From Lachnospiraceae bacterium (GTDB taxonomy: Bacteria; Bacillota; Clostridia; Lachnospirales; Lachnospiraceae), in NCBI GenBank assembly GCA_017436865.1, contig JAFSCH010000085.1, positions 1 to 41,263 on the forward strand: DNA of 41,263 nucleotides. The letters are read 5' to 3'. This document shows positions 1 through 41,263 of the stretch, in pieces. The translations under genes and the position numbers were made by a program. Position 1 is the first letter of the stretch, and each line of letters begins with the position of its first letter. The notes under the pieces are model-generated. The model did no database searches, was not told the DNA's origin, and saw nothing but the letters and a program-made list of their open reading frames with translations.

Positions 1-1
1 G

Positions 2-109
2 GATAAAAAATATGCTACCATACTAGAGAATAAAGGTGTACCTGCAGATAGAATCTATCGTTATGGATTTGCGTTTGAGGGTAAAAATGTATTGATTGCA
101 GTGGGCTAA
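2..109 (+). CDS. 3' end of an AAA-ATPase-like / PD-(D/E)XK nuclease superfamily protein (partial)
   Basis: An open frame enters from the left edge and ends at TAA 107-109, giving 35 residues. The tail reads ...DRIYRYGFAFEGKNVLIAVG. This RKYGFAFEGKxVLI-type ending is the one I know from the large Lachnospiraceae/Bacteroidales family with an N-terminal AAA-ATPase-like domain and a C-terminal PD-(D/E)XK nuclease domain (DUF1703 type). None of the catalytic part lies in the window, so the call rests on the tail alone. A terminator hairpin follows within a few bases, which supports this being a true gene end. Confidence 0.6.
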   Translation, partial: DKKYATILENKGVPADRIYRYGFAFEGKNVLIAVG

Positions 110-114
110 GGAAG

Positions 115-142
115 AAAAGGGTGTAGAAATACATCCTTTTTT
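115..142 (+). terminator. Rho-independent terminator
   Basis: An 11-bp stem (115-125 with 130-140, one G-T pair) closes on a GAAA tetraloop and runs into a T tract at 137-142, six bases after the upstream stop codon. Confidence 0.8.
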
Positions 143-327
143 GTTGCAGAATGCAATACAAAAATATTATAAATGTGAAATTATTTTCCGATAAATAATA
201 TGTGGGTAAAGCAGTGGTTGGTGTTTTCTGACGTTATATATGAGCGATGTGTATATGATTATGCAGATACTGAATTGTGAAAGGTAGTTTTATAGGAGTA
301 AAGATGAGAAGAGGGGAATAGAGCGAG

Positions 328-1065
328 ATGAAAATAGGGGAAGTTAATTATCAGGTGTACTACAACAGCGAGATAGTTGAAAGAAAAAGCTCGAATATGG
401 ATAAAGGAACAAGTAATCAAGGAATTCAGAATCAAAAGGATGTTTTTATAAGTGGTGGAAGGCTTGATACAGAGTTTGTGAATGATATGAGAGAGTTTTT
501 GCCGAAATCATTTCAGGCGGATAATTACCTGTATGAGCTATGGAAAGAATCGGGAAATTATGTAAAAACCGTACGGGAAAATCAAGGAAACTATGGATTT
601 AATGATGTGGTAGAGGGCGCAGCGGTAGCTTACTCTTCGCTTTATCAGAAAATTGTGGAAGGACACCGTAATGGAACCCGAGAATTATATGTATTGGAAG
701 ATGCAAAAAGTGCAAAATGGCGACCTGTTACAATGGATGAAGAGTTGGAAAAATTGGAGAAGGGTTTTGAAGAGCTGATAGCGTGGGATCAAATGGTTGC
801 AAAAAGCCGAATGCAGTGTGCCATAAATAGAGAAAGATTTCAAGGTGCTGAATTAGTGGATATTTTGAAAACAACAGATATAGACCAAGCTAGTGAGTTC
901 ATAGAGGAAACATATTTAGAGTTTCGTTCCTGTTTCCAAAAAGAGTATGAGGAAAAGGGAAGTGTAGTAGATGTGAGAGAGTTGGTATCATCTATTTTGC
1001 AAAGAGGGAAAAACGATATGCATCATTATTGCAGAACTCTTTTTCAAGACATTTCGAAAGTTTAA
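328..1065 (+). CDS. Hypothetical protein, 245 aa
   Basis: A soluble, charged protein with no signal peptide or membrane segment. The first 35 residues are polar and low in complexity, as in a flexible N-terminus. The centre (about residues 85-125) carries a DVVEGAAVAYSSLYQKIVEGHRNG stretch followed by a Tyr-Val-Leu-Glu-Asp strand; the rest looks helical and acidic. I recall similar uncharacterised proteins in Lachnospiraceae but cannot assign a function. The ATG follows a purine-rich GAGGGG at about 311-316, a somewhat long spacing. It stands alone, with terminators on both sides. Confidence 0.75.
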   Translation: MKIGEVNYQVYYNSEIVERKSSNMDKGTSNQGIQNQKDVFISGGRLDTEFVNDMREFLPKSFQADNYLYELWKESGNYVKTVRENQGNYGFNDVVEGAAVAYSSLYQKIVEGHRNGTRELYVLEDAKSAKWRPVTMDEELEKLEKGFEELIAWDQMVAKSRMQCAINRERFQGAELVDILKTTDIDQASEFIEETYLEFRSCFQKEYEEKGSVVDVRELVSSILQRGKNDMHHYCRTLFQDISKV

Positions 1066-1082
1066 TTAAGATGTATTATAGC

Positions 1083-1107
1083 AAAAGGAGCTTTCAAGCT
1101 CCTTTTT
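1083..1107 (+). terminator. Rho-independent terminator
   Basis: Stem 1083-1091 pairs with 1098-1106 (AAAAGGAGC/GCTCCTTTT) around a 6-base loop. The T run is part of the 3' arm. It lies 18 bases after the hypothetical gene's stop. Confidence 0.85.
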
Positions 1108-1222
1108 GTGCGTTATAATAGCGAAAAAGTGTCACTTATATGAATGGGTGTAGAGGTATGATGTTATTTTAGCTATATTATAATAAACAGCAAAGGATGA
1201 TAGAGATTTTTAGGAGGAGCAA

Positions 1223-2026
1223 ATGATAGAGAAAAGTGTAAAATCGGATAGAGGAAATGTGTTTTATTGGATAACAGAGGAATGGGAAAGTGAAAGAGAA
1301 ACGTTATTCTTTTTACATGGATTAACGGGAAATCACACTATGTTTGAGAAACAGATTGCATTTTTTAGAAGAGAATATAACGTTATTGTATGGGATGCAC
1401 CGGGGCATGGAAAGTCCAGACCGTATGAAGCTTTTTCGTTTTCTAAGGCAGTAGAAGATATGAAGCAGATTTTGGACGAGAATGGTGTGCAGAGAGTTGT
1501 TATGTTAGGGCAATCCTTAGGTGGATATTTCATACAATCCTTTATGCTAAGATATCCGGAATATGTTACAGCATTTGTTGGAATTGATACTTCTCCTTAT
1601 GGAGAATGCTATTATTCTGCTTTTCATAAATGGATTTTAGGACAGATAGAATGGATGGCGAAGCTATATCCTTTTTCTATGATGAAGGAGGCGATAGCAA
1701 GGCAGTCAACAGAGACAGAAGCCGGGCGGCAGAACATGCGGGAAATGTTAGCTGTATATGATAAAGAAGAGCTATGTCATCTCATGGGAATCTGTTACGC
1801 AGAGGTTTTGAAGGAGAATAAGGACATGAAAATAGAATGTCCGGTTTTACTTCTGTTAGGAGAGCATGATAGAATAGGAAAAGTAAAGCAGTATTGTCGA
1901 AAATGGGAACAGAAAACAGGATATCCGCTTCTGATTATTAAGGACGCAGGACATAATTCCAATGTAGATAATCCTGATGAGGTAAATAAGAGGATAAAAT
2001 GCTTTTTAGAGAGGTATGGATATTAA
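1223..2026 (+). CDS. Alpha/beta fold hydrolase, 267 aa
   Basis: Probably hydrolyses an ester, amide or similar small substrate in the cytoplasm. The visible fold markers are the HGLTG oxyanion segment (32-36), the WDAPGHGKS turn (57-65), the nucleophile elbow GQSLGG with Ser98, an acidic residue in GEHD (Asp216) and the catalytic His244 in DAGHNS. Length is normal for the family. ATG 1223 has an AGGAGGA SD at 1212-1218. It is the first gene of a tight cluster: the LytTR gene starts as this one stops, and a second alpha/beta hydrolase follows two genes on. The substrate cannot be told from sequence. Confidence 0.9.
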   Translation: MIEKSVKSDRGNVFYWITEEWESERETLFFLHGLTGNHTMFEKQIAFFRREYNVIVWDAPGHGKSRPYEAFSFSKAVEDMKQILDENGVQRVVMLGQSLGGYFIQSFMLRYPEYVTAFVGIDTSPYGECYYSAFHKWILGQIEWMAKLYPFSMMKEAIARQSTETEAGRQNMREMLAVYDKEELCHLMGICYAEVLKENKDMKIECPVLLLLGEHDRIGKVKQYCRKWEQKTGYPLLIIKDAGHNSNVDNPDEVNKRIKCFLERYGY

Positions 2027-2027
2027 T

Positions 2028-2465
2028 ATGAAATTTACCATAAATCAAATCTCGCAGGGCGAGGATGAGGTTATTTTAAATTATAAGGAAATGAACGAAG
2101 AAGTCGCTAAAATCGTGGCTTTTTTTCGAAATGAGGGTAGAAAAATCATTGGGTGGAAGGATAAGACTCAGGTAGTAATTGCACTGGATGATATTTTATA
2201 CATAGAAAGTGTGGACGGAAGAACCTTTGTTTACACAGAGGGTGAAGTATATAAGGTTAATTACAATTTACTTCAAATGGAAGAGCTTTTAAGAGATATA
2301 AGCTTTTTCCGTTGTAGCAAGTCAATGATTATGAATATTGATAAGGTTTTAAAGCTGAAAAGTTTATCATCAAACCGGATTGATGCCACGATGCAAAATG
2401 GTGAGCATATTATGATTTCAAGGACGTATGCATCGGAATTCCGACGAATTATTAAAGGTGAGTAG
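2028..2465 (+). CDS. LytTR-family DNA-binding transcriptional regulator, 145 aa
   Basis: The C-terminal ~100 residues match the LytTR DNA-binding domain: a VVIALDDILYIESVDGRTFVYT strand region, then FFRCSKSMIMNIDKVLKL and an MISRTYASEFRRI ending. There is no receiver domain, so this is the single-domain LytTR type usually encoded with a DUF3021 membrane protein, as here. I start at ATG 2028 because AGAGAGG lies at 2008-2014; an in-frame ATG at 2016 has no room for an SD. The start is almost coupled to the hydrolase stop (2024-2026), suggesting translational coupling. It probably controls its own cluster. Confidence 0.88.
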   Translation: MKFTINQISQGEDEVILNYKEMNEEVAKIVAFFRNEGRKIIGWKDKTQVVIALDDILYIESVDGRTFVYTEGEVYKVNYNLLQMEELLRDISFFRCSKSMIMNIDKVLKLKSLSSNRIDATMQNGEHIMISRTYASEFRRIIKGE

Positions 2466-2541
2466 TATCATTATTTGTGATAATGGCAGATATGAAAGGG
2501 ACTAAATTGCAATAGATATTATGGAAATAGAGAGGTATTTA

Positions 2542-3012
2542 ATGATGAAGCAGGAAAATAGAAAAGTATCATTATTGGAGCAATTTTTTTCAAAAGAAAT
2601 AGGAATAGAGATTAAGGCATGCTTGTATTTTTGCTGTATATTGGCATATTATTTTATTTTCCGAATCATTATGGGAAGCTGGGATGCAAGCATTATTCAT
2701 ATGATAGAAATGATTGTAGCAACATATGTTATCGGCTATGTACAGCTATATTTGTTATCTGATTTTGATGAAATGGACGAGTTTCATTGGAAAGTCATTG
2801 TCTTTTCGATGGTTTGCTCTGGGATTTATGTATTATTAGCAATTTTCTGCAATTGGTTTGATGGAAATATCATAGCAAATATAGTTTTTTTTGCATTTAT
2901 GATGTTGTGTTATCTTTGTTATTTTGTCATTTGCAGAGCAAAGAGAAGAATTGATACAAGGTTATTGAATGAAGAATTGAGAGAATTTCAGATGAGGAAA
3001 ATTCGGGAGTAG
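2542..3012 (+). CDS. DUF3021 family membrane protein
   Basis: A small membrane protein of about 156 residues with four hydrophobic segments (ACLYFCCILAYYFIF, MIEMIVATYVIGYVQLYLL, VIVFSMVCSGIYVLLAIF, IVFFAFMMLCYLCYFVI), ending in a basic/acidic cytoplasmic helix (RRIDTRLLNEELREFQ). This is the typical DUF3021 shape. DUF3021 proteins are commonly encoded directly after a LytTR regulator and are thought to modulate it; that role is family knowledge, not proven here. I choose ATG 2542, six bases after GAGAGG (2530-2535); the upstream in-frame ATG at 2521 lacks an SD. Confidence 0.85.
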   Translation: MMKQENRKVSLLEQFFSKEIGIEIKACLYFCCILAYYFIFRIIMGSWDASIIHMIEMIVATYVIGYVQLYLLSDFDEMDEFHWKVIVFSMVCSGIYVLLAIFCNWFDGNIIANIVFFAFMMLCYLCYFVICRAKRRIDTRLLNEELREFQMRKIRE

Positions 3013-3019
3013 GCGAATT

Positions 3020-3763
3020 ATGAAAATGATAGAGTATGGAGAGCGTAGCAAAGAAATCATGATTTTTTTACATGGTGGAGGTCTTTCGTGGTGGAATTAT
3101 AAGGAAATTGCAGAAAATCTGGAGAGAGAATATCATGTGCTAATGCCGATTTTAGACGGACATGCGGGTAGTGATAGAGAATTTATTTCTATTGAAGAGA
3201 ATGCAAGAGAGATTATCGAATATATAGATAGCAAATGTAATGGTTCTGTTTTATTGATAGGAGGATTGTCTCTGGGAGCGCAGATTTTGTTGGAAATTCT
3301 GGCACAAAGAAGAGATATTTGTAAATATGCAATAATAGAAAGTGCATTGATTATTCCACAAAGGATAATCAATGGTTATGTAAAGCCATCGGTTTATATG
3401 AGCTATGGATTGATTAAAAAAAGGTGGTTTGCCAGACTACAATTTCATGCATTAAGAATGAAGCAAGAAATGTTTGAAAGCTATTATGAGGATACTTGTC
3501 AGATTAGCCGGAAGAGTCTGGTTGCTATATTAAAAGCCAATACGAGCTATCAAACGAAGGAGTCAGTGAAAGAATGTGGGGCTAAGGTGCTGATTCTGGT
3601 AGGGAAAAAGGAAAGTAACATGATGATAGCATCTGCTAAGAAAATACATAAGCTGTTGCCGGAGAGTGCGTTGGAAATAGTAGAGAACTGTTATCATGGG
3701 GAGATAAGTATGAAGCAGGTAAAAGATTATGTCAGAAGGGTGAACGTAGTGCTGAAAAAGTAA
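3020..3763 (+). CDS. Alpha/beta hydrolase, 247 aa
   Basis: A second alpha/beta hydrolase, clearly different from the one at 1223. It has the HGGGLS oxyanion motif (18-23), the nucleophile elbow GGLSLG with Ser84, and a C-terminal NCYHGEIS segment whose His226 would complete the triad; LVGKKES probably sits where the acid strand ends. It starts 7 bases after the DUF3021 stop, so it belongs to the same operon. Two unrelated hydrolases bracketing a LytTR/DUF3021 pair suggests a response to one class of ester-like or peptide-like compound, but the substrate is unknown. Confidence 0.85.
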   Translation: MKMIEYGERSKEIMIFLHGGGLSWWNYKEIAENLEREYHVLMPILDGHAGSDREFISIEENAREIIEYIDSKCNGSVLLIGGLSLGAQILLEILAQRRDICKYAIIESALIIPQRIINGYVKPSVYMSYGLIKKRWFARLQFHALRMKQEMFESYYEDTCQISRKSLVAILKANTSYQTKESVKECGAKVLILVGKKESNMMIASAKKIHKLLPESALEIVENCYHGEISMKQVKDYVRRVNVVLKK

Positions 3764-3864
3764 GTTCATATTAAGAATATTTTTCCATATTTTGGTTATG
3801 CTCATATACATAGGTTAATATCATACACAAATTGTATAGGTATTGGAAAGGAATATAAAAGAGT

Positions 3865-4488
3865 ATGATCAAACATAAACCACAACATATAGGGATTATT
3901 CCGGATGGAAATCGCCGCTGGGCAGTAGAGCATGGAATGAATAGGCAGGATGGTTACGAATACGGACTGAAACCGGGCTTGCGCTTATTGCAAATGGCAA
4001 AAGAGCAAGGCATTCAAGAAGTCACATATTATGGATTTACCGTAGATAATTGTAAGCGACCGGCAGAGCAGTTTAAAGCCTTCCAAAAAGCATGTGTGGA
4101 TGCTGTGAATATGCTGACAAAGGAAGGTGCAGATTTATTGGTAATAGGTGATAGTAATTCAAAATGTTTTCCAAAGGAATTATTACCCTATACAACACGA
4201 ACTCCGATTCATGGTGGTGGAATTCGTCTGAATTTCTTAGTTAATTACGGTTGGAAATGGGATTTATCACATATGGAACAGGATGGAAGACCATATTCTA
4301 ACGATATTTCAAGGATTGATTTGATTATTCGTTGGGGCGGTATGCGACGGTTGTCCGGTTTTCTTCCTATACAGTCGGTTTATGCGGATTTTTATGTGGA
4401 AGAGCATTTGTGGCCGGATTATACCGATGCAGATTTTCTGAATGCCTTAGAATGGTATGATAAGCAGGATGTGACTTTGGGAGGTTAA
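3865..4488 (+). CDS. Short cis-prenyltransferase (undecaprenyl diphosphate synthase family), 207 aa
   Basis: The family condenses isopentenyl diphosphate onto an allylic diphosphate to make cis-polyprenyl carriers. The N-terminal HIGIIPDGNRRWA (8-20) holds the catalytic Asp14 and the Asn-x-Arg-Trp residues. The C-terminal RIDLIIRWGG...RLSGFLPIQSVYADFYV block is the RxDLxIRTGGExRLSxF substrate-binding region. Differences from standard UppS are a shorter chain (207 against ~230-250), IPDG instead of IMDG, and RWGGMRRLSG where RTGGExRLSN is usual. It is therefore probably a paralogue with changed chain length or substrate, not the housekeeping uppS. AAAGGAA at 3846-3852 is the SD. Confidence 0.85.
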   Translation: MIKHKPQHIGIIPDGNRRWAVEHGMNRQDGYEYGLKPGLRLLQMAKEQGIQEVTYYGFTVDNCKRPAEQFKAFQKACVDAVNMLTKEGADLLVIGDSNSKCFPKELLPYTTRTPIHGGGIRLNFLVNYGWKWDLSHMEQDGRPYSNDISRIDLIIRWGGMRRLSGFLPIQSVYADFYVEEHLWPDYTDADFLNALEWYDKQDVTLGG

Positions 4489-4727
4489 TAGGTTGTATTT
4501 CTTTATGTAAGATGATATGTAATACAAATATAAGCATATATTATATTATAAAATGTATTTCAATCAATTTTATTAAGCATATTCAGAATGAATGCAATCA
4601 GTGTGAATAGCAATGTTATGATGAACGAAGTTGGCAATGGAAGGGAAGTATTAGTAATGCAGGAATATACTTAAAATGATATGAAAAAATGACTGTTATA
4701 TGAAGTGTATTTTTGGAATGAAATAAA
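4489..4727. other. Intergenic region, no gene seen
   Basis: AT-rich sequence between convergent genes. It contains only a 28-codon frame (4588-4674) without a clear SD, which I do not call. No repeat or RNA motif was recognised. Confidence 0.5.
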
Positions 4728-4762
4728 AAAACCACCGATTCATTCATGGAACCGGTGGTTTT
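4725..4762 (-). terminator. carB terminator (possibly bidirectional)
   Basis: A perfect 10-bp stem, 4728-4737 with 4753-4762 (AAAACCACCG/CGGTGGTTTT). Read on the minus strand it is followed by a T-rich tract (complement of 4722-4731), 18 bases beyond the carB stop. The plus side is also T-rich, so it may end transcription from both directions. Confidence 0.85.
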
Positions 4763-4779
4763 GATTTTTAATATGTTAT

Positions 4780-7700
4780 TTAAGCGTCAATTGTGGAGAT
4801 GGTAAGAGTTGTTTCTTCCAAAACATCCAATAAGGCATCAACGGTATCCAGAGAAGTAAACATAGTTACGTTGTACTCTGTTGCAATCTGACGAAGCTGT
4901 GCACCGTCGCTGTTGCTGTTAGAGTCCGGATCCTTGGTGTTGATGAAGTAAGCAATATGACCCTGACGAAGTGCGTTAGGAATTGCATCACTTCCAGCAC
5001 TAAGCTTATCTAATGCATGAGTGCGGATGCCGTTCTTCTTCAAGAATGTAGCAGTACCTGAGGTAGCTTCGATGTTGAAGCCAAGCTGATAGAATCGACG
5101 AATCAAAGGCAGCGCCTCTTCCTTGTCCTGATCAGCGATGGTACAGAAAACAGTACCATAGTTCTGTAAATGCATTCCAGAAGCCTGAAGTGCTTTGTAA
5201 ACAGCGCGAGTCATAGTGCGGTCATAACCGATAGCCTCTCCAGTGGACTTCATTTCAGGAGACAGATAAGCATCTAAGCCACGAATCTTGTTGAAGGAGA
5301 ATACTGGAGCCTTTACGTACCAGCGATCCTTCTCTTCTGGATAAATATCGAAGAAGCCCTGTTCCTTTAAGCTCTTACCAAGGATAACTTCAGTAGCGAT
5401 GTCAGCCAATGAGTAACCAGTAGCCTTAGATAAGAAAGGAACTGTACGAGAAGAACGTGGATTTACTTCAATGATATATACATTATCATGCTCATCTACG
5501 ATGAACTGAATATTGAAAAGTCCTACAATGCCGATGCCAAGACCAAGCTTCTTAGCATACTGTAAAATGATGCCTTTAACCTTGTTAGAGATGGAGAAAG
5601 GTGGATAAACGGAGATAGAGTCACCGGAGTGAACACCAGTACGTTCAACCAATTCCATGATACCAGGAACAAAAACATCGCGTCCATCACAGATCGCATC
5701 GATTTCAACTTCACGACCCTGAATATACTTGTCAACAAGAACAGGCTTGTCCTCGTCAATTTCAACAGCTGTTCTCAGATAGTGGCGTAACTGATCTTCG
5801 TTAGCAACAATCTGCATTGCACGTCCACCTAAAACGAAAGAAGGACGAACTAAAACAGGATAACCGATTTCTGCTGCTGCGGCGATACCGTCTTCCATAT
5901 TTGTAACAGCCTTACCCTTTGCACGAGGGATATCTAATTCATTTAACAGATTTTCGAATGCGTTACGGTCTTCTGCACGATCGATAGCGGCACAGTCAGT
6001 ACCGATAATCTTCACACCACGGTCATGTAAAGGCTGTGCAAGGTTGATAGCAGTCTGACCACCAAGAGAGGCAATAACACCTTCTGGCTTTTCGAACTCT
6101 ACGATGTTCATAACATCTTCTGGAGTCAGGGGCTCGAAGTACAGCTTGTCTGCAGTTGTATAATCTGTAGAAACTGTTTCTGGATTATTGTTAATAATAA
6201 TTGCTTCGTAACCGGCATTTCTAATGGTCATAACAGCGTGTACGGTAGAGTAGTCGAATTCAACACCCTGACCGATACGGATAGGACCTGCACCGAGAAC
6301 GATAATCTTCTTCTTATCTGTCAGACGAGAAGTATTCTCACCTGTGTAAGAAGAATAGAAGTAAGGAATGTATGCGCCGGTATGACAAGTGTCAACCATC
6401 TTGAATACAGGGAACAAATTAAGTTCCTTACGCATATTGTATACATCCATCTCAGAGCATTTCCAAAGGCGAGCAATATATTTATCGCAGAAGCCCATCT
6501 TTTTAGCTGCAGTGAGAGTTTCAGCATCTTTGTTTGTACGAAGCTGTTCTTCCATGTCGATGATATTCTTAAAAGCTTCAAGGAAGAAAGGAGTAATCAT
6601 AGTAACTTCATGGATTTTTTCCAAAGAAACACCATGGTAAATGAGCTCAGCAATAGCAAAAATATTATCAGAGCGGAATTCTTTAATATACTCTAAAAGT
6701 TCCTCTACACTCATATTGTCAAACTTGGAAAGATACATATGGTTAGCACCGATTTCAAGAGAACGAATACCCTTTAATAAAGCTTCCTCTAAATTGGAGC
6801 CGATACCCATGATTTCACCAGTTGCCTTCATCTGAGTACCAAGTTTATTGGTTGCAGATGCGAACTTATCAAATGGGAATCGTGGCAACTTAGCGATAAC
6901 GTAGTCGAGCTTAGGTTCGAAAGCTGCATTTGTGTTAGCAATCTGAATGTCCTCAAGAGCCATACCAACAGCAATTTTTGCAGTAACACGGGCGATAGGA
7001 TATCCGGAAGCCTTAGATGCTAATGCTGAAGAACGGGAAACTCTAGGATTTACCTCGATTAAATAATACTCAGAGGAGTGAGGATTGAGAGCAAACTGAA
7101 CATTACAGCCACCTTCAATCTTTAATTCCTTGATAAGCTTAATAGCGGAATCATTCAGCATCTTCTCATCTTCTTTGCTGAGTGTCATGATAGGAGCAAC
7201 AACACAAGAGTCACCAGTATGTACACCAACTGGGTCGATATTTTCCATACCACAGATTGTAATAGCATGATCATTGGAGTCACGCATAACTTCGAACTCG
7301 ATTTCCTTGTAACCCTTTACGGATTTTTCGATTAAAACCTGATGTACAGGAGAAAGCTTAAATGCATTGACACCGATTTCCATTAATTCATCATCGTTGT
7401 ATGCAAATCCACCGCCGGTACCACCAAGAGTGAAGGCAGGACGAAGAACAACAGGATAACCGATACGATTTGCAGCTGCCTTAGCTTCTTCAAGAGAGTA
7501 TGTAATCTCAGAAGGGATAACAGGTTCACCGATGGACTCACACAATTCCTTAAACATTTCACGGTCTTCAGCACGTTCGATAGAAGCACTAGAAGTACCA
7601 AGTAATTCAACATTACACTCTTTGAGAATTCCTTTTTTCTCTAACTGCATAGCTAAGTTTAAGCCAGTCTGACCGCCGATACCAGGGATGATAGCGTCTG

Positions 7701-7947
7701 GACGTTCGTGGCGGATGATTTTTGCTACATATTCTAAAGTTAAAGGCTCCATGTATACTTTGTCAGCAATGATGGTGTCTGTCATAATGGTAGCAGGATT
7801 AGAGTTACATAAAACAACTTCGTATCCTTCTTCCTTCAATGCAAGACAAGCCTGTGTGCCGGCATAGTCAAATTCAGCGGCCTGACCGATAATGATAGGA
7901 CCTGAGCCGATAATTAAAATCTTCTTTATATCTGTTCTCTTAGACAT
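4780..7947 (-). CDS. carB: Carbamoyl-phosphate synthase large subunit, 1055 aa
   Basis: Makes carbamoyl phosphate from bicarbonate, ATP and ammonia supplied by the CarA glutaminase, feeding pyrimidines and arginine. Both halves of the duplicated ATP-grasp synthetase are present: GSGPIIIGQAAEFDYAG at the start and GAGPIRIGQGVEFDYS at about residue 545, each with its EVNPRxSR metal/ATP loop. Between them is the oligomerisation domain, and the last ~120 residues form the MGS-like allosteric domain (IEATSGTATFLKKNGI). I start at ATG 7947, seven bases after CAGGAGGT; an upstream in-frame ATG (7998) would add an unrelated 17-residue tail. carA is not in the window, and carB is followed by its own terminator, so it appears to be transcribed alone. 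Confidence 0.97.
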   Translation of the reverse strand: MSKRTDIKKILIIGSGPIIIGQAAEFDYAGTQACLALKEEGYEVVLCNSNPATIMTDTIIADKVYMEPLTLEYVAKIIRHERPDAIIPGIGGQTGLNLAMQLEKKGILKECNVELLGTSSASIERAEDREMFKELCESIGEPVIPSEITYSLEEAKAAANRIGYPVVLRPAFTLGGTGGGFAYNDDELMEIGVNAFKLSPVHQVLIEKSVKGYKEIEFEVMRDSNDHAITICGMENIDPVGVHTGDSCVVAPIMTLSKEDEKMLNDSAIKLIKELKIEGGCNVQFALNPHSSEYYLIEVNPRVSRSSALASKASGYPIARVTAKIAVGMALEDIQIANTNAAFEPKLDYVIAKLPRFPFDKFASATNKLGTQMKATGEIMGIGSNLEEALLKGIRSLEIGANHMYLSKFDNMSVEELLEYIKEFRSDNIFAIAELIYHGVSLEKIHEVTMITPFFLEAFKNIIDMEEQLRTNKDAETLTAAKKMGFCDKYIARLWKCSEMDVYNMRKELNLFPVFKMVDTCHTGAYIPYFYSSYTGENTSRLTDKKKIIVLGAGPIRIGQGVEFDYSTVHAVMTIRNAGYEAIIINNNPETVSTDYTTADKLYFEPLTPEDVMNIVEFEKPEGVIASLGGQTAINLAQPLHDRGVKIIGTDCAAIDRAEDRNAFENLLNELDIPRAKGKAVTNMEDGIAAAAEIGYPVLVRPSFVLGGRAMQIVANEDQLRHYLRTAVEIDEDKPVLVDKYIQGREVEIDAICDGRDVFVPGIMELVERTGVHSGDSISVYPPFSISNKVKGIILQYAKKLGLGIGIVGLFNIQFIVDEHDNVYIIEVNPRSSRTVPFLSKATGYSLADIATEVILGKSLKEQGFFDIYPEEKDRWYVKAPVFSFNKIRGLDAYLSPEMKSTGEAIGYDRTMTRAVYKALQASGMHLQNYGTVFCTIADQDKEEALPLIRRFYQLGFNIEATSGTATFLKKNGIRTHALDKLSAGSDAIPNALRQGHIAYFINTKDPDSNSNSDGAQLRQIATEYNVTMFTSLDTVDALLDVLEETTLTISTIDA

Positions 7948-8051
7948 TAATTTTACCTCCTGAATGTAAATTGGTTTGATAGAATTATTTTTAGACAATC
8001 TTCGTAAAATCTATGCTGTATGCTTGTTTTCTAATGATATGGTCTATTCAT

Positions 8052-8097
8052 AAAAAAACCGGCTCTATGAAATGTATATACAATTCATAAAAACCGG
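8052..8097 (-). terminator. Terminator-like hairpin in the carB leader
   Basis: On the minus strand, CCGG (8094-8097) pairs with CCGG (8059-8062) and an inner TATGAA/TTCATA stem (8084-8089 with 8066-8071) continues it across a small internal loop. A run of seven T residues (8058-8052) follows. It lies between the small leader ORF and the carB start, so transcripts from the upstream promoter must read through it to reach carB. Confidence 0.65.
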
Positions 8098-8102
8098 AAA
8101 TA

Positions 8103-8228
8103 TTAAATATCACATAATGGAAAACCAAAAGCAGACAATTTATAAATAGAAAAGAAAACACAGATACTGTTAACGAAAACAGTACCGAGAGAAGCAAAAA
8201 TAATATTTACATTAATATTCGTTGTCAT
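8103..8228 (-). CDS. Small ORF in the carB leader, 41 aa
   Basis: ATG 8228-8226 is preceded by AAAGGAG at a spacing of 7, and the frame runs to TAA at 8105-8103. The peptide begins MTTNINVNIIFASLGTVF and is strongly hydrophobic, with one likely membrane segment. The ORF starts about 80 bases below a good promoter and stops 6 bases before the terminator-like hairpin, the position of a leader peptide in transcription attenuation. It could equally be a small membrane protein that simply precedes carB. I know no homologue. Confidence 0.5.
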   Translation of the reverse strand: MTTNINVNIIFASLGTVFVNSICVFFSIYKLSAFGFPLCDI

Positions 8229-8315
8229 ATAGCTTCTCCTTTCTGTCTAAAAAATGTCTTGCTAAAAGCAACAAAACGGATATCCGAAAAGCTGCCGTAA
8301 GCATTTATCTTTACA

Positions 8316-8344
8316 ACGATACCATGTGACATCTATCTTGTCAA
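8316..8344 (-). promoter_or_regulatory. Promoter for the carB leader
   Basis: Minus strand TTGACA (8344-8339), a 17-base spacer and TATCGT (8321-8316). Transcription would start near 8309, giving a leader of about 360 bases before carB. Confidence 0.6.
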
Positions 8345-8405
8345 TCAAAAAAATGAAAAAATATGCAAAGGGAAAAACTAGTTAAGAAATGCGTTTAAGA
8401 TATGC

Positions 8406-8434
8406 TTGACATCAGAAATAGAAGGTGTTAATAT
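8406..8434 (+). promoter_or_regulatory. Strong sigma-A promoter for the attenuator
   Basis: TTGACA (8406-8411), a 17-base spacer and TAATAT (8429-8434). The transcript would begin near 8441, some 20 bases before the leader peptide start. It is divergent from the carB promoter about 60 bases away. Confidence 0.75.
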
Positions 8435-8462
8435 TGGGAAAAATTATCAAAGGAGCATACAA

Positions 8463-8525
8463 ATGAAGCACAATTTACATTCAAGAAATTATATGTACAT
8501 GTACTATAGACGTATTAGCCTATAA
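8463..8525 (+). CDS. Leader peptide of the attenuator, 20 aa
   Basis: ATG 8463 follows AAAGGAG (8449-8455) at a spacing of 7, and the frame ends at TAA 8523-8525. The peptide is MKHNLHSRNYMYMYYRRISL, with four Tyr, two extra Met and an Arg-Arg pair clustered in residues 10-17, like a run of control codons. The stop codon lies inside the 5' arm of the first hairpin (8519-8530), so a ribosome at the stop would block that arm, while one held on the Tyr/Arg codons would leave it free or nearly so. Tyrosine or arginine limitation, or a ribosome-binding drug, could be the signal; sequence alone does not decide. Confidence 0.7.
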   Translation: MKHNLHSRNYMYMYYRRISL

Positions 8526-8690
8526 CTGTGATATTAGGTTTAAAAGTTCCATGCACAGTTATAGGTCAGTAGGTCTTATATGTCTGTGCATAGAATAGAA
8601 TGTGAATGTAATTTATTTGATTATATATTGTATTACATATTTGTATTTTATTTATCGCACCAGACATATAGATGTTTGGTGCGATTTTTC
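8519..8690 (+). promoter_or_regulatory. Ribosome-mediated transcription attenuator (four competing RNA segments)
   Basis: Complementary segments form a chain. Segment 1 (8519-8530, CCTATAACTGTG) pairs perfectly over 12 bp with segment 2 (8554-8565). Segment 2 with its flank (8551-8558, ATGCACAG) can instead pair with segment 3 (8584-8591, CTGTGCAT). Segment 3 with its flank (8577-8586, TATATGTCTG) can instead pair over 10 bp with 8661-8670, the 5' arm of the terminator. A ribosome at the leader stop would favour 2:3 and termination; a stalled or absent ribosome would favour 1:2, freeing segment 3 to act as antiterminator. The layout is that of amino-acid or antibiotic attenuators. The gene controlled is the decayed acetyltransferase at 8915 and perhaps the operon after it. 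Confidence 0.7.
8654..8690 (+). terminator. Attenuator terminator
   Basis: ATCGCACCA (8654-8662) pairs with TGGTGCGAT (8677-8685), and the stem extends inward by five more pairs to an ATAG loop. TTTTTC follows. The 5' arm is the one that the antiterminator (8577-8586) can capture. Confidence 0.85.
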
Positions 8691-8709
8691 GTGAACATGC
8701 AAAGTCATG

Positions 8710-8755
8710 GTGATACACAAAAATTCATGCTTGCATGAAAGTTTTTGTGTATTAC
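8710..8755. repeat. Long inverted repeat
   Basis: Arms 8710-8723 and 8742-8755 (GTGATACACAAAAA with its complement, one G-T pair) are followed inward by TTCATGC/GCATGAA, making a hairpin of about 20 bp without a T tract. It is enclosed by GTGAACATGC (8691-8700) and its exact complement GCATGTTCAC (8798-8807). It looks like part of one dispersed palindromic element together with the tandem units that follow. Confidence 0.6.
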
Positions 8756-8761
8756 TATGAC

Positions 8762-8877
8762 GCGCAAAGCGACCGAGCGAATGAGAATTCGCGAGGTGCA
8801 TGTTCACGCAGGACGAGGAAGCGCAAAGCGACCGAGCGAATGAAGTTCGCGAGGTGCATATTCACGCAAGGCGAGAA
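8762..8877. repeat. GC-rich tandem duplication, two units of about 58 bp
   Basis: Units 8762-8820 and 8821-8877 share GCGCAAAGCGACCGAGCGAA, then an inner GCGAA...TTCGC hairpin, then CGAGGTGCAT and TTCACGCA. They differ at a few positions. Base composition is visibly richer in G and C than anything nearby. It separates the attenuator from the acetyltransferase remnant and looks like an inserted dispersed repeat. I have an impression of similar sequence in other Lachnospiraceae intergenic regions but cannot verify it. Confidence 0.65.
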
Positions 8878-8914
8878 TGTGGAAGTCAAGAAGAGGTATG
8901 CAGAAGGAGGAAAT

Positions 8915-9207
8915 ATGAGAGAAGATGTAACATTACGGTTAGCAACACAAGAAGATGCGAAGTTAATTCATCAGATGAAGTACGAGGCTTTCTTGCCATT
9001 GTATGAGAAATATCAGGATGATGAAACAAGTCCGGCAAAGGAAGGGATTGAAAAGGTTATTCGTCAATTGCAGGAAGAAAGAACAGATTACTATTATTGC
9101 TCCAACAATATACGCAGGCAGTAGCATGGAAATTAGATACTATATTACAGGAAAAAGGAGAAGAGCATATTATTAACGAGAAAATCACTTTAATAGGATA
9201 TGAAAGA
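8915..9207 (+). pseudogene. GNAT N-acetyltransferase remnant with internal deletions
   Basis: ATG 8915 has an excellent SD (AAGGAGG 8904-8910) and begins a clear GNAT N-terminus: VTLRLATQEDAKLIHQMKYEAF and then EKYQDDETSPAKE. After DYYY (about residue 61) the frame ends in unrelated residues at TAG 9122-9124. The typical GNAT C-terminus, AVAWKLDTILQEKG then EEHIINEKITLIGYERM, is found in another frame from about 9115. The middle, including the acetyl-CoA loop, and a short piece after QEKG (the usual CHLYEKMGY segment) are missing. Both ends therefore survive with the core deleted and a frameshift, so no active enzyme is expected. The 3' remnant reads into the next GNAT gene. Confidence 0.8.
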
Positions 9208-9972
9208 ATGACGGTTACCGCATGCGAAGGGGAAATACGTCTTTATGAAGAATTATCGCTAAATTCGCACCCGGCCATTCAGACGATGTGTTATGATGGA
9301 TGGTTATTGCGTTTTGCTAATGGATATACTGCAAGAGCGAATTCGGTAAATATGTTATATCCGTCTACGATAGAGTTAGAGACTAAGGTCGAGGAGTGCG
9401 AAGAGCAGTATTTTAGTAAGCAATTACCTTGTATTTTCAAAATAATAGATGGTAGTAATCATGCTTTGGATGAGATGCTTCAGAAAAGAGATTACAAGGT
9501 TGTAACACCAACAGATTTATTGGTGATGGATATAACAAAGAAAGAATTTGAAAGGAAAGCTTGTATTATAACGAATGAAGTTACAGATGAATGGCTTCAT
9601 GCTTATTTTAAATTTAAAAAGTTTATGGATTATGAAAACTGTAATACAGCAACTCAAATATTACAGTTGATACAGAATGAAACATTGTACTGTCAAATAG
9701 AACAGGATGGCGTAAGTGTTGCTTGTGCATTTGCGGTAATAGAGAGAGGCTATGTTTTCATAGGAAATGTGATTGTGGATGAAAAATATCGAGGTAAGGG
9801 ATATGGACAGCAGTTGTGTGAAAATCTTTTAGCCAAGGCAAAAGAACAAGGGGCACATACGGCATATCTTCAAGTGGTTCAAAGTAATCAGGTTGCATAT
9901 AACTTATATAAAAAATTGGGGTATCGGAAAATATATTCTTACTGGTATCGTAAAAAAGATTTAGAAAGGTAA
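9208..9972 (+). CDS. GNAT family N-acetyltransferase, 254 aa
   Basis: A two-part acetyltransferase. The N-terminal half carries the YEELSLNSHPAIQTMCYDGWLLRFANGYTARANSVN signature of a family of ~250-aa GNATs. The C-terminal half has the acetyl-CoA loop VDEKYRGKGYGQQLC (R/Q-x-x-G-x-G) and ends with AYNLYKKLGYRKIYSYWYR. I choose ATG 9208 because homologues begin close to the YEELSLN segment; codons upstream in the same frame belong to the remnant of the preceding GNAT. The SD is weak (AGGA 9195-9198). A metallo-hydrolase gene follows after 11 bases. The substrate, a small amine or an antibiotic, is unknown. Confidence 0.85.
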   Translation: MTVTACEGEIRLYEELSLNSHPAIQTMCYDGWLLRFANGYTARANSVNMLYPSTIELETKVEECEEQYFSKQLPCIFKIIDGSNHALDEMLQKRDYKVVTPTDLLVMDITKKEFERKACIITNEVTDEWLHAYFKFKKFMDYENCNTATQILQLIQNETLYCQIEQDGVSVACAFAVIERGYVFIGNVIVDEKYRGKGYGQQLCENLLAKAKEQGAHTAYLQVVQSNQVAYNLYKKLGYRKIYSYWYRKKDLER

Positions 9973-9983
9973 GGTTTTTAGTC

Positions 9984-10829
9984 ATGAAGATAAAGATAAT
10001 TGGTTCAGGAGGTTGTGTCAGTACACCAAGACCTTGTTGCGATTGCAGAGTTTGCAAGGAGGCAAGAGAAAAGGGATTTCCATATGCGAGAACGGGGTGT
10101 AGTATATATATAGAAGAAATAGCGCTTTTGATTGATACGCCGGAGGATATAAACTATGCATTGAATCATGCAGGAGTTAGTAAAGTGGAGCATGTTTTAT
10201 ATAGTCATGCAGACCCGGATCACACGATGGGAATGCGAGTGTTTGAACAGTTAAAAATGGATTGGTTAGGTTGCTCTGTTGGTAAAATGAATGAGAAACC
10301 CATTGAAGTACAAGCATTGCCAAAGGTTATTGAGGAGTTAAGAGAACAGAAAATATTCAGGGGCTCGGTATTGGATTATTATGAGTGGCGTGGTCTAGTG
10401 ACAGTAAACGATAGTTATCGTATAGAAAAAGGAGATATCTGTATTGATTTGATACCTGTTAATGAGAGCGAAGAGGTTGCTGTTTTTGTTATTACACAAA
10501 GGGATAAGAAAGTAATCTATGCGCCTTGTGACGTAAAGCCATTTCCGAAAAATGAACGATTCATGGGTGCAGACGTTCTTATAATAGGAAATACCATTGT
10601 GGGAAATGTATTAAAGGATGGATTTGTATTGGAACAGGACAATCCGTTGAGAGAAGAGCTATTTGTTATGGAAGAAATTGAAGCACTGAAAGCGAAATAT
10701 GGTATTAAGCAGGTCATTATAACGCATTTAGAAGAGGATTGGGGAAAATCCTACGATGATTATGTGGAGCTGGAAAAGGAGTATGAAGGAATACGATTTG
10801 CGTATGATGGAATGGAGGTAGAGTTGTAG
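9984..10829 (+). CDS. MBL-fold metallo-hydrolase, PhnP-like, 281 aa
   Basis: The metallo-beta-lactamase signature HADPDH (His75, Asp77, Asp79, His80) and later YAPCDVK and TTHL-like metal ligand segments (IITHLEED near residue 252) are present. The N-terminal GSGGC...RPCCDCRVCKEAR (Cys11, 18, 19, 21, 24) resembles the extra zinc cluster of PhnP-type phosphodiesterases that open cyclic ribose phosphates. It probably cleaves a phosphodiester in the cytoplasm; an exact PhnP role is not implied since no phosphonate genes are near. It lies between a GNAT (11-base gap) and a transglutaminase-like gene (2-base gap), so the three are one operon. Confidence 0.85.
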   Translation: MKIKIIGSGGCVSTPRPCCDCRVCKEAREKGFPYARTGCSIYIEEIALLIDTPEDINYALNHAGVSKVEHVLYSHADPDHTMGMRVFEQLKMDWLGCSVGKMNEKPIEVQALPKVIEELREQKIFRGSVLDYYEWRGLVTVNDSYRIEKGDICIDLIPVNESEEVAVFVITQRDKKVIYAPCDVKPFPKNERFMGADVLIIGNTIVGNVLKDGFVLEQDNPLREELFVMEEIEALKAKYGIKQVIITHLEEDWGKSYDDYVELEKEYEGIRFAYDGMEVEL

Positions 10830-10831
10830 GG

Positions 10832-11404
10832 ATGAAGGAGTTTTTGGAAAGTACATATTATGTGGATTATACAGCACCGAATATTAGCCAAAAGGTAAAG
10901 GAACTGTTTACTGAGGATATGACAGACATAGAAAAAGCAGAAATGGCATTTTACTTTGTGCGAGATGAAATTCCACATTCTTTTGATTGTGATACATCAA
11001 TCGTAACAGCAAAAGCATCAGAGGTATTAAAGCATAAAACAGGGATATGTCATGCAAAGTCTAATTTATTGGCAGCATTGCTACGTTCACAGGGAATTCC
11101 GACAGGATTTCGCTATCAACACTTAACCTTGGCAGATGATGATTCGTTGGGATATTGCCTTCATTGCTATAATGCAGTCTTTTTGGAAGGAAAATGGATT
11201 GAGCTGGATGCGAGAGGGAATAAAGAAGGCGTGAATGCACAATTTTCTCTCACAGAGAGAAAGCTTGCTTTTATGCCACGAGAAGAATATGAGGAGTATT
11301 TTATAGAAGGAATCTTTACAAAACCGGATGAAGAAACTATGAAAAGGCTGGAGAGTGCGAAGAATCTAGGTGATGTGATTTGTTGGAATGAACCGGGACA
11401 ATGA
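10832..11404 (+). CDS. Transglutaminase-like domain protein, 190 aa
   Basis: The Cys-His-Asp triad is complete: TGICHAKSNLLAALLRSQGIP (Cys73), SLGYCLHCYNAVF (His111) and WIELDARG (Asp126). These proteins are usually cysteine proteases, amidases or transglutaminases. It has no signal peptide, so it is likely cytoplasmic. It starts 2 bases after the metallo-hydrolase stop, indicating translational coupling. The stop is followed in the same frame by a fragment of another gene, suggesting DNA was lost downstream. Confidence 0.88.
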   Translation: MKEFLESTYYVDYTAPNISQKVKELFTEDMTDIEKAEMAFYFVRDEIPHSFDCDTSIVTAKASEVLKHKTGICHAKSNLLAALLRSQGIPTGFRYQHLTLADDDSLGYCLHCYNAVFLEGKWIELDARGNKEGVNAQFSLTERKLAFMPREEYEEYFIEGIFTKPDEETMKRLESAKNLGDVICWNEPGQ

Positions 11405-11617
11405 ACCGATACATTTTTTTCTGATTTGAAGAAAAATGGATTCAAAAGGACCGTAGTAACGTGTCGAGATGTTATTACGATAGCTGAGAATAAAGTACAT
11501 GTTAAGTATTGTTACTACCGAGAAGGTGTCGATGGCAAGGTAATGAGTGAACATGATAATGTGTGGATAGTAACATGGAGGGATAGTAAATGGGGAATAC
11601 AGCTACGGTCATATTGA
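11405..11617 (+). pseudogene. 3' fragment of a SnoaL/NTF2-like protein
   Basis: The frame is open from the transglutaminase stop to 11617 but has no SD and no ATG. It encodes FFSDLKKNGFKRTVVTCRDV..., then KVHVKYCYYREGVDGKVMS and NVWIVTWRDSKWGIQLRSY. The ending HxxxxYxRxxxDGxxxxxxxxLWIVTxxDGRWGIQxRS is, from memory, that of NTF2/SnoaL-like proteins. Roughly the first half of the domain is missing. I read it as a 5'-truncated gene whose deletion joined it to the end of the transglutaminase gene. Confidence 0.6.
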
Positions 11618-11664
11618 TTATCAAAGGGTATATTAAGTTTAATCATATGTGGAGGAGCAAGAAA

Positions 11665-12033
11665 ATGGAGATAAAAAAATATAGTTATGATTTTACAGTA
11701 TGTAAAGTTAAAAATTTGGAAAAGGTGGATATGAGTCAAGAGTTCTGCTTTATTGGTAAAACAGATGAAGAGCTTTCGGTTGTATGCCTTACAGAGTTTG
11801 TTCCAGAGAAAACAATGGAACGAGAGGATGGCTGGAAAGCATTTCGCATACAGGGAGTATTAGATTTTTCGTTGATAGGTATTTTGTCAAAGATTTCTAC
11901 AATATTGGCAGAGAATAAGATAGGAATATTTGCCATTTCTACCTATAACACAGATTATATATTGACAAAGGCGGACAAATACGAAACGGCGTTAAAGGTA
12001 TTGGAAGAAGCAGGATATGAGATTGTATTATAA
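11665..12033 (+). CDS. ACT domain protein, 122 aa
   Basis: A small protein with an N-terminal strand-rich half (YDFTVCKVKNLEKVDMSQEFCFIGKTDEELSVV) and a C-terminal ACT_7-type half (VLDFSLIGILSKISTILAENKIGIFAISTYNTDYILTKADKYETALKVLEEAGYEIV). ACT domains bind amino acids and act as sensors. ATG 11665 follows GGAGGAG (11651-11657) at a good spacing. It lies just beyond the SnoaL-like stub. It may be a stand-alone amino-acid sensor; its partner is unknown. Confidence 0.88.
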   Translation: MEIKKYSYDFTVCKVKNLEKVDMSQEFCFIGKTDEELSVVCLTEFVPEKTMEREDGWKAFRIQGVLDFSLIGILSKISTILAENKIGIFAISTYNTDYILTKADKYETALKVLEEAGYEIVL

Positions 12034-12149
12034 TAAGGTAAGGATGATAATAGTGAGAAAAATAAAATTTTCTCACACAAATTTGTGCCTGCGCAAGGTG
12101 CTAAAGTACCTGTAAAGTTTGCAGGTATAGGAAAGGCATGGGATTTAAT

Positions 12150-12281
12150 ATGAGAAGAAAAGACAGAGAAGTTACGGATTTTGAATATAATAGAGCAACC
12201 GTTGAATATACAGCGGTAATTCGGTTAAAGGTAACAGAGTATTTCGGGAAGATAAATCCGGTTAGCAATCCTGCAGAGTAA
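12150..12281 (+). pseudogene. Nim-like pyridoxamine 5'-phosphate oxidase remnant, both ends kept
   Basis: A 43-codon frame starts MRRKDREVTDF, the usual beginning of the NimA-like PNPOx family (5-nitroimidazole resistance type). It then jumps to TAVIRLKVTEYFGKINP, which looks like the C-terminal strand and the EVTEFSGK-type ending of the same family. About 100 internal residues, including the flavin-binding core, are absent. An SD-like AGGAAAGG lies at 12128-12135. The join is in frame, so a peptide may still be made, but it cannot fold as the enzyme. Confidence 0.6.
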
Positions 12282-12843
12282 AAAAGAAATAACGCAAGAG
12301 GAGTTAGCGGAATTGTTACAGGTATCCCGACAATCCGTATCCAGATGGGAGATGGATGTTACATTTCCGGAAACAGATAAACTTATTAAGCTTAGCAGGA
12401 TGTATGAGTGTAGCATAGACTTTTTACTGAATGAAAATCTTCAGGAAAAAGAAGAAAGAGATATGAGCACATCGATAGAAGATTGCTATCAGTTCATTCG
12501 GGATTGTGGCTATTTTTTCCTTGCAACATCTGTGGATAACCAGCCAAAGCTCAGACCTTTTGGGATGATTTATACTGACGGTAAGAGTATTTATTTCGCA
12601 ACGGATATGCGAAAAAGTGTTTTTACAGAGCTGAAAGAGAATTCTAACATAGAGCTGGCAAGCTATAATCCATGAACTTGCAGATGGATTAGAATAGAGG
12701 GCACTGCAGAGCTTGATACTTCATTGACTATTCGCGAGGCAATGATGAACGCATACCCTATGTTGCGGCAAAAGTATAGCGCGGAAGAGGAATTATTTCT
12801 TGCTATATACAAGATACGAATAGAAAGCCTTAGTATATCTTAA
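12256..12843 (+). pseudogene. XRE HTH segment joined to a PNPOx-family protein, with in-frame TGA
   Basis: The frame opens without a start codon in RLAILQSKKEITQEELAEL and continues as a full XRE helix-turn-helix (LLQVSRQSVSRWEMDV) to DFLLNENLQ (about 12440). From ATG 12463 it becomes a pyridoxamine-phosphate-oxidase-like protein: DCYQFIRDCGYFFLATSVDN, then MRKSVFTELKENSNIELASYNP. A TGA at 12673-12675 interrupts it, after which the same frame continues correctly (WIRIEGTAELDTSLTIREAM...) to TAA 12843. The TGA is most simply a C-to-T change in CGA. The XRE start codon is lost at the junction with the Nim remnant. Confidence 0.75.
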
Positions 12844-12875
12844 AAAATATAACAAAAAAAAGGAGCAATGTACAA

Positions 12876-13304
12876 ATGGAAAAATTGAATGCAGAAACGA
12901 AAAAAGTTATGGATGAGCGCTTTGGAAAGGATAGCATTATTGCACTTGCAACCGTAGAAGAGGGAACGCCTGCCGTTCGTAGCGTAGACGGATATTATGA
13001 GGATGGTGCATTTTATGTGATTACTTATGCACTTTCCAATAAAATGAAGCAGATAGAAAAGAATCCAAACGTAGCGATTTCAGGAGATTGGTTTACGGCA
13101 CATGGAAAGGGTGTAAATCTGGGATATTTTTGTAAAGAAGAGAATAAGGAAATTGCGGAGAAATTAAGAAAGGCTTTTGCCGCATGGATAGATAACGGTC
13201 ATAACAATTTTAAGGATGAGAATACCTGTATTCTTTGCATTCAGCTTACAGATGGAGTGCTGTTTTCGCATGGAACAAGGTATGAGATTGATTTTACAAG
13301 GTAA
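12876..13304 (+). CDS. Pyridoxamine 5'-phosphate oxidase family protein, 142 aa
   Basis: A complete split-barrel flavin-binding protein: KDSIIALATVEEGTPAVRSVDGYYEDGAFYVITYALSNKMKQIEKNPNVAIS is the typical strand pattern, and WFTAHGKGVNLG follows. Family members bind FMN, F420 or haem and often reduce small toxic compounds. AAAGGAGC at 12859-12866 is the SD. It sits directly after two broken relatives of the same superfamily (12150 and 12463), so it may be the surviving member of a small cluster. Confidence 0.88.
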   Translation: MEKLNAETKKVMDERFGKDSIIALATVEEGTPAVRSVDGYYEDGAFYVITYALSNKMKQIEKNPNVAISGDWFTAHGKGVNLGYFCKEENKEIAEKLRKAFAAWIDNGHNNFKDENTCILCIQLTDGVLFSHGTRYEIDFTR

Positions 13305-13380
13305 AATAGAATAGGCTAATTTATTGTTGGTTTTAAATGAATATGTTATCATTATTGTAAAGTGACAAGGAGGGAAGTAA

Positions 13381-13977
13381 ATGGAACAATTTATTTCGAA
13401 AGAGATTTTAGATGAATTGTCATATACATCTACTCTAGGACAAAGTTTGAAGCAGATTTCATTAAGTAAAACACCTCTTGAAAGTATCATTCAAGATATT
13501 AGTAAATACAGGGCTAATTATGTGGATATACTTATTCAAGAAAATTTAGTTGGATCAAGATTTAAAAGTGATGATTCAATATACAGAAAGTATAAAAAGA
13601 CTCTTGATAATCATGGTGGATTTAAACAATGTTTTAATGATGTATTAGGATTTCGACTTCATTTGGAAGAATATCCGGTACACTTTCCGGAATATTTCCG
13701 AGTAGTTGATTTGCGAGATGGTAAAAAAGAAGATGATGGATATAGAGCTATTCATTTATACTATCAGCGTGATAATTTAGCATATCCTATAGAAATACAG
13801 TTATGGTGTGGTAATGATTTTCAGTATAACGTATGGAGTCACAGACATGTGTACAAATATGATAGTGCAGATACCGGAAGAAAAATGTATGATTTATATA
13901 TTCAAAATCAAATACGATCAGAAGAAGAGTTTATTTGTTGCTTAAATAAGATAAGGGGTGAAAAAAATGGGAGATAA
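13381..13977 (+). CDS. RelA/SpoT-domain nucleotide pyrophosphokinase (small alarmone synthetase type), 198 aa
   Basis: Only the synthetase domain is present; there is no HD hydrolase, TGS or ACT domain. The core motifs are visible: SRFKSDDSIYRKYKK (Arg60, Lys62, Lys70; compare RxKxxxSIxRK), FNDVLGFRL (Asp87, Arg92), DDGYRAIHLYY (Gly120-Tyr121) and YPIEIQLW (Glu138, Gln140), followed by NVWSHRHVYKY in place of WAxxEHKxxYK. An active enzyme transferring pyrophosphate from ATP to a nucleotide or tRNA is plausible. A strong SD (AAGGAGGG 13367-13374) precedes it. The next gene starts 11 bases before its stop. This small-synthetase-plus-overlapping-small-gene layout is that of toxSAS toxin-antitoxin pairs. 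Confidence 0.85.
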   Translation: MEQFISKEILDELSYTSTLGQSLKQISLSKTPLESIIQDISKYRANYVDILIQENLVGSRFKSDDSIYRKYKKTLDNHGGFKQCFNDVLGFRLHLEEYPVHFPEYFRVVDLRDGKKEDDGYRAIHLYYQRDNLAYPIEIQLWCGNDFQYNVWSHRHVYKYDSADTGRKMYDLYIQNQIRSEEEFICCLNKIRGEKNGR

Positions 13978-14212
13978 AAAAATATTTGTTATTGCAAAAA
14001 TCTTTGATAAACAAGGTTGCATAGCATATAGCTGCAAAACCCCAAATGAAGCGAGATGTTTGCCGGGAACATTGGAAGCAATTAGAGCAGAGGGTGTGCA
14101 AATTGTAGTATTAGATTCTCCGGATATTTACCCGGAATATGCACCGTATGAATATGTGGAAGACATGAAAGAATATATAGACAGAGTAGCAAAACTCAAT
14201 GATATAGCATAA
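13967..14212 (+). CDS. Small protein, DUF6718-like, 81 aa; candidate antitoxin
   Basis: ATG 13967 follows AAGGGG (13953-13958) and overlaps the synthetase gene by 11 bases, so translation is probably coupled. The protein is a compact alpha/beta unit: KIFVIAKIFDKQGCIAYSCK, then EGVQIVVLDSPDIYPEYAPY and an acidic ending with EDMKEYIDRVAKL. From memory it resembles DUF6718, a small family of unknown function. The end is followed by a terminator, so the pair forms a closed two-gene unit. An antitoxin or partner role is inferred only from the layout. Confidence 0.75.
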   Translation: MGDKKIFVIAKIFDKQGCIAYSCKTPNEARCLPGTLEAIRAEGVQIVVLDSPDIYPEYAPYEYVEDMKEYIDRVAKLNDIA

Positions 14213-14221
14213 GAGTAATAT

Positions 14222-14248
14222 AAATCCCTCATAATAGAGGGATTTTAT
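14222..14248 (+). terminator. Rho-independent terminator
   Basis: AAATCCCTC (14222-14230) pairs with GAGGGATTT (14237-14245) over a 6-base loop, with a short T-rich tail. It closes the RelA/SpoT two-gene unit. Confidence 0.8.
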
Positions 14249-14303
14249 ATTATAAAAATGGAAACCTGACAATTTTTCGCAAACAGGGAAATGTAACCGA
14301 TAA

Positions 14304-14546
14304 AGCTATCGTATCTGGGATGTAAAGCCGGGAACGTATGTGGTGTTTGACTGTATAGGTGAAGACGGTGATTGTATCAGTGATACATGGACGAAATTCT
14401 ATAAGGAATTCTTGCCACAGATGGGCTATGAAGCAGAGGCAGAAACAGACTATGAAATCTACTTCGAAAGAGGACGGGACGGGCTGTTTTGCGAGCTGTG
14501 GATTCCGGTAAGAAAGAATACGACAAATATGCTTCTACAGAAATGA
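14304..14546 (+). pseudogene. 3' part of a GyrI-like / AraC effector-binding domain gene
   Basis: The frame begins right after a TAA (14301) and has no start. It encodes YRIWDVKPGTYVVFDCIGED and WTKFYKEFLPQMGYEAE, then YFERGRDGLFCELWIPVRK, which matches the last ~65 residues of the GyrI-like/effector-binding domain found alone or at the end of AraC-type regulators. The normal stop after ELWIPV-K is missing; the reading frame instead runs a few codons into the MFS remnant. The N-terminal part, including any AraC HTH, has been deleted. Confidence 0.75.
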
Positions 14547-15223
14547 TGATCTATCGTGTTGGAAATGCTTCTGCTATGTTATGTGCAGGATTGGCATTAT
14601 TTATTGGTTATCGGAAAGCATATTGTGTAGATATGGTATTAGGAACATTATGCTTGTATTTTAGCTTTCAATTAAAGGAAGTTCCTGCAAATGAGGAATC
14701 CAGTAAGCAAAGGATTGGCCAGCAAATCTGGGAATGTATAAAGGAAAGCATTCTATTTTTAATAAAGAATGGAAGGGCAACACGACTTATGTTTTGGAAT
14801 GCCTCTATTGGGGCGGTTGCAACGCTTTATCTTTTCTTTTTGCAGGCACAGTTGCCTTTGGCTGGACTACCGACGGGGCTTTTAGGTCCGGCACTCTTTG
14901 TTATGGGATTTGGAGGAGCAGTAGGCGCGAAACTTGTACAATATTTTTCGGGTTGGAAATACAGTAGAGTTTCTATGGTATGTATTAGTGGTGTAATATT
15001 AGGGTTTATAGCTGTTTTGACGAAGAATCCATGGATTATGTGTGTTGGTGGTTTTGTAGCATCTTTGTTTGAGGACTTTTTGCAGGTGCGTTCTGATATT
15101 TTATTGAATACGATGATTCCGTCCGAACAGCGGGCTACCTTGATATCGGTATCATCCTTTTGTTTTTCGATTATCATGATTGTTTTATCACCATTGGTAG
15201 GGGGGTTTTTTTCCTTGTTATAA
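14510..15223 (+). pseudogene. 5'-truncated MFS transporter
   Basis: The frame carries EYDKYASTEMMIYRVGNASAMLCAGLALF and five or six later membrane segments with an intracellular loop (QLKEVPANEESSKQRIGQQ), ending in a normal MFS C-terminus (PSEQRATLISVSSFCFSIIMIVLSPLVGG). Homologous sequence begins in the middle of a major facilitator, so about the first four transmembrane helices are missing. The join to the GyrI-like remnant is at about 14510, near AAGAAAGAA. No SD is visible, so expression as a working exporter is unlikely. Confidence 0.8.
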
Positions 15224-15333
15224 TGGGTTGATGTGCAGGTTATTTGTATGAAAGTGCATCTTGTAGAGTTTGAATAGTAATTAGAAAGAATATAATATAA
15301 AATACACAAAGAATAATGAGGGAGGAATCGGAT

Positions 15334-16119
15334 ATGAACGGTGTAAATAAGACCTTATACATACCCTTATATGGAAAAGCTTCGGTTAGCAAAAAGGGCA
15401 TTATTTTGCAGGATAAAAAAGCAGAAATGATATGGGAAAAGGAAGGATTTAAGCTAAAAGGAAAGGCAAAATCAAAGTGGCTGACTTACTATATGGGTAT
15501 GCGTTCTGTAGTATTCGATGTGTGGGTTAAGAAGATGTTACAGAACTATCCGTCAGCGTGTGTACTTCATATTGGTTGTGGCATGGATAGTAGAATTGAG
15601 AGAATCGGTGCTAAACAAAATGTTTGGTATGATATTGATTTTCCTGTTGTGATAGAGGAGAGAAAGAAATACTATACAGAAACCCAAAACTATCACATGA
15701 TTTCTGAGGATGCGAGTAAAACAGAATGGATTGCATCACTTCCTGAGACAGATCATGCTATCATTATCATGGAAGGTGTTTCTATGTACCTGAAATTACA
15801 GGAACTCGTAGCATTATTGAATGCTTTAAAGGAACACTTTGGAAATGTACATATTTTTATGGATTGCTATACTGAATTTGCAGCAAAAGCCTCAAAATAC
15901 AAAAATCCGATTAAAACCGTCGGAGTGCAGATGGTTTATGGCTTAGATGAACCAAAGTATTTGGAGGAACAGACGGGAATTCGGTTTGTAAAAGAGCATG
16001 ATATGACACCGATAGTGCTCATCAATGAGCTAAAAGGCTTTGAAAGATGCTTTTTTAGGCATGTTCTAGGAGGAAATTTATCAAAGAAAATGTATCGTTT
16101 ATATGAATACGAAGCGTAA
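15334..16119 (+). CDS. LCM-family class I SAM-dependent methyltransferase, 261 aa
   Basis: The leucine carboxyl methyltransferase/polyketide O-methyltransferase family is recognised by KWLTYYMGMRSVVFDVWV, the SAM loop VLHIGCGMDSRIERIG, WYDIDFPVVIEERKKYY and HAIIIMEGVSMYL. The substrate is unknown. I start at ATG 15334, seven bases after GGAGGA (15321-15326); the in-frame ATG at 15316 lies before this SD. The gene is monocistronic, with a terminator behind it. Confidence 0.88.
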   Translation: MNGVNKTLYIPLYGKASVSKKGIILQDKKAEMIWEKEGFKLKGKAKSKWLTYYMGMRSVVFDVWVKKMLQNYPSACVLHIGCGMDSRIERIGAKQNVWYDIDFPVVIEERKKYYTETQNYHMISEDASKTEWIASLPETDHAIIIMEGVSMYLKLQELVALLNALKEHFGNVHIFMDCYTEFAAKASKYKNPIKTVGVQMVYGLDEPKYLEEQTGIRFVKEHDMTPIVLINELKGFERCFFRHVLGGNLSKKMYRLYEYEA

Positions 16120-16138
16120 TTTTTAGGAACAAATTAGA

Positions 16139-16178
16139 AACAGTTCACTTGACTTAAAAGGTCAATGAACTGTTTTTA
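16139..16178 (+). terminator. Rho-independent terminator
   Basis: AACAGTTCA (16139-16147) pairs with TGAACTGTT (16166-16174), continued by TTGAC/GTCAA (16149-16153 with 16161-16165), followed by TTTTT. Confidence 0.85.
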
Positions 16179-16256
16179 AATATATTATATATAGTTTCTT
16201 TTTGGTTGATTTTGTATCGTAAAATATCGAGTTAATCTATCGTCAAAGAATAAAAA

Positions 16257-16290
16257 GTTTTGTATACTAAGAATATAAAGTATGTAAAAC
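16257..16290 (+). promoter_or_regulatory. Inverted repeat upstream of the ABC operon, possible operator
   Basis: GTTTTGTATACT (16257-16268) is mirrored by AGTATGTAAAAC (16279-16290) with one mismatch. TATACT inside the first arm could serve as a -10. It lies about 55 bases before the ABC ATPase start and would be a natural site for the XRE regulator encoded at the end of the cluster. Confidence 0.45.
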
Positions 16291-16342
16291 AAAAACAACC
16301 ATTCAGAAGGAATATGCATTACAAATATAGGAGGTATACGCA

Positions 16343-17047
16343 ATGCTAGAAATAAAGAATTTAACCAAAACCTATAAAGGTGGCAAAAAAGCGGTTTCCA
16401 ATCTATCACTTAAGGTAGAAGCAGGAGATATTTATGGATTCATTGGCCACAATGGTGCAGGAAAGACGACTTCAATTAAGTGTATCGTTGGTATTCATGA
16501 TTTCGACGAGGGAGAAATACTGGTGAATGGTATTTCTGTGAAACAAGCCCCATTAAAGTGTAAATCAGAGCTTGCCTATATACCTGACAATCCGGATTTG
16601 TATGAATATCTGACAGGAATCCAGTATTTGAACTTTATAGCAGATATGTTTGGTGTATCTGCAAAAGAGCGAGAGGAACGAATTGAGGCAGAAGCAGATG
16701 CCTTTGAAATAACAGCGGCTCTTGGAGATTTGATTTCTTCGTATTCACATGGAATGAAACAAAAGCTTGCAATCATTAGTGCATTGATTCATAAGCCGAA
16801 GCTTCTGATTTTGGATGAGCCGTTTGTTGGACTTGATCCAAAGGCAACCTTAACTCTAAAAAATAAAATGCATGCTTTATGTGAGGAAGGTAGCGCTATT
16901 TTCTTTTCTACACATGTATTGGATGTGGCAGAAAAACTCTGTAATAAAGTAGCGATTATACGTCAGGGCGAAATCATAGCGACGGGAGATATGGAGGAAC
17001 TGGTAAAGGATAGCTCTTTAGAAACAGTTTTCATGGAGGCAAATTAA
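16343..17047 (+). CDS. ABC transporter ATP-binding protein, 234 aa
   Basis: All ATPase motifs are present: Walker A GHNGAGKTT (about 36-44), a Q-loop region, signature SYSHGMKQKL, Walker B LLILDEPFVGLD and the switch His in STHVLD. It resembles exporters of the ABC-2 type. The SD is GGAGGT just before the start. The permease gene follows after 42 bases, so the two form the transporter; the substrate (antimicrobial peptide, lipid or drug) is not shown. Confidence 0.93.
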   Translation: MLEIKNLTKTYKGGKKAVSNLSLKVEAGDIYGFIGHNGAGKTTSIKCIVGIHDFDEGEILVNGISVKQAPLKCKSELAYIPDNPDLYEYLTGIQYLNFIADMFGVSAKEREERIEAEADAFEITAALGDLISSYSHGMKQKLAIISALIHKPKLLILDEPFVGLDPKATLTLKNKMHALCEEGSAIFFSTHVLDVAEKLCNKVAIIRQGEIIATGDMEELVKDSSLETVFMEAN

Positions 17048-17089
17048 ACAGATAGAAATATATATCTGTTTGGAAGGAGATTATATAAA

Positions 17090-18667
17090 GTGATTAATCA
17101 AGTGATACAGTTAAGCAGATTGCAGCTTATAAATCTGTTTGGAATCAATGAGCTGCGATATACAAAGGATAAATCGAAGAGAGCACGTTATATAGGAATT
17201 GGTTGTATTTGGTTTATTTTGATTTTAATGGTAGTAGGCTATGTTGGTGGCTTAGCCTATGGTTTGGTTTTTCTTGGGTTAGCAGATATTGTTCCATTGT
17301 ATTTATATGCGCTTGCAAGTTTGCTGATATTAGTGTTTAGTTTTTTCAAAGCAGGAAGTGTTCTTTTTTCGATGAAAGGTTATGAGATGCTGGTTTCTTT
17401 ACCTGTTTCCAAGTCGGCGATTGTAGTCAGTCGTTTTCTTAGTATGTATGTAACGAATCTATTATTGACTTTCTTAATTATGCTTCCGGGGATGCTTGTA
17501 TATAGTTATTTTGAGAAACCAGGTATAGGATTTTATGCCCTTTTTTTAATGGGTAGTCTATTTTTACCATTACTTCCATTAACGATTTCATCTATTTTAG
17601 GTGCAGGAATAACGGCAATTAGCTCACGTATGAAACATAAAAATCTAGTTGAGATAGGGCTTACGTTACTTTTGGTTATTGGTATGATGGCCTTTAGTAT
17701 GCTAGTGTCTGATAAGGAAGAAATGCTGACAGCAGACTTTTTCAAAAATCTCGGAGAGATTTTATCGGATCAGATAGGTGGTCTGTATCCACCGGCACTG
17801 TGGTTTTCAAAGGCATTAGCTGGAGAAAAGCAGGCACTTATTTTTGTATTTATTGTTCCTGCGGTTATTTTTACAGTATTTGTTCTTGTATTACAAAAGT
17901 ATTTTCAAGCTATCTGTACAGCAATTCATGCCGTTACAGCGAAGAATGACTACCAAATGACAAGCTTGCGATTAAATGGTCAGGTTACAGCCTTATGGAA
18001 AAGAGAGTTAAAGCGTTATTTTTTATCTAGTGTGTATGTAACGAATACGATTATAGGTTATGTAATGGCGGTTATTATGGCAATAGGAATTTGTTTTATG
18101 GGTGTGGAATACATGCAAACAACATTAACGGTTTCTAATCTAGAACCCATTTTAGCAAAATATATGCCATTTGGTCTTGCATGTCTCATGACAATGACTT
18201 CTATGACAAGTTGTTCGATTTCAATGGAAGGTAAGACGATTTGGCAGCTTCAGACGCTACCTATTACGAAGAAACAGATTTGTGATAGTAAGATTCTAGC
18301 CAATCTAACAGTGGCAGTACCATTTTACAGTTTGAGTGTTATTTTTCTTGCGATGCCAGTAAAGTTAACAATTATACAGCTTTTTTGGTTGATTACCATT
18401 CCGGCAGCGTATTTGCTGTTTGCCTGTGTGCTCGGAATTACGATAAATCTTGCCTTTCCGATTTTTGACTGGGAGAATGAGGTACGTGTTGTAAAACAGA
18501 GTATGTCAACATCTGTTTCGATGTTGCTTGGTATATTAAGTAGTGGCATACCACTTGCAGTAAGCATTTTTATGAGTGAAAAGTATATAAATGTATTTTT
18601 TGCAGTTGTATTGATAGGGATATTGGTAATAACAGTTTTTTTATATCAGAAGAACAATAAAAATTGA
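17090..18667 (+). CDS. ABC-2 type transporter permease, 525 aa
   Basis: A polytopic membrane protein with about 12 hydrophobic segments in two sets, separated by a cytoplasmic stretch (HAVTAKNDYQMTSLRLNGQVTALWKRELKRYFLSS). The N-terminus has the LSRLQLINLFGINELRYTKDK pattern of Firmicute ABC-2 permeases. It starts with GTG (AAGGAGA upstream). With the preceding ATPase it forms a complete two-gene exporter. Confidence 0.88.
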   Translation: MINQVIQLSRLQLINLFGINELRYTKDKSKRARYIGIGCIWFILILMVVGYVGGLAYGLVFLGLADIVPLYLYALASLLILVFSFFKAGSVLFSMKGYEMLVSLPVSKSAIVVSRFLSMYVTNLLLTFLIMLPGMLVYSYFEKPGIGFYALFLMGSLFLPLLPLTISSILGAGITAISSRMKHKNLVEIGLTLLLVIGMMAFSMLVSDKEEMLTADFFKNLGEILSDQIGGLYPPALWFSKALAGEKQALIFVFIVPAVIFTVFVLVLQKYFQAICTAIHAVTAKNDYQMTSLRLNGQVTALWKRELKRYFLSSVYVTNTIIGYVMAVIMAIGICFMGVEYMQTTLTVSNLEPILAKYMPFGLACLMTMTSMTSCSISMEGKTIWQLQTLPITKKQICDSKILANLTVAVPFYSLSVIFLAMPVKLTIIQLFWLITIPAAYLLFACVLGITINLAFPIFDWENEVRVVKQSMSTSVSMLLGILSSGIPLAVSIFMSEKYINVFFAVVLIGILVITVFLYQKNNKN

Positions 18668-18731
18668 TGGAAAAACATATTAGATTTATATATATGTGGA
18701 CACACAAAAATAAGAAGAAAGTGGAAGAAGT

Positions 18732-19841
18732 ATGAATTTATTAAGACTTAGTGAGAATATTGCATTTATGCGAAAAAAGGCAGGAATTACACAGGATGAA
18801 CTGGCGACTTTTTTAGGTGTTACAAAGGCTTCTGTCTCCAAGTGGGAAAATGGACAGAGTATGCCGGATATTTTATTGTTGCCGGAGCTTGCAACTTATT
18901 TTGATGTTTCAGTGGATGAATTACTGGGCTATGAACCGCAGCTTTCCAAGGAACAGATACAGAAGTTGTATATTGAACTGAGTGAATGCTTTGCAAGTAT
19001 GCCCTTTGAAGAGGCATTTACGAAAAGTGAAGTGTTGGTTAAAAAATACTATTCCTGTTATCGTTTTTTATTGCAGATGGGAGTATTGTGGTTAAATCAC
19101 TATATGATGGCTGAGGAAAAGGAACGACAGCTAGAGATATTGGGTAAAATTCAAAAGTTGTGTGAACACATCACAGAGCATTGTCGTGAGACAGAAATAT
19201 GCAGTGATGCCATAGGCGTAAAGGCAACCGTAGATTTGTTGTGTGGACGTGCGCAGGAGGTCATCGATGGAATGGAGGCTTTGCTGAATCCGAATCGTAT
19301 TCTGAATCAAAGTGATGGACTGCTGATTCAGGCATATATGATGGCCGGAGATAGGGAAAAGGCAGACAGTTTTACACAAGCGAGCATGTATCTTCACATG
19401 GTTGTTTTGCTGGGAGATGCCGTAAATTATTTTTCCATGCATATGCAGGAAAAGGAAATCTGTGAAGAAACCATAAGCAGATTGGACAAATTGATTGATG
19501 CATTTAAGCTAGATGGACTGAACTTGAATGTAGCAGCGATATATCAGTACCAGGCGGCAGTATATTATTCCTTGATGGGTGAAAATGAAAAAGCAATAAA
19601 GAGGCTTGAAAGATATGCAAAAACCGTAACTGATTTGTTGCATTGTGGAAGGCTACACGGAGATTCCTATTTTACAAAGCTTGATCATTGGGTTGAACAG
19701 CTTGACTTAGGTCCACAGATGCCACGTAGTAAGAAGCTGATATTAGAGAATGCAAGAGAAAATCTGAATAATCCAATATTGGCAGACTTGAAGCAGATGA
19801 AGGATTTTCTTGCGATTGAGAGAATATTGAAAGAGATATAA
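18732..19841 (+). CDS. XRE-family regulator with helical C-terminal domain, 369 aa
   Basis: Residues 5-60 are an XRE helix-turn-helix (IAFMRKKAGITQDELATFLGVTKASVSKWENGQSMPD), and DVSVDELLGYEPQLSKEQ leads into a ~300-residue helical, TPR-like domain. In this family the C-terminal part senses a ligand or peptide, and the gene often accompanies ABC exporters. Its position 64 bases after the permease suggests it controls the transporter genes; the inverted repeat at 16257 is a candidate site. Confidence 0.88.
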   Translation: MNLLRLSENIAFMRKKAGITQDELATFLGVTKASVSKWENGQSMPDILLLPELATYFDVSVDELLGYEPQLSKEQIQKLYIELSECFASMPFEEAFTKSEVLVKKYYSCYRFLLQMGVLWLNHYMMAEEKERQLEILGKIQKLCEHITEHCRETEICSDAIGVKATVDLLCGRAQEVIDGMEALLNPNRILNQSDGLLIQAYMMAGDREKADSFTQASMYLHMVVLLGDAVNYFSMHMQEKEICEETISRLDKLIDAFKLDGLNLNVAAIYQYQAAVYYSLMGENEKAIKRLERYAKTVTDLLHCGRLHGDSYFTKLDHWVEQLDLGPQMPRSKKLILENARENLNNPILADLKQMKDFLAIERILKEI

Positions 19842-19913
19842 CGAAATTAAGGGTTATAGATACAGAGAAACGAAAGAGCTAGAGCCGTAGAGAACGGCAG
19901 ATTGGAGAAAAAT

Positions 19914-20759
19914 ATGGTTAGTACATCAACGTTAATAACAGTTATCATAACATTTTTAATAACCAGTATACTGCCATTGGTGGTATGGGTTATATACGGA
20001 TTAAAGAACAAGGGAAAAGGTGCTTTCACAGCATGGTTACTTGGGGCTACAGGATTTTTTATCATGCAGGTAATTATCCGTGTACCAATATTAAATATGC
20101 TTTCGTTAACTGCAGGTTTTCAGTCATTTGTAGCAAAGCATTATGTTCTGTATTGTTTGGTTGTAGCATTTACCGCAGGATTGTTCGAATTGATTGGAAG
20201 ATATGTGGTAGCAAAGATTATGGCAAAAAATTTGACTTATGAAAGAAGCTTTGCGGCAGGACTTGGGCATGGCGGCATCGAAGCAATGATAATTATTGGA
20301 ATGACTTATTTAAATAATTTGCTTTACATTGGTATGATTAATAGTGGGACTTTTGATGGCATCGTGGAACAGACAGCAGCACTTGGAGTTGATACGACTT
20401 CTCTGGTAGCTGTTAAAGATGCATTGATTAATACCAATTCGGCTGTTTTTTTACTTGCAGGCTATGAGAGAATCTTAACGATGATTCTTCATGTGGCATT
20501 GAGCCTTATGGTATGCTATTTTGTAAGCAAAAAGCAGGACTTAAAGGGTATTCTTATCTGTCTGGCATGTCATTGGATGGTTGATTTTATAGCACCTTTA
20601 GTAAATGGTATGGCTACCGAGTATATGGGAAATATGCTTTCACAGACAACAGCCTACATAATCGTGTATGTGTTCCTTACAGCAGTTGCGGTGGTATCGG
20701 TTGTGGCAATACTGAATATTAGGAAGAATTGGAAATTAGTAGATAACAAAAATATATAA
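19914..20759 (+). CDS. YhfC-family membrane protein (putative intramembrane metalloprotease), 281 aa
   Basis: About seven or eight membrane helices. The central AAGLGHGGIEAMIIIG segment and the later LACHWMVDFIAP segment each hold a His in a membrane context, the hallmark of YhfC proteins, which are annotated as intramembrane metalloproteases distantly related to the CPBP group. I start at ATG 19914 after TGGAGAA (19903-19909). No signal peptide other than the first helix is seen. Its substrate is unknown. It is convergent with the HxlR gene. Confidence 0.85.
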   Translation: MVSTSTLITVIITFLITSILPLVVWVIYGLKNKGKGAFTAWLLGATGFFIMQVIIRVPILNMLSLTAGFQSFVAKHYVLYCLVVAFTAGLFELIGRYVVAKIMAKNLTYERSFAAGLGHGGIEAMIIIGMTYLNNLLYIGMINSGTFDGIVEQTAALGVDTTSLVAVKDALINTNSAVFLLAGYERILTMILHVALSLMVCYFVSKKQDLKGILICLACHWMVDFIAPLVNGMATEYMGNMLSQTTAYIIVYVFLTAVAVVSVVAILNIRKNWKLVDNKNI

Positions 20760-20773
20760 ACAATATAATATCC

Positions 20774-21121
20774 TTAAAATGAGGAGTTTGTATTTGAGCA
20801 GGAACTAGACTGTAAATACTCATTTCCCCAATTACACATAGCATCCAGAATAGGAGCAAGGCTTTGACCGAATTCAGTAAGATTATATTCTGTTTTTGGA
20901 GGAACGACAGGATAGACGGTTCGAGCAATCAGACCGTCTTTTTCTAATTCTCGCAGTTGCTGTGCCAGCATTTTATCGGTTGCGTGTGGCATTTTACGAT
21001 GTAATTCGCTATATCGCATGGTTCCATGTAATAAATGCCAGAGAATAATTGCTTTATATTTACCGCCGATTAGAGAAATCGTTGCTTCTACCGGGCAAGA
21101 GAAAGAGCCTTTTTTATCCAT
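20774..21121 (-). CDS. HxlR-family transcriptional regulator, 115 aa
   Basis: A winged-helix protein with the full HxlR pattern: CPVEATISLIGGKYKAIILWHLLHGTMRYSELHRKMPHATDKMLAQQLRELEKDGLI then PPKTEYNLTEFGQSLAPILDAMCNWG. Cys9 near the start is the residue often used for redox or electrophile sensing in this family. The SD is CTGGAGGT on the minus strand. It is divergent from a nitroreductase gene with a palindrome-rich 200-base region between them, the standard arrangement for HxlR control of a detoxifying flavoenzyme. Confidence 0.92.
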   Translation of the reverse strand: MDKKGSFSCPVEATISLIGGKYKAIILWHLLHGTMRYSELHRKMPHATDKMLAQQLRELEKDGLIARTVYPVVPPKTEYNLTEFGQSLAPILDAMCNWGNEYLQSSSCSNTNSSF

Positions 21122-21177
21122 AATAAACCTCCAGATATCACAAATTCGAATAATTATAATTTAGGACATAAGTGTTC

Positions 21178-21222
21178 AAAAAGTACAGTACTTACTTTTT
21201 GGTAAGTATATACCCAAAAAGT
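21178..21222. promoter_or_regulatory. Overlapping palindromes, probable HxlR operator
   Basis: AAAAAGTA (21178-21185) is mirrored by TACTTTTT (21193-21200), and the same second arm begins another inverted repeat, ACTTTTTGG (21194-21202) with CCAAAAAGT (21214-21222), whose inner GGTA/TACC also match. The right edge is 6 bases from the nitroreductase -35. Confidence 0.6.
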
Positions 21223-21228
21223 GCATTC

Positions 21229-21256
21229 TTGTATTTTTGCAGGTTGTCCATATAAT
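21229..21256 (+). promoter_or_regulatory. Nitroreductase promoter
   Basis: TTGTAT (21229-21234), a 16-base spacer and TATAAT (21251-21256), placed directly downstream of the palindromes. Confidence 0.55.
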
Positions 21257-21317
21257 AATAAATTAGGTTGACCGAAAGAACAAGAGCTCACAAAATTTTG
21301 AAAAGGACGGTTAAGAG

Positions 21318-21830
21318 ATGTCATTATTAGAACTTGCAAAAAAGCGTTATTCTGTAAGAAAATATGCGGATAGAGCAGTAGAAAGTGAAAAAATAGAAAA
21401 GATTATCGAAGCGGCACACGTTGCACCAACAGCAGCCAATTTACAGCCGGTGAGATTAATCGTAGTACAAGAGAAGGATAGTATAGATAAGCTTGGAAAA
21501 GCTGCAAATACATATGATGCACCAGTTGCTATTATTGTATGTGCTGACCACTCCAAAGCATGGATCAGACCTTTTGATGGAAAATCCATGACAGATATTG
21601 ATGCAACAATATTAACAGACCACATGATGCTGGAAGCAACGGAGCTAGGCTTGGGAACTTGTTGGATTTGTTACTTTAAAGCAGATGTTGTAAGTAAAGA
21701 ATTCAATCTGCCAAAGCATTTAGAGCCAATTAATATTTTAGCAATTGGTTATGCCGATGAAAATCCGGCAGATAGCGAACGACATAAAAATATGCGAATT
21801 CCGGTGGAGGAATTAGTTACATACTGTTAG
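21318..21830 (+). CDS. Nitroreductase family protein, 170 aa
   Basis: An FMN-dependent oxidoreductase of the short type. The N-terminal KKRYSVRKYADRAVESEKIEKIIEAAHVAPTAANLQPVRLIVV has the SxRxY and PSxxNxQPW-like FMN motifs (here PTAANLQP), and the C-terminal half holds GLGTCWICYF and LPKHLEPINILAIGYAD. It probably reduces nitro groups or quinones with NAD(P)H. Divergent HxlR control suggests induction by such compounds. Confidence 0.92.
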   Translation: MSLLELAKKRYSVRKYADRAVESEKIEKIIEAAHVAPTAANLQPVRLIVVQEKDSIDKLGKAANTYDAPVAIIVCADHSKAWIRPFDGKSMTDIDATILTDHMMLEATELGLGTCWICYFKADVVSKEFNLPKHLEPINILAIGYADENPADSERHKNMRIPVEELVTYC

Positions 21831-21877
21831 GGTTAAGGAGGGAGTGCAATCAGCCCTATCACTCATGAGAATTTGTA

Positions 21878-21920
21878 AATGGAGCTACTTGATTATCAGG
21901 TAGCTCCATTGTATATTTTA
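21878..21920 (+). terminator. Hairpin after the nitroreductase gene
   Basis: AATGGAGCTAC (21878-21888) pairs perfectly with GTAGCTCCATT (21900-21910), followed by a T-rich but not T-pure tail. It is probably a terminator of moderate strength. Confidence 0.65.
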
Positions 21921-21969
21921 CTATGATTAGATATCTATTCACATTGCTTTATAAAGAAAGGAAGAAAAA

Positions 21970-22494
21970 ATGGTACTCCTAGTTATTGATACACAGAAAT
22001 TAATTACAACTAACGCCTTATATCAGTTTGAAACCTTTGTTTCCCATGAAAAAGAATTGATAAAAAAAGCTCGTGAAAAAGGAATTGAAGTAGTATACGT
22101 TCGTCACGATGATGGTCCCGATGAGGAACTAACAAAAGGAAAAGAAGGATACGAAATATACAAAGGATTTGAACCAATGCCAAACGAAAAGATGTTTGAT
22201 AAGAATGTAAATAGTGCTTTTCATGGAACAGGATTATTAGAATATTTACAGGAAAAAGGTGAAAAAGAAATCATTATAACAGGCTTACAGACAGATTATT
22301 GCATCGATGCTACAGTAAAATGTGGTTTTGAGCATGGTTTTCATGTAATCATTCCGGCAACGACTAATACCACAGTAGATAATGCTTTTATGACCGCAGA
22401 GCAGAGCTACCGTTATCATAATGAATTTATGTGGCCAAGAAGATATGCGGAATGTATTTCGTATGAGGAAATGGTTGAAAGGATAGATAAATAA
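21970..22494 (+). CDS. Cysteine hydrolase (isochorismatase/nicotinamidase family), 174 aa
   Basis: The Asp-Lys-Cys catalytic triad is visible: VIDTQK (Asp7), FDKNVNSAF (Lys78) and GLQTDYCIDATVK (Cys111). The family cleaves amide or vinyl-ether bonds in small molecules. The length is typical. It is preceded by GGAAGAAAAA as a loose SD, and by the hairpin that ends the nitroreductase unit. Confidence 0.92.
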   Translation: MVLLVIDTQKLITTNALYQFETFVSHEKELIKKAREKGIEVVYVRHDDGPDEELTKGKEGYEIYKGFEPMPNEKMFDKNVNSAFHGTGLLEYLQEKGEKEIIITGLQTDYCIDATVKCGFEHGFHVIIPATTNTTVDNAFMTAEQSYRYHNEFMWPRRYAECISYEEMVERIDK

Positions 22495-22551
22495 GGAACA
22501 TTTATTGTTTATTGGAATATAATATGAATAAACAGCATATAGGTGTATTTT

Positions 22552-23121
22552 ATGGATGGCAATTTTTCAAGAAATGCAATGCAACATCTTAACAATGGAA
22601 TAATAGAAGAAATTGTTTCCGACAGAAATAATACTCTGATTACCGTTTCTTATACAGATTGTGTAAATTGTAATCGGAGGGAACTCGAAATCCGACTTGT
22701 GCTAGGAAATAATACCGTTATTTTTGATGAACGGGGTAGACGTATTCGCCCAAGAGACTTAATGACTGGCATGGTCATTAATGCAACCTATTCATCAGCA
22801 ATGACAAGAAGTATTCCACCACAAGCAACGGCATATATGATACGAGTAGTAAGACAGCCAAGGCAGGAAAACGTAATAGAAGGACGAATTGTTGATGTAA
22901 ACAGAAGAAATAGAAACTTTACGGTAATCAAAGATGGCAGACGACCTGATGTAATACAGTTTAATATATCAGATGATACCAGATTTTTTAATGGTTTTGG
23001 CAGACCAATGGATTTTGCAGATTTAATACCTGGATTGCGTGTAAGAGTAAATCATGCAAATTTTATGACAGCAAGTATTCCACCACAGACAACAGCTTAT
23101 ACAGTAAATATTTTAAGATAA
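22552..23121 (+). CDS. Internally duplicated beta-rich protein of unknown function, 189 aa
   Basis: Two related halves, about residues 17-100 and 108-189, each start with a strand pair (GIIEEIVSDRNNTLITV / EGRIVDVNRRNRNFTVI), pass a region with DLMTGMVINATYS / DLIPGLRVRVNHA, and end in a near-identical M-T-x-SIPPQ-x-TAY-x-V-R-type motif. The first half has a CVNC pair. There is no signal peptide. The repeats recall DUF5666-like beta units, but I do not recognise the family. I choose ATG 22552 because AGGTG (22541-22545) is at SD distance. It is followed by a strong terminator. Confidence 0.78.
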   Translation: MDGNFSRNAMQHLNNGIIEEIVSDRNNTLITVSYTDCVNCNRRELEIRLVLGNNTVIFDERGRRIRPRDLMTGMVINATYSSAMTRSIPPQATAYMIRVVRQPRQENVIEGRIVDVNRRNRNFTVIKDGRRPDVIQFNISDDTRFFNGFGRPMDFADLIPGLRVRVNHANFMTASIPPQTTAYTVNILR

Positions 23122-23141
23122 TACAGCTATTCTAAAATACT

Positions 23142-23178
23142 AAAAAGATGCAAGTGTCTTATGGCTTGCATCTTTTTT
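23142..23178 (+). terminator. Strong Rho-independent terminator
   Basis: AAAAAGATGCAAG (23142-23154) pairs with CTTGCATCTTTTT (23165-23177), 13 bp, with the T run in the 3' arm. Confidence 0.92.
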
Positions 23179-23183
23179 ATGTA

Positions 23184-23271
23184 ATAGGAAATTGCTGTAA
23201 CATAGTGGTAGTTAATAAAGAATTTACGAAGTAAATTCTTTGAGTGATTGCCGCTGGGCAATCACTTTTTT
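23184..23271 (+). repeat. Two-hairpin dispersed element, copy A
   Basis: The copy starts AGGAAATTGCTGTAACATAG and continues TGGTAGTTAA. Hairpin 1 is AAAGAATTTAC-GAA-GTAAATTCTTT (23217-23241). Hairpin 2 is GTGATTGCC (23244-23252), loop GCTG, GGCAATCAC (23257-23265), followed by TTTTTT. It shares this whole plan with copy B at 34701. The motif TAGGAAATTGC recurs just after it (23278-23288), as if a second copy had begun. Confidence 0.8.
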
Positions 23272-23358
23272 ACTTTATAGGAAATTGCCATACAGAAATT
23301 ACTTTTTGTGCATATTGTGTAGTTATTAGGCTTAAAAATATTAATTATATGTTTAATA

Positions 23359-23387
23359 TTGATTTAATTTCTTAGTAGTGAGATAAT
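23359..23387 (+). promoter_or_regulatory. Promoter for the chemoreceptor operon
   Basis: TTGATT (23359-23364), 17-base spacer, GATAAT (23382-23387). Confidence 0.5.
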
Positions 23388-23433
23388 AATATATGATACT
23401 AGTAAAATATTAAAAAATGGAGTGATGACTGAT

Positions 23434-25413
23434 ATGCCAAGAAAAATGAGATCAATTAAAACGAAATTGATAGGAAGTATTGTTTCAATTGTAATAGTCA
23501 TGATAATTGTACTGGTTACATTTTCATACGGAAAATCAGCAAATGTTATTGAAGAGTACTCAAAAGAATTACTATCTTCTTCCGTGGGAAATCAAACGGC
23601 TCAAATTGAAGCTTGGCTAAAAGAAAACATATCTTCCTTTCAAATGGTAAAAACAACCATTGAAACAATGAAATTTGATGATTTACAATTACAAGAGATT
23701 ATAGATTCATTTTATAATTATAATTCCAATTATCCGGAAGGCATCTATATAGGAGATGGAACAGGGAAATTGTGGAAAGCAAAAGATGCATCTATAAGTA
23801 CCAATAATATCAACGAAGAGATATGGTATAAAGAAGGGTTAACAAGAGTAAATATGGCTGTAGGTTCTCCATATATTAATTCTGCAGGAGAAAAAGTGAT
23901 TAGTGTTTCAGGAATTCTGAATGATGGAAAAAATAGAAAAACTGTTATTTCTGCAGATATGGCATTAGACCGAATCTCTATTATTGTAAATTCTTTCATT
24001 GAAATGAAACATGCAGAAGCCTTTTTAGTGGATAAAACGAATAATGTTATTTTAGCGCATAGAGATACATCTGTTATTTCAAAAAAGCTTGACGAACAAA
24101 CAGATAATATATTTTTCCAGAAAGTAGCAGAGAAAATAACTGTTCAAGATTATGACTTCTGCACAATCGAAGATAATATGACAGTATTTGAAGAAGTTTC
24201 TGGAACCAATTGGGTATTGGTATCATACATTCCTACCAAAATTGTTTTAAGTGATTTAATTCATTTACGTACACTGATGATTATAATTAGTATTGTATCA
24301 ATCATCGTTTTGTGTGTAGTAACAGAACGTATAACTCATTTTGTAATCGGACCAGTAAAGAAATTAACAGCAGCAATTATAGATATGGCAGATGGAGACT
24401 TTACGGTTTCCATAGAAAGTAAAGGTAGCGATGAAATCGCAGTAATGAGTAACAGCGTTGTAGATTTTATTAAATCCATGAGAAACATGATTGTTTCTAT
24501 GGGAGAAATTTCATCTAAGTTAGGTTCTCAGGCTGAAACAAATGATACCGTTTCTTCTGAAATGCAAAATGCAGCTAGTATTCAATCTGAATCGATGAGT
24601 GAACTCAATTCTACGGTTGACCAATTATCATTATCTGTAAATGAAATTGCTGAAAATGCAACTAAACTTGCTTGTGCTGTTGCTGACACCAAAGAAGATA
24701 GTATAGGTGTGGAAAACAAAATGCAGGAAACGGTATCTGTATCTAAAAAAGGCCGCCAAGATATGGAATATGTAGGTAAAGCACTTAAAGATATTCAGAC
24801 ATCCATTCAGAATTTGGAACAGGCAGTCAATAAAGTAGGAATTGCTTCAAATGAAATTGTAGAAATTGTTCAACTCATTGGTAATATTGCAGATGAAACA
24901 AATTTATTATCGTTAAATGCATCCATTGAAGCAGCAAGAGCAGGCGAAGCAGGAAAAGGATTTGCAGTCGTTGCATCTGAAATAGGTAATCTTGCAAATA
25001 GTAGTGCTGATTCCGTTGCTCATATATCAAAATTAATTGATGAAGTTAAGGATTTAGTAGATGATGCAGTAAAACAAGCAGGTAATAGTGCAGAAGATAT
25101 TAATGAAAGTAGTGTACTTATTCATTCTGCAATTGATACATTTGAAAATATTTATGCAAATATCGAAGAAACAAGTGAATTGATTGAACACATGATAGAC
25201 AAAATCAATCAAGTAGATGAAGTAGCAACAAATGTTGCTGCAATATCTCAAGAACAGGCAGCAAGTACAGAAGAAATTTTAGCAACATCTGAAACTATGT
25301 TGCAGCAAGCGAAAGGAATCGCTGAAAATAGTAAACAAGTAGCAAATGAATCTAAGAGTTTAACGCTATCATCAGAAGAATTAGCGCAACAAGTTAATAA
25401 GTTTCGTATTTAA
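23434..25413 (+). CDS. Methyl-accepting chemotaxis protein, 659 aa
   Basis: A membrane chemoreceptor. A basic N-terminus and transmembrane helix (about 11-31) lead to an extracellular dCache-like sensor with the [19 protein letters not shown] and [19 protein letters not shown] strands, then TM2 (about 278-298), a HAMP domain ([20 protein letters not shown]) and a long coiled-coil signalling domain. The hairpin tip is seen in [33 protein letters not shown], which contacts CheA/CheW. I start at ATG 23434; the SD (TGGAG) is a little distant and GTG 23422/ATG 23425 are alternatives. The binding-lipoprotein gene begins 14 bases after the stop. Confidence 0.95.
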
Positions 25414-25427
25414 AAGGGGGGAATTCC

Positions 25428-26396
25428 ATGAAAAAATATATTAGTATTCTTAGCTGTATAGCACTAACAGTTATATGTATAGTGGGGTGCGGAAACCAAA
25501 CTTCTTCTGCAGATGGTGATAATATAAAAATGTATTTATCATTATCAGAACCTGATACTTTTCGAAACGTATTAGTTAATCAAGCTCAACAGACAGCTTC
25601 ACAATATGGTGTTACGATTGATGTTTATGATGCTCAAAATTCTATCGAAAATCAAGTAGCACATATTAAACAAGCGGTTGCAGAAAATTATGATGTTATA
25701 TTATGCGGACCTGTAGATGCCGATACTACATTAGAATTAGAAGCACTTGCAGGCGATGTACCAATTGTATTTTTTAATAGTTGTCCTGATGAAAAATTAC
25801 TTGAGGCAAACAAATATATCTATGTTGGTTCTTCCGAAGGTGATGCTGGTCAATTTCAAGCAGAATATGTTTTAGATAAATTTAAGGACAAAAATGAGAT
25901 TAATGTTGTATTGTTCAAAGGACCTCAAGGTCATTCTGCAACATTAGGACGTACAGGACAATTCAAAAATGCTATGAATGCATCTGGAAAAAAGATTAAT
26001 TATGTATTTGAAGACCATGGCAATTGGGAACAAAGCATTGCATATGAGTATTTTAATATTTTCCTAGGTTTAGGCAATGATTTTGATGTTGTTGTTTGTA
26101 ATAATGATTCCATGGCATTAGGAGTAATTGATGCCTGCAAAGAAAATGGAATCAGTGATGTACCTATTCTAGGAATTGATGCGACACAAGATGGATGTGC
26201 TTCTATAGAGGAAGGAACTATGGCTTTTACCGTTTATCAATCAGCAACAGGGCAAGGTGAATATATTGTAAAAGCTGCTATGGAAATTGCAAAAGGAAAT
26301 TCTATAAAAGATATTGACTATGCAACTGAAGATTGTAAATATGTATGGGTTCCTTTTGAAAAAGTAGACAGCTCAAATGTTAAAAATTATAAATAA
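25428..26396 (+). CDS. Sugar-type periplasmic-binding lipoprotein, 322 aa, without transporter genes
   Basis: A lipoprotein signal ([21 protein letters not shown]) with lipobox IVGC and lipidated Cys21 is followed by a Peripl_BP_4/ribose-binding-type fold: [62 protein letters not shown] and [15 protein letters not shown]. No ABC ATPase or permease is near. The gene is co-transcribed with the chemoreceptor (14-base gap, strong SD), so I infer that it presents a ligand to that receptor, as known for ribose- and galactose-binding proteins in enteric chemotaxis. Confidence 0.92.
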
Positions 26397-26416
26397 TTGA
26401 ATTTTACATCTTTATA

Positions 26417-26469
26417 TTGACACAAAACAAGAAAGGTAATATATTACTTATTGTAGGTAATGTATTACC
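26417..26469 (+). promoter_or_regulatory. Promoter with twin MarR operators
   Basis: TTGACA (26417-26422), 17-base spacer, TATATT (26440-26445). Two palindromes, GGTAATATATTACT (26435-26448) and GGTAATGTATTACC (26456-26469), cover the -10 and the start site 21 bases apart. Repression by the MarR protein encoded directly downstream is the simplest reading. Confidence 0.75.
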
Positions 26470-26504
26470 TTTTTCTACGTAAAATTATGGAAGGAGAAAA
26501 ATAC

Positions 26505-26981
26505 GTGAAACATTTAGAAGAGATTGTTAATGGAAATGATGTAAGCTTTGAAGGAATCGAGGCTTCCTATTTTTTATTAGGTTTACTAAGTGCATTTGAT
26601 AACCGCTATCAGGCAAAAGCAGATAGTTTTTTTGAAGATATTAGCTGGAAACAGTTCTTTGTAATAATTTGTATCAATCTGTGTAAGGAACCACCTACCA
26701 TTAAGGAACTGGCGGAAATTATCGGTAGTTCACACCAGAATGTAAAACAACTCTTAATCAAACTGGAAAAAAAAGGCTATGTTCAAACACTTTCTGATAA
26801 AGTAGATAAGAGAAAGCAGCGTATTGTTTTAACTAAAAAAACAAGAACTTTTTGCGAAGCACATGACGAAGAAAGCGCAAAGATAGTTCAAGGAATATTT
26901 GAAGGAATTGCACCTCAGGAAATTGCAATTACAATAAAAACCATTATGCAGATGGAGAAGAATTTGGAGGACTTAATGTGA
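26505..26981 (+). CDS. MarR-family transcriptional regulator, 158 aa
   Basis: The winged helix is visible in WKQFFVIICINLCKEPPTIKELAEIIGSSHQNVKQLLIKLEKKGYVQTLSDKVDKRKQRIVLTKKT, including the wing DKRKQRIVLT and the recognition helix SHQNVKQLLIKLEKKG. I start at GTG 26505, eight bases after AAGGAG (26491-26496); earlier in-frame ATGs (26487) lie before the SD. The twin palindromes in its promoter suggest autorepression. It heads an operon with a flavodoxin-domain protein and a membrane protein. Confidence 0.92.
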   Translation: MKHLEEIVNGNDVSFEGIEASYFLLGLLSAFDNRYQAKADSFFEDISWKQFFVIICINLCKEPPTIKELAEIIGSSHQNVKQLLIKLEKKGYVQTLSDKVDKRKQRIVLTKKTRTFCEAHDEESAKIVQGIFEGIAPQEIAITIKTIMQMEKNLEDLM

Positions 26982-27066
26982 AAATTTCATAAACGCAAGA
27001 TTTTTCACATGGCAAATCTGTGATCTGTACAAATTTGCAGACTTTAAGAAGGGAAGATTATCAATC

Positions 27067-27567
27067 ATGAAAAAAATAGTAGTTTATCAAAGTGGGACAG
27101 GTTTTACTGCAAAATACGCAAATTGGATTGCTGAAGAATTAAACTGCGAAGTAAAAGAATTTAAGACTGTGAAAAAGGATGAGCTTTCTCATTATGACAT
27201 GGTTATTTACGGCGGCTGGATTATGGCAAATATGGTATATGGCTATGATAAAATAAAAGCTTTGAACTTGAAAAATGTGATTGTTTTTGGTGTCGGAATG
27301 TCTGTGCCAAATGAAGAAATAATAACGAAAATCGCCGTACAGAATGAAATTAAACAAGAGCGTCTTTTCTATTTTGAAGGGGGATATAATCCTAAAAAAA
27401 TAGGCTTTTTGAAAAAAATGATGATGAATATGATTAAGAAATCTATTGAACAGAAAACGAAAAAAACAGAAGAAGATATACATATGCTGGAAACATTTAA
27501 AGGCGCTGATAATACCAATAAAGAGTGTATTAAACCGTTAGTTCAAAGGATACATAATGAGGAATAA
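27067..27567 (+). CDS. Flavodoxin-domain protein, 166 aa
   Basis: The FMN phosphate loop YQSGTGFTAKYANWIAEEL is at residues 8-26, followed by YDMVIYGGWIMANMVYG and VIVFGVGMSVPNEE, as in flavodoxin_5/HemG-like proteins. The C-terminus is basic (KKMMMNMIKKSIEQKTKKTEEDIH). It is probably an electron-transfer or redox-sensing protein. It shares an operon with the MarR regulator; the next gene starts at once after its stop. Confidence 0.88.
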   Translation: MKKIVVYQSGTGFTAKYANWIAEELNCEVKEFKTVKKDELSHYDMVIYGGWIMANMVYGYDKIKALNLKNVIVFGVGMSVPNEEIITKIAVQNEIKQERLFYFEGGYNPKKIGFLKKMMMNMIKKSIEQKTKKTEEDIHMLETFKGADNTNKECIKPLVQRIHNEE

Positions 27568-27568
27568 C

Positions 27569-29209
27569 ATGAAAAAGTATAAATCAGATTATCTTGCAAT
27601 CATTACGGTGATACTCATGTGTATTACTACATTGGCAGGTATTTTGTCCATGGATTTTACACATAAATATGAGGTTATCAATCAATACGGTCATACAGTA
27701 GAAATGTATGGCTATGGAATCTATGCACATGATACTTATTTTAGTGCTCCAATTTCAATCGGAACGGATTATTGCGTTTTATTTGTTATCGTTCCTATGT
27801 TCTTGTTTATTTTTTGGCAATATCGAAAGACAAGAAGTAAGGTTGCTGAATTAAAGTTGATTTCCATGTATGCCATTACATTCTACTATGCAGCAAGTAT
27901 TGCATTTGGAATAACCTTTAACAGACTATTTTTGATATATATGATTCTGTTTACATGCTCTTTGTTTGGAATGTTTTATCACATATATCATTTAAAATGG
28001 GACAAATGTATTACATACACGAAAGGAATACAAAAATTTCTTATCATATCAGGAATTGCTTTATATGTGGCATGGTTCCCCGACATTGTACCAAGCATGT
28101 TAACAGGAAAAACACTACCACTCATCGGTGTATATACTACAATGATTACTTATGTATTGGATATGGGAATTATAAGTCCTCTTTGCTTTGTTACCTTATT
28201 TTTATTACAAAAGAAAAAACCGCTTGGAACACTTCTTTGGGCTATTATGGTTAGAGCCTGCATTATTGTAGGAATTATGATGCTTCCTCAAACCATCTGC
28301 CAGTTTGCTTCAGGTTTTGAAGTTCCGCTTCCGGCTTTACTTACAAAAAGCTGTTCTTTTGTATTGCTTGGCATATTTGCATGCCTTTTTCAGAATAGAA
28401 TGTATCGTGAACTTGGTGGTTCACCTTTTAAACAGCAATTTGACCAGGAAATGGAAACATTTATACAAATCATTCCCGCTACAAATGAAGCATGCTCAAA
28501 AGAAGAAATAAAAAGCTTACCAAAATCATTACAGAAATATTGTGAATACATTGGTTTAGAAGGATTTCCTAAATATCCCGTCGTAAATGCATTCTTTAAA
28601 GATACCAACTTTGTATTTGATGATGAATCAGGGAAAATAATATCTATGGACTATGATTTATGGCTTACTAATCCGATTCCTTATAGAAAAGCTTATTGTG
28701 GTTCATCCATGTATGGAATTCCATTCGAAGGTATGGATTATATGACCGAGGACAAAAAGGGTGGTATGAAAGGGATTTTCGCCAGAGTAATACCTCTTTT
28801 CAATGTAACAAGCGAGCAAGGTTATTGTGCTGGTATTATTTCATGGTTTATTGAATCAATCGTACTAAATCCAAGTGTTTTATTCTCTGAATTTGTTTCT
28901 TACGAAGAAATGGATGAGCAGCATTTAAAAGTAACCATTTCTTATCAAGGAATAAGCGGAACAGGAATTCTGACATTAAATGAAAAAGGTGAAATCACAG
29001 AATTCTACAGCGATGAAAGACAAACCGGAAAAGTTGATGGAGAAGAAAGACTAATTGGATGGCGTTGTGAATGTAGCAATTATGAATACATTCATAGCAT
29101 TCGGTATCCAAAGGAGATAAAGGCCATAAAAGTATATCCCGATAAAGAAATTGTATATTTTGATGCAGATCAGATTTCAGTATCATATAGGAATAATTTC
29201 CTGAAATGA
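27569..29209 (+). CDS. Membrane protein with C-terminal DUF6544-like domain, 546 aa
   Basis: The N-terminal ~270 residues hold about eight membrane helices. The C-terminal ~250 residues are soluble and begin LPKSLQKYCEYIGLEGFPK, continue FVFDDESGKIISMDYDLWL and end with EIVYFDADQISVSY. The LPxxLQxYxxYxG opening is reminiscent of the DUF6544 family. I start at ATG 27569 because GAGGAA (27559-27564) is at SD distance; ATG 27557 is inside the previous gene. A MarR/flavodoxin/membrane-protein operon suggests a redox or envelope-stress role, but the function is unknown. Confidence 0.78.
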   Translation: MKKYKSDYLAIITVILMCITTLAGILSMDFTHKYEVINQYGHTVEMYGYGIYAHDTYFSAPISIGTDYCVLFVIVPMFLFIFWQYRKTRSKVAELKLISMYAITFYYAASIAFGITFNRLFLIYMILFTCSLFGMFYHIYHLKWDKCITYTKGIQKFLIISGIALYVAWFPDIVPSMLTGKTLPLIGVYTTMITYVLDMGIISPLCFVTLFLLQKKKPLGTLLWAIMVRACIIVGIMMLPQTICQFASGFEVPLPALLTKSCSFVLLGIFACLFQNRMYRELGGSPFKQQFDQEMETFIQIIPATNEACSKEEIKSLPKSLQKYCEYIGLEGFPKYPVVNAFFKDTNFVFDDESGKIISMDYDLWLTNPIPYRKAYCGSSMYGIPFEGMDYMTEDKKGGMKGIFARVIPLFNVTSEQGYCAGIISWFIESIVLNPSVLFSEFVSYEEMDEQHLKVTISYQGISGTGILTLNEKGEITEFYSDERQTGKVDGEERLIGWRCECSNYEYIHSIRYPKEIKAIKVYPDKEIVYFDADQISVSYRNNFLK

Positions 29210-29349
29210 GCAATATTTGGGCAATTAAAAGACAAATCTGTCCATATTTGAGTTGTTTATGCATTGCTATCGGTATATAATACTATTCAAAAGTAGTAGT
29301 GTTATGGTGTTTTAAAATACCAAAGTGTAGTAAAATAAGAAGTCAGCTA

Positions 29350-29687
29350 ATGCTTAATAGCCATAGAAAAACAATAGGTGTCTTTATTAATCGTTCTGAA
29401 AGTGAATTTCAGCAAGTAACCATACAAGGGCTTGTGTCAGAAGCTCAACAATATGGATTTAATGTCGCTTTTGGGATTCTTATGGAATTCGAGAAAGTGA
29501 GAATATGTATGATTATTATGAAAGTGCGATTATTAATTTTGCACCAATAGAAGAATTTGATGCTGTAATCGTAGCACTTGATACATATGACACACCTATT
29601 TTGCGTAATAGGCTGATTGATGCATTGCAAAAAAAAGCAACAGCGAACCTAAAAGAAGCAGATACTGCTTCTTTTTTCTTTGTTTAA
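29350..29687 (+). pseudogene. LacI-like sensor domain remnant with frameshift
   Basis: ATG 29350 opens MLNSHRKTIGVFINRSESEF and QQVTIQGLVSEAQQYGFNVAF, the start of a LacI/periplasmic-binding sensor as found at the N-terminus of some diguanylate cyclases and regulators. At a TTTTGGG run near 29470-29475 the correct frame shifts: it resumes as DSYGIRESENMYDYYESAII, then PIEEFDAVIVALDTYDTPILRNRLIDAL, and stops inside a terminator at 29687. A one-base frameshift plus 3' truncation therefore leaves about 110 residues of a once larger protein. Confidence 0.75.
29651..29680 (+). terminator. Rho-independent terminator
   Basis: AAAAGAAGCAG (29651-29661) and CTGCTTCTTTT (29665-29675) pair perfectly around a 3-base loop, then TTTCTTTG. 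Confidence 0.85.
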
Positions 29688-29703
29688 TCTTTTTAGAATA
29701 TTT

Positions 29704-29779
29704 TTTAATGTTTATCATTAAAATATTGTTGACAAACATAATTATTCCTTGTATACTGCATTTAACGATAAACATTAAA
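29704..29779 (+). promoter_or_regulatory. Promoter flanked by twin operators
   Basis: TTGACA (29729-29734), 17-base spacer, TATACT (29752-29757). Two copies of a 19-bp palindrome flank it: TTTAATG-N5-CATTAAA at 29704-29722 and TTTAACG-N5-CATTAAA at 29761-29779, with centres 57 bp apart. The spacing suits cooperative repression, possibly by the XRE protein two genes downstream. Confidence 0.65.
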
Positions 29780-29876
29780 TAATTAAACAAGTACATAAAA
29801 TGTACAAAAAAGGAACTATTTAGGAAAAATCAAAGTACTGAATAACAATTAGCAAAGAAAGAAGAGGGAAAATATT

Positions 29877-30593
29877 ATGAAACAAAATGCAATTTCAAAA
29901 ATCAACAAAATGGGACAGATTGGTGGTTATCTAACACTTGTAGCAAAGATTTTTATTATTATTGGAATCGTAGCGTGTCTTGCAGGAGCAGTCATTTTTA
30001 CAATTATACCGGAGAATTTTATATCTATTAATGTATCCAATAATATCGGTTATTCTGTTGATTTTTCTTCTTTGGGGATTAAATTTGATGAAAGTCAGAT
30101 ACAAGAAGCACAAGACATGATTACAACAAATGGTAGTATAACAACATCTGTTAACGACAATGGTACAAAATACATTGTAAATAACTCCTCTATTACTGAA
30201 AATGGTATAAGTGGAGAAGCAACTACAGAAAATGTTACCATGAACCTAAGTGTTTTACCATGTATCTTTCTTGCAGGATCAATCAACATTGCTATGGCAC
30301 TCGTGACTCTGTTTTTCGTTGGTTCCTTATGTAAGGCGTTCCGTTACTGTGAGTCTCCATTTGAAGAAAATGTGATTAAAAAAATGCAAAATCTTGCTAT
30401 TTCATTAATTCCTTGGACCATTATTTCTTCTATCGCAGATTCTTTTATCACCAATCTAATCAATGTAGGAAATTTTGAATTTGGCATCAGTGTTGATCTT
30501 AATGTCGTACTTGTAATTATTCTGATTTTTGTATTAGTGTATATCTTTAAATATGGTGCCGTTTTACAAAGAGAATCAGATGAAACATTATAA
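29877..30593 (+). CDS. DUF2975 family membrane protein, 238 aa
   Basis: Four membrane segments are arranged as one, then a ~90-residue extracytoplasmic loop, then three more. The loop after TM2 holds the family's SLCKAFRYCESPFEENVIKKM motif. DUF2975 proteins are typically encoded with a small YozG-like XRE regulator, as here 17 bases downstream. The function is unknown; a membrane sensor for the regulator is one proposal. Confidence 0.88.
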   Translation: MKQNAISKINKMGQIGGYLTLVAKIFIIIGIVACLAGAVIFTIIPENFISINVSNNIGYSVDFSSLGIKFDESQIQEAQDMITTNGSITTSVNDNGTKYIVNNSSITENGISGEATTENVTMNLSVLPCIFLAGSINIAMALVTLFFVGSLCKAFRYCESPFEENVIKKMQNLAISLIPWTIISSIADSFITNLINVGNFEFGISVDLNVVLVIILIFVLVYIFKYGAVLQRESDETL

Positions 30594-30610
30594 GAAAGGG
30601 TGGTTATTAT

Positions 30611-30841
30611 ATGGGGAAAATAATCTTGCGTTTAGATCGTGTTATGGCCGATCGTAAAATGAGCCTAAACGAGCTTTCAGAAAAAGTTGGTGTTTCCAAT
30701 GTCAATCTATCCAAAATGAAAACTGGCAAAATTAGCGCCATCCGTTTTTCTACATTAGAGGCAATATGTGAAGTGTTACAGTGTCAGCCGGGGGATATCT
30801 TGGAATATGACCCAAATGCTGTAAATGAAACCGAAGAATAA
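30611..30841 (+). CDS. Small XRE (YozG-like) transcriptional regulator, 76 aa
   Basis: A single helix-turn-helix domain: RLDRVMADRKMSLNELSEKVGVSNVNLSKMKTGKISAIRFSTLEAICEVLQCQPGDILEY. This is the compact YozG type always found with DUF2975 or similar membrane proteins. It shares the promoter at 29729 and ends in a terminator. Confidence 0.92.
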   Translation: MGKIILRLDRVMADRKMSLNELSEKVGVSNVNLSKMKTGKISAIRFSTLEAICEVLQCQPGDILEYDPNAVNETEE

Positions 30842-30852
30842 AATATCTCTTT

Positions 30853-30882
30853 AGGACCTGTTGTTATGACAGGTCCTTTTTA
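30853..30882 (+). terminator. Rho-independent terminator
   Basis: AGGACCTGT (30853-30861) pairs with ACAGGTCCT (30869-30877), followed by TTTTT. Confidence 0.9.
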
Positions 30883-30929
30883 AGTCTTAATTCACGTTAG
30901 TAATAATCAAAAACTGCTTCTTAATTTCC

Positions 30930-30958
30930 TTTATACATTAATATAAAAGTGATATAAT
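30930..30958 (+). promoter_or_regulatory. Possible promoter
   Basis: TTTATA (30930-30935), 17-base spacer, TATAAT (30953-30958). It would serve the phosphatase gene at 31137 through a ~170-base leader. Confidence 0.4.
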
Positions 30959-30984
30959 TATGTTAACCATTTATAGCAATATAG

Positions 30985-31135
30985 GAGACACAACGATTTC
31001 TAGTAGAAGATAAACAAAATAGGAAAGGTTACTTATGTACTTTTAATGATGGAAAGTACGGTCCTGAACGCTATATTGAGGTTCATATATGGAGTAATGA
31101 AACCATCAGCAAATATAGAAATGGGGGAAATTAAT
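30985..31135 (+). pseudogene. Possible gene fragment before the phosphatase gene
   Basis: A 49-codon frame without ATG encodes FLVEDKQNRKGYLCTFNDGK, then YGPERYIEVHIWSNETISKY. The regular alternation of strands looks like protein, and an AGGAGA lies at 30983-30988. I cannot name the family. It is most likely the C-terminal stub of a deleted gene. Confidence 0.3.
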
Positions 31136-31136
31136 T

Positions 31137-31670
31137 ATGCACTTTTATTATGCCAGACACGGTCAAACCGTATGGAATGTTGAGAATAAAATATGTGGAG
31201 TCACAGACTCCCCCTTAACAGACAAAGGAAAATCGCAAGCAAAAGAATTAGCAGAAAAGATTCTTGCAGAGGGTCTTCAGATTGATGAAATCCTATATTC
31301 ACCACTTAGCAGAGCCAAAGACACCGCCTTAATCGTATCTGAGCTTTGTGGAATTCCGGCTACTGAAGAGATACGCCTAAAAGAACAGGCCTTTGGAAAA
31401 TGGGAAGGTACACCCAGAGATGGTCTTGATTTCAAAGCGGATAAAGCAAACTTTATAACCAACTTTGATGGTGGAGAATCTATGTTTAGATTAGCACAAC
31501 GAATCTATAATCTAATTGATGATATCAAAAAACAAGATAAAGTCTATCTATTAGTTGCTCACAATGGCATTTCAAGAGTAGTAGAGTCCTATTTCCGCGA
31601 TATGACGAATGAAGAATATGCTGCTTTCGGTATAAAGAATTGTGAAATTCGTAAATATGTCTTTAAATAG
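31137..31670 (+). CDS. Histidine phosphatase family protein, 177 aa
   Basis: A phosphoglycerate-mutase-like phosphatase with the phosphohistidine motif RHGQT (7-11), LYSPLSRAKDTA, the acid in LKEQAFGKWEG and the second His in LLVAHNGISRV (about 142). Small soluble members act on phosphorylated metabolites. ATG 31137 has GGGGGAAA upstream. A second, less similar family member lies at 39948. Confidence 0.92.
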   Translation: MHFYYARHGQTVWNVENKICGVTDSPLTDKGKSQAKELAEKILAEGLQIDEILYSPLSRAKDTALIVSELCGIPATEEIRLKEQAFGKWEGTPRDGLDFKADKANFITNFDGGESMFRLAQRIYNLIDDIKKQDKVYLLVAHNGISRVVESYFRDMTNEEYAAFGIKNCEIRKYVFK

Positions 31671-31682
31671 AAAAGGAAAAAA

Positions 31683-31805
31683 GGCTGTACGGAGTTTGCA
31701 AGTGATTGTGAATTTGACAATGATATCAGCTTAAAATTCCATATTAGCATGGGCTTTATAGAAGCAAATCGTATTATTTGCTTTACCAAGCAGTTATCAT
31801 TTTGA
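31683..31805 (+). pseudogene. 3' stub of a GNAT aminoglycoside 6'-N-acetyltransferase-like gene
   Basis: An open frame ending at TGA 31803-31805 encodes GCTEFASDCEFDNDISLKFH and SMGFIEANRIICFTKQL. This matches the ending of AAC(6')-like GNATs (GxxEFASDCxxxNxxSxxFHxxxGFxEAxRIxxFxKxL). The N-terminal two thirds, with the acetyl-CoA site, are gone, and the stub begins 13 bases after the phosphatase stop. Confidence 0.8.
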
Positions 31806-31860
31806 AATAGGGGTATATAGACATTGATTAGTCTAGTGTAAATAGTGATATCCCCATAGT

Positions 31861-31960
31861 CCCGAACGGGTATAATTTATATAAAGCAAACAAAAATATC
31901 CCGAACGGGTATAATTTATATAAAGCAAACAAAATTATACCCGTTCGGGATATTTTTTTA
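31861..31960. repeat. 39-bp direct repeat and 26-bp hairpin carrying CCCG-CGGG operator boxes
   Basis: Units 31861-31899 and 31900-31938 are nearly identical, each beginning CCCGAACGGGTATAATTTAT. The second unit pairs with an inverted copy: 31896-31917 is exactly complementary to 31932-31953, and flanking A/T pairs extend the stem to about 26 bp, followed by T residues. CCCG-NN-CGGG boxes lie at 31861, 31900 and 31940, with a degenerate fourth (CCCGATAGGG) at 31981 in the hipB promoter. Confidence 0.8.
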
Positions 31961-31969
31961 ATCAATTAC

Positions 31970-31998
31970 TTGAACTTATACCCGATAGGGTGTAATAT
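31970..31998 (+). promoter_or_regulatory. hipB promoter with embedded operator
   Basis: TTGAAC (31970-31975), 17-base spacer, TAATAT (31993-31998). The CCCGATAGGG box fills the spacer. The start site would fall at about 32005, the A of the HipB ATG. Confidence 0.6.
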
Positions 31999-32004
31999 CA
32001 TTAT

Positions 32005-32205
32005 ATGAATATTATTGGAAATTATATAAAAGAAGAACGAAAAAAAGCCGGATTAACACAAGAGGAATTTGCGATGCGTTCTGGATTAGGTTTACGTTTT
32101 ATCAGGGAGTTAGAGCAGGGAAAGGAGACTGTGCGACTTGATAAAGTAAATCAAGCTCTTGCAATGTTTGGAATGGTGGCAATTCCAGGAAAGATTGAGG
32201 ACTAA
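32005..32205 (+). CDS. HipB-like XRE antitoxin/repressor, 66 aa
   Basis: A single XRE domain, GNYIKEERKKAGLTQEEFAMRSGLGLRFIRELEQGKETVRLDKVNQALAMFGM, of the Y4mF/HipB type that neutralises HipA kinases and represses its own operon. It is intact. No SD precedes the ATG and the predicted start site coincides with it, so the mRNA may be leaderless. Its partner gene downstream is broken, leaving an orphan repressor with its operators. Confidence 0.85.
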   Translation: MNIIGNYIKEERKKAGLTQEEFAMRSGLGLRFIRELEQGKETVRLDKVNQALAMFGMVAIPGKIED

Positions 32206-32207
32206 TT

Positions 32208-32669
32208 ATGAGTGATGAATATAGAAAGGGATATATTGCATTGGTGACGTTTGTATAAGAAATGAGGTCTTACTGTTCCCGGCGTGCAAAAAAAGTTATC
32301 TCTTCACCTATCTACTGATATAGATACAAGACTTACTATTGTTGATTACCCAACAGGCTATATTTTGAAACCACAAACAGAAGAATATGACAATTTGCCG
32401 GAATTTGAAGATTTAGCAATGCGGCTTGCTGAGCTTGCAGGTATACAAACAGTACCTCATGCTCTAATTAGAATCAACGAGAAATACGCTTATATTACAA
32501 AACGTATTGACCGAGATATTGTTGAAAAAAAATAAGTATGTATGCCATGGAAGATTTTTGTCAATTATCTCATAGATTAACAATTGATAAATATGAATCT
32601 TACTTACCCAATGAACTAAAGCAGACTATGAAAGAATTGATTTCAACAAGAATCGAAACACTTAGTTAA
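32208..32669 (+). pseudogene. hipA kinase remnant
   Basis: Three pieces of a HipA kinase survive in different frames. ATG 32208 gives MSDEYRKGYIALVTF, then a stop. From about 32275, PGVQKKLSLHLS and DYPTGYILKPQTEEYDNLPEFEDLAMRLAELAGIQTVPHAL, plus AYITKRIDRDI, match the HipA kinase N-lobe. From 32538, MYAMEDFCQLSHRLTIDKYE is followed directly by SYLPNELKQTMKELISTRIETL, the very end of HipA. The catalytic HxxDxxxxNxx region and most of the C-lobe are deleted, so no active toxin is possible. Confidence 0.85.
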
Positions 32670-32721
32670 AAACAGAAACTTCTTATAAACATCGCATATC
32701 TAAGAAAGTAGGTGACTATAT

Positions 32722-33132
32722 ATGGTAAAACCAATTATGAAAGACGTATTATTTTTAAAGCAAAAGTCTGAACCGGCAACAAAAGACGATATGTCCGTTG
32801 TAACAGACTTACTTGATACTTTAAAAGCTCATGAAGATGGTTGTGTTGGAATGGCAGCCAATATGATAGGTATCAATAAGCGAATCATTGCTGTAAATAT
32901 GGGCTTTATGAACATCGCAATGTTAAATCCGGTTATTGTAAAGAAATCTAACCCTTACCAGACACAAGAGGGCTGTCTTTCCTTAATCGGTGTACGTGAT
33001 ACCACTAGATATCAGGATATTGAAGTAGAATATTTTGACATCAATTGGAACAAACAAAAACAGAAATTTACCGGATGGATTGCACAGATTATTCAGCATG
33101 AGTGCGATCATTTAGAAGGTATTATTATCTAA
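32722..33132 (+). CDS. Peptide deformylase family protein, 136 aa, variant motif 1
   Basis: The three deformylase motifs are recognised: GMAANMIG (43-50; canonical GxAAxQxG), EGCLSL (83-88) and QHECDHLEG (125-133). The metal ligands Cys85, His126 and His130 and catalytic Glu127 are present, but the conserved Gln of motif 1 is Met48. The chain is shorter than housekeeping Def (~150-170). It is either a divergent paralogue with altered activity or a subfamily that tolerates the change. It follows the hipA remnant and lies 32 bases before an AAA ATPase gene. Confidence 0.85.
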   Translation: MVKPIMKDVLFLKQKSEPATKDDMSVVTDLLDTLKAHEDGCVGMAANMIGINKRIIAVNMGFMNIAMLNPVIVKKSNPYQTQEGCLSLIGVRDTTRYQDIEVEYFDINWNKQKQKFTGWIAQIIQHECDHLEGIII

Positions 33133-33164
33133 ATACAGATTATTTCTGTAGGAGCGTATTTATT

Positions 33165-34019
33165 ATGATTTACTTATCACATTTTGAATTTCCTGGAGCG
33201 GAACAGGAATACGACTTTACCATGTCGTTAAAGCGTACCTGTTACGATACTGTTTATCCATTCCTAACCATATCAAAGCATAATCTTAGAATGCTTGATT
33301 TTGAACCAATTACTATATTATATGGTGGAAATGGCTCTGGTAAAACAACTGTTTTGAATGTCATTGCAGAAAAATTAGGCCTGGAACGCGATACACTTTA
33401 CAACCGTTCTAATTTCTTTGAAGATTATACAAAAATGTGCAGTTATGAGCTTGATTGTAGCATTCCAAGACACAGTAGAATTATTACAAGTGACGATGTT
33501 TTTGACTTCATGTTGAACCTGCGAAGTATCAATAACGGAATTAATCAGAAGAGAGAAGAACTATTTGATGAATACTTGGATGCAAAATATTCTCATTTTC
33601 AAATGAAATCTTTAGATGATTATGACCAGCTTAAAAAGGTGAATTCAGCGCACAGTAAGACACAATCACAATTTGTACGCAAGAATTTAATGAACAATGT
33701 TCGTGAACATTCCAATGGTGAAAGTGCTTATCTATACTTTTCTGACAAGATTCAAGAAAATGCATTATATCTTCTGGACGAGCCTGAAAATAGCCTTTCG
33801 CCAGAAAAACAACAAGAACTGCTAAAATTTTTAGAGGACTCTGCACGATTTTTTGGCTGTCAGTTCATTATCGCCACACATTCACCTTTTTTATTATCCA
33901 TGAGAGGTGCAAAAATCTACGATATGGATGAAGAAACGGTTGATGTAAAAAAATGGACCGAGCTGGCTAATGTACGTGCATATTTTGACTTTTTTATGAA
34001 GCATGAGAGCGAATTTTAG
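33165..34019 (+). CDS. AAA/ABC-type ATPase, 284 aa
   Basis: A small stand-alone RecF/OLD-like ATPase: Walker A GGNGSGKTT (about 54-62), signature-like SNGES, Walker B LYLLDEPENSLSPEKQ and the switch IIATHSPFLLSM. Between them is a ~100-residue helical insertion. No nuclease (TOPRIM) domain follows. ATG 33165 has AGGAG at a suitable distance; upstream in-frame sequence overlaps the deformylase gene. Its role is unknown; such ATPases often act in stress or defence contexts. Confidence 0.88.
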   Translation: MIYLSHFEFPGAEQEYDFTMSLKRTCYDTVYPFLTISKHNLRMLDFEPITILYGGNGSGKTTVLNVIAEKLGLERDTLYNRSNFFEDYTKMCSYELDCSIPRHSRIITSDDVFDFMLNLRSINNGINQKREELFDEYLDAKYSHFQMKSLDDYDQLKKVNSAHSKTQSQFVRKNLMNNVREHSNGESAYLYFSDKIQENALYLLDEPENSLSPEKQQELLKFLEDSARFFGCQFIIATHSPFLLSMRGAKIYDMDEETVDVKKWTELANVRAYFDFFMKHESEF

Positions 34020-34054
34020 TATAAAGAGAGAGAGAAAGAGAGAGCAAACACAAT

Positions 34055-34603
34055 ATGACCATAGTATTATCAAGAAAAAATATACCCAATTTTATTACCT
34101 CCATACGTATCATAGGCACCATCTGTTTATTATTTTTTGATACACTATCTAAGCCATTTTATATTATTTATACGATATCCGGTATCAGCGATGTTCTTGA
34201 TGGATGGGCAGCTAGAAAGCTAAAAGTATCCAGTGAATTTGGAGCAAGATTAGATAGCATTGCCGATTTAGTCTTTTATACTGTTATGGGAGTTAAAATT
34301 CTACCAATCCTCATTGAACGACTTCCTGCAAAGTTATGGTTTGTCGTTGGTGTAATCTTAATCCTACGTCTATGTTCCTATGTATTCGCAGCATGGAAAT
34401 ATAAACGTTTTGCTTCCTTACACACTTACCTGAATAAAATAACAGGCGCTGGTGTTTTTCTGATACCATACACTATTTTTTTACCTGTTTTTATTCCATT
34501 CAGCAAGCTATTGGCATTCATAGCATGCCTGGCTGCAATAGAAGAATTAGTCATACATATTCGTAGCAAAGAATATCACTCTAATATGAAATCCTTATAT
34601 TAG
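34055..34603 (+). CDS. CDP-alcohol phosphatidyltransferase, 182 aa
   Basis: An integral membrane enzyme of phospholipid synthesis. The signature D-G-x2-A-R-x8-G-x3-D-x3-D is seen as DVLDGWAARKLKVSSEFGARLDSIAD at about residues 47-72. Five or six membrane segments follow. It resembles PgsA-like proteins, but the alcohol used cannot be told. A purine tract (34022-34043) upstream acts as SD region. Confidence 0.9.
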   Translation: MTIVLSRKNIPNFITSIRIIGTICLLFFDTLSKPFYIIYTISGISDVLDGWAARKLKVSSEFGARLDSIADLVFYTVMGVKILPILIERLPAKLWFVVGVILILRLCSYVFAAWKYKRFASLHTYLNKITGAGVFLIPYTIFLPVFIPFSKLLAFIACLAAIEELVIHIRSKEYHSNMKSLY

Positions 34604-34700
34604 AATCATGAGTCAATGCAAAATTAAAGATTTGAATATTGAATAAAAAAGAAGATGATATGAGCGTTGCAGTTTTTGAACTGTTTCGCTTTTTTTAAAT

Positions 34701-34790
34701 ATTAGGAAATTGCTGTTACGTAGTGGTGGTTAAACAAGAATTTCGATAGAAATTCTTGCCAATGTGCGTGCGCTGGCACGCACCATTTTT
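34701..34790 (+). repeat. Two-hairpin dispersed element, copy B
   Basis: ATTAGGAAATTGCTGTTACG starts the copy, then TAGTGGTGGTTAA. Hairpin 1 is CAAGAATTTC-GATA-GAAATTCTTG (34735-34758). Hairpin 2 is GTGCGTGC (34764-34771), loop GCTG, GCACGCAC (34776-34783), followed by a T tract. Compared with copy A the stem of hairpin 2 has changed on both sides while its loop GCTG is unchanged. Confidence 0.8.
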
Positions 34791-34814
34791 ATTATAGTTG
34801 TCTAATAATATCCC

Positions 34815-34862
34815 TTGACAAAATCGACACTTATGTCTATTATTATAATCGACACAAATGTC
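34815..34862 (+). promoter_or_regulatory. tetR promoter with twin operators
   Basis: TTGACA (34815-34820), 17-base spacer, TATTAT (34838-34843). GACACTTATGTC (34826-34837) and GACACAAATGTC (34851-34862), both GACA-N4-TGTC, lie between -35 and -10 and just after the start site. Autorepression by the TetR protein at 34881 is likely. Confidence 0.75.
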
Positions 34863-34880
34863 TAAAACAAGGAGAAAACT

Positions 34881-35468
34881 ATGAATAGCAAAAAAGAGCG
34901 TACTAGAGAGCTTATATTAAATAAGTCTTATGAATTATTTGCCAAAAATGGTTTTAATAAAATTACGATGAAAGATGTATGTGAAGCAACTGGATTGAGC
35001 AGAGGTGGATTATATAGCCATTTTGCAGGAACAGCTCAAATTTTTGAAGCAATACTTGAAGTACTAAATCAGAAAGATGAGATGAATTTTGAAAAAGAAA
35101 TGAACGATGGCATGTCCGCTATAGATATATTGGAGAGAGCTCTTCAGTTAATGAAAGATGAGATGTTACATTCGGAAGATTCCTTGAGTCTTGCAATGTA
35201 TGAATATGCTGGAATTAGTGATAATAAGATGATGAATCATTTCAATCAGATAGGTGAAAAAAAATGGACTCACTTGATTCATTATGGTATGAAACGCGAA
35301 GAATTTAAAGAAGTTGATGTGCACGAAATAGTAAGTGTTATTTTATACGTTTATCAAGGGGTTCGAATGTGGAGCCGTATCGTGGATATGAAGGATGCTA
35401 CATTTGAAGCAATTACGAATCATATTAGAAAACAATTAGTAAAGGAGACGATGAAACATGATATTTGA
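34881..35468 (+). CDS. TetR/AcrR-family transcriptional regulator, 195 aa
   Basis: The N-terminal HTH is RELILNKSYELFAKNGFNKITMKDVCEATGLSRGGLYSHFAGTAQIFEAIL (about 9-59), with an all-helical ligand domain after it. ACAAGGAG precedes the start. Its stop overlaps the next gene (GNAT) by 11 bases, so the two are coupled and the acetyltransferase is probably under its control together with the truncated hydrolase remains behind it. Confidence 0.93.
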   Translation: MNSKKERTRELILNKSYELFAKNGFNKITMKDVCEATGLSRGGLYSHFAGTAQIFEAILEVLNQKDEMNFEKEMNDGMSAIDILERALQLMKDEMLHSEDSLSLAMYEYAGISDNKMMNHFNQIGEKKWTHLIHYGMKREEFKEVDVHEIVSVILYVYQGVRMWSRIVDMKDATFEAITNHIRKQLVKETMKHDI

Positions 35469-36045
35469 AACAAAACGCCTAATACTTCGTCCATGGGAAG
35501 AAAGTGATGCCGAAAGTTTATATGAGTATGCTAAAGACCCGGAAGTAGGTCCAATAGCTGGATGGCCGATACATACAAGCGTAGAAAATAGCAAAGAAAT
35601 TATTCGACATGTTTTATCTGCAAAGAACACGTTTGCTGTCTGTTTGAAAGAAGATAACAGAGCTATCGGAAGTGTTGGTCTTATTCCACCTGCCCAGTCG
35701 CATACCAAAGCATCAGAAAATGAAATTGAAATTGGCTATTGGATTGGTGTTCCATTTTGGGGGAAAGGTTTCATTCCAGAAGCTGTCAGATGCCTTCAGA
35801 AATATGCATTTGAAGAACTTGGGTACCAAGCTATGTGGTGCGGATATTATGATGGAAATGAAAAATCGAAAAAGTGCCAAGAAAAATGCGGATTCCGATA
35901 TCATCACACTGAGTATGGTAAGCCATGTATCCTAATGGGTGATGTAAGAACAGAGCATTTTACCAGAATAGAGAAACGCGAATGGGAAAGCAATAAATAT
36001 GGAAAATATGATTACCAATATGATGCAGTGGGAAAATGTTACTAG
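35458..36045 (+). CDS. GNAT acetyltransferase (RimJ/RimL type), 195 aa, with altered C-terminal tail
   Basis: The protein begins IFETKRLILRPWEESDAESLYEYAKDPEVGP, has the acetyl-CoA loop IGYWIGVPFWGKGFIPEAVRCL and ends its domain at about EKREWE. The last ~18 residues (from SNKYGKYDYQ) do not look like the family. They read, in a different frame, through the start of a truncated hydrolase, so the original stop codon was probably lost in a deletion. The enzyme core is complete and may still work. Confidence 0.85.
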   Translation: MIFETKRLILRPWEESDAESLYEYAKDPEVGPIAGWPIHTSVENSKEIIRHVLSAKNTFAVCLKEDNRAIGSVGLIPPAQSHTKASENEIEIGYWIGVPFWGKGFIPEAVRCLQKYAFEELGYQAMWCGYYDGNEKSKKCQEKCGFRYHHTEYGKPCILMGDVRTEHFTRIEKREWESNKYGKYDYQYDAVGKCY

Positions 36046-36349
36046 CGAACAGCTCAAAGAAAAAGGAATCATCCCAACATCGTTCGGAGAGGATTTGTCA
36101 TGGGAGTATTTGGAATACGTAAGAAAACATTCCATTGATAATTGGAATGTAAAAACTCACATTTTGTACGGAGAAAATGACTCCTTTACTTCCAAAGACA
36201 TTATGGAAAAATTCGCTCAGAAAATTGGTGCCACAGTTACGATTATGAAAGATGGTGAACACTGGTTCCATACGGAAGAGCAAATGGATTTTTTAGATAA
36301 TTGGATCGTCAAAAATGAATATTCTGATGTTGGAAAGCAGTTAATCTGA
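35999..36349 (+). pseudogene. 5'-truncated alpha/beta hydrolase
   Basis: The frame overlaps the GNAT tail. It encodes MITNMMQWENVTSEQLKEKG, then SFGEDLSWEYLEYVRKH, NVKTHILYGENDSFTS and GEHWFHTEEQMDFLDNWI. This is the second half of an alpha/beta hydrolase with the acid strand (YGENDSF) and catalytic His (GEHWFH). The oxyanion and nucleophile halves are missing, so it cannot be active. Confidence 0.85.
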
Positions 36350-36453
36350 AATTAATCAACGAATCGACAAATTTGAAAGTTAGTGTTGATTATTTGTTTT
36401 GAAATCTTTAAAGTAACAGAAACTTGCTACCCCAACAGTATATACCAAGTACA

Positions 36454-36483
36454 TTGACAATATATAGGCAATAATATTAAAAT
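36454..36483 (+). promoter_or_regulatory. Promoter of the ROK gene
   Basis: TTGACA (36454-36459), 18-base spacer, TAAAAT (36478-36483). Confidence 0.5.
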
Positions 36484-36515
36484 GGTTTTAAAAAGAATGA
36501 GAAAAGAGAGTATCT

Positions 36516-37523
36516 ATGGCATTTTCAAGTATTGCAAAGAATTTAAATGACAAAATAATACTAAGTTGCATTAAACATACTAATATTTTCACAAAGCAAG
36601 AGATTGCAAAACAATCTGAACTCAGTTTTCCTACAGCAAGCAAGATTATTGACGAATTCGTTGAAAGAAAAATTGTCCTTTCTTTAGGTATAGAGGAAAA
36701 CAGTCAGGGTGGCAGAAAAGCAGCGGTCTTTCGCCTAAATGTTGATTTTGCACATGCTCTTATTCTATTTTTGCAGGAGCAAAACATTTACTATCAAATC
36801 GTAAATGCACTTGGAGAACCTATTCTTCAATACAAGAAAGAATATAAACTCACTACGACACTGACAAATATTTATGAAATAATTGACGAAATCCTACAAC
36901 AGGATTCGCTGATTGGTGCCATTTCTATTGGAATTCCGGGAAGTGTTAGCAACGGAAAAATATATGATATCGACGGATATGACTCTTTGAAAGAGTGTGA
37001 CTTACAAAATATGCTTTCGGAACATTATTCCATTCCGGTCAAAGTCTCTAACAATATGAACGCCATTGCTACCGGAATGGCAGACAAGCTTTCCTGTACA
37101 ACAGAAAATCTTGTTTGTATTCATCTGGCTCAAACCGGACCAGGCTGCAGTGCAGTTGTAAATGGGAAAGCAGTGGACGGATTTTGTGGTTTCCAGGGTG
37201 AAATCGGCTTTATCCCTTTTTACGATGACAAGACATTGCAGGAAATAGCTTTATCCGGATTTCAAAATGTGAATTTTGGCGAATATATTGGAAAAATTGC
37301 AATCAGTCTGATTACCATTCTAAATCCACGAAGTATGATATTTTATGTAGAACAAAAAGAACGGGAATGGGAAGTGGCTATGGAAGAATATTGCAAAAAA
37401 TATTTACCCGAAAGAGCTTTGCCCGAATTTGTTTATTCTGATTCTTATCAAAAAGACTATTTTTATGGCTTAACTCTGCTAGGAACCACTTTACTATATG
37501 AAGAAATAGGACAAGCAAACTAG
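36516..37523 (+). CDS. ROK-family transcriptional regulator, 335 aa
   Basis: An N-terminal winged HTH (TKQEIAKQSELSFPTASKIIDEFVERKIVLSLG, about 26-58) is fused to a ROK sugar-kinase fold with GAISIGIPGSVSNGKI, VSNNMNAIATGMA and CGFQGEIGFIP. The usual zinc motif CxCGxxGCxE is absent, as in regulators rather than sugar kinases. It probably binds a sugar or amino sugar and represses nearby genes; its target here is not obvious because the next gene is a DUF1848 protein. Confidence 0.88.
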   Translation: MAFSSIAKNLNDKIILSCIKHTNIFTKQEIAKQSELSFPTASKIIDEFVERKIVLSLGIEENSQGGRKAAVFRLNVDFAHALILFLQEQNIYYQIVNALGEPILQYKKEYKLTTTLTNIYEIIDEILQQDSLIGAISIGIPGSVSNGKIYDIDGYDSLKECDLQNMLSEHYSIPVKVSNNMNAIATGMADKLSCTTENLVCIHLAQTGPGCSAVVNGKAVDGFCGFQGEIGFIPFYDDKTLQEIALSGFQNVNFGEYIGKIAISLITILNPRSMIFYVEQKEREWEVAMEEYCKKYLPERALPEFVYSDSYQKDYFYGLTLLGTTLLYEEIGQAN

Positions 37524-37563
37524 AAGATAATTACTATTCTTATACAAAAAGGACCACGAACTT

Positions 37564-38502
37564 ATGATTTTAAGTGTAAGCAGAAGAACCGATATTCCCA
37601 GCTTTTATTCTGACTGGTTCTTTAACCGGTTAAAAGCAGGATTTCTCTATGTTAGAAATCCCATGAATCCTCATCATATAAGTAAAATAGACCTTTCTCC
37701 CGAACTTGTAGATTGTATTGTTTTCTGGACCAAAAATCCAGAACCAATGCTCACGCGACTGGATGAATTAAAAAATTATTCCTTTTACTTTCAATTTACA
37801 CTGACAGGATACGGAACAGATATTGAAAGTAATGTACCTCATAAAAGAGATAAAATGATACCAATTTTTCAGGATTTATCCACTAAAATTGGTTCAAACA
37901 GAATGATTTGGCGCTATGATCCAATTTTGTTTACCACGAAATATACACCTGAATATCATATAAAAGCGTTCCGCCAAATTGCAGAGAGTCTAAATGGCTT
38001 TACCAACCGTTGCGTTATCAGTTTTGTGGATATTTATGCGAAAAATCAAAAAAATCTGAATACCTTACAGCTATTACCACTTGGAACCAATGATTTGAAA
38101 CAATTTGCTCTTGAAATTGGCAAAATAGCTCTTGAAAACAATATGCATATTGCGACTTGTGCAGAACAGATTGATTTATGTGAATATGGAATTACGCACA
38201 GCTGTTGTATTGATCAGAAACATGTAGAAGAAATACTCGGCTATAAAATGAACATTGGAAAAGATAAAAATCAGCGTACAGAATGTGGATGTATCGAAAG
38301 CATTGATATTGGAACCTATAACACCTGTAAAAATGGTTGTAAATACTGTTATGCCAATTATAGTGTGGAAAGTGTTATAGAAAATTGGAAAAAGTATGAT
38401 GCCAATTCTCCCTTATTATGTGGTACGATAAAAGAAAGCGATAAAATAACGGAAAGAAAAGTAAAATCACTAAAAATAAGCCAATTAAGTTTATTAGATT
38501 AG
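37564..38502 (+). CDS. DUF1848 domain protein, 312 aa
   Basis: The family signature is clear: SVSRRTDIPSFYSDWFFNRLKAGF, VFWTKNPEPML, FQFTLTGYGTDIE, WRYDPILF and CAEQIDLCEYGI. A C-terminal Cys cluster (TECGCIESIDIGTYNTCKNGCKYCYAN) holds CxxxCxxC-like spacing that probably binds an iron-sulfur cluster, in line with the radical-SAM-like fold proposed for this family. No biochemical role is established. It starts 40 bases after the ROK gene. Confidence 0.92.
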   Translation: MILSVSRRTDIPSFYSDWFFNRLKAGFLYVRNPMNPHHISKIDLSPELVDCIVFWTKNPEPMLTRLDELKNYSFYFQFTLTGYGTDIESNVPHKRDKMIPIFQDLSTKIGSNRMIWRYDPILFTTKYTPEYHIKAFRQIAESLNGFTNRCVISFVDIYAKNQKNLNTLQLLPLGTNDLKQFALEIGKIALENNMHIATCAEQIDLCEYGITHSCCIDQKHVEEILGYKMNIGKDKNQRTECGCIESIDIGTYNTCKNGCKYCYANYSVESVIENWKKYDANSPLLCGTIKESDKITERKVKSLKISQLSLLD

Positions 38503-38554
38503 CATATCAAAATATGTATTTTATCTTATTTGTGTGTAGAGGAGGATGTATTTC

Positions 38555-39895
38555 ATGAACATATTAGTATTAAATGGAAGTCCAAAAGGTCAATACAGCA
38601 TTACTTTACAAACCATAAATTATTTACAAAAGCTACATCCTGAACATACCTTTGAAATTCTTCATGTTGGACAACGTATAAAGGCTCTTGAAATGGATTT
38701 TTCACAGGTAATAGAAGCAGTAGAACAGGCTGATTTACTTCTTTTTTCCTATCCGGTATATACCTTTATTGCACCTTATCAGCTCCATCGTTTTATAGAA
38801 TTATTAAAAGAATCCGGCGCATCTTTAGAAGGAAAATTTGCCACACAAATAACAACATCAAAGCATTTCTATGATGTAACTGCGCATCAGTATATTCAGG
38901 ATAATTGCCAGGACTTAAAAATGAAGTATATTCGCGGCTTATCCGCTGATATGGATGATTTATTAACTGTAAAAGGACAGCAAGATGCAAAAAGCTTTTA
39001 TGATTATATTATATGGAGCATTAAGAACAATATTTTTGAAACCATTTCTCCACCAGTTGCACCTGCAAAACATGCTCCTATTCATATTCCCCAGACAGCT
39101 TTCGGCGAAAAAAATGGTGATATTGTGATTGTTACAAGCTGTAGCAGTGATGATATTCAGCTCAAGAACATGATTGTACGTTTTCAGTCTGTTTTACCTT
39201 TCAAAACGCGCATTGTAAATCTGAACGAATACCCGTTTAGAGGTGGTTGCCTTGGTTGCTTTAACTGTGCAGTTTCCGGAAAATGCATTTATACAGATGG
39301 ATTTGATGCCTTTTTGCGTAATCAGATTCAAACAGCTCAATCTATTATTTATGCTTTTTCCATCAAGGATCACTCCATGGGCGCAACCTTTAAGCTCTAC
39401 GATGACCGCCAATTTTGTAATGGCCATCGTACTGTAACCATGGGAATGCCTATAGGCTATCTTATCAGTGGTAATTATAGCGAAGAAAATAATTTACAAA
39501 TGATTCTAGAAGCACGAGCACAGGTTGGTGGTAATTTCCTTGCCGGTATTGCTACCGATGAAAATGATCCGAATACTGAAATTGATAATCTTGCAACTAA
39601 GCTTTGTTATGCATTAGAACACCAATATGTTCCGCCACAGAATTTCTATGGAATTGGTGGCATGAAGATTTTCCGTGATTTGATCTGGCTCATGCAAGGC
39701 ATGATGAAAGCAGACCATCACTTTTATAAGGCACATAAGCAGTACGATTTCCCACAAAAAAAATTGGGAACTATGCTGAAAATGTACCTTGTAGGAGCAT
39801 TAATCTCTTCACCAGAAGTGAAAGCTAAAATCGGAAATAGAATGAATGAAGGTATGATTGCCCCATATAAAAAAGTAATAGATAAATTAGATTAA
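38555..39895 (+). CDS. Tandem flavodoxin-like NAD(P)H-dependent oxidoreductase, 446 aa
   Basis: Two flavodoxin/FMN-reductase-like units lie in one chain. The first starts MNILVLNGSPKGQYSITLQ and has DLLLFSYPVYTFIAPYQLHRFIE. The second starts DIVIVTSCSSDDIQLKNM, carries the Cys-rich GGCLGCFNCAVSGKC segment and then FSIKDHSMGATFKLYDDRQF. The Cys segment suggests an iron-sulfur or redox site. ATG 38555 is preceded by AGAGGAGG at a spacing of 9. It is about twice the length of a single-domain reductase. Confidence 0.88.
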   Translation: MNILVLNGSPKGQYSITLQTINYLQKLHPEHTFEILHVGQRIKALEMDFSQVIEAVEQADLLLFSYPVYTFIAPYQLHRFIELLKESGASLEGKFATQITTSKHFYDVTAHQYIQDNCQDLKMKYIRGLSADMDDLLTVKGQQDAKSFYDYIIWSIKNNIFETISPPVAPAKHAPIHIPQTAFGEKNGDIVIVTSCSSDDIQLKNMIVRFQSVLPFKTRIVNLNEYPFRGGCLGCFNCAVSGKCIYTDGFDAFLRNQIQTAQSIIYAFSIKDHSMGATFKLYDDRQFCNGHRTVTMGMPIGYLISGNYSEENNLQMILEARAQVGGNFLAGIATDENDPNTEIDNLATKLCYALEHQYVPPQNFYGIGGMKIFRDLIWLMQGMMKADHHFYKAHKQYDFPQKKLGTMLKMYLVGALISSPEVKAKIGNRMNEGMIAPYKKVIDKLD

Positions 39896-39947
39896 TTCGT
39901 CTATTACTGAAAAACATACAAAAATACAAAACAAGGAAGTATCTAAA

Positions 39948-40541
39948 ATGACACACGTTTATTTTGTCAGACACGCAGAACCAAATTATAACAATCATAA
40001 TGATTTAACACGTGAATTAACGGAAAAAGGATTAAGTGACAGAAAACTGGCCACCTCGTATCTTGCTGATAAATCCATTAATGTTGCACTTTCCAGTCCA
40101 TATATCAGATCCATTGACACGATAAAGGATTTTACAGATGCCTATAATCTTACAATAACCACCATAGAAGACTTTAAAGAACGCAAAATCGATAGTTGTT
40201 GGATTGAAGATTTTAATTCTTTTGCCCAAAAGCAATGGGAAGATTTCAGCTACAAGCTCTCCGATGGCGAATCCCTTGGCGAAGTACAAAAGAGAAATAT
40301 TTCTGCATTGAATCAGGTTTTACAAATATATAAAGGAAAAAATATTGTAATTGGCTCACATGGAACAGCACTAAGTACCATTATAAACTACTATCAACCT
40401 GCCTTTTTGTATTCCCAATTCGAGCAAATCAGAGGTCTTATGCCATGGATTGTTCACTTTGTATTTAATGGAAACGAGTGTATCGAAATTGAATCCGTTA
40501 ATCTTTTTACAAATACTGCAGAAAAGATAGACCTTGCGTAG
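39948..40541 (+). CDS. Histidine phosphatase family protein, 197 aa
   Basis: The phosphohistidine motif FVRHAEPNY (residues 6-14) and second His in VIGSHGTAL mark the phosphoglycerate-mutase-like phosphatases. LTEKGLSDRKLATSYL and SPYIRSIDT fit the same fold. It lies between the tandem oxidoreductase and a Nudix hydrolase. Confidence 0.92.
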   Translation: MTHVYFVRHAEPNYNNHNDLTRELTEKGLSDRKLATSYLADKSINVALSSPYIRSIDTIKDFTDAYNLTITTIEDFKERKIDSCWIEDFNSFAQKQWEDFSYKLSDGESLGEVQKRNISALNQVLQIYKGKNIVIGSHGTALSTIINYYQPAFLYSQFEQIRGLMPWIVHFVFNGNECIEIESVNLFTNTAEKIDLA

Positions 40542-40589
40542 CTTCTGTTAATAAAATTACCATAATATATATTTAAAAGGACACAAAAT

Positions 40590-41147
40590 ATGAGTCTACT
40601 TGAAGAAATTAAGAATTATACACCAACCAATGAACAAGAAGAACGTGATAAAGAAGTAATGCTCCAGTTTATTACTAAAAATCCCGACTATCTGGAGCGT
40701 TCTAACCTTATTGCACATTTTACAGCTTCCATTTGGACTGTAAATAAGGAACGCACCAAAACATTAATGGTATATCACAATATCTATAATTCCTGGTCAT
40801 GGATAGGTGGACACGCTGACGGAATCGAAGATTTACAATCTGTCGCTATGCGTGAACTCCATGAAGAAACTGGTGTTGCACATGCCCGCTTAGTAAGCAA
40901 AGAAATCTTTAGTCTTGAATCCTTAACCGTGGATGGACACATTAAAAAAGGGATTTATGTACCTAGCCACTTACATTTAAATATTACTTTTCTTGCTGAA
41001 GCTGATGAAAATGAAACTTTAATAGTAAATGCTGAAGAAAACCAAGCCATAAAATGGTTCACCTTTGGAGATGCCTTAAAAGCTTCAACAGAGCCTTGGT
41101 TTGTGGAAAATATTTATAAGAAATTAACTCAAACTTCCCACACGTGA
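40590..41147 (+). CDS. Nudix hydrolase, 185 aa
   Basis: The Nudix box is complete: GGHADGIEDLQSVAMRELHEETGV fits G-x5-E-x7-RE-U-x-EE-x-GU. The enzyme cleaves a nucleoside diphosphate linked to another group. The N-terminal ~55 residues are helical and precede the core. Its SD is AAAAGGA. A terminator is not evident before the window ends. Confidence 0.93.
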   Translation: MSLLEEIKNYTPTNEQEERDKEVMLQFITKNPDYLERSNLIAHFTASIWTVNKERTKTLMVYHNIYNSWSWIGGHADGIEDLQSVAMRELHEETGVAHARLVSKEIFSLESLTVDGHIKKGIYVPSHLHLNITFLAEADENETLIVNAEENQAIKWFTFGDALKASTEPWFVENIYKKLTQTSHT

Positions 41148-41263
41148 ATTAACGTTTGCACCTTGAAAACTCTATATTACAGCCAATATTTTATTGATTT
41201 ATGCGATACTCACGCAATTAAGAGCATCTTTCATATAGTTTGGAAGTCGATTAATAAAGCTGG
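41148..41263. other. Window edge, no gene assigned
   Basis: AT-rich tail after the Nudix gene. A minus-strand frame entering from the right edge ends at 41199 (SFINRLPNYMKDALNCVSIA), but it is too short to name. Confidence 0.3.

What the first reader, a model, noticed from the sequence alone, without database searches (positions are those of the whole stretch)
8406..8690. Complete ribosome-mediated attenuator with a Tyr/Arg-rich 20-aa leader peptide
A strong promoter, SD and 20-codon ORF with control-codon-like clustering (Tyr, Met, Tyr, Met, Tyr, Tyr, Arg, Arg) are followed by four mutually exclusive pairings. These are 8519-8530 with 8554-8565 (12 bp), 8551-8558 with 8584-8591 (8 bp), 8577-8586 with 8661-8670 (10 bp) and the terminator 8654-8662 with 8677-8685. 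The leader stop codon lies inside the first arm, so ribosome position decides the fold. The pairings are read directly from the sequence; the ligand, either uncharged tRNA-Tyr/Arg or a ribosome-targeting drug, is inference. I know no described attenuator with this peptide.
Basis: partly seen in the sequence, partly recalled or inferred. Interest (0 to 1): 0.75.

Follow-up and report, generated by a model that had tools for sequence, protein, structure and literature searches.

The report
Tyrosine-codon attenuator controlling acetyltransferase genes
A short, strongly conserved RNA switch in Lachnospiraceae bacteria appears to turn genes on when ribosomes stall at tyrosine codons of a tiny leader peptide, and it sits before acetyltransferases, spare tyrosyl-tRNA synthetases and nucleotide-degrading enzymes, which hints at a defence against something that blocks tyrosine use in protein synthesis.

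Summary
The element recurs in many Lachnospiraceae; 97 distinct copies were compared. Compensatory changes support arm1:arm2, arm3:arm4 and the terminator; arm2:arm3 is kept but hardly varies. The leader is conserved as NLH...YMYMYYRR(I/T). Tyrosine holds the key codon in 83 of 97 copies; the Arg codons look fixed at RNA level and are absent from 2 of 97.

Downstream genes point to tyrosine. 72 of 93 elements precede GNAT acetyltransferases and 4 a tyrosyl-tRNA synthetase. In the three of four genomes with a housekeeping copy, that synthetase is a divergent second copy. Relatives of one such synthetase carry T-boxes (19 of 22) and never this element (0 of 22), so the attenuator seems to replace a T-box.

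Best reading: Tyr-tRNA shortage stalls the ribosome at the Tyr codons, arm1:arm2 forms, arm3 captures the terminator's 5' half, and transcription continues. No Rfam match; nothing in the literature searched. What the GNATs acetylate is unknown; defence against a TyrRS-directed toxin is the bold reading. Seven of 97 leaders lack Tyr, and the modelled stop-codon state switches only partly.

The parts
8406..8434 (+). promoter-like TTGACA-17-TAATAT
   Evidence: 10 of 12 matches; 6 such sites found, 3.4 expected. A similar pair lies within 90 nt upstream of 45 of 85 homologous leaders.
8450..8455 (+). Shine-Dalgarno AAGGAG of the leader ORF
   Evidence: sequence; an SD-like sequence was a condition of the leader search
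8463..8525 (+). 20-codon leader ORF MKHNLHSRNYMYMYYRRISL
   Evidence: ATG leader found by script in 85 of 95 distinct matches (the 10 others are told in the full report)
8490..8507 (+). control codons Y10 M11 Y12 M13 Y14 Y15
   Evidence: Tyr at -2 in 83 of 97, at -4 in 73 of 97, at -1 in 68 of 97 copies
8508..8514 (+). RNA motif RGRC(G/A)UA (Arg-Arg codons), pairs with UAGGUCU 8570-8576 around one mismatch
   Evidence: helix 1: 99.2% of cells paired, one pair with many double changes; second Arg codon only CGT or CAT in 85 of 85
8518..8530 (+). arm 1 (holds the leader stop codon)
   Evidence: pairs with arm 2; 45 double-change cells, 0 of 500 shuffles; own partner -18.5 vs swapped -13.1 kcal/mol
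8551..8566 (+). arm 2 (8554-8566 pairs with arm 1; 8551-8558 pairs with arm 3)
8577..8591 (+). arm 3 (pairs with arm 2, arm 4, or the Tyr codons)
8657..8670 (+). arm 4: antiterminator partner and 5' half of the terminator
   Evidence: RNAalifold chose arm3:arm4 unprompted; 96.9% of cells paired, 37 double-change cells, 0 of 500 shuffles
8654..8689 (+). intrinsic terminator (8654-8667 x 8672-8685) with T tail
   Evidence: 89 double-change cells, 0 of 500 shuffles
8915..9121 (+). fragment of the GNAT that follows the element in relatives; interrupted in this genome
   Evidence: residues 9-68 and 141-191 of the L057 GNAT match in two different frames
9097..9972 (+). GNAT acetyltransferase (Rv0428c_C / Acetyltransf_1)
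9984..10829 (+). metallo-beta-lactamase-fold hydrolase; a relative lies within 1.5 kb of 17 of 93 elements
   Evidence: relative L107 checked with Pfam

Best explanation
It is a ribosome-mediated transcription attenuator that reads the charging of tRNA-Tyr. When Tyr-tRNA is plentiful, the ribosome runs to the stop codon inside arm 1, or leaves and the leader re-zips; arm 3 is then held by arm 2 or by the leader, and the terminator forms. When Tyr-tRNA is short, the ribosome stalls at Tyr10-Tyr15. Its front edge stops just short of arm 1, arm1:arm2 forms, arm 3 is free to capture arm 4, the terminator cannot form, and the downstream gene is transcribed. Shown by sequence comparison: the arms, their conservation and covariation, the Tyr codons, and the downstream gene classes. 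Inferred: that ribosomes stall there, that termination changes, and that the genes (GNATs, spare TyrRS, nucleotide or nucleoside enzymes) relieve whatever blocked Tyr-tRNA charging.
For: Covariation of arm1:arm2, arm3:arm4 and the terminator. Arm2:arm3 keeps 98.1% of cells. Tyr at -2 in 83 of 97. Leaders that keep Tyr while pairing to arm 3 is near the shuffled mean of -3.9 (four Tyr: L066 and L120 -4.3, L110 -3.8, L054 -5.0; three Tyr: L154 -3.6) suggest that Tyr is kept without pairing. Four of 93 elements precede TyrRS (three named by NCBIfam; the fourth, L120, is 98.8% identical to L066), of two kinds 31-33% alike; in 3 of 4 genomes a housekeeping copy was also found, and the attenuator copy is 27-31% identical to it. 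Of 22 family genomes (of 394) with a relative of the L058 TyrRS, 0 of 22 have the element near it and 19 of 22 have a T-box; the four attenuator-borne TyrRS loci have no T-box hit. RNA ahead of a ribosome stalled at the last Tyr forms arm3:arm4 with P>0.5 in 96% of 79 sequences; without a ribosome in 28%.
Against: Seven of 97 leaders have no Tyr in codons -6 to -1. Pairing of the leader with arm 3 can explain part of the YMYMY conservation (observed duplex -8.4 vs shuffled -3.9). At equilibrium the ribosome-at-stop state only partly favours arm2:arm3 (mean P(3:4) 0.51; window 0.66 vs 0.71 when stalled), so a kinetic preference must be assumed. Most targets are GNATs with no known link to tyrosine, and 0 of 17 scanned GNAT-relative loci have a T-box (16 of them without the element). 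In the window the first GNAT is broken. For arm3:arm4, 124 of 500 shuffles reach the number of pairs with a double change, and sliding by +2 gives 35 double-change cells against 37 (but 49% paired against 97%). Seven of 84 copies show no conserved terminator by eye. In most rows arm 3 was fixed by the pattern.
Confidence: 0.66

Rival explanations
1. Drug-sensing attenuator: a ribosome-targeting compound (not Tyr-tRNA shortage) arrests the ribosome on the leader, as in erm or msrD leaders, and the GNATs inactivate that drug.
For: 72 of 93 elements precede GNATs, a superfamily that holds drug acetyltransferases (general knowledge). One element precedes an Imm33/DUF4241 protein with a two-ABC-domain protein behind it, which I read as ABC-F. 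toiL, a leader that senses several ribosome drugs, controls topAI-yjhQ in E. coli (PMC12121999, passages seen).
Against: TyrRS as target is not explained. Arrest peptides usually demand exact residues (recalled); here codons -6 to -1 vary but keep Tyr. None of the 5 GNATs scanned reaches the cut-off of any NCBIfam family, drug acetyltransferases included.
Confidence: 0.17
2. Arginine-sensing attenuator reading the conserved Arg-Arg codons.
For: Arg at +1 in 90 of 97. An ornithine/aspartate carbamoyltransferase lies behind the GNAT in 3 elements (L045, L082, L157; two of them checked with Pfam), and a carB-like gene is divergent to the window element.
Against: The codons look constrained as RNA: second codon only CGT/CAT in 85 of 85, paired with UAGGUCU. 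The first Arg is Gly in 24 of 97, and both are absent in L011 and L047. No ArgRS was seen among the first downstream genes that were identified.
Confidence: 0.08
3. General sensor of translation: any slow ribosome on the leader induces, with no amino-acid specificity.
For: Seven Tyr-less leaders still have arm 3 and the Arg-codon motif; stalls at the first and second Arg codon also favour arm3:arm4 (P>0.5 in 91% and 81% of 79).
Against: Strong Tyr enrichment and the TyrRS targets.
Confidence: 0.09

Closest known systems
Ribosome-mediated transcription attenuator of an auxiliary, antibiotic-resistant TrpRS (Vecchione and Sello 2010; only the title seen, in the reference list of PMC4787780; that it is Streptomyces TrpRS1 and indolmycin is recalled)
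   Same: Leader-peptide attenuation of a second aminoacyl-tRNA synthetase gene.
   Different: Tyr instead of Trp, Lachnospiraceae instead of actinomycetes, and mostly GNAT and other enzymes as targets.
Histidine leader peptides before hisS paralogues in Bacilli (Naville and Gautheret 2010, PMC2965389, passages seen)
   Same: Leader peptide replacing a T-box before a synthetase paralogue in Firmicutes.
   Different: Other amino acid and other target set; the word acetyltransferase does not occur in that main text.
T-box leader (RF00230)
   Same: Senses uncharged tRNA and antiterminates (established knowledge); found before the window genome's own tyrS and before 19 of 22 relatives of the second TyrRS.
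   Different: No leader ORF in a T-box; Rfam finds no T-box in the element.
Microcin C immunity (MccE GNAT; PMC7157772, passages seen)
   Same: A GNAT protects a synthetase by acetylating an aminoacyl-adenylate mimic.
   Different: The GNATs here are not shown to be relatives of MccE (no such chain listed); the substrate is unknown.

Membership tests
Ribosome-mediated transcription attenuator (trp/his/pheA type) | translatable leader ORF with SD | tested here: met
   SD and ORF at 8450-8525; ATG leader found by script in 85 of 95 distinct matches
Ribosome-mediated transcription attenuator (trp/his/pheA type) | cluster of codons for the sensed amino acid upstream of arm 1 | tested here: met
   two or more Tyr codons at -6..-1 in 86 of 97; one in 4, none in 7
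Ribosome-mediated transcription attenuator (trp/his/pheA type) | mutually exclusive stems ending in an intrinsic terminator, supported by covariation | tested here: met
   arm2:arm3 conserved but too invariant to covary
Ribosome-mediated transcription attenuator (trp/his/pheA type) | downstream gene linked to the sensed amino acid | tested here: inconclusive
   TyrRS in 4 of 93, GNAT in 72 of 93
Ribosome-mediated transcription attenuator (trp/his/pheA type) | readthrough changes with aminoacylation | not testable with these tools
   needs a reporter
T-box RF00230 | match to the Rfam model | tested here: not met
   no match in the window, nor among the 10 listed matches of the 8200-8900 scan at E up to 5
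Any described Rfam family | gathering-score match over 8406-8690 | tested here: not met
   0 matches in the window; only sub-threshold ones
Drug-induced arrest leader (erm, msrD type) | known arrest motif and ribosome-resistance gene downstream | tested here: inconclusive
   no known arrest motif recognised (from memory); one ABC-F-like gene, second behind the L118 element

The most novel reading that the evidence does not exclude
The element defines an inducible immunity regulon, spread sporadically through Lachnospiraceae, against an unknown natural TyrRS-directed toxin, perhaps a tyrosyl-adenylate mimic. Tyr-tRNA shortage switches on whichever countermeasure a strain carries: a resistant second TyrRS, a GNAT that acetylates the toxin, a nucleotide pyrophosphatase-type or phosphorylase-type enzyme that cuts it, or an MBL-fold hydrolase. 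One MAG (CALWKC) carries the switch on both a GNAT (L039) and a second TyrRS (L120).
Probability: 0.3. Interest if true: 0.82.

Novelty: new variant of a known kind. Interest (0 to 1): 0.62.

Why it matters
Firmicutes sense uncharged tRNA largely with T-boxes (general knowledge); here a peptide attenuator seems to have replaced one and spread in front of otherwise unrelated genes. If it reads tRNA-Tyr, its targets list candidate answers of these bacteria to TyrRS inhibition, which makes the substrates of several uncharacterised GNAT families testable and points to a possible undiscovered class of TyrRS-directed compounds in their habitat.

Tried and rejected
Plasmid blastn with the element: 7 records with weak matches of 24-29 nt, no homologue. 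Viral contigs: one exact-pattern match, L135, with no leader; judged chance. Class-wide sample: found only in the window's own genome of 391, so it looks confined to Lachnospiraceae; strict filters may have lost weak copies. Arginine and pure structural conservation were weighed as sources of the leader's conservation. The own-versus-swapped test of Tyr codons against arm 3 showed no difference (-8.48 vs -8.49), but arm 3 hardly varies, so it has no power. GNAT relatives were checked for a T-box: 0 of 17. Profile searches of four GNAT groups against solved structures gave PaiA and spermidine acetyltransferases, 2fiw, BH1408 and YpeA as best or frequent hits, weaker hits to aminoglycoside and streptothricin acetyltransferases for one group, and no listed MccE or RimL chain. 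No Rfam T-box at the housekeeping tyrS of G833, G835, G836, unlike the window genome's tyrS. Literature: nothing on this element in the listings of searches.

Full report
WHAT IS THERE. Taken together there are five arms: arm 1 (8518-8530, with the leader stop codon), arm 2 (8551-8566), arm 3 (8577-8591), arm 4 (8657-8670) and arm 5 (8672-8685). Arm 1 pairs with arm 2, arm 2 with arm 3, arm 3 with arm 4, and arm 4 with arm 5 (the terminator). Without a ribosome, the predicted fold zips the leader itself onto 8554-8606.

HOW COMMON. The element occurs once in its own genome. A blastn of 60 related genomes found clear copies in the same genus (most of its weak hits are noise at E up to 10). An exact pattern taken from arm 3 gave 97 stretches in named species genomes; most titles say Lachnospiraceae, others Roseburia, Lachnospira, Acetatifactor, Anaerobium, Eubacterium, Clostridium or unplaced Clostridia, Eubacteriales and Bacillota; L092 is labelled Gastranaerophilales. 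Together with the loci this made 95 distinct matches, and the script found an ATG leader in 85. It asked that the peptide hold MY, YR, RR or YY, so it was biased. Of the ten others, L018 and L119 are cut by the contig end; L044 and L071 were miscalled (GTG and TTG starts; the ATG leader of L044's locus appears as L145, and the call for L071 contains an in-frame ATG leader); L055 keeps only the end of the leader; L072 has a leader without Tyr; L079, L083 and L104 show no leader; L135 (viral) is chance. One search counts without that filter. A covariance model built on 48 copies (R1) hit 17 of 38 genomes of the genus, 21 of 397 of the family and, in a class sample, only the window's own genome of 391; each of these counts includes the window's own genome. 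The class and family runs used stricter filters. The element is thus sporadic, in 20 of 334 genera sampled in one family. Rfam has no match.

IS THE STRUCTURE REAL. I aligned 73 of 84 copies with full flanks (A1); of the 11 left out, seven (L062, L075, L078, L080, L088, L110, L131) show no conserved terminator by eye, two (L087, L129) have a divergent one, one has unread bases (L077) and one nearly repeats another (L120). RNAalifold by itself chose arm3:arm4 and the Arg-codon helix. Counting pairs: arm3:arm4 96.9% of cells paired, 37 double-change cells against 16.6 in shuffles; terminator 91.9%, 89 against 26.3; arm1:arm2 78.3%, 45 against 18.8; none of 500 shuffles reached these double-change counts. 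The number of pairs with a double change is weaker: 124, 2 and 20 of 500 shuffles reach it. Slid controls gave 18-49% paired for arm3:arm4, 23-48% for the terminator and 24-39% for arm1:arm2; one slide of arm3:arm4 (+2) nearly matches its double-change cells (35 against 37). Arm2:arm3 is 98.1% paired but changes almost only through G-U, one double-change cell, so it is conserved rather than proven by covariation. Arm 1 pairs with its own arm 2 at -18.5 kcal/mol and with a swapped one at -13.1; arm3:arm4 -15.4 against -14.0 (79 of 85 sequences). Relatedness of the rows weakens all shuffle controls, and arm 3 was fixed by the search pattern in most rows.

WHAT THE LEADER READS. One search took 97 distinct elements (exact UAGGUCU and the Arg-codon motif required). 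Relative to the first Arg codon, Tyr stands at -2 in 83, at -4 in 73, at -1 in 68 and at -6 in 51; 86 have two or more Tyr in codons -6 to -1, four have one, and seven have none: L022 (the same place as L180), L044, L056, L072, L103, L108, L142. The Arg codons are better explained by RNA: the second is only CGT or CAT in 85 of 85, they pair with UAGGUCU, and L011 and L047 have no Arg. The Tyr stretch pairs with arm 3 better than its shuffles (-8.4 against -3.9 kcal/mol), so part of its conservation could be structural; but L066, L120, L110, L054 and L154 keep three or four Tyr in that stretch while that pairing is near the shuffled value. By the usual footprint (16 nt ahead of the P site, from general knowledge), a ribosome waiting at Tyr15 would end at about 8517, one base before arm 1; at the stop codon it would cover arm 1. 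Partition functions of the RNA ahead of the ribosome agree for stalls at Tyr (mean P of arm3:arm4 0.74-0.75; above 0.5 in 96-97% of 79) and for no ribosome (0.24; above 0.5 in 28%), but the stop-codon state is in between (0.51; above 0.5 in 59%), with a drop over 0.2 in 31 of 79 and a rise over 0.2 in 1, and in the window only 0.71 to 0.66. Either kinetics favours arm2:arm3, or OFF is mainly the re-zipped leader after release.

WHAT IT CONTROLS. In 93 distinct elements, the first downstream gene by profile (25 bits or more, starting within 450 nt) is a GNAT in 72, a type I phosphodiesterase in 6, TyrRS in 4, a nucleoside phosphorylase relative in 2 (one of them, L044, a weak fragment), single other genes in 6; 1 had no model hit and 2 lie at contig ends; a stricter count finds a GNAT of 40 bits or more within 1.5 kb in 70 of 93. 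The models were made from these loci; representative members were named with Pfam and NCBIfam. I sorted GNATs into four alignment groups. The three TyrRS scanned score far over the NCBIfam cut-off (314-385 bits against 113.8); the fourth, L120, is 98.8% identical to L066's. Their genomes hold another, housekeeping tyrS in three of four (G833, G835, G836; not found in the MAG G834), and the attenuator copy is only 27-31% identical to it; the L092 type and the L058/L066/L120 type are themselves 31-33% alike, so TyrRS genes seem to have come under the switch at least twice. In 394 family genomes, 22 hold a relative of the L058 TyrRS at E below 1e-130: R1 finds the element in 0 of these 22 loci, while Rfam finds a T-box in 19 of 22. 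The four attenuator loci show no T-box. A T-box before TyrRS senses uncharged tRNA-Tyr (established knowledge; specifier codons were not checked here), so its replacement by this element argues that the element senses the same. Of the 30 best GNAT-relative loci (of 61 places found with the L051 GNAT), 14 carry the element.

IN THE WINDOW. The gene just behind the element is a broken GNAT (two pieces in different frames), after about 230 nt that hold a 20-nt inverted repeat, two tandem repeat units and a sub-threshold Clostridiales-1 RNA match (40.9 bits, cut-off 48). A second GNAT (9097-9972) and an MBL-fold hydrolase (9984-10829) follow as open frames. The window genome's only tyrS over the cut-off lies elsewhere and has a T-box, so here the attenuator serves the acetyltransferase operon only.

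KNOWN RELATIVES. The way of working matches trp-type attenuation. The nearest precedents are the auxiliary TrpRS attenuator (title seen in PMC4787780; the paper itself was not held) and the hisS leader peptides in Bacilli (PMC2965389, passages). GNAT protection of a synthetase is known from microcin C (PMC7157772, passages). A leader before an operon with yjhQ that senses several drugs is toiL (PMC12121999, passages; that YjhQ is a GNAT is recalled). PMC8262941 (passages) did not bear on it. Searches of an open-licence library listed nothing that describes this element; subscription papers were not searched.

VERDICT. A real, conserved attenuator that I found described nowhere; tyrosine is the likely signal (confidence 0.66); the purpose of the regulon is open.

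Noticed in passing
window 8915-9219: The first GNAT behind the attenuator is interrupted: its pieces match residues 9-68 and 141-191 of a relative in different frames.
   Followed up: partly
window 8695-8884: Sub-threshold Clostridiales-1 RNA (RF01699) at 8695-8803, a 20-nt inverted repeat 8704-8761, and two copies of a GCGCAAAGCGACCGAGCG-type repeat lie between terminator and GNAT.
   Followed up: no
window 8055-8228, minus strand: Upstream of the carB-like gene (4780-7998, -) there is a 41-codon ORF (8103-8228) and, read by eye, an inverted repeat near 8055-8098 followed by a T run; the scan did not list that repeat but another terminator-like site at 8186-8163 (-). Perhaps another leader.
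   Followed up: no
L118: One copy of the element precedes an Imm33/DUF4241 protein, followed by a protein with two ABC domains that I read as ABC-F.
   Followed up: partly
L246 2845-2970, minus strand: A yjdF (azaaromatic) riboswitch in the neighbourhood of a GNAT relative in which R1 finds no attenuator.
   Followed up: no
L045, L082, L157: An ornithine/aspartate carbamoyltransferase follows the GNAT in three elements (L045 and L082 checked with Pfam).
   Followed up: partly
L092: The MAG is labelled Gastranaerophilales, yet its housekeeping tyrS is 84% identical to that of G833 (a Bacillota MAG); probably mislabelled or mixed.
   Followed up: no
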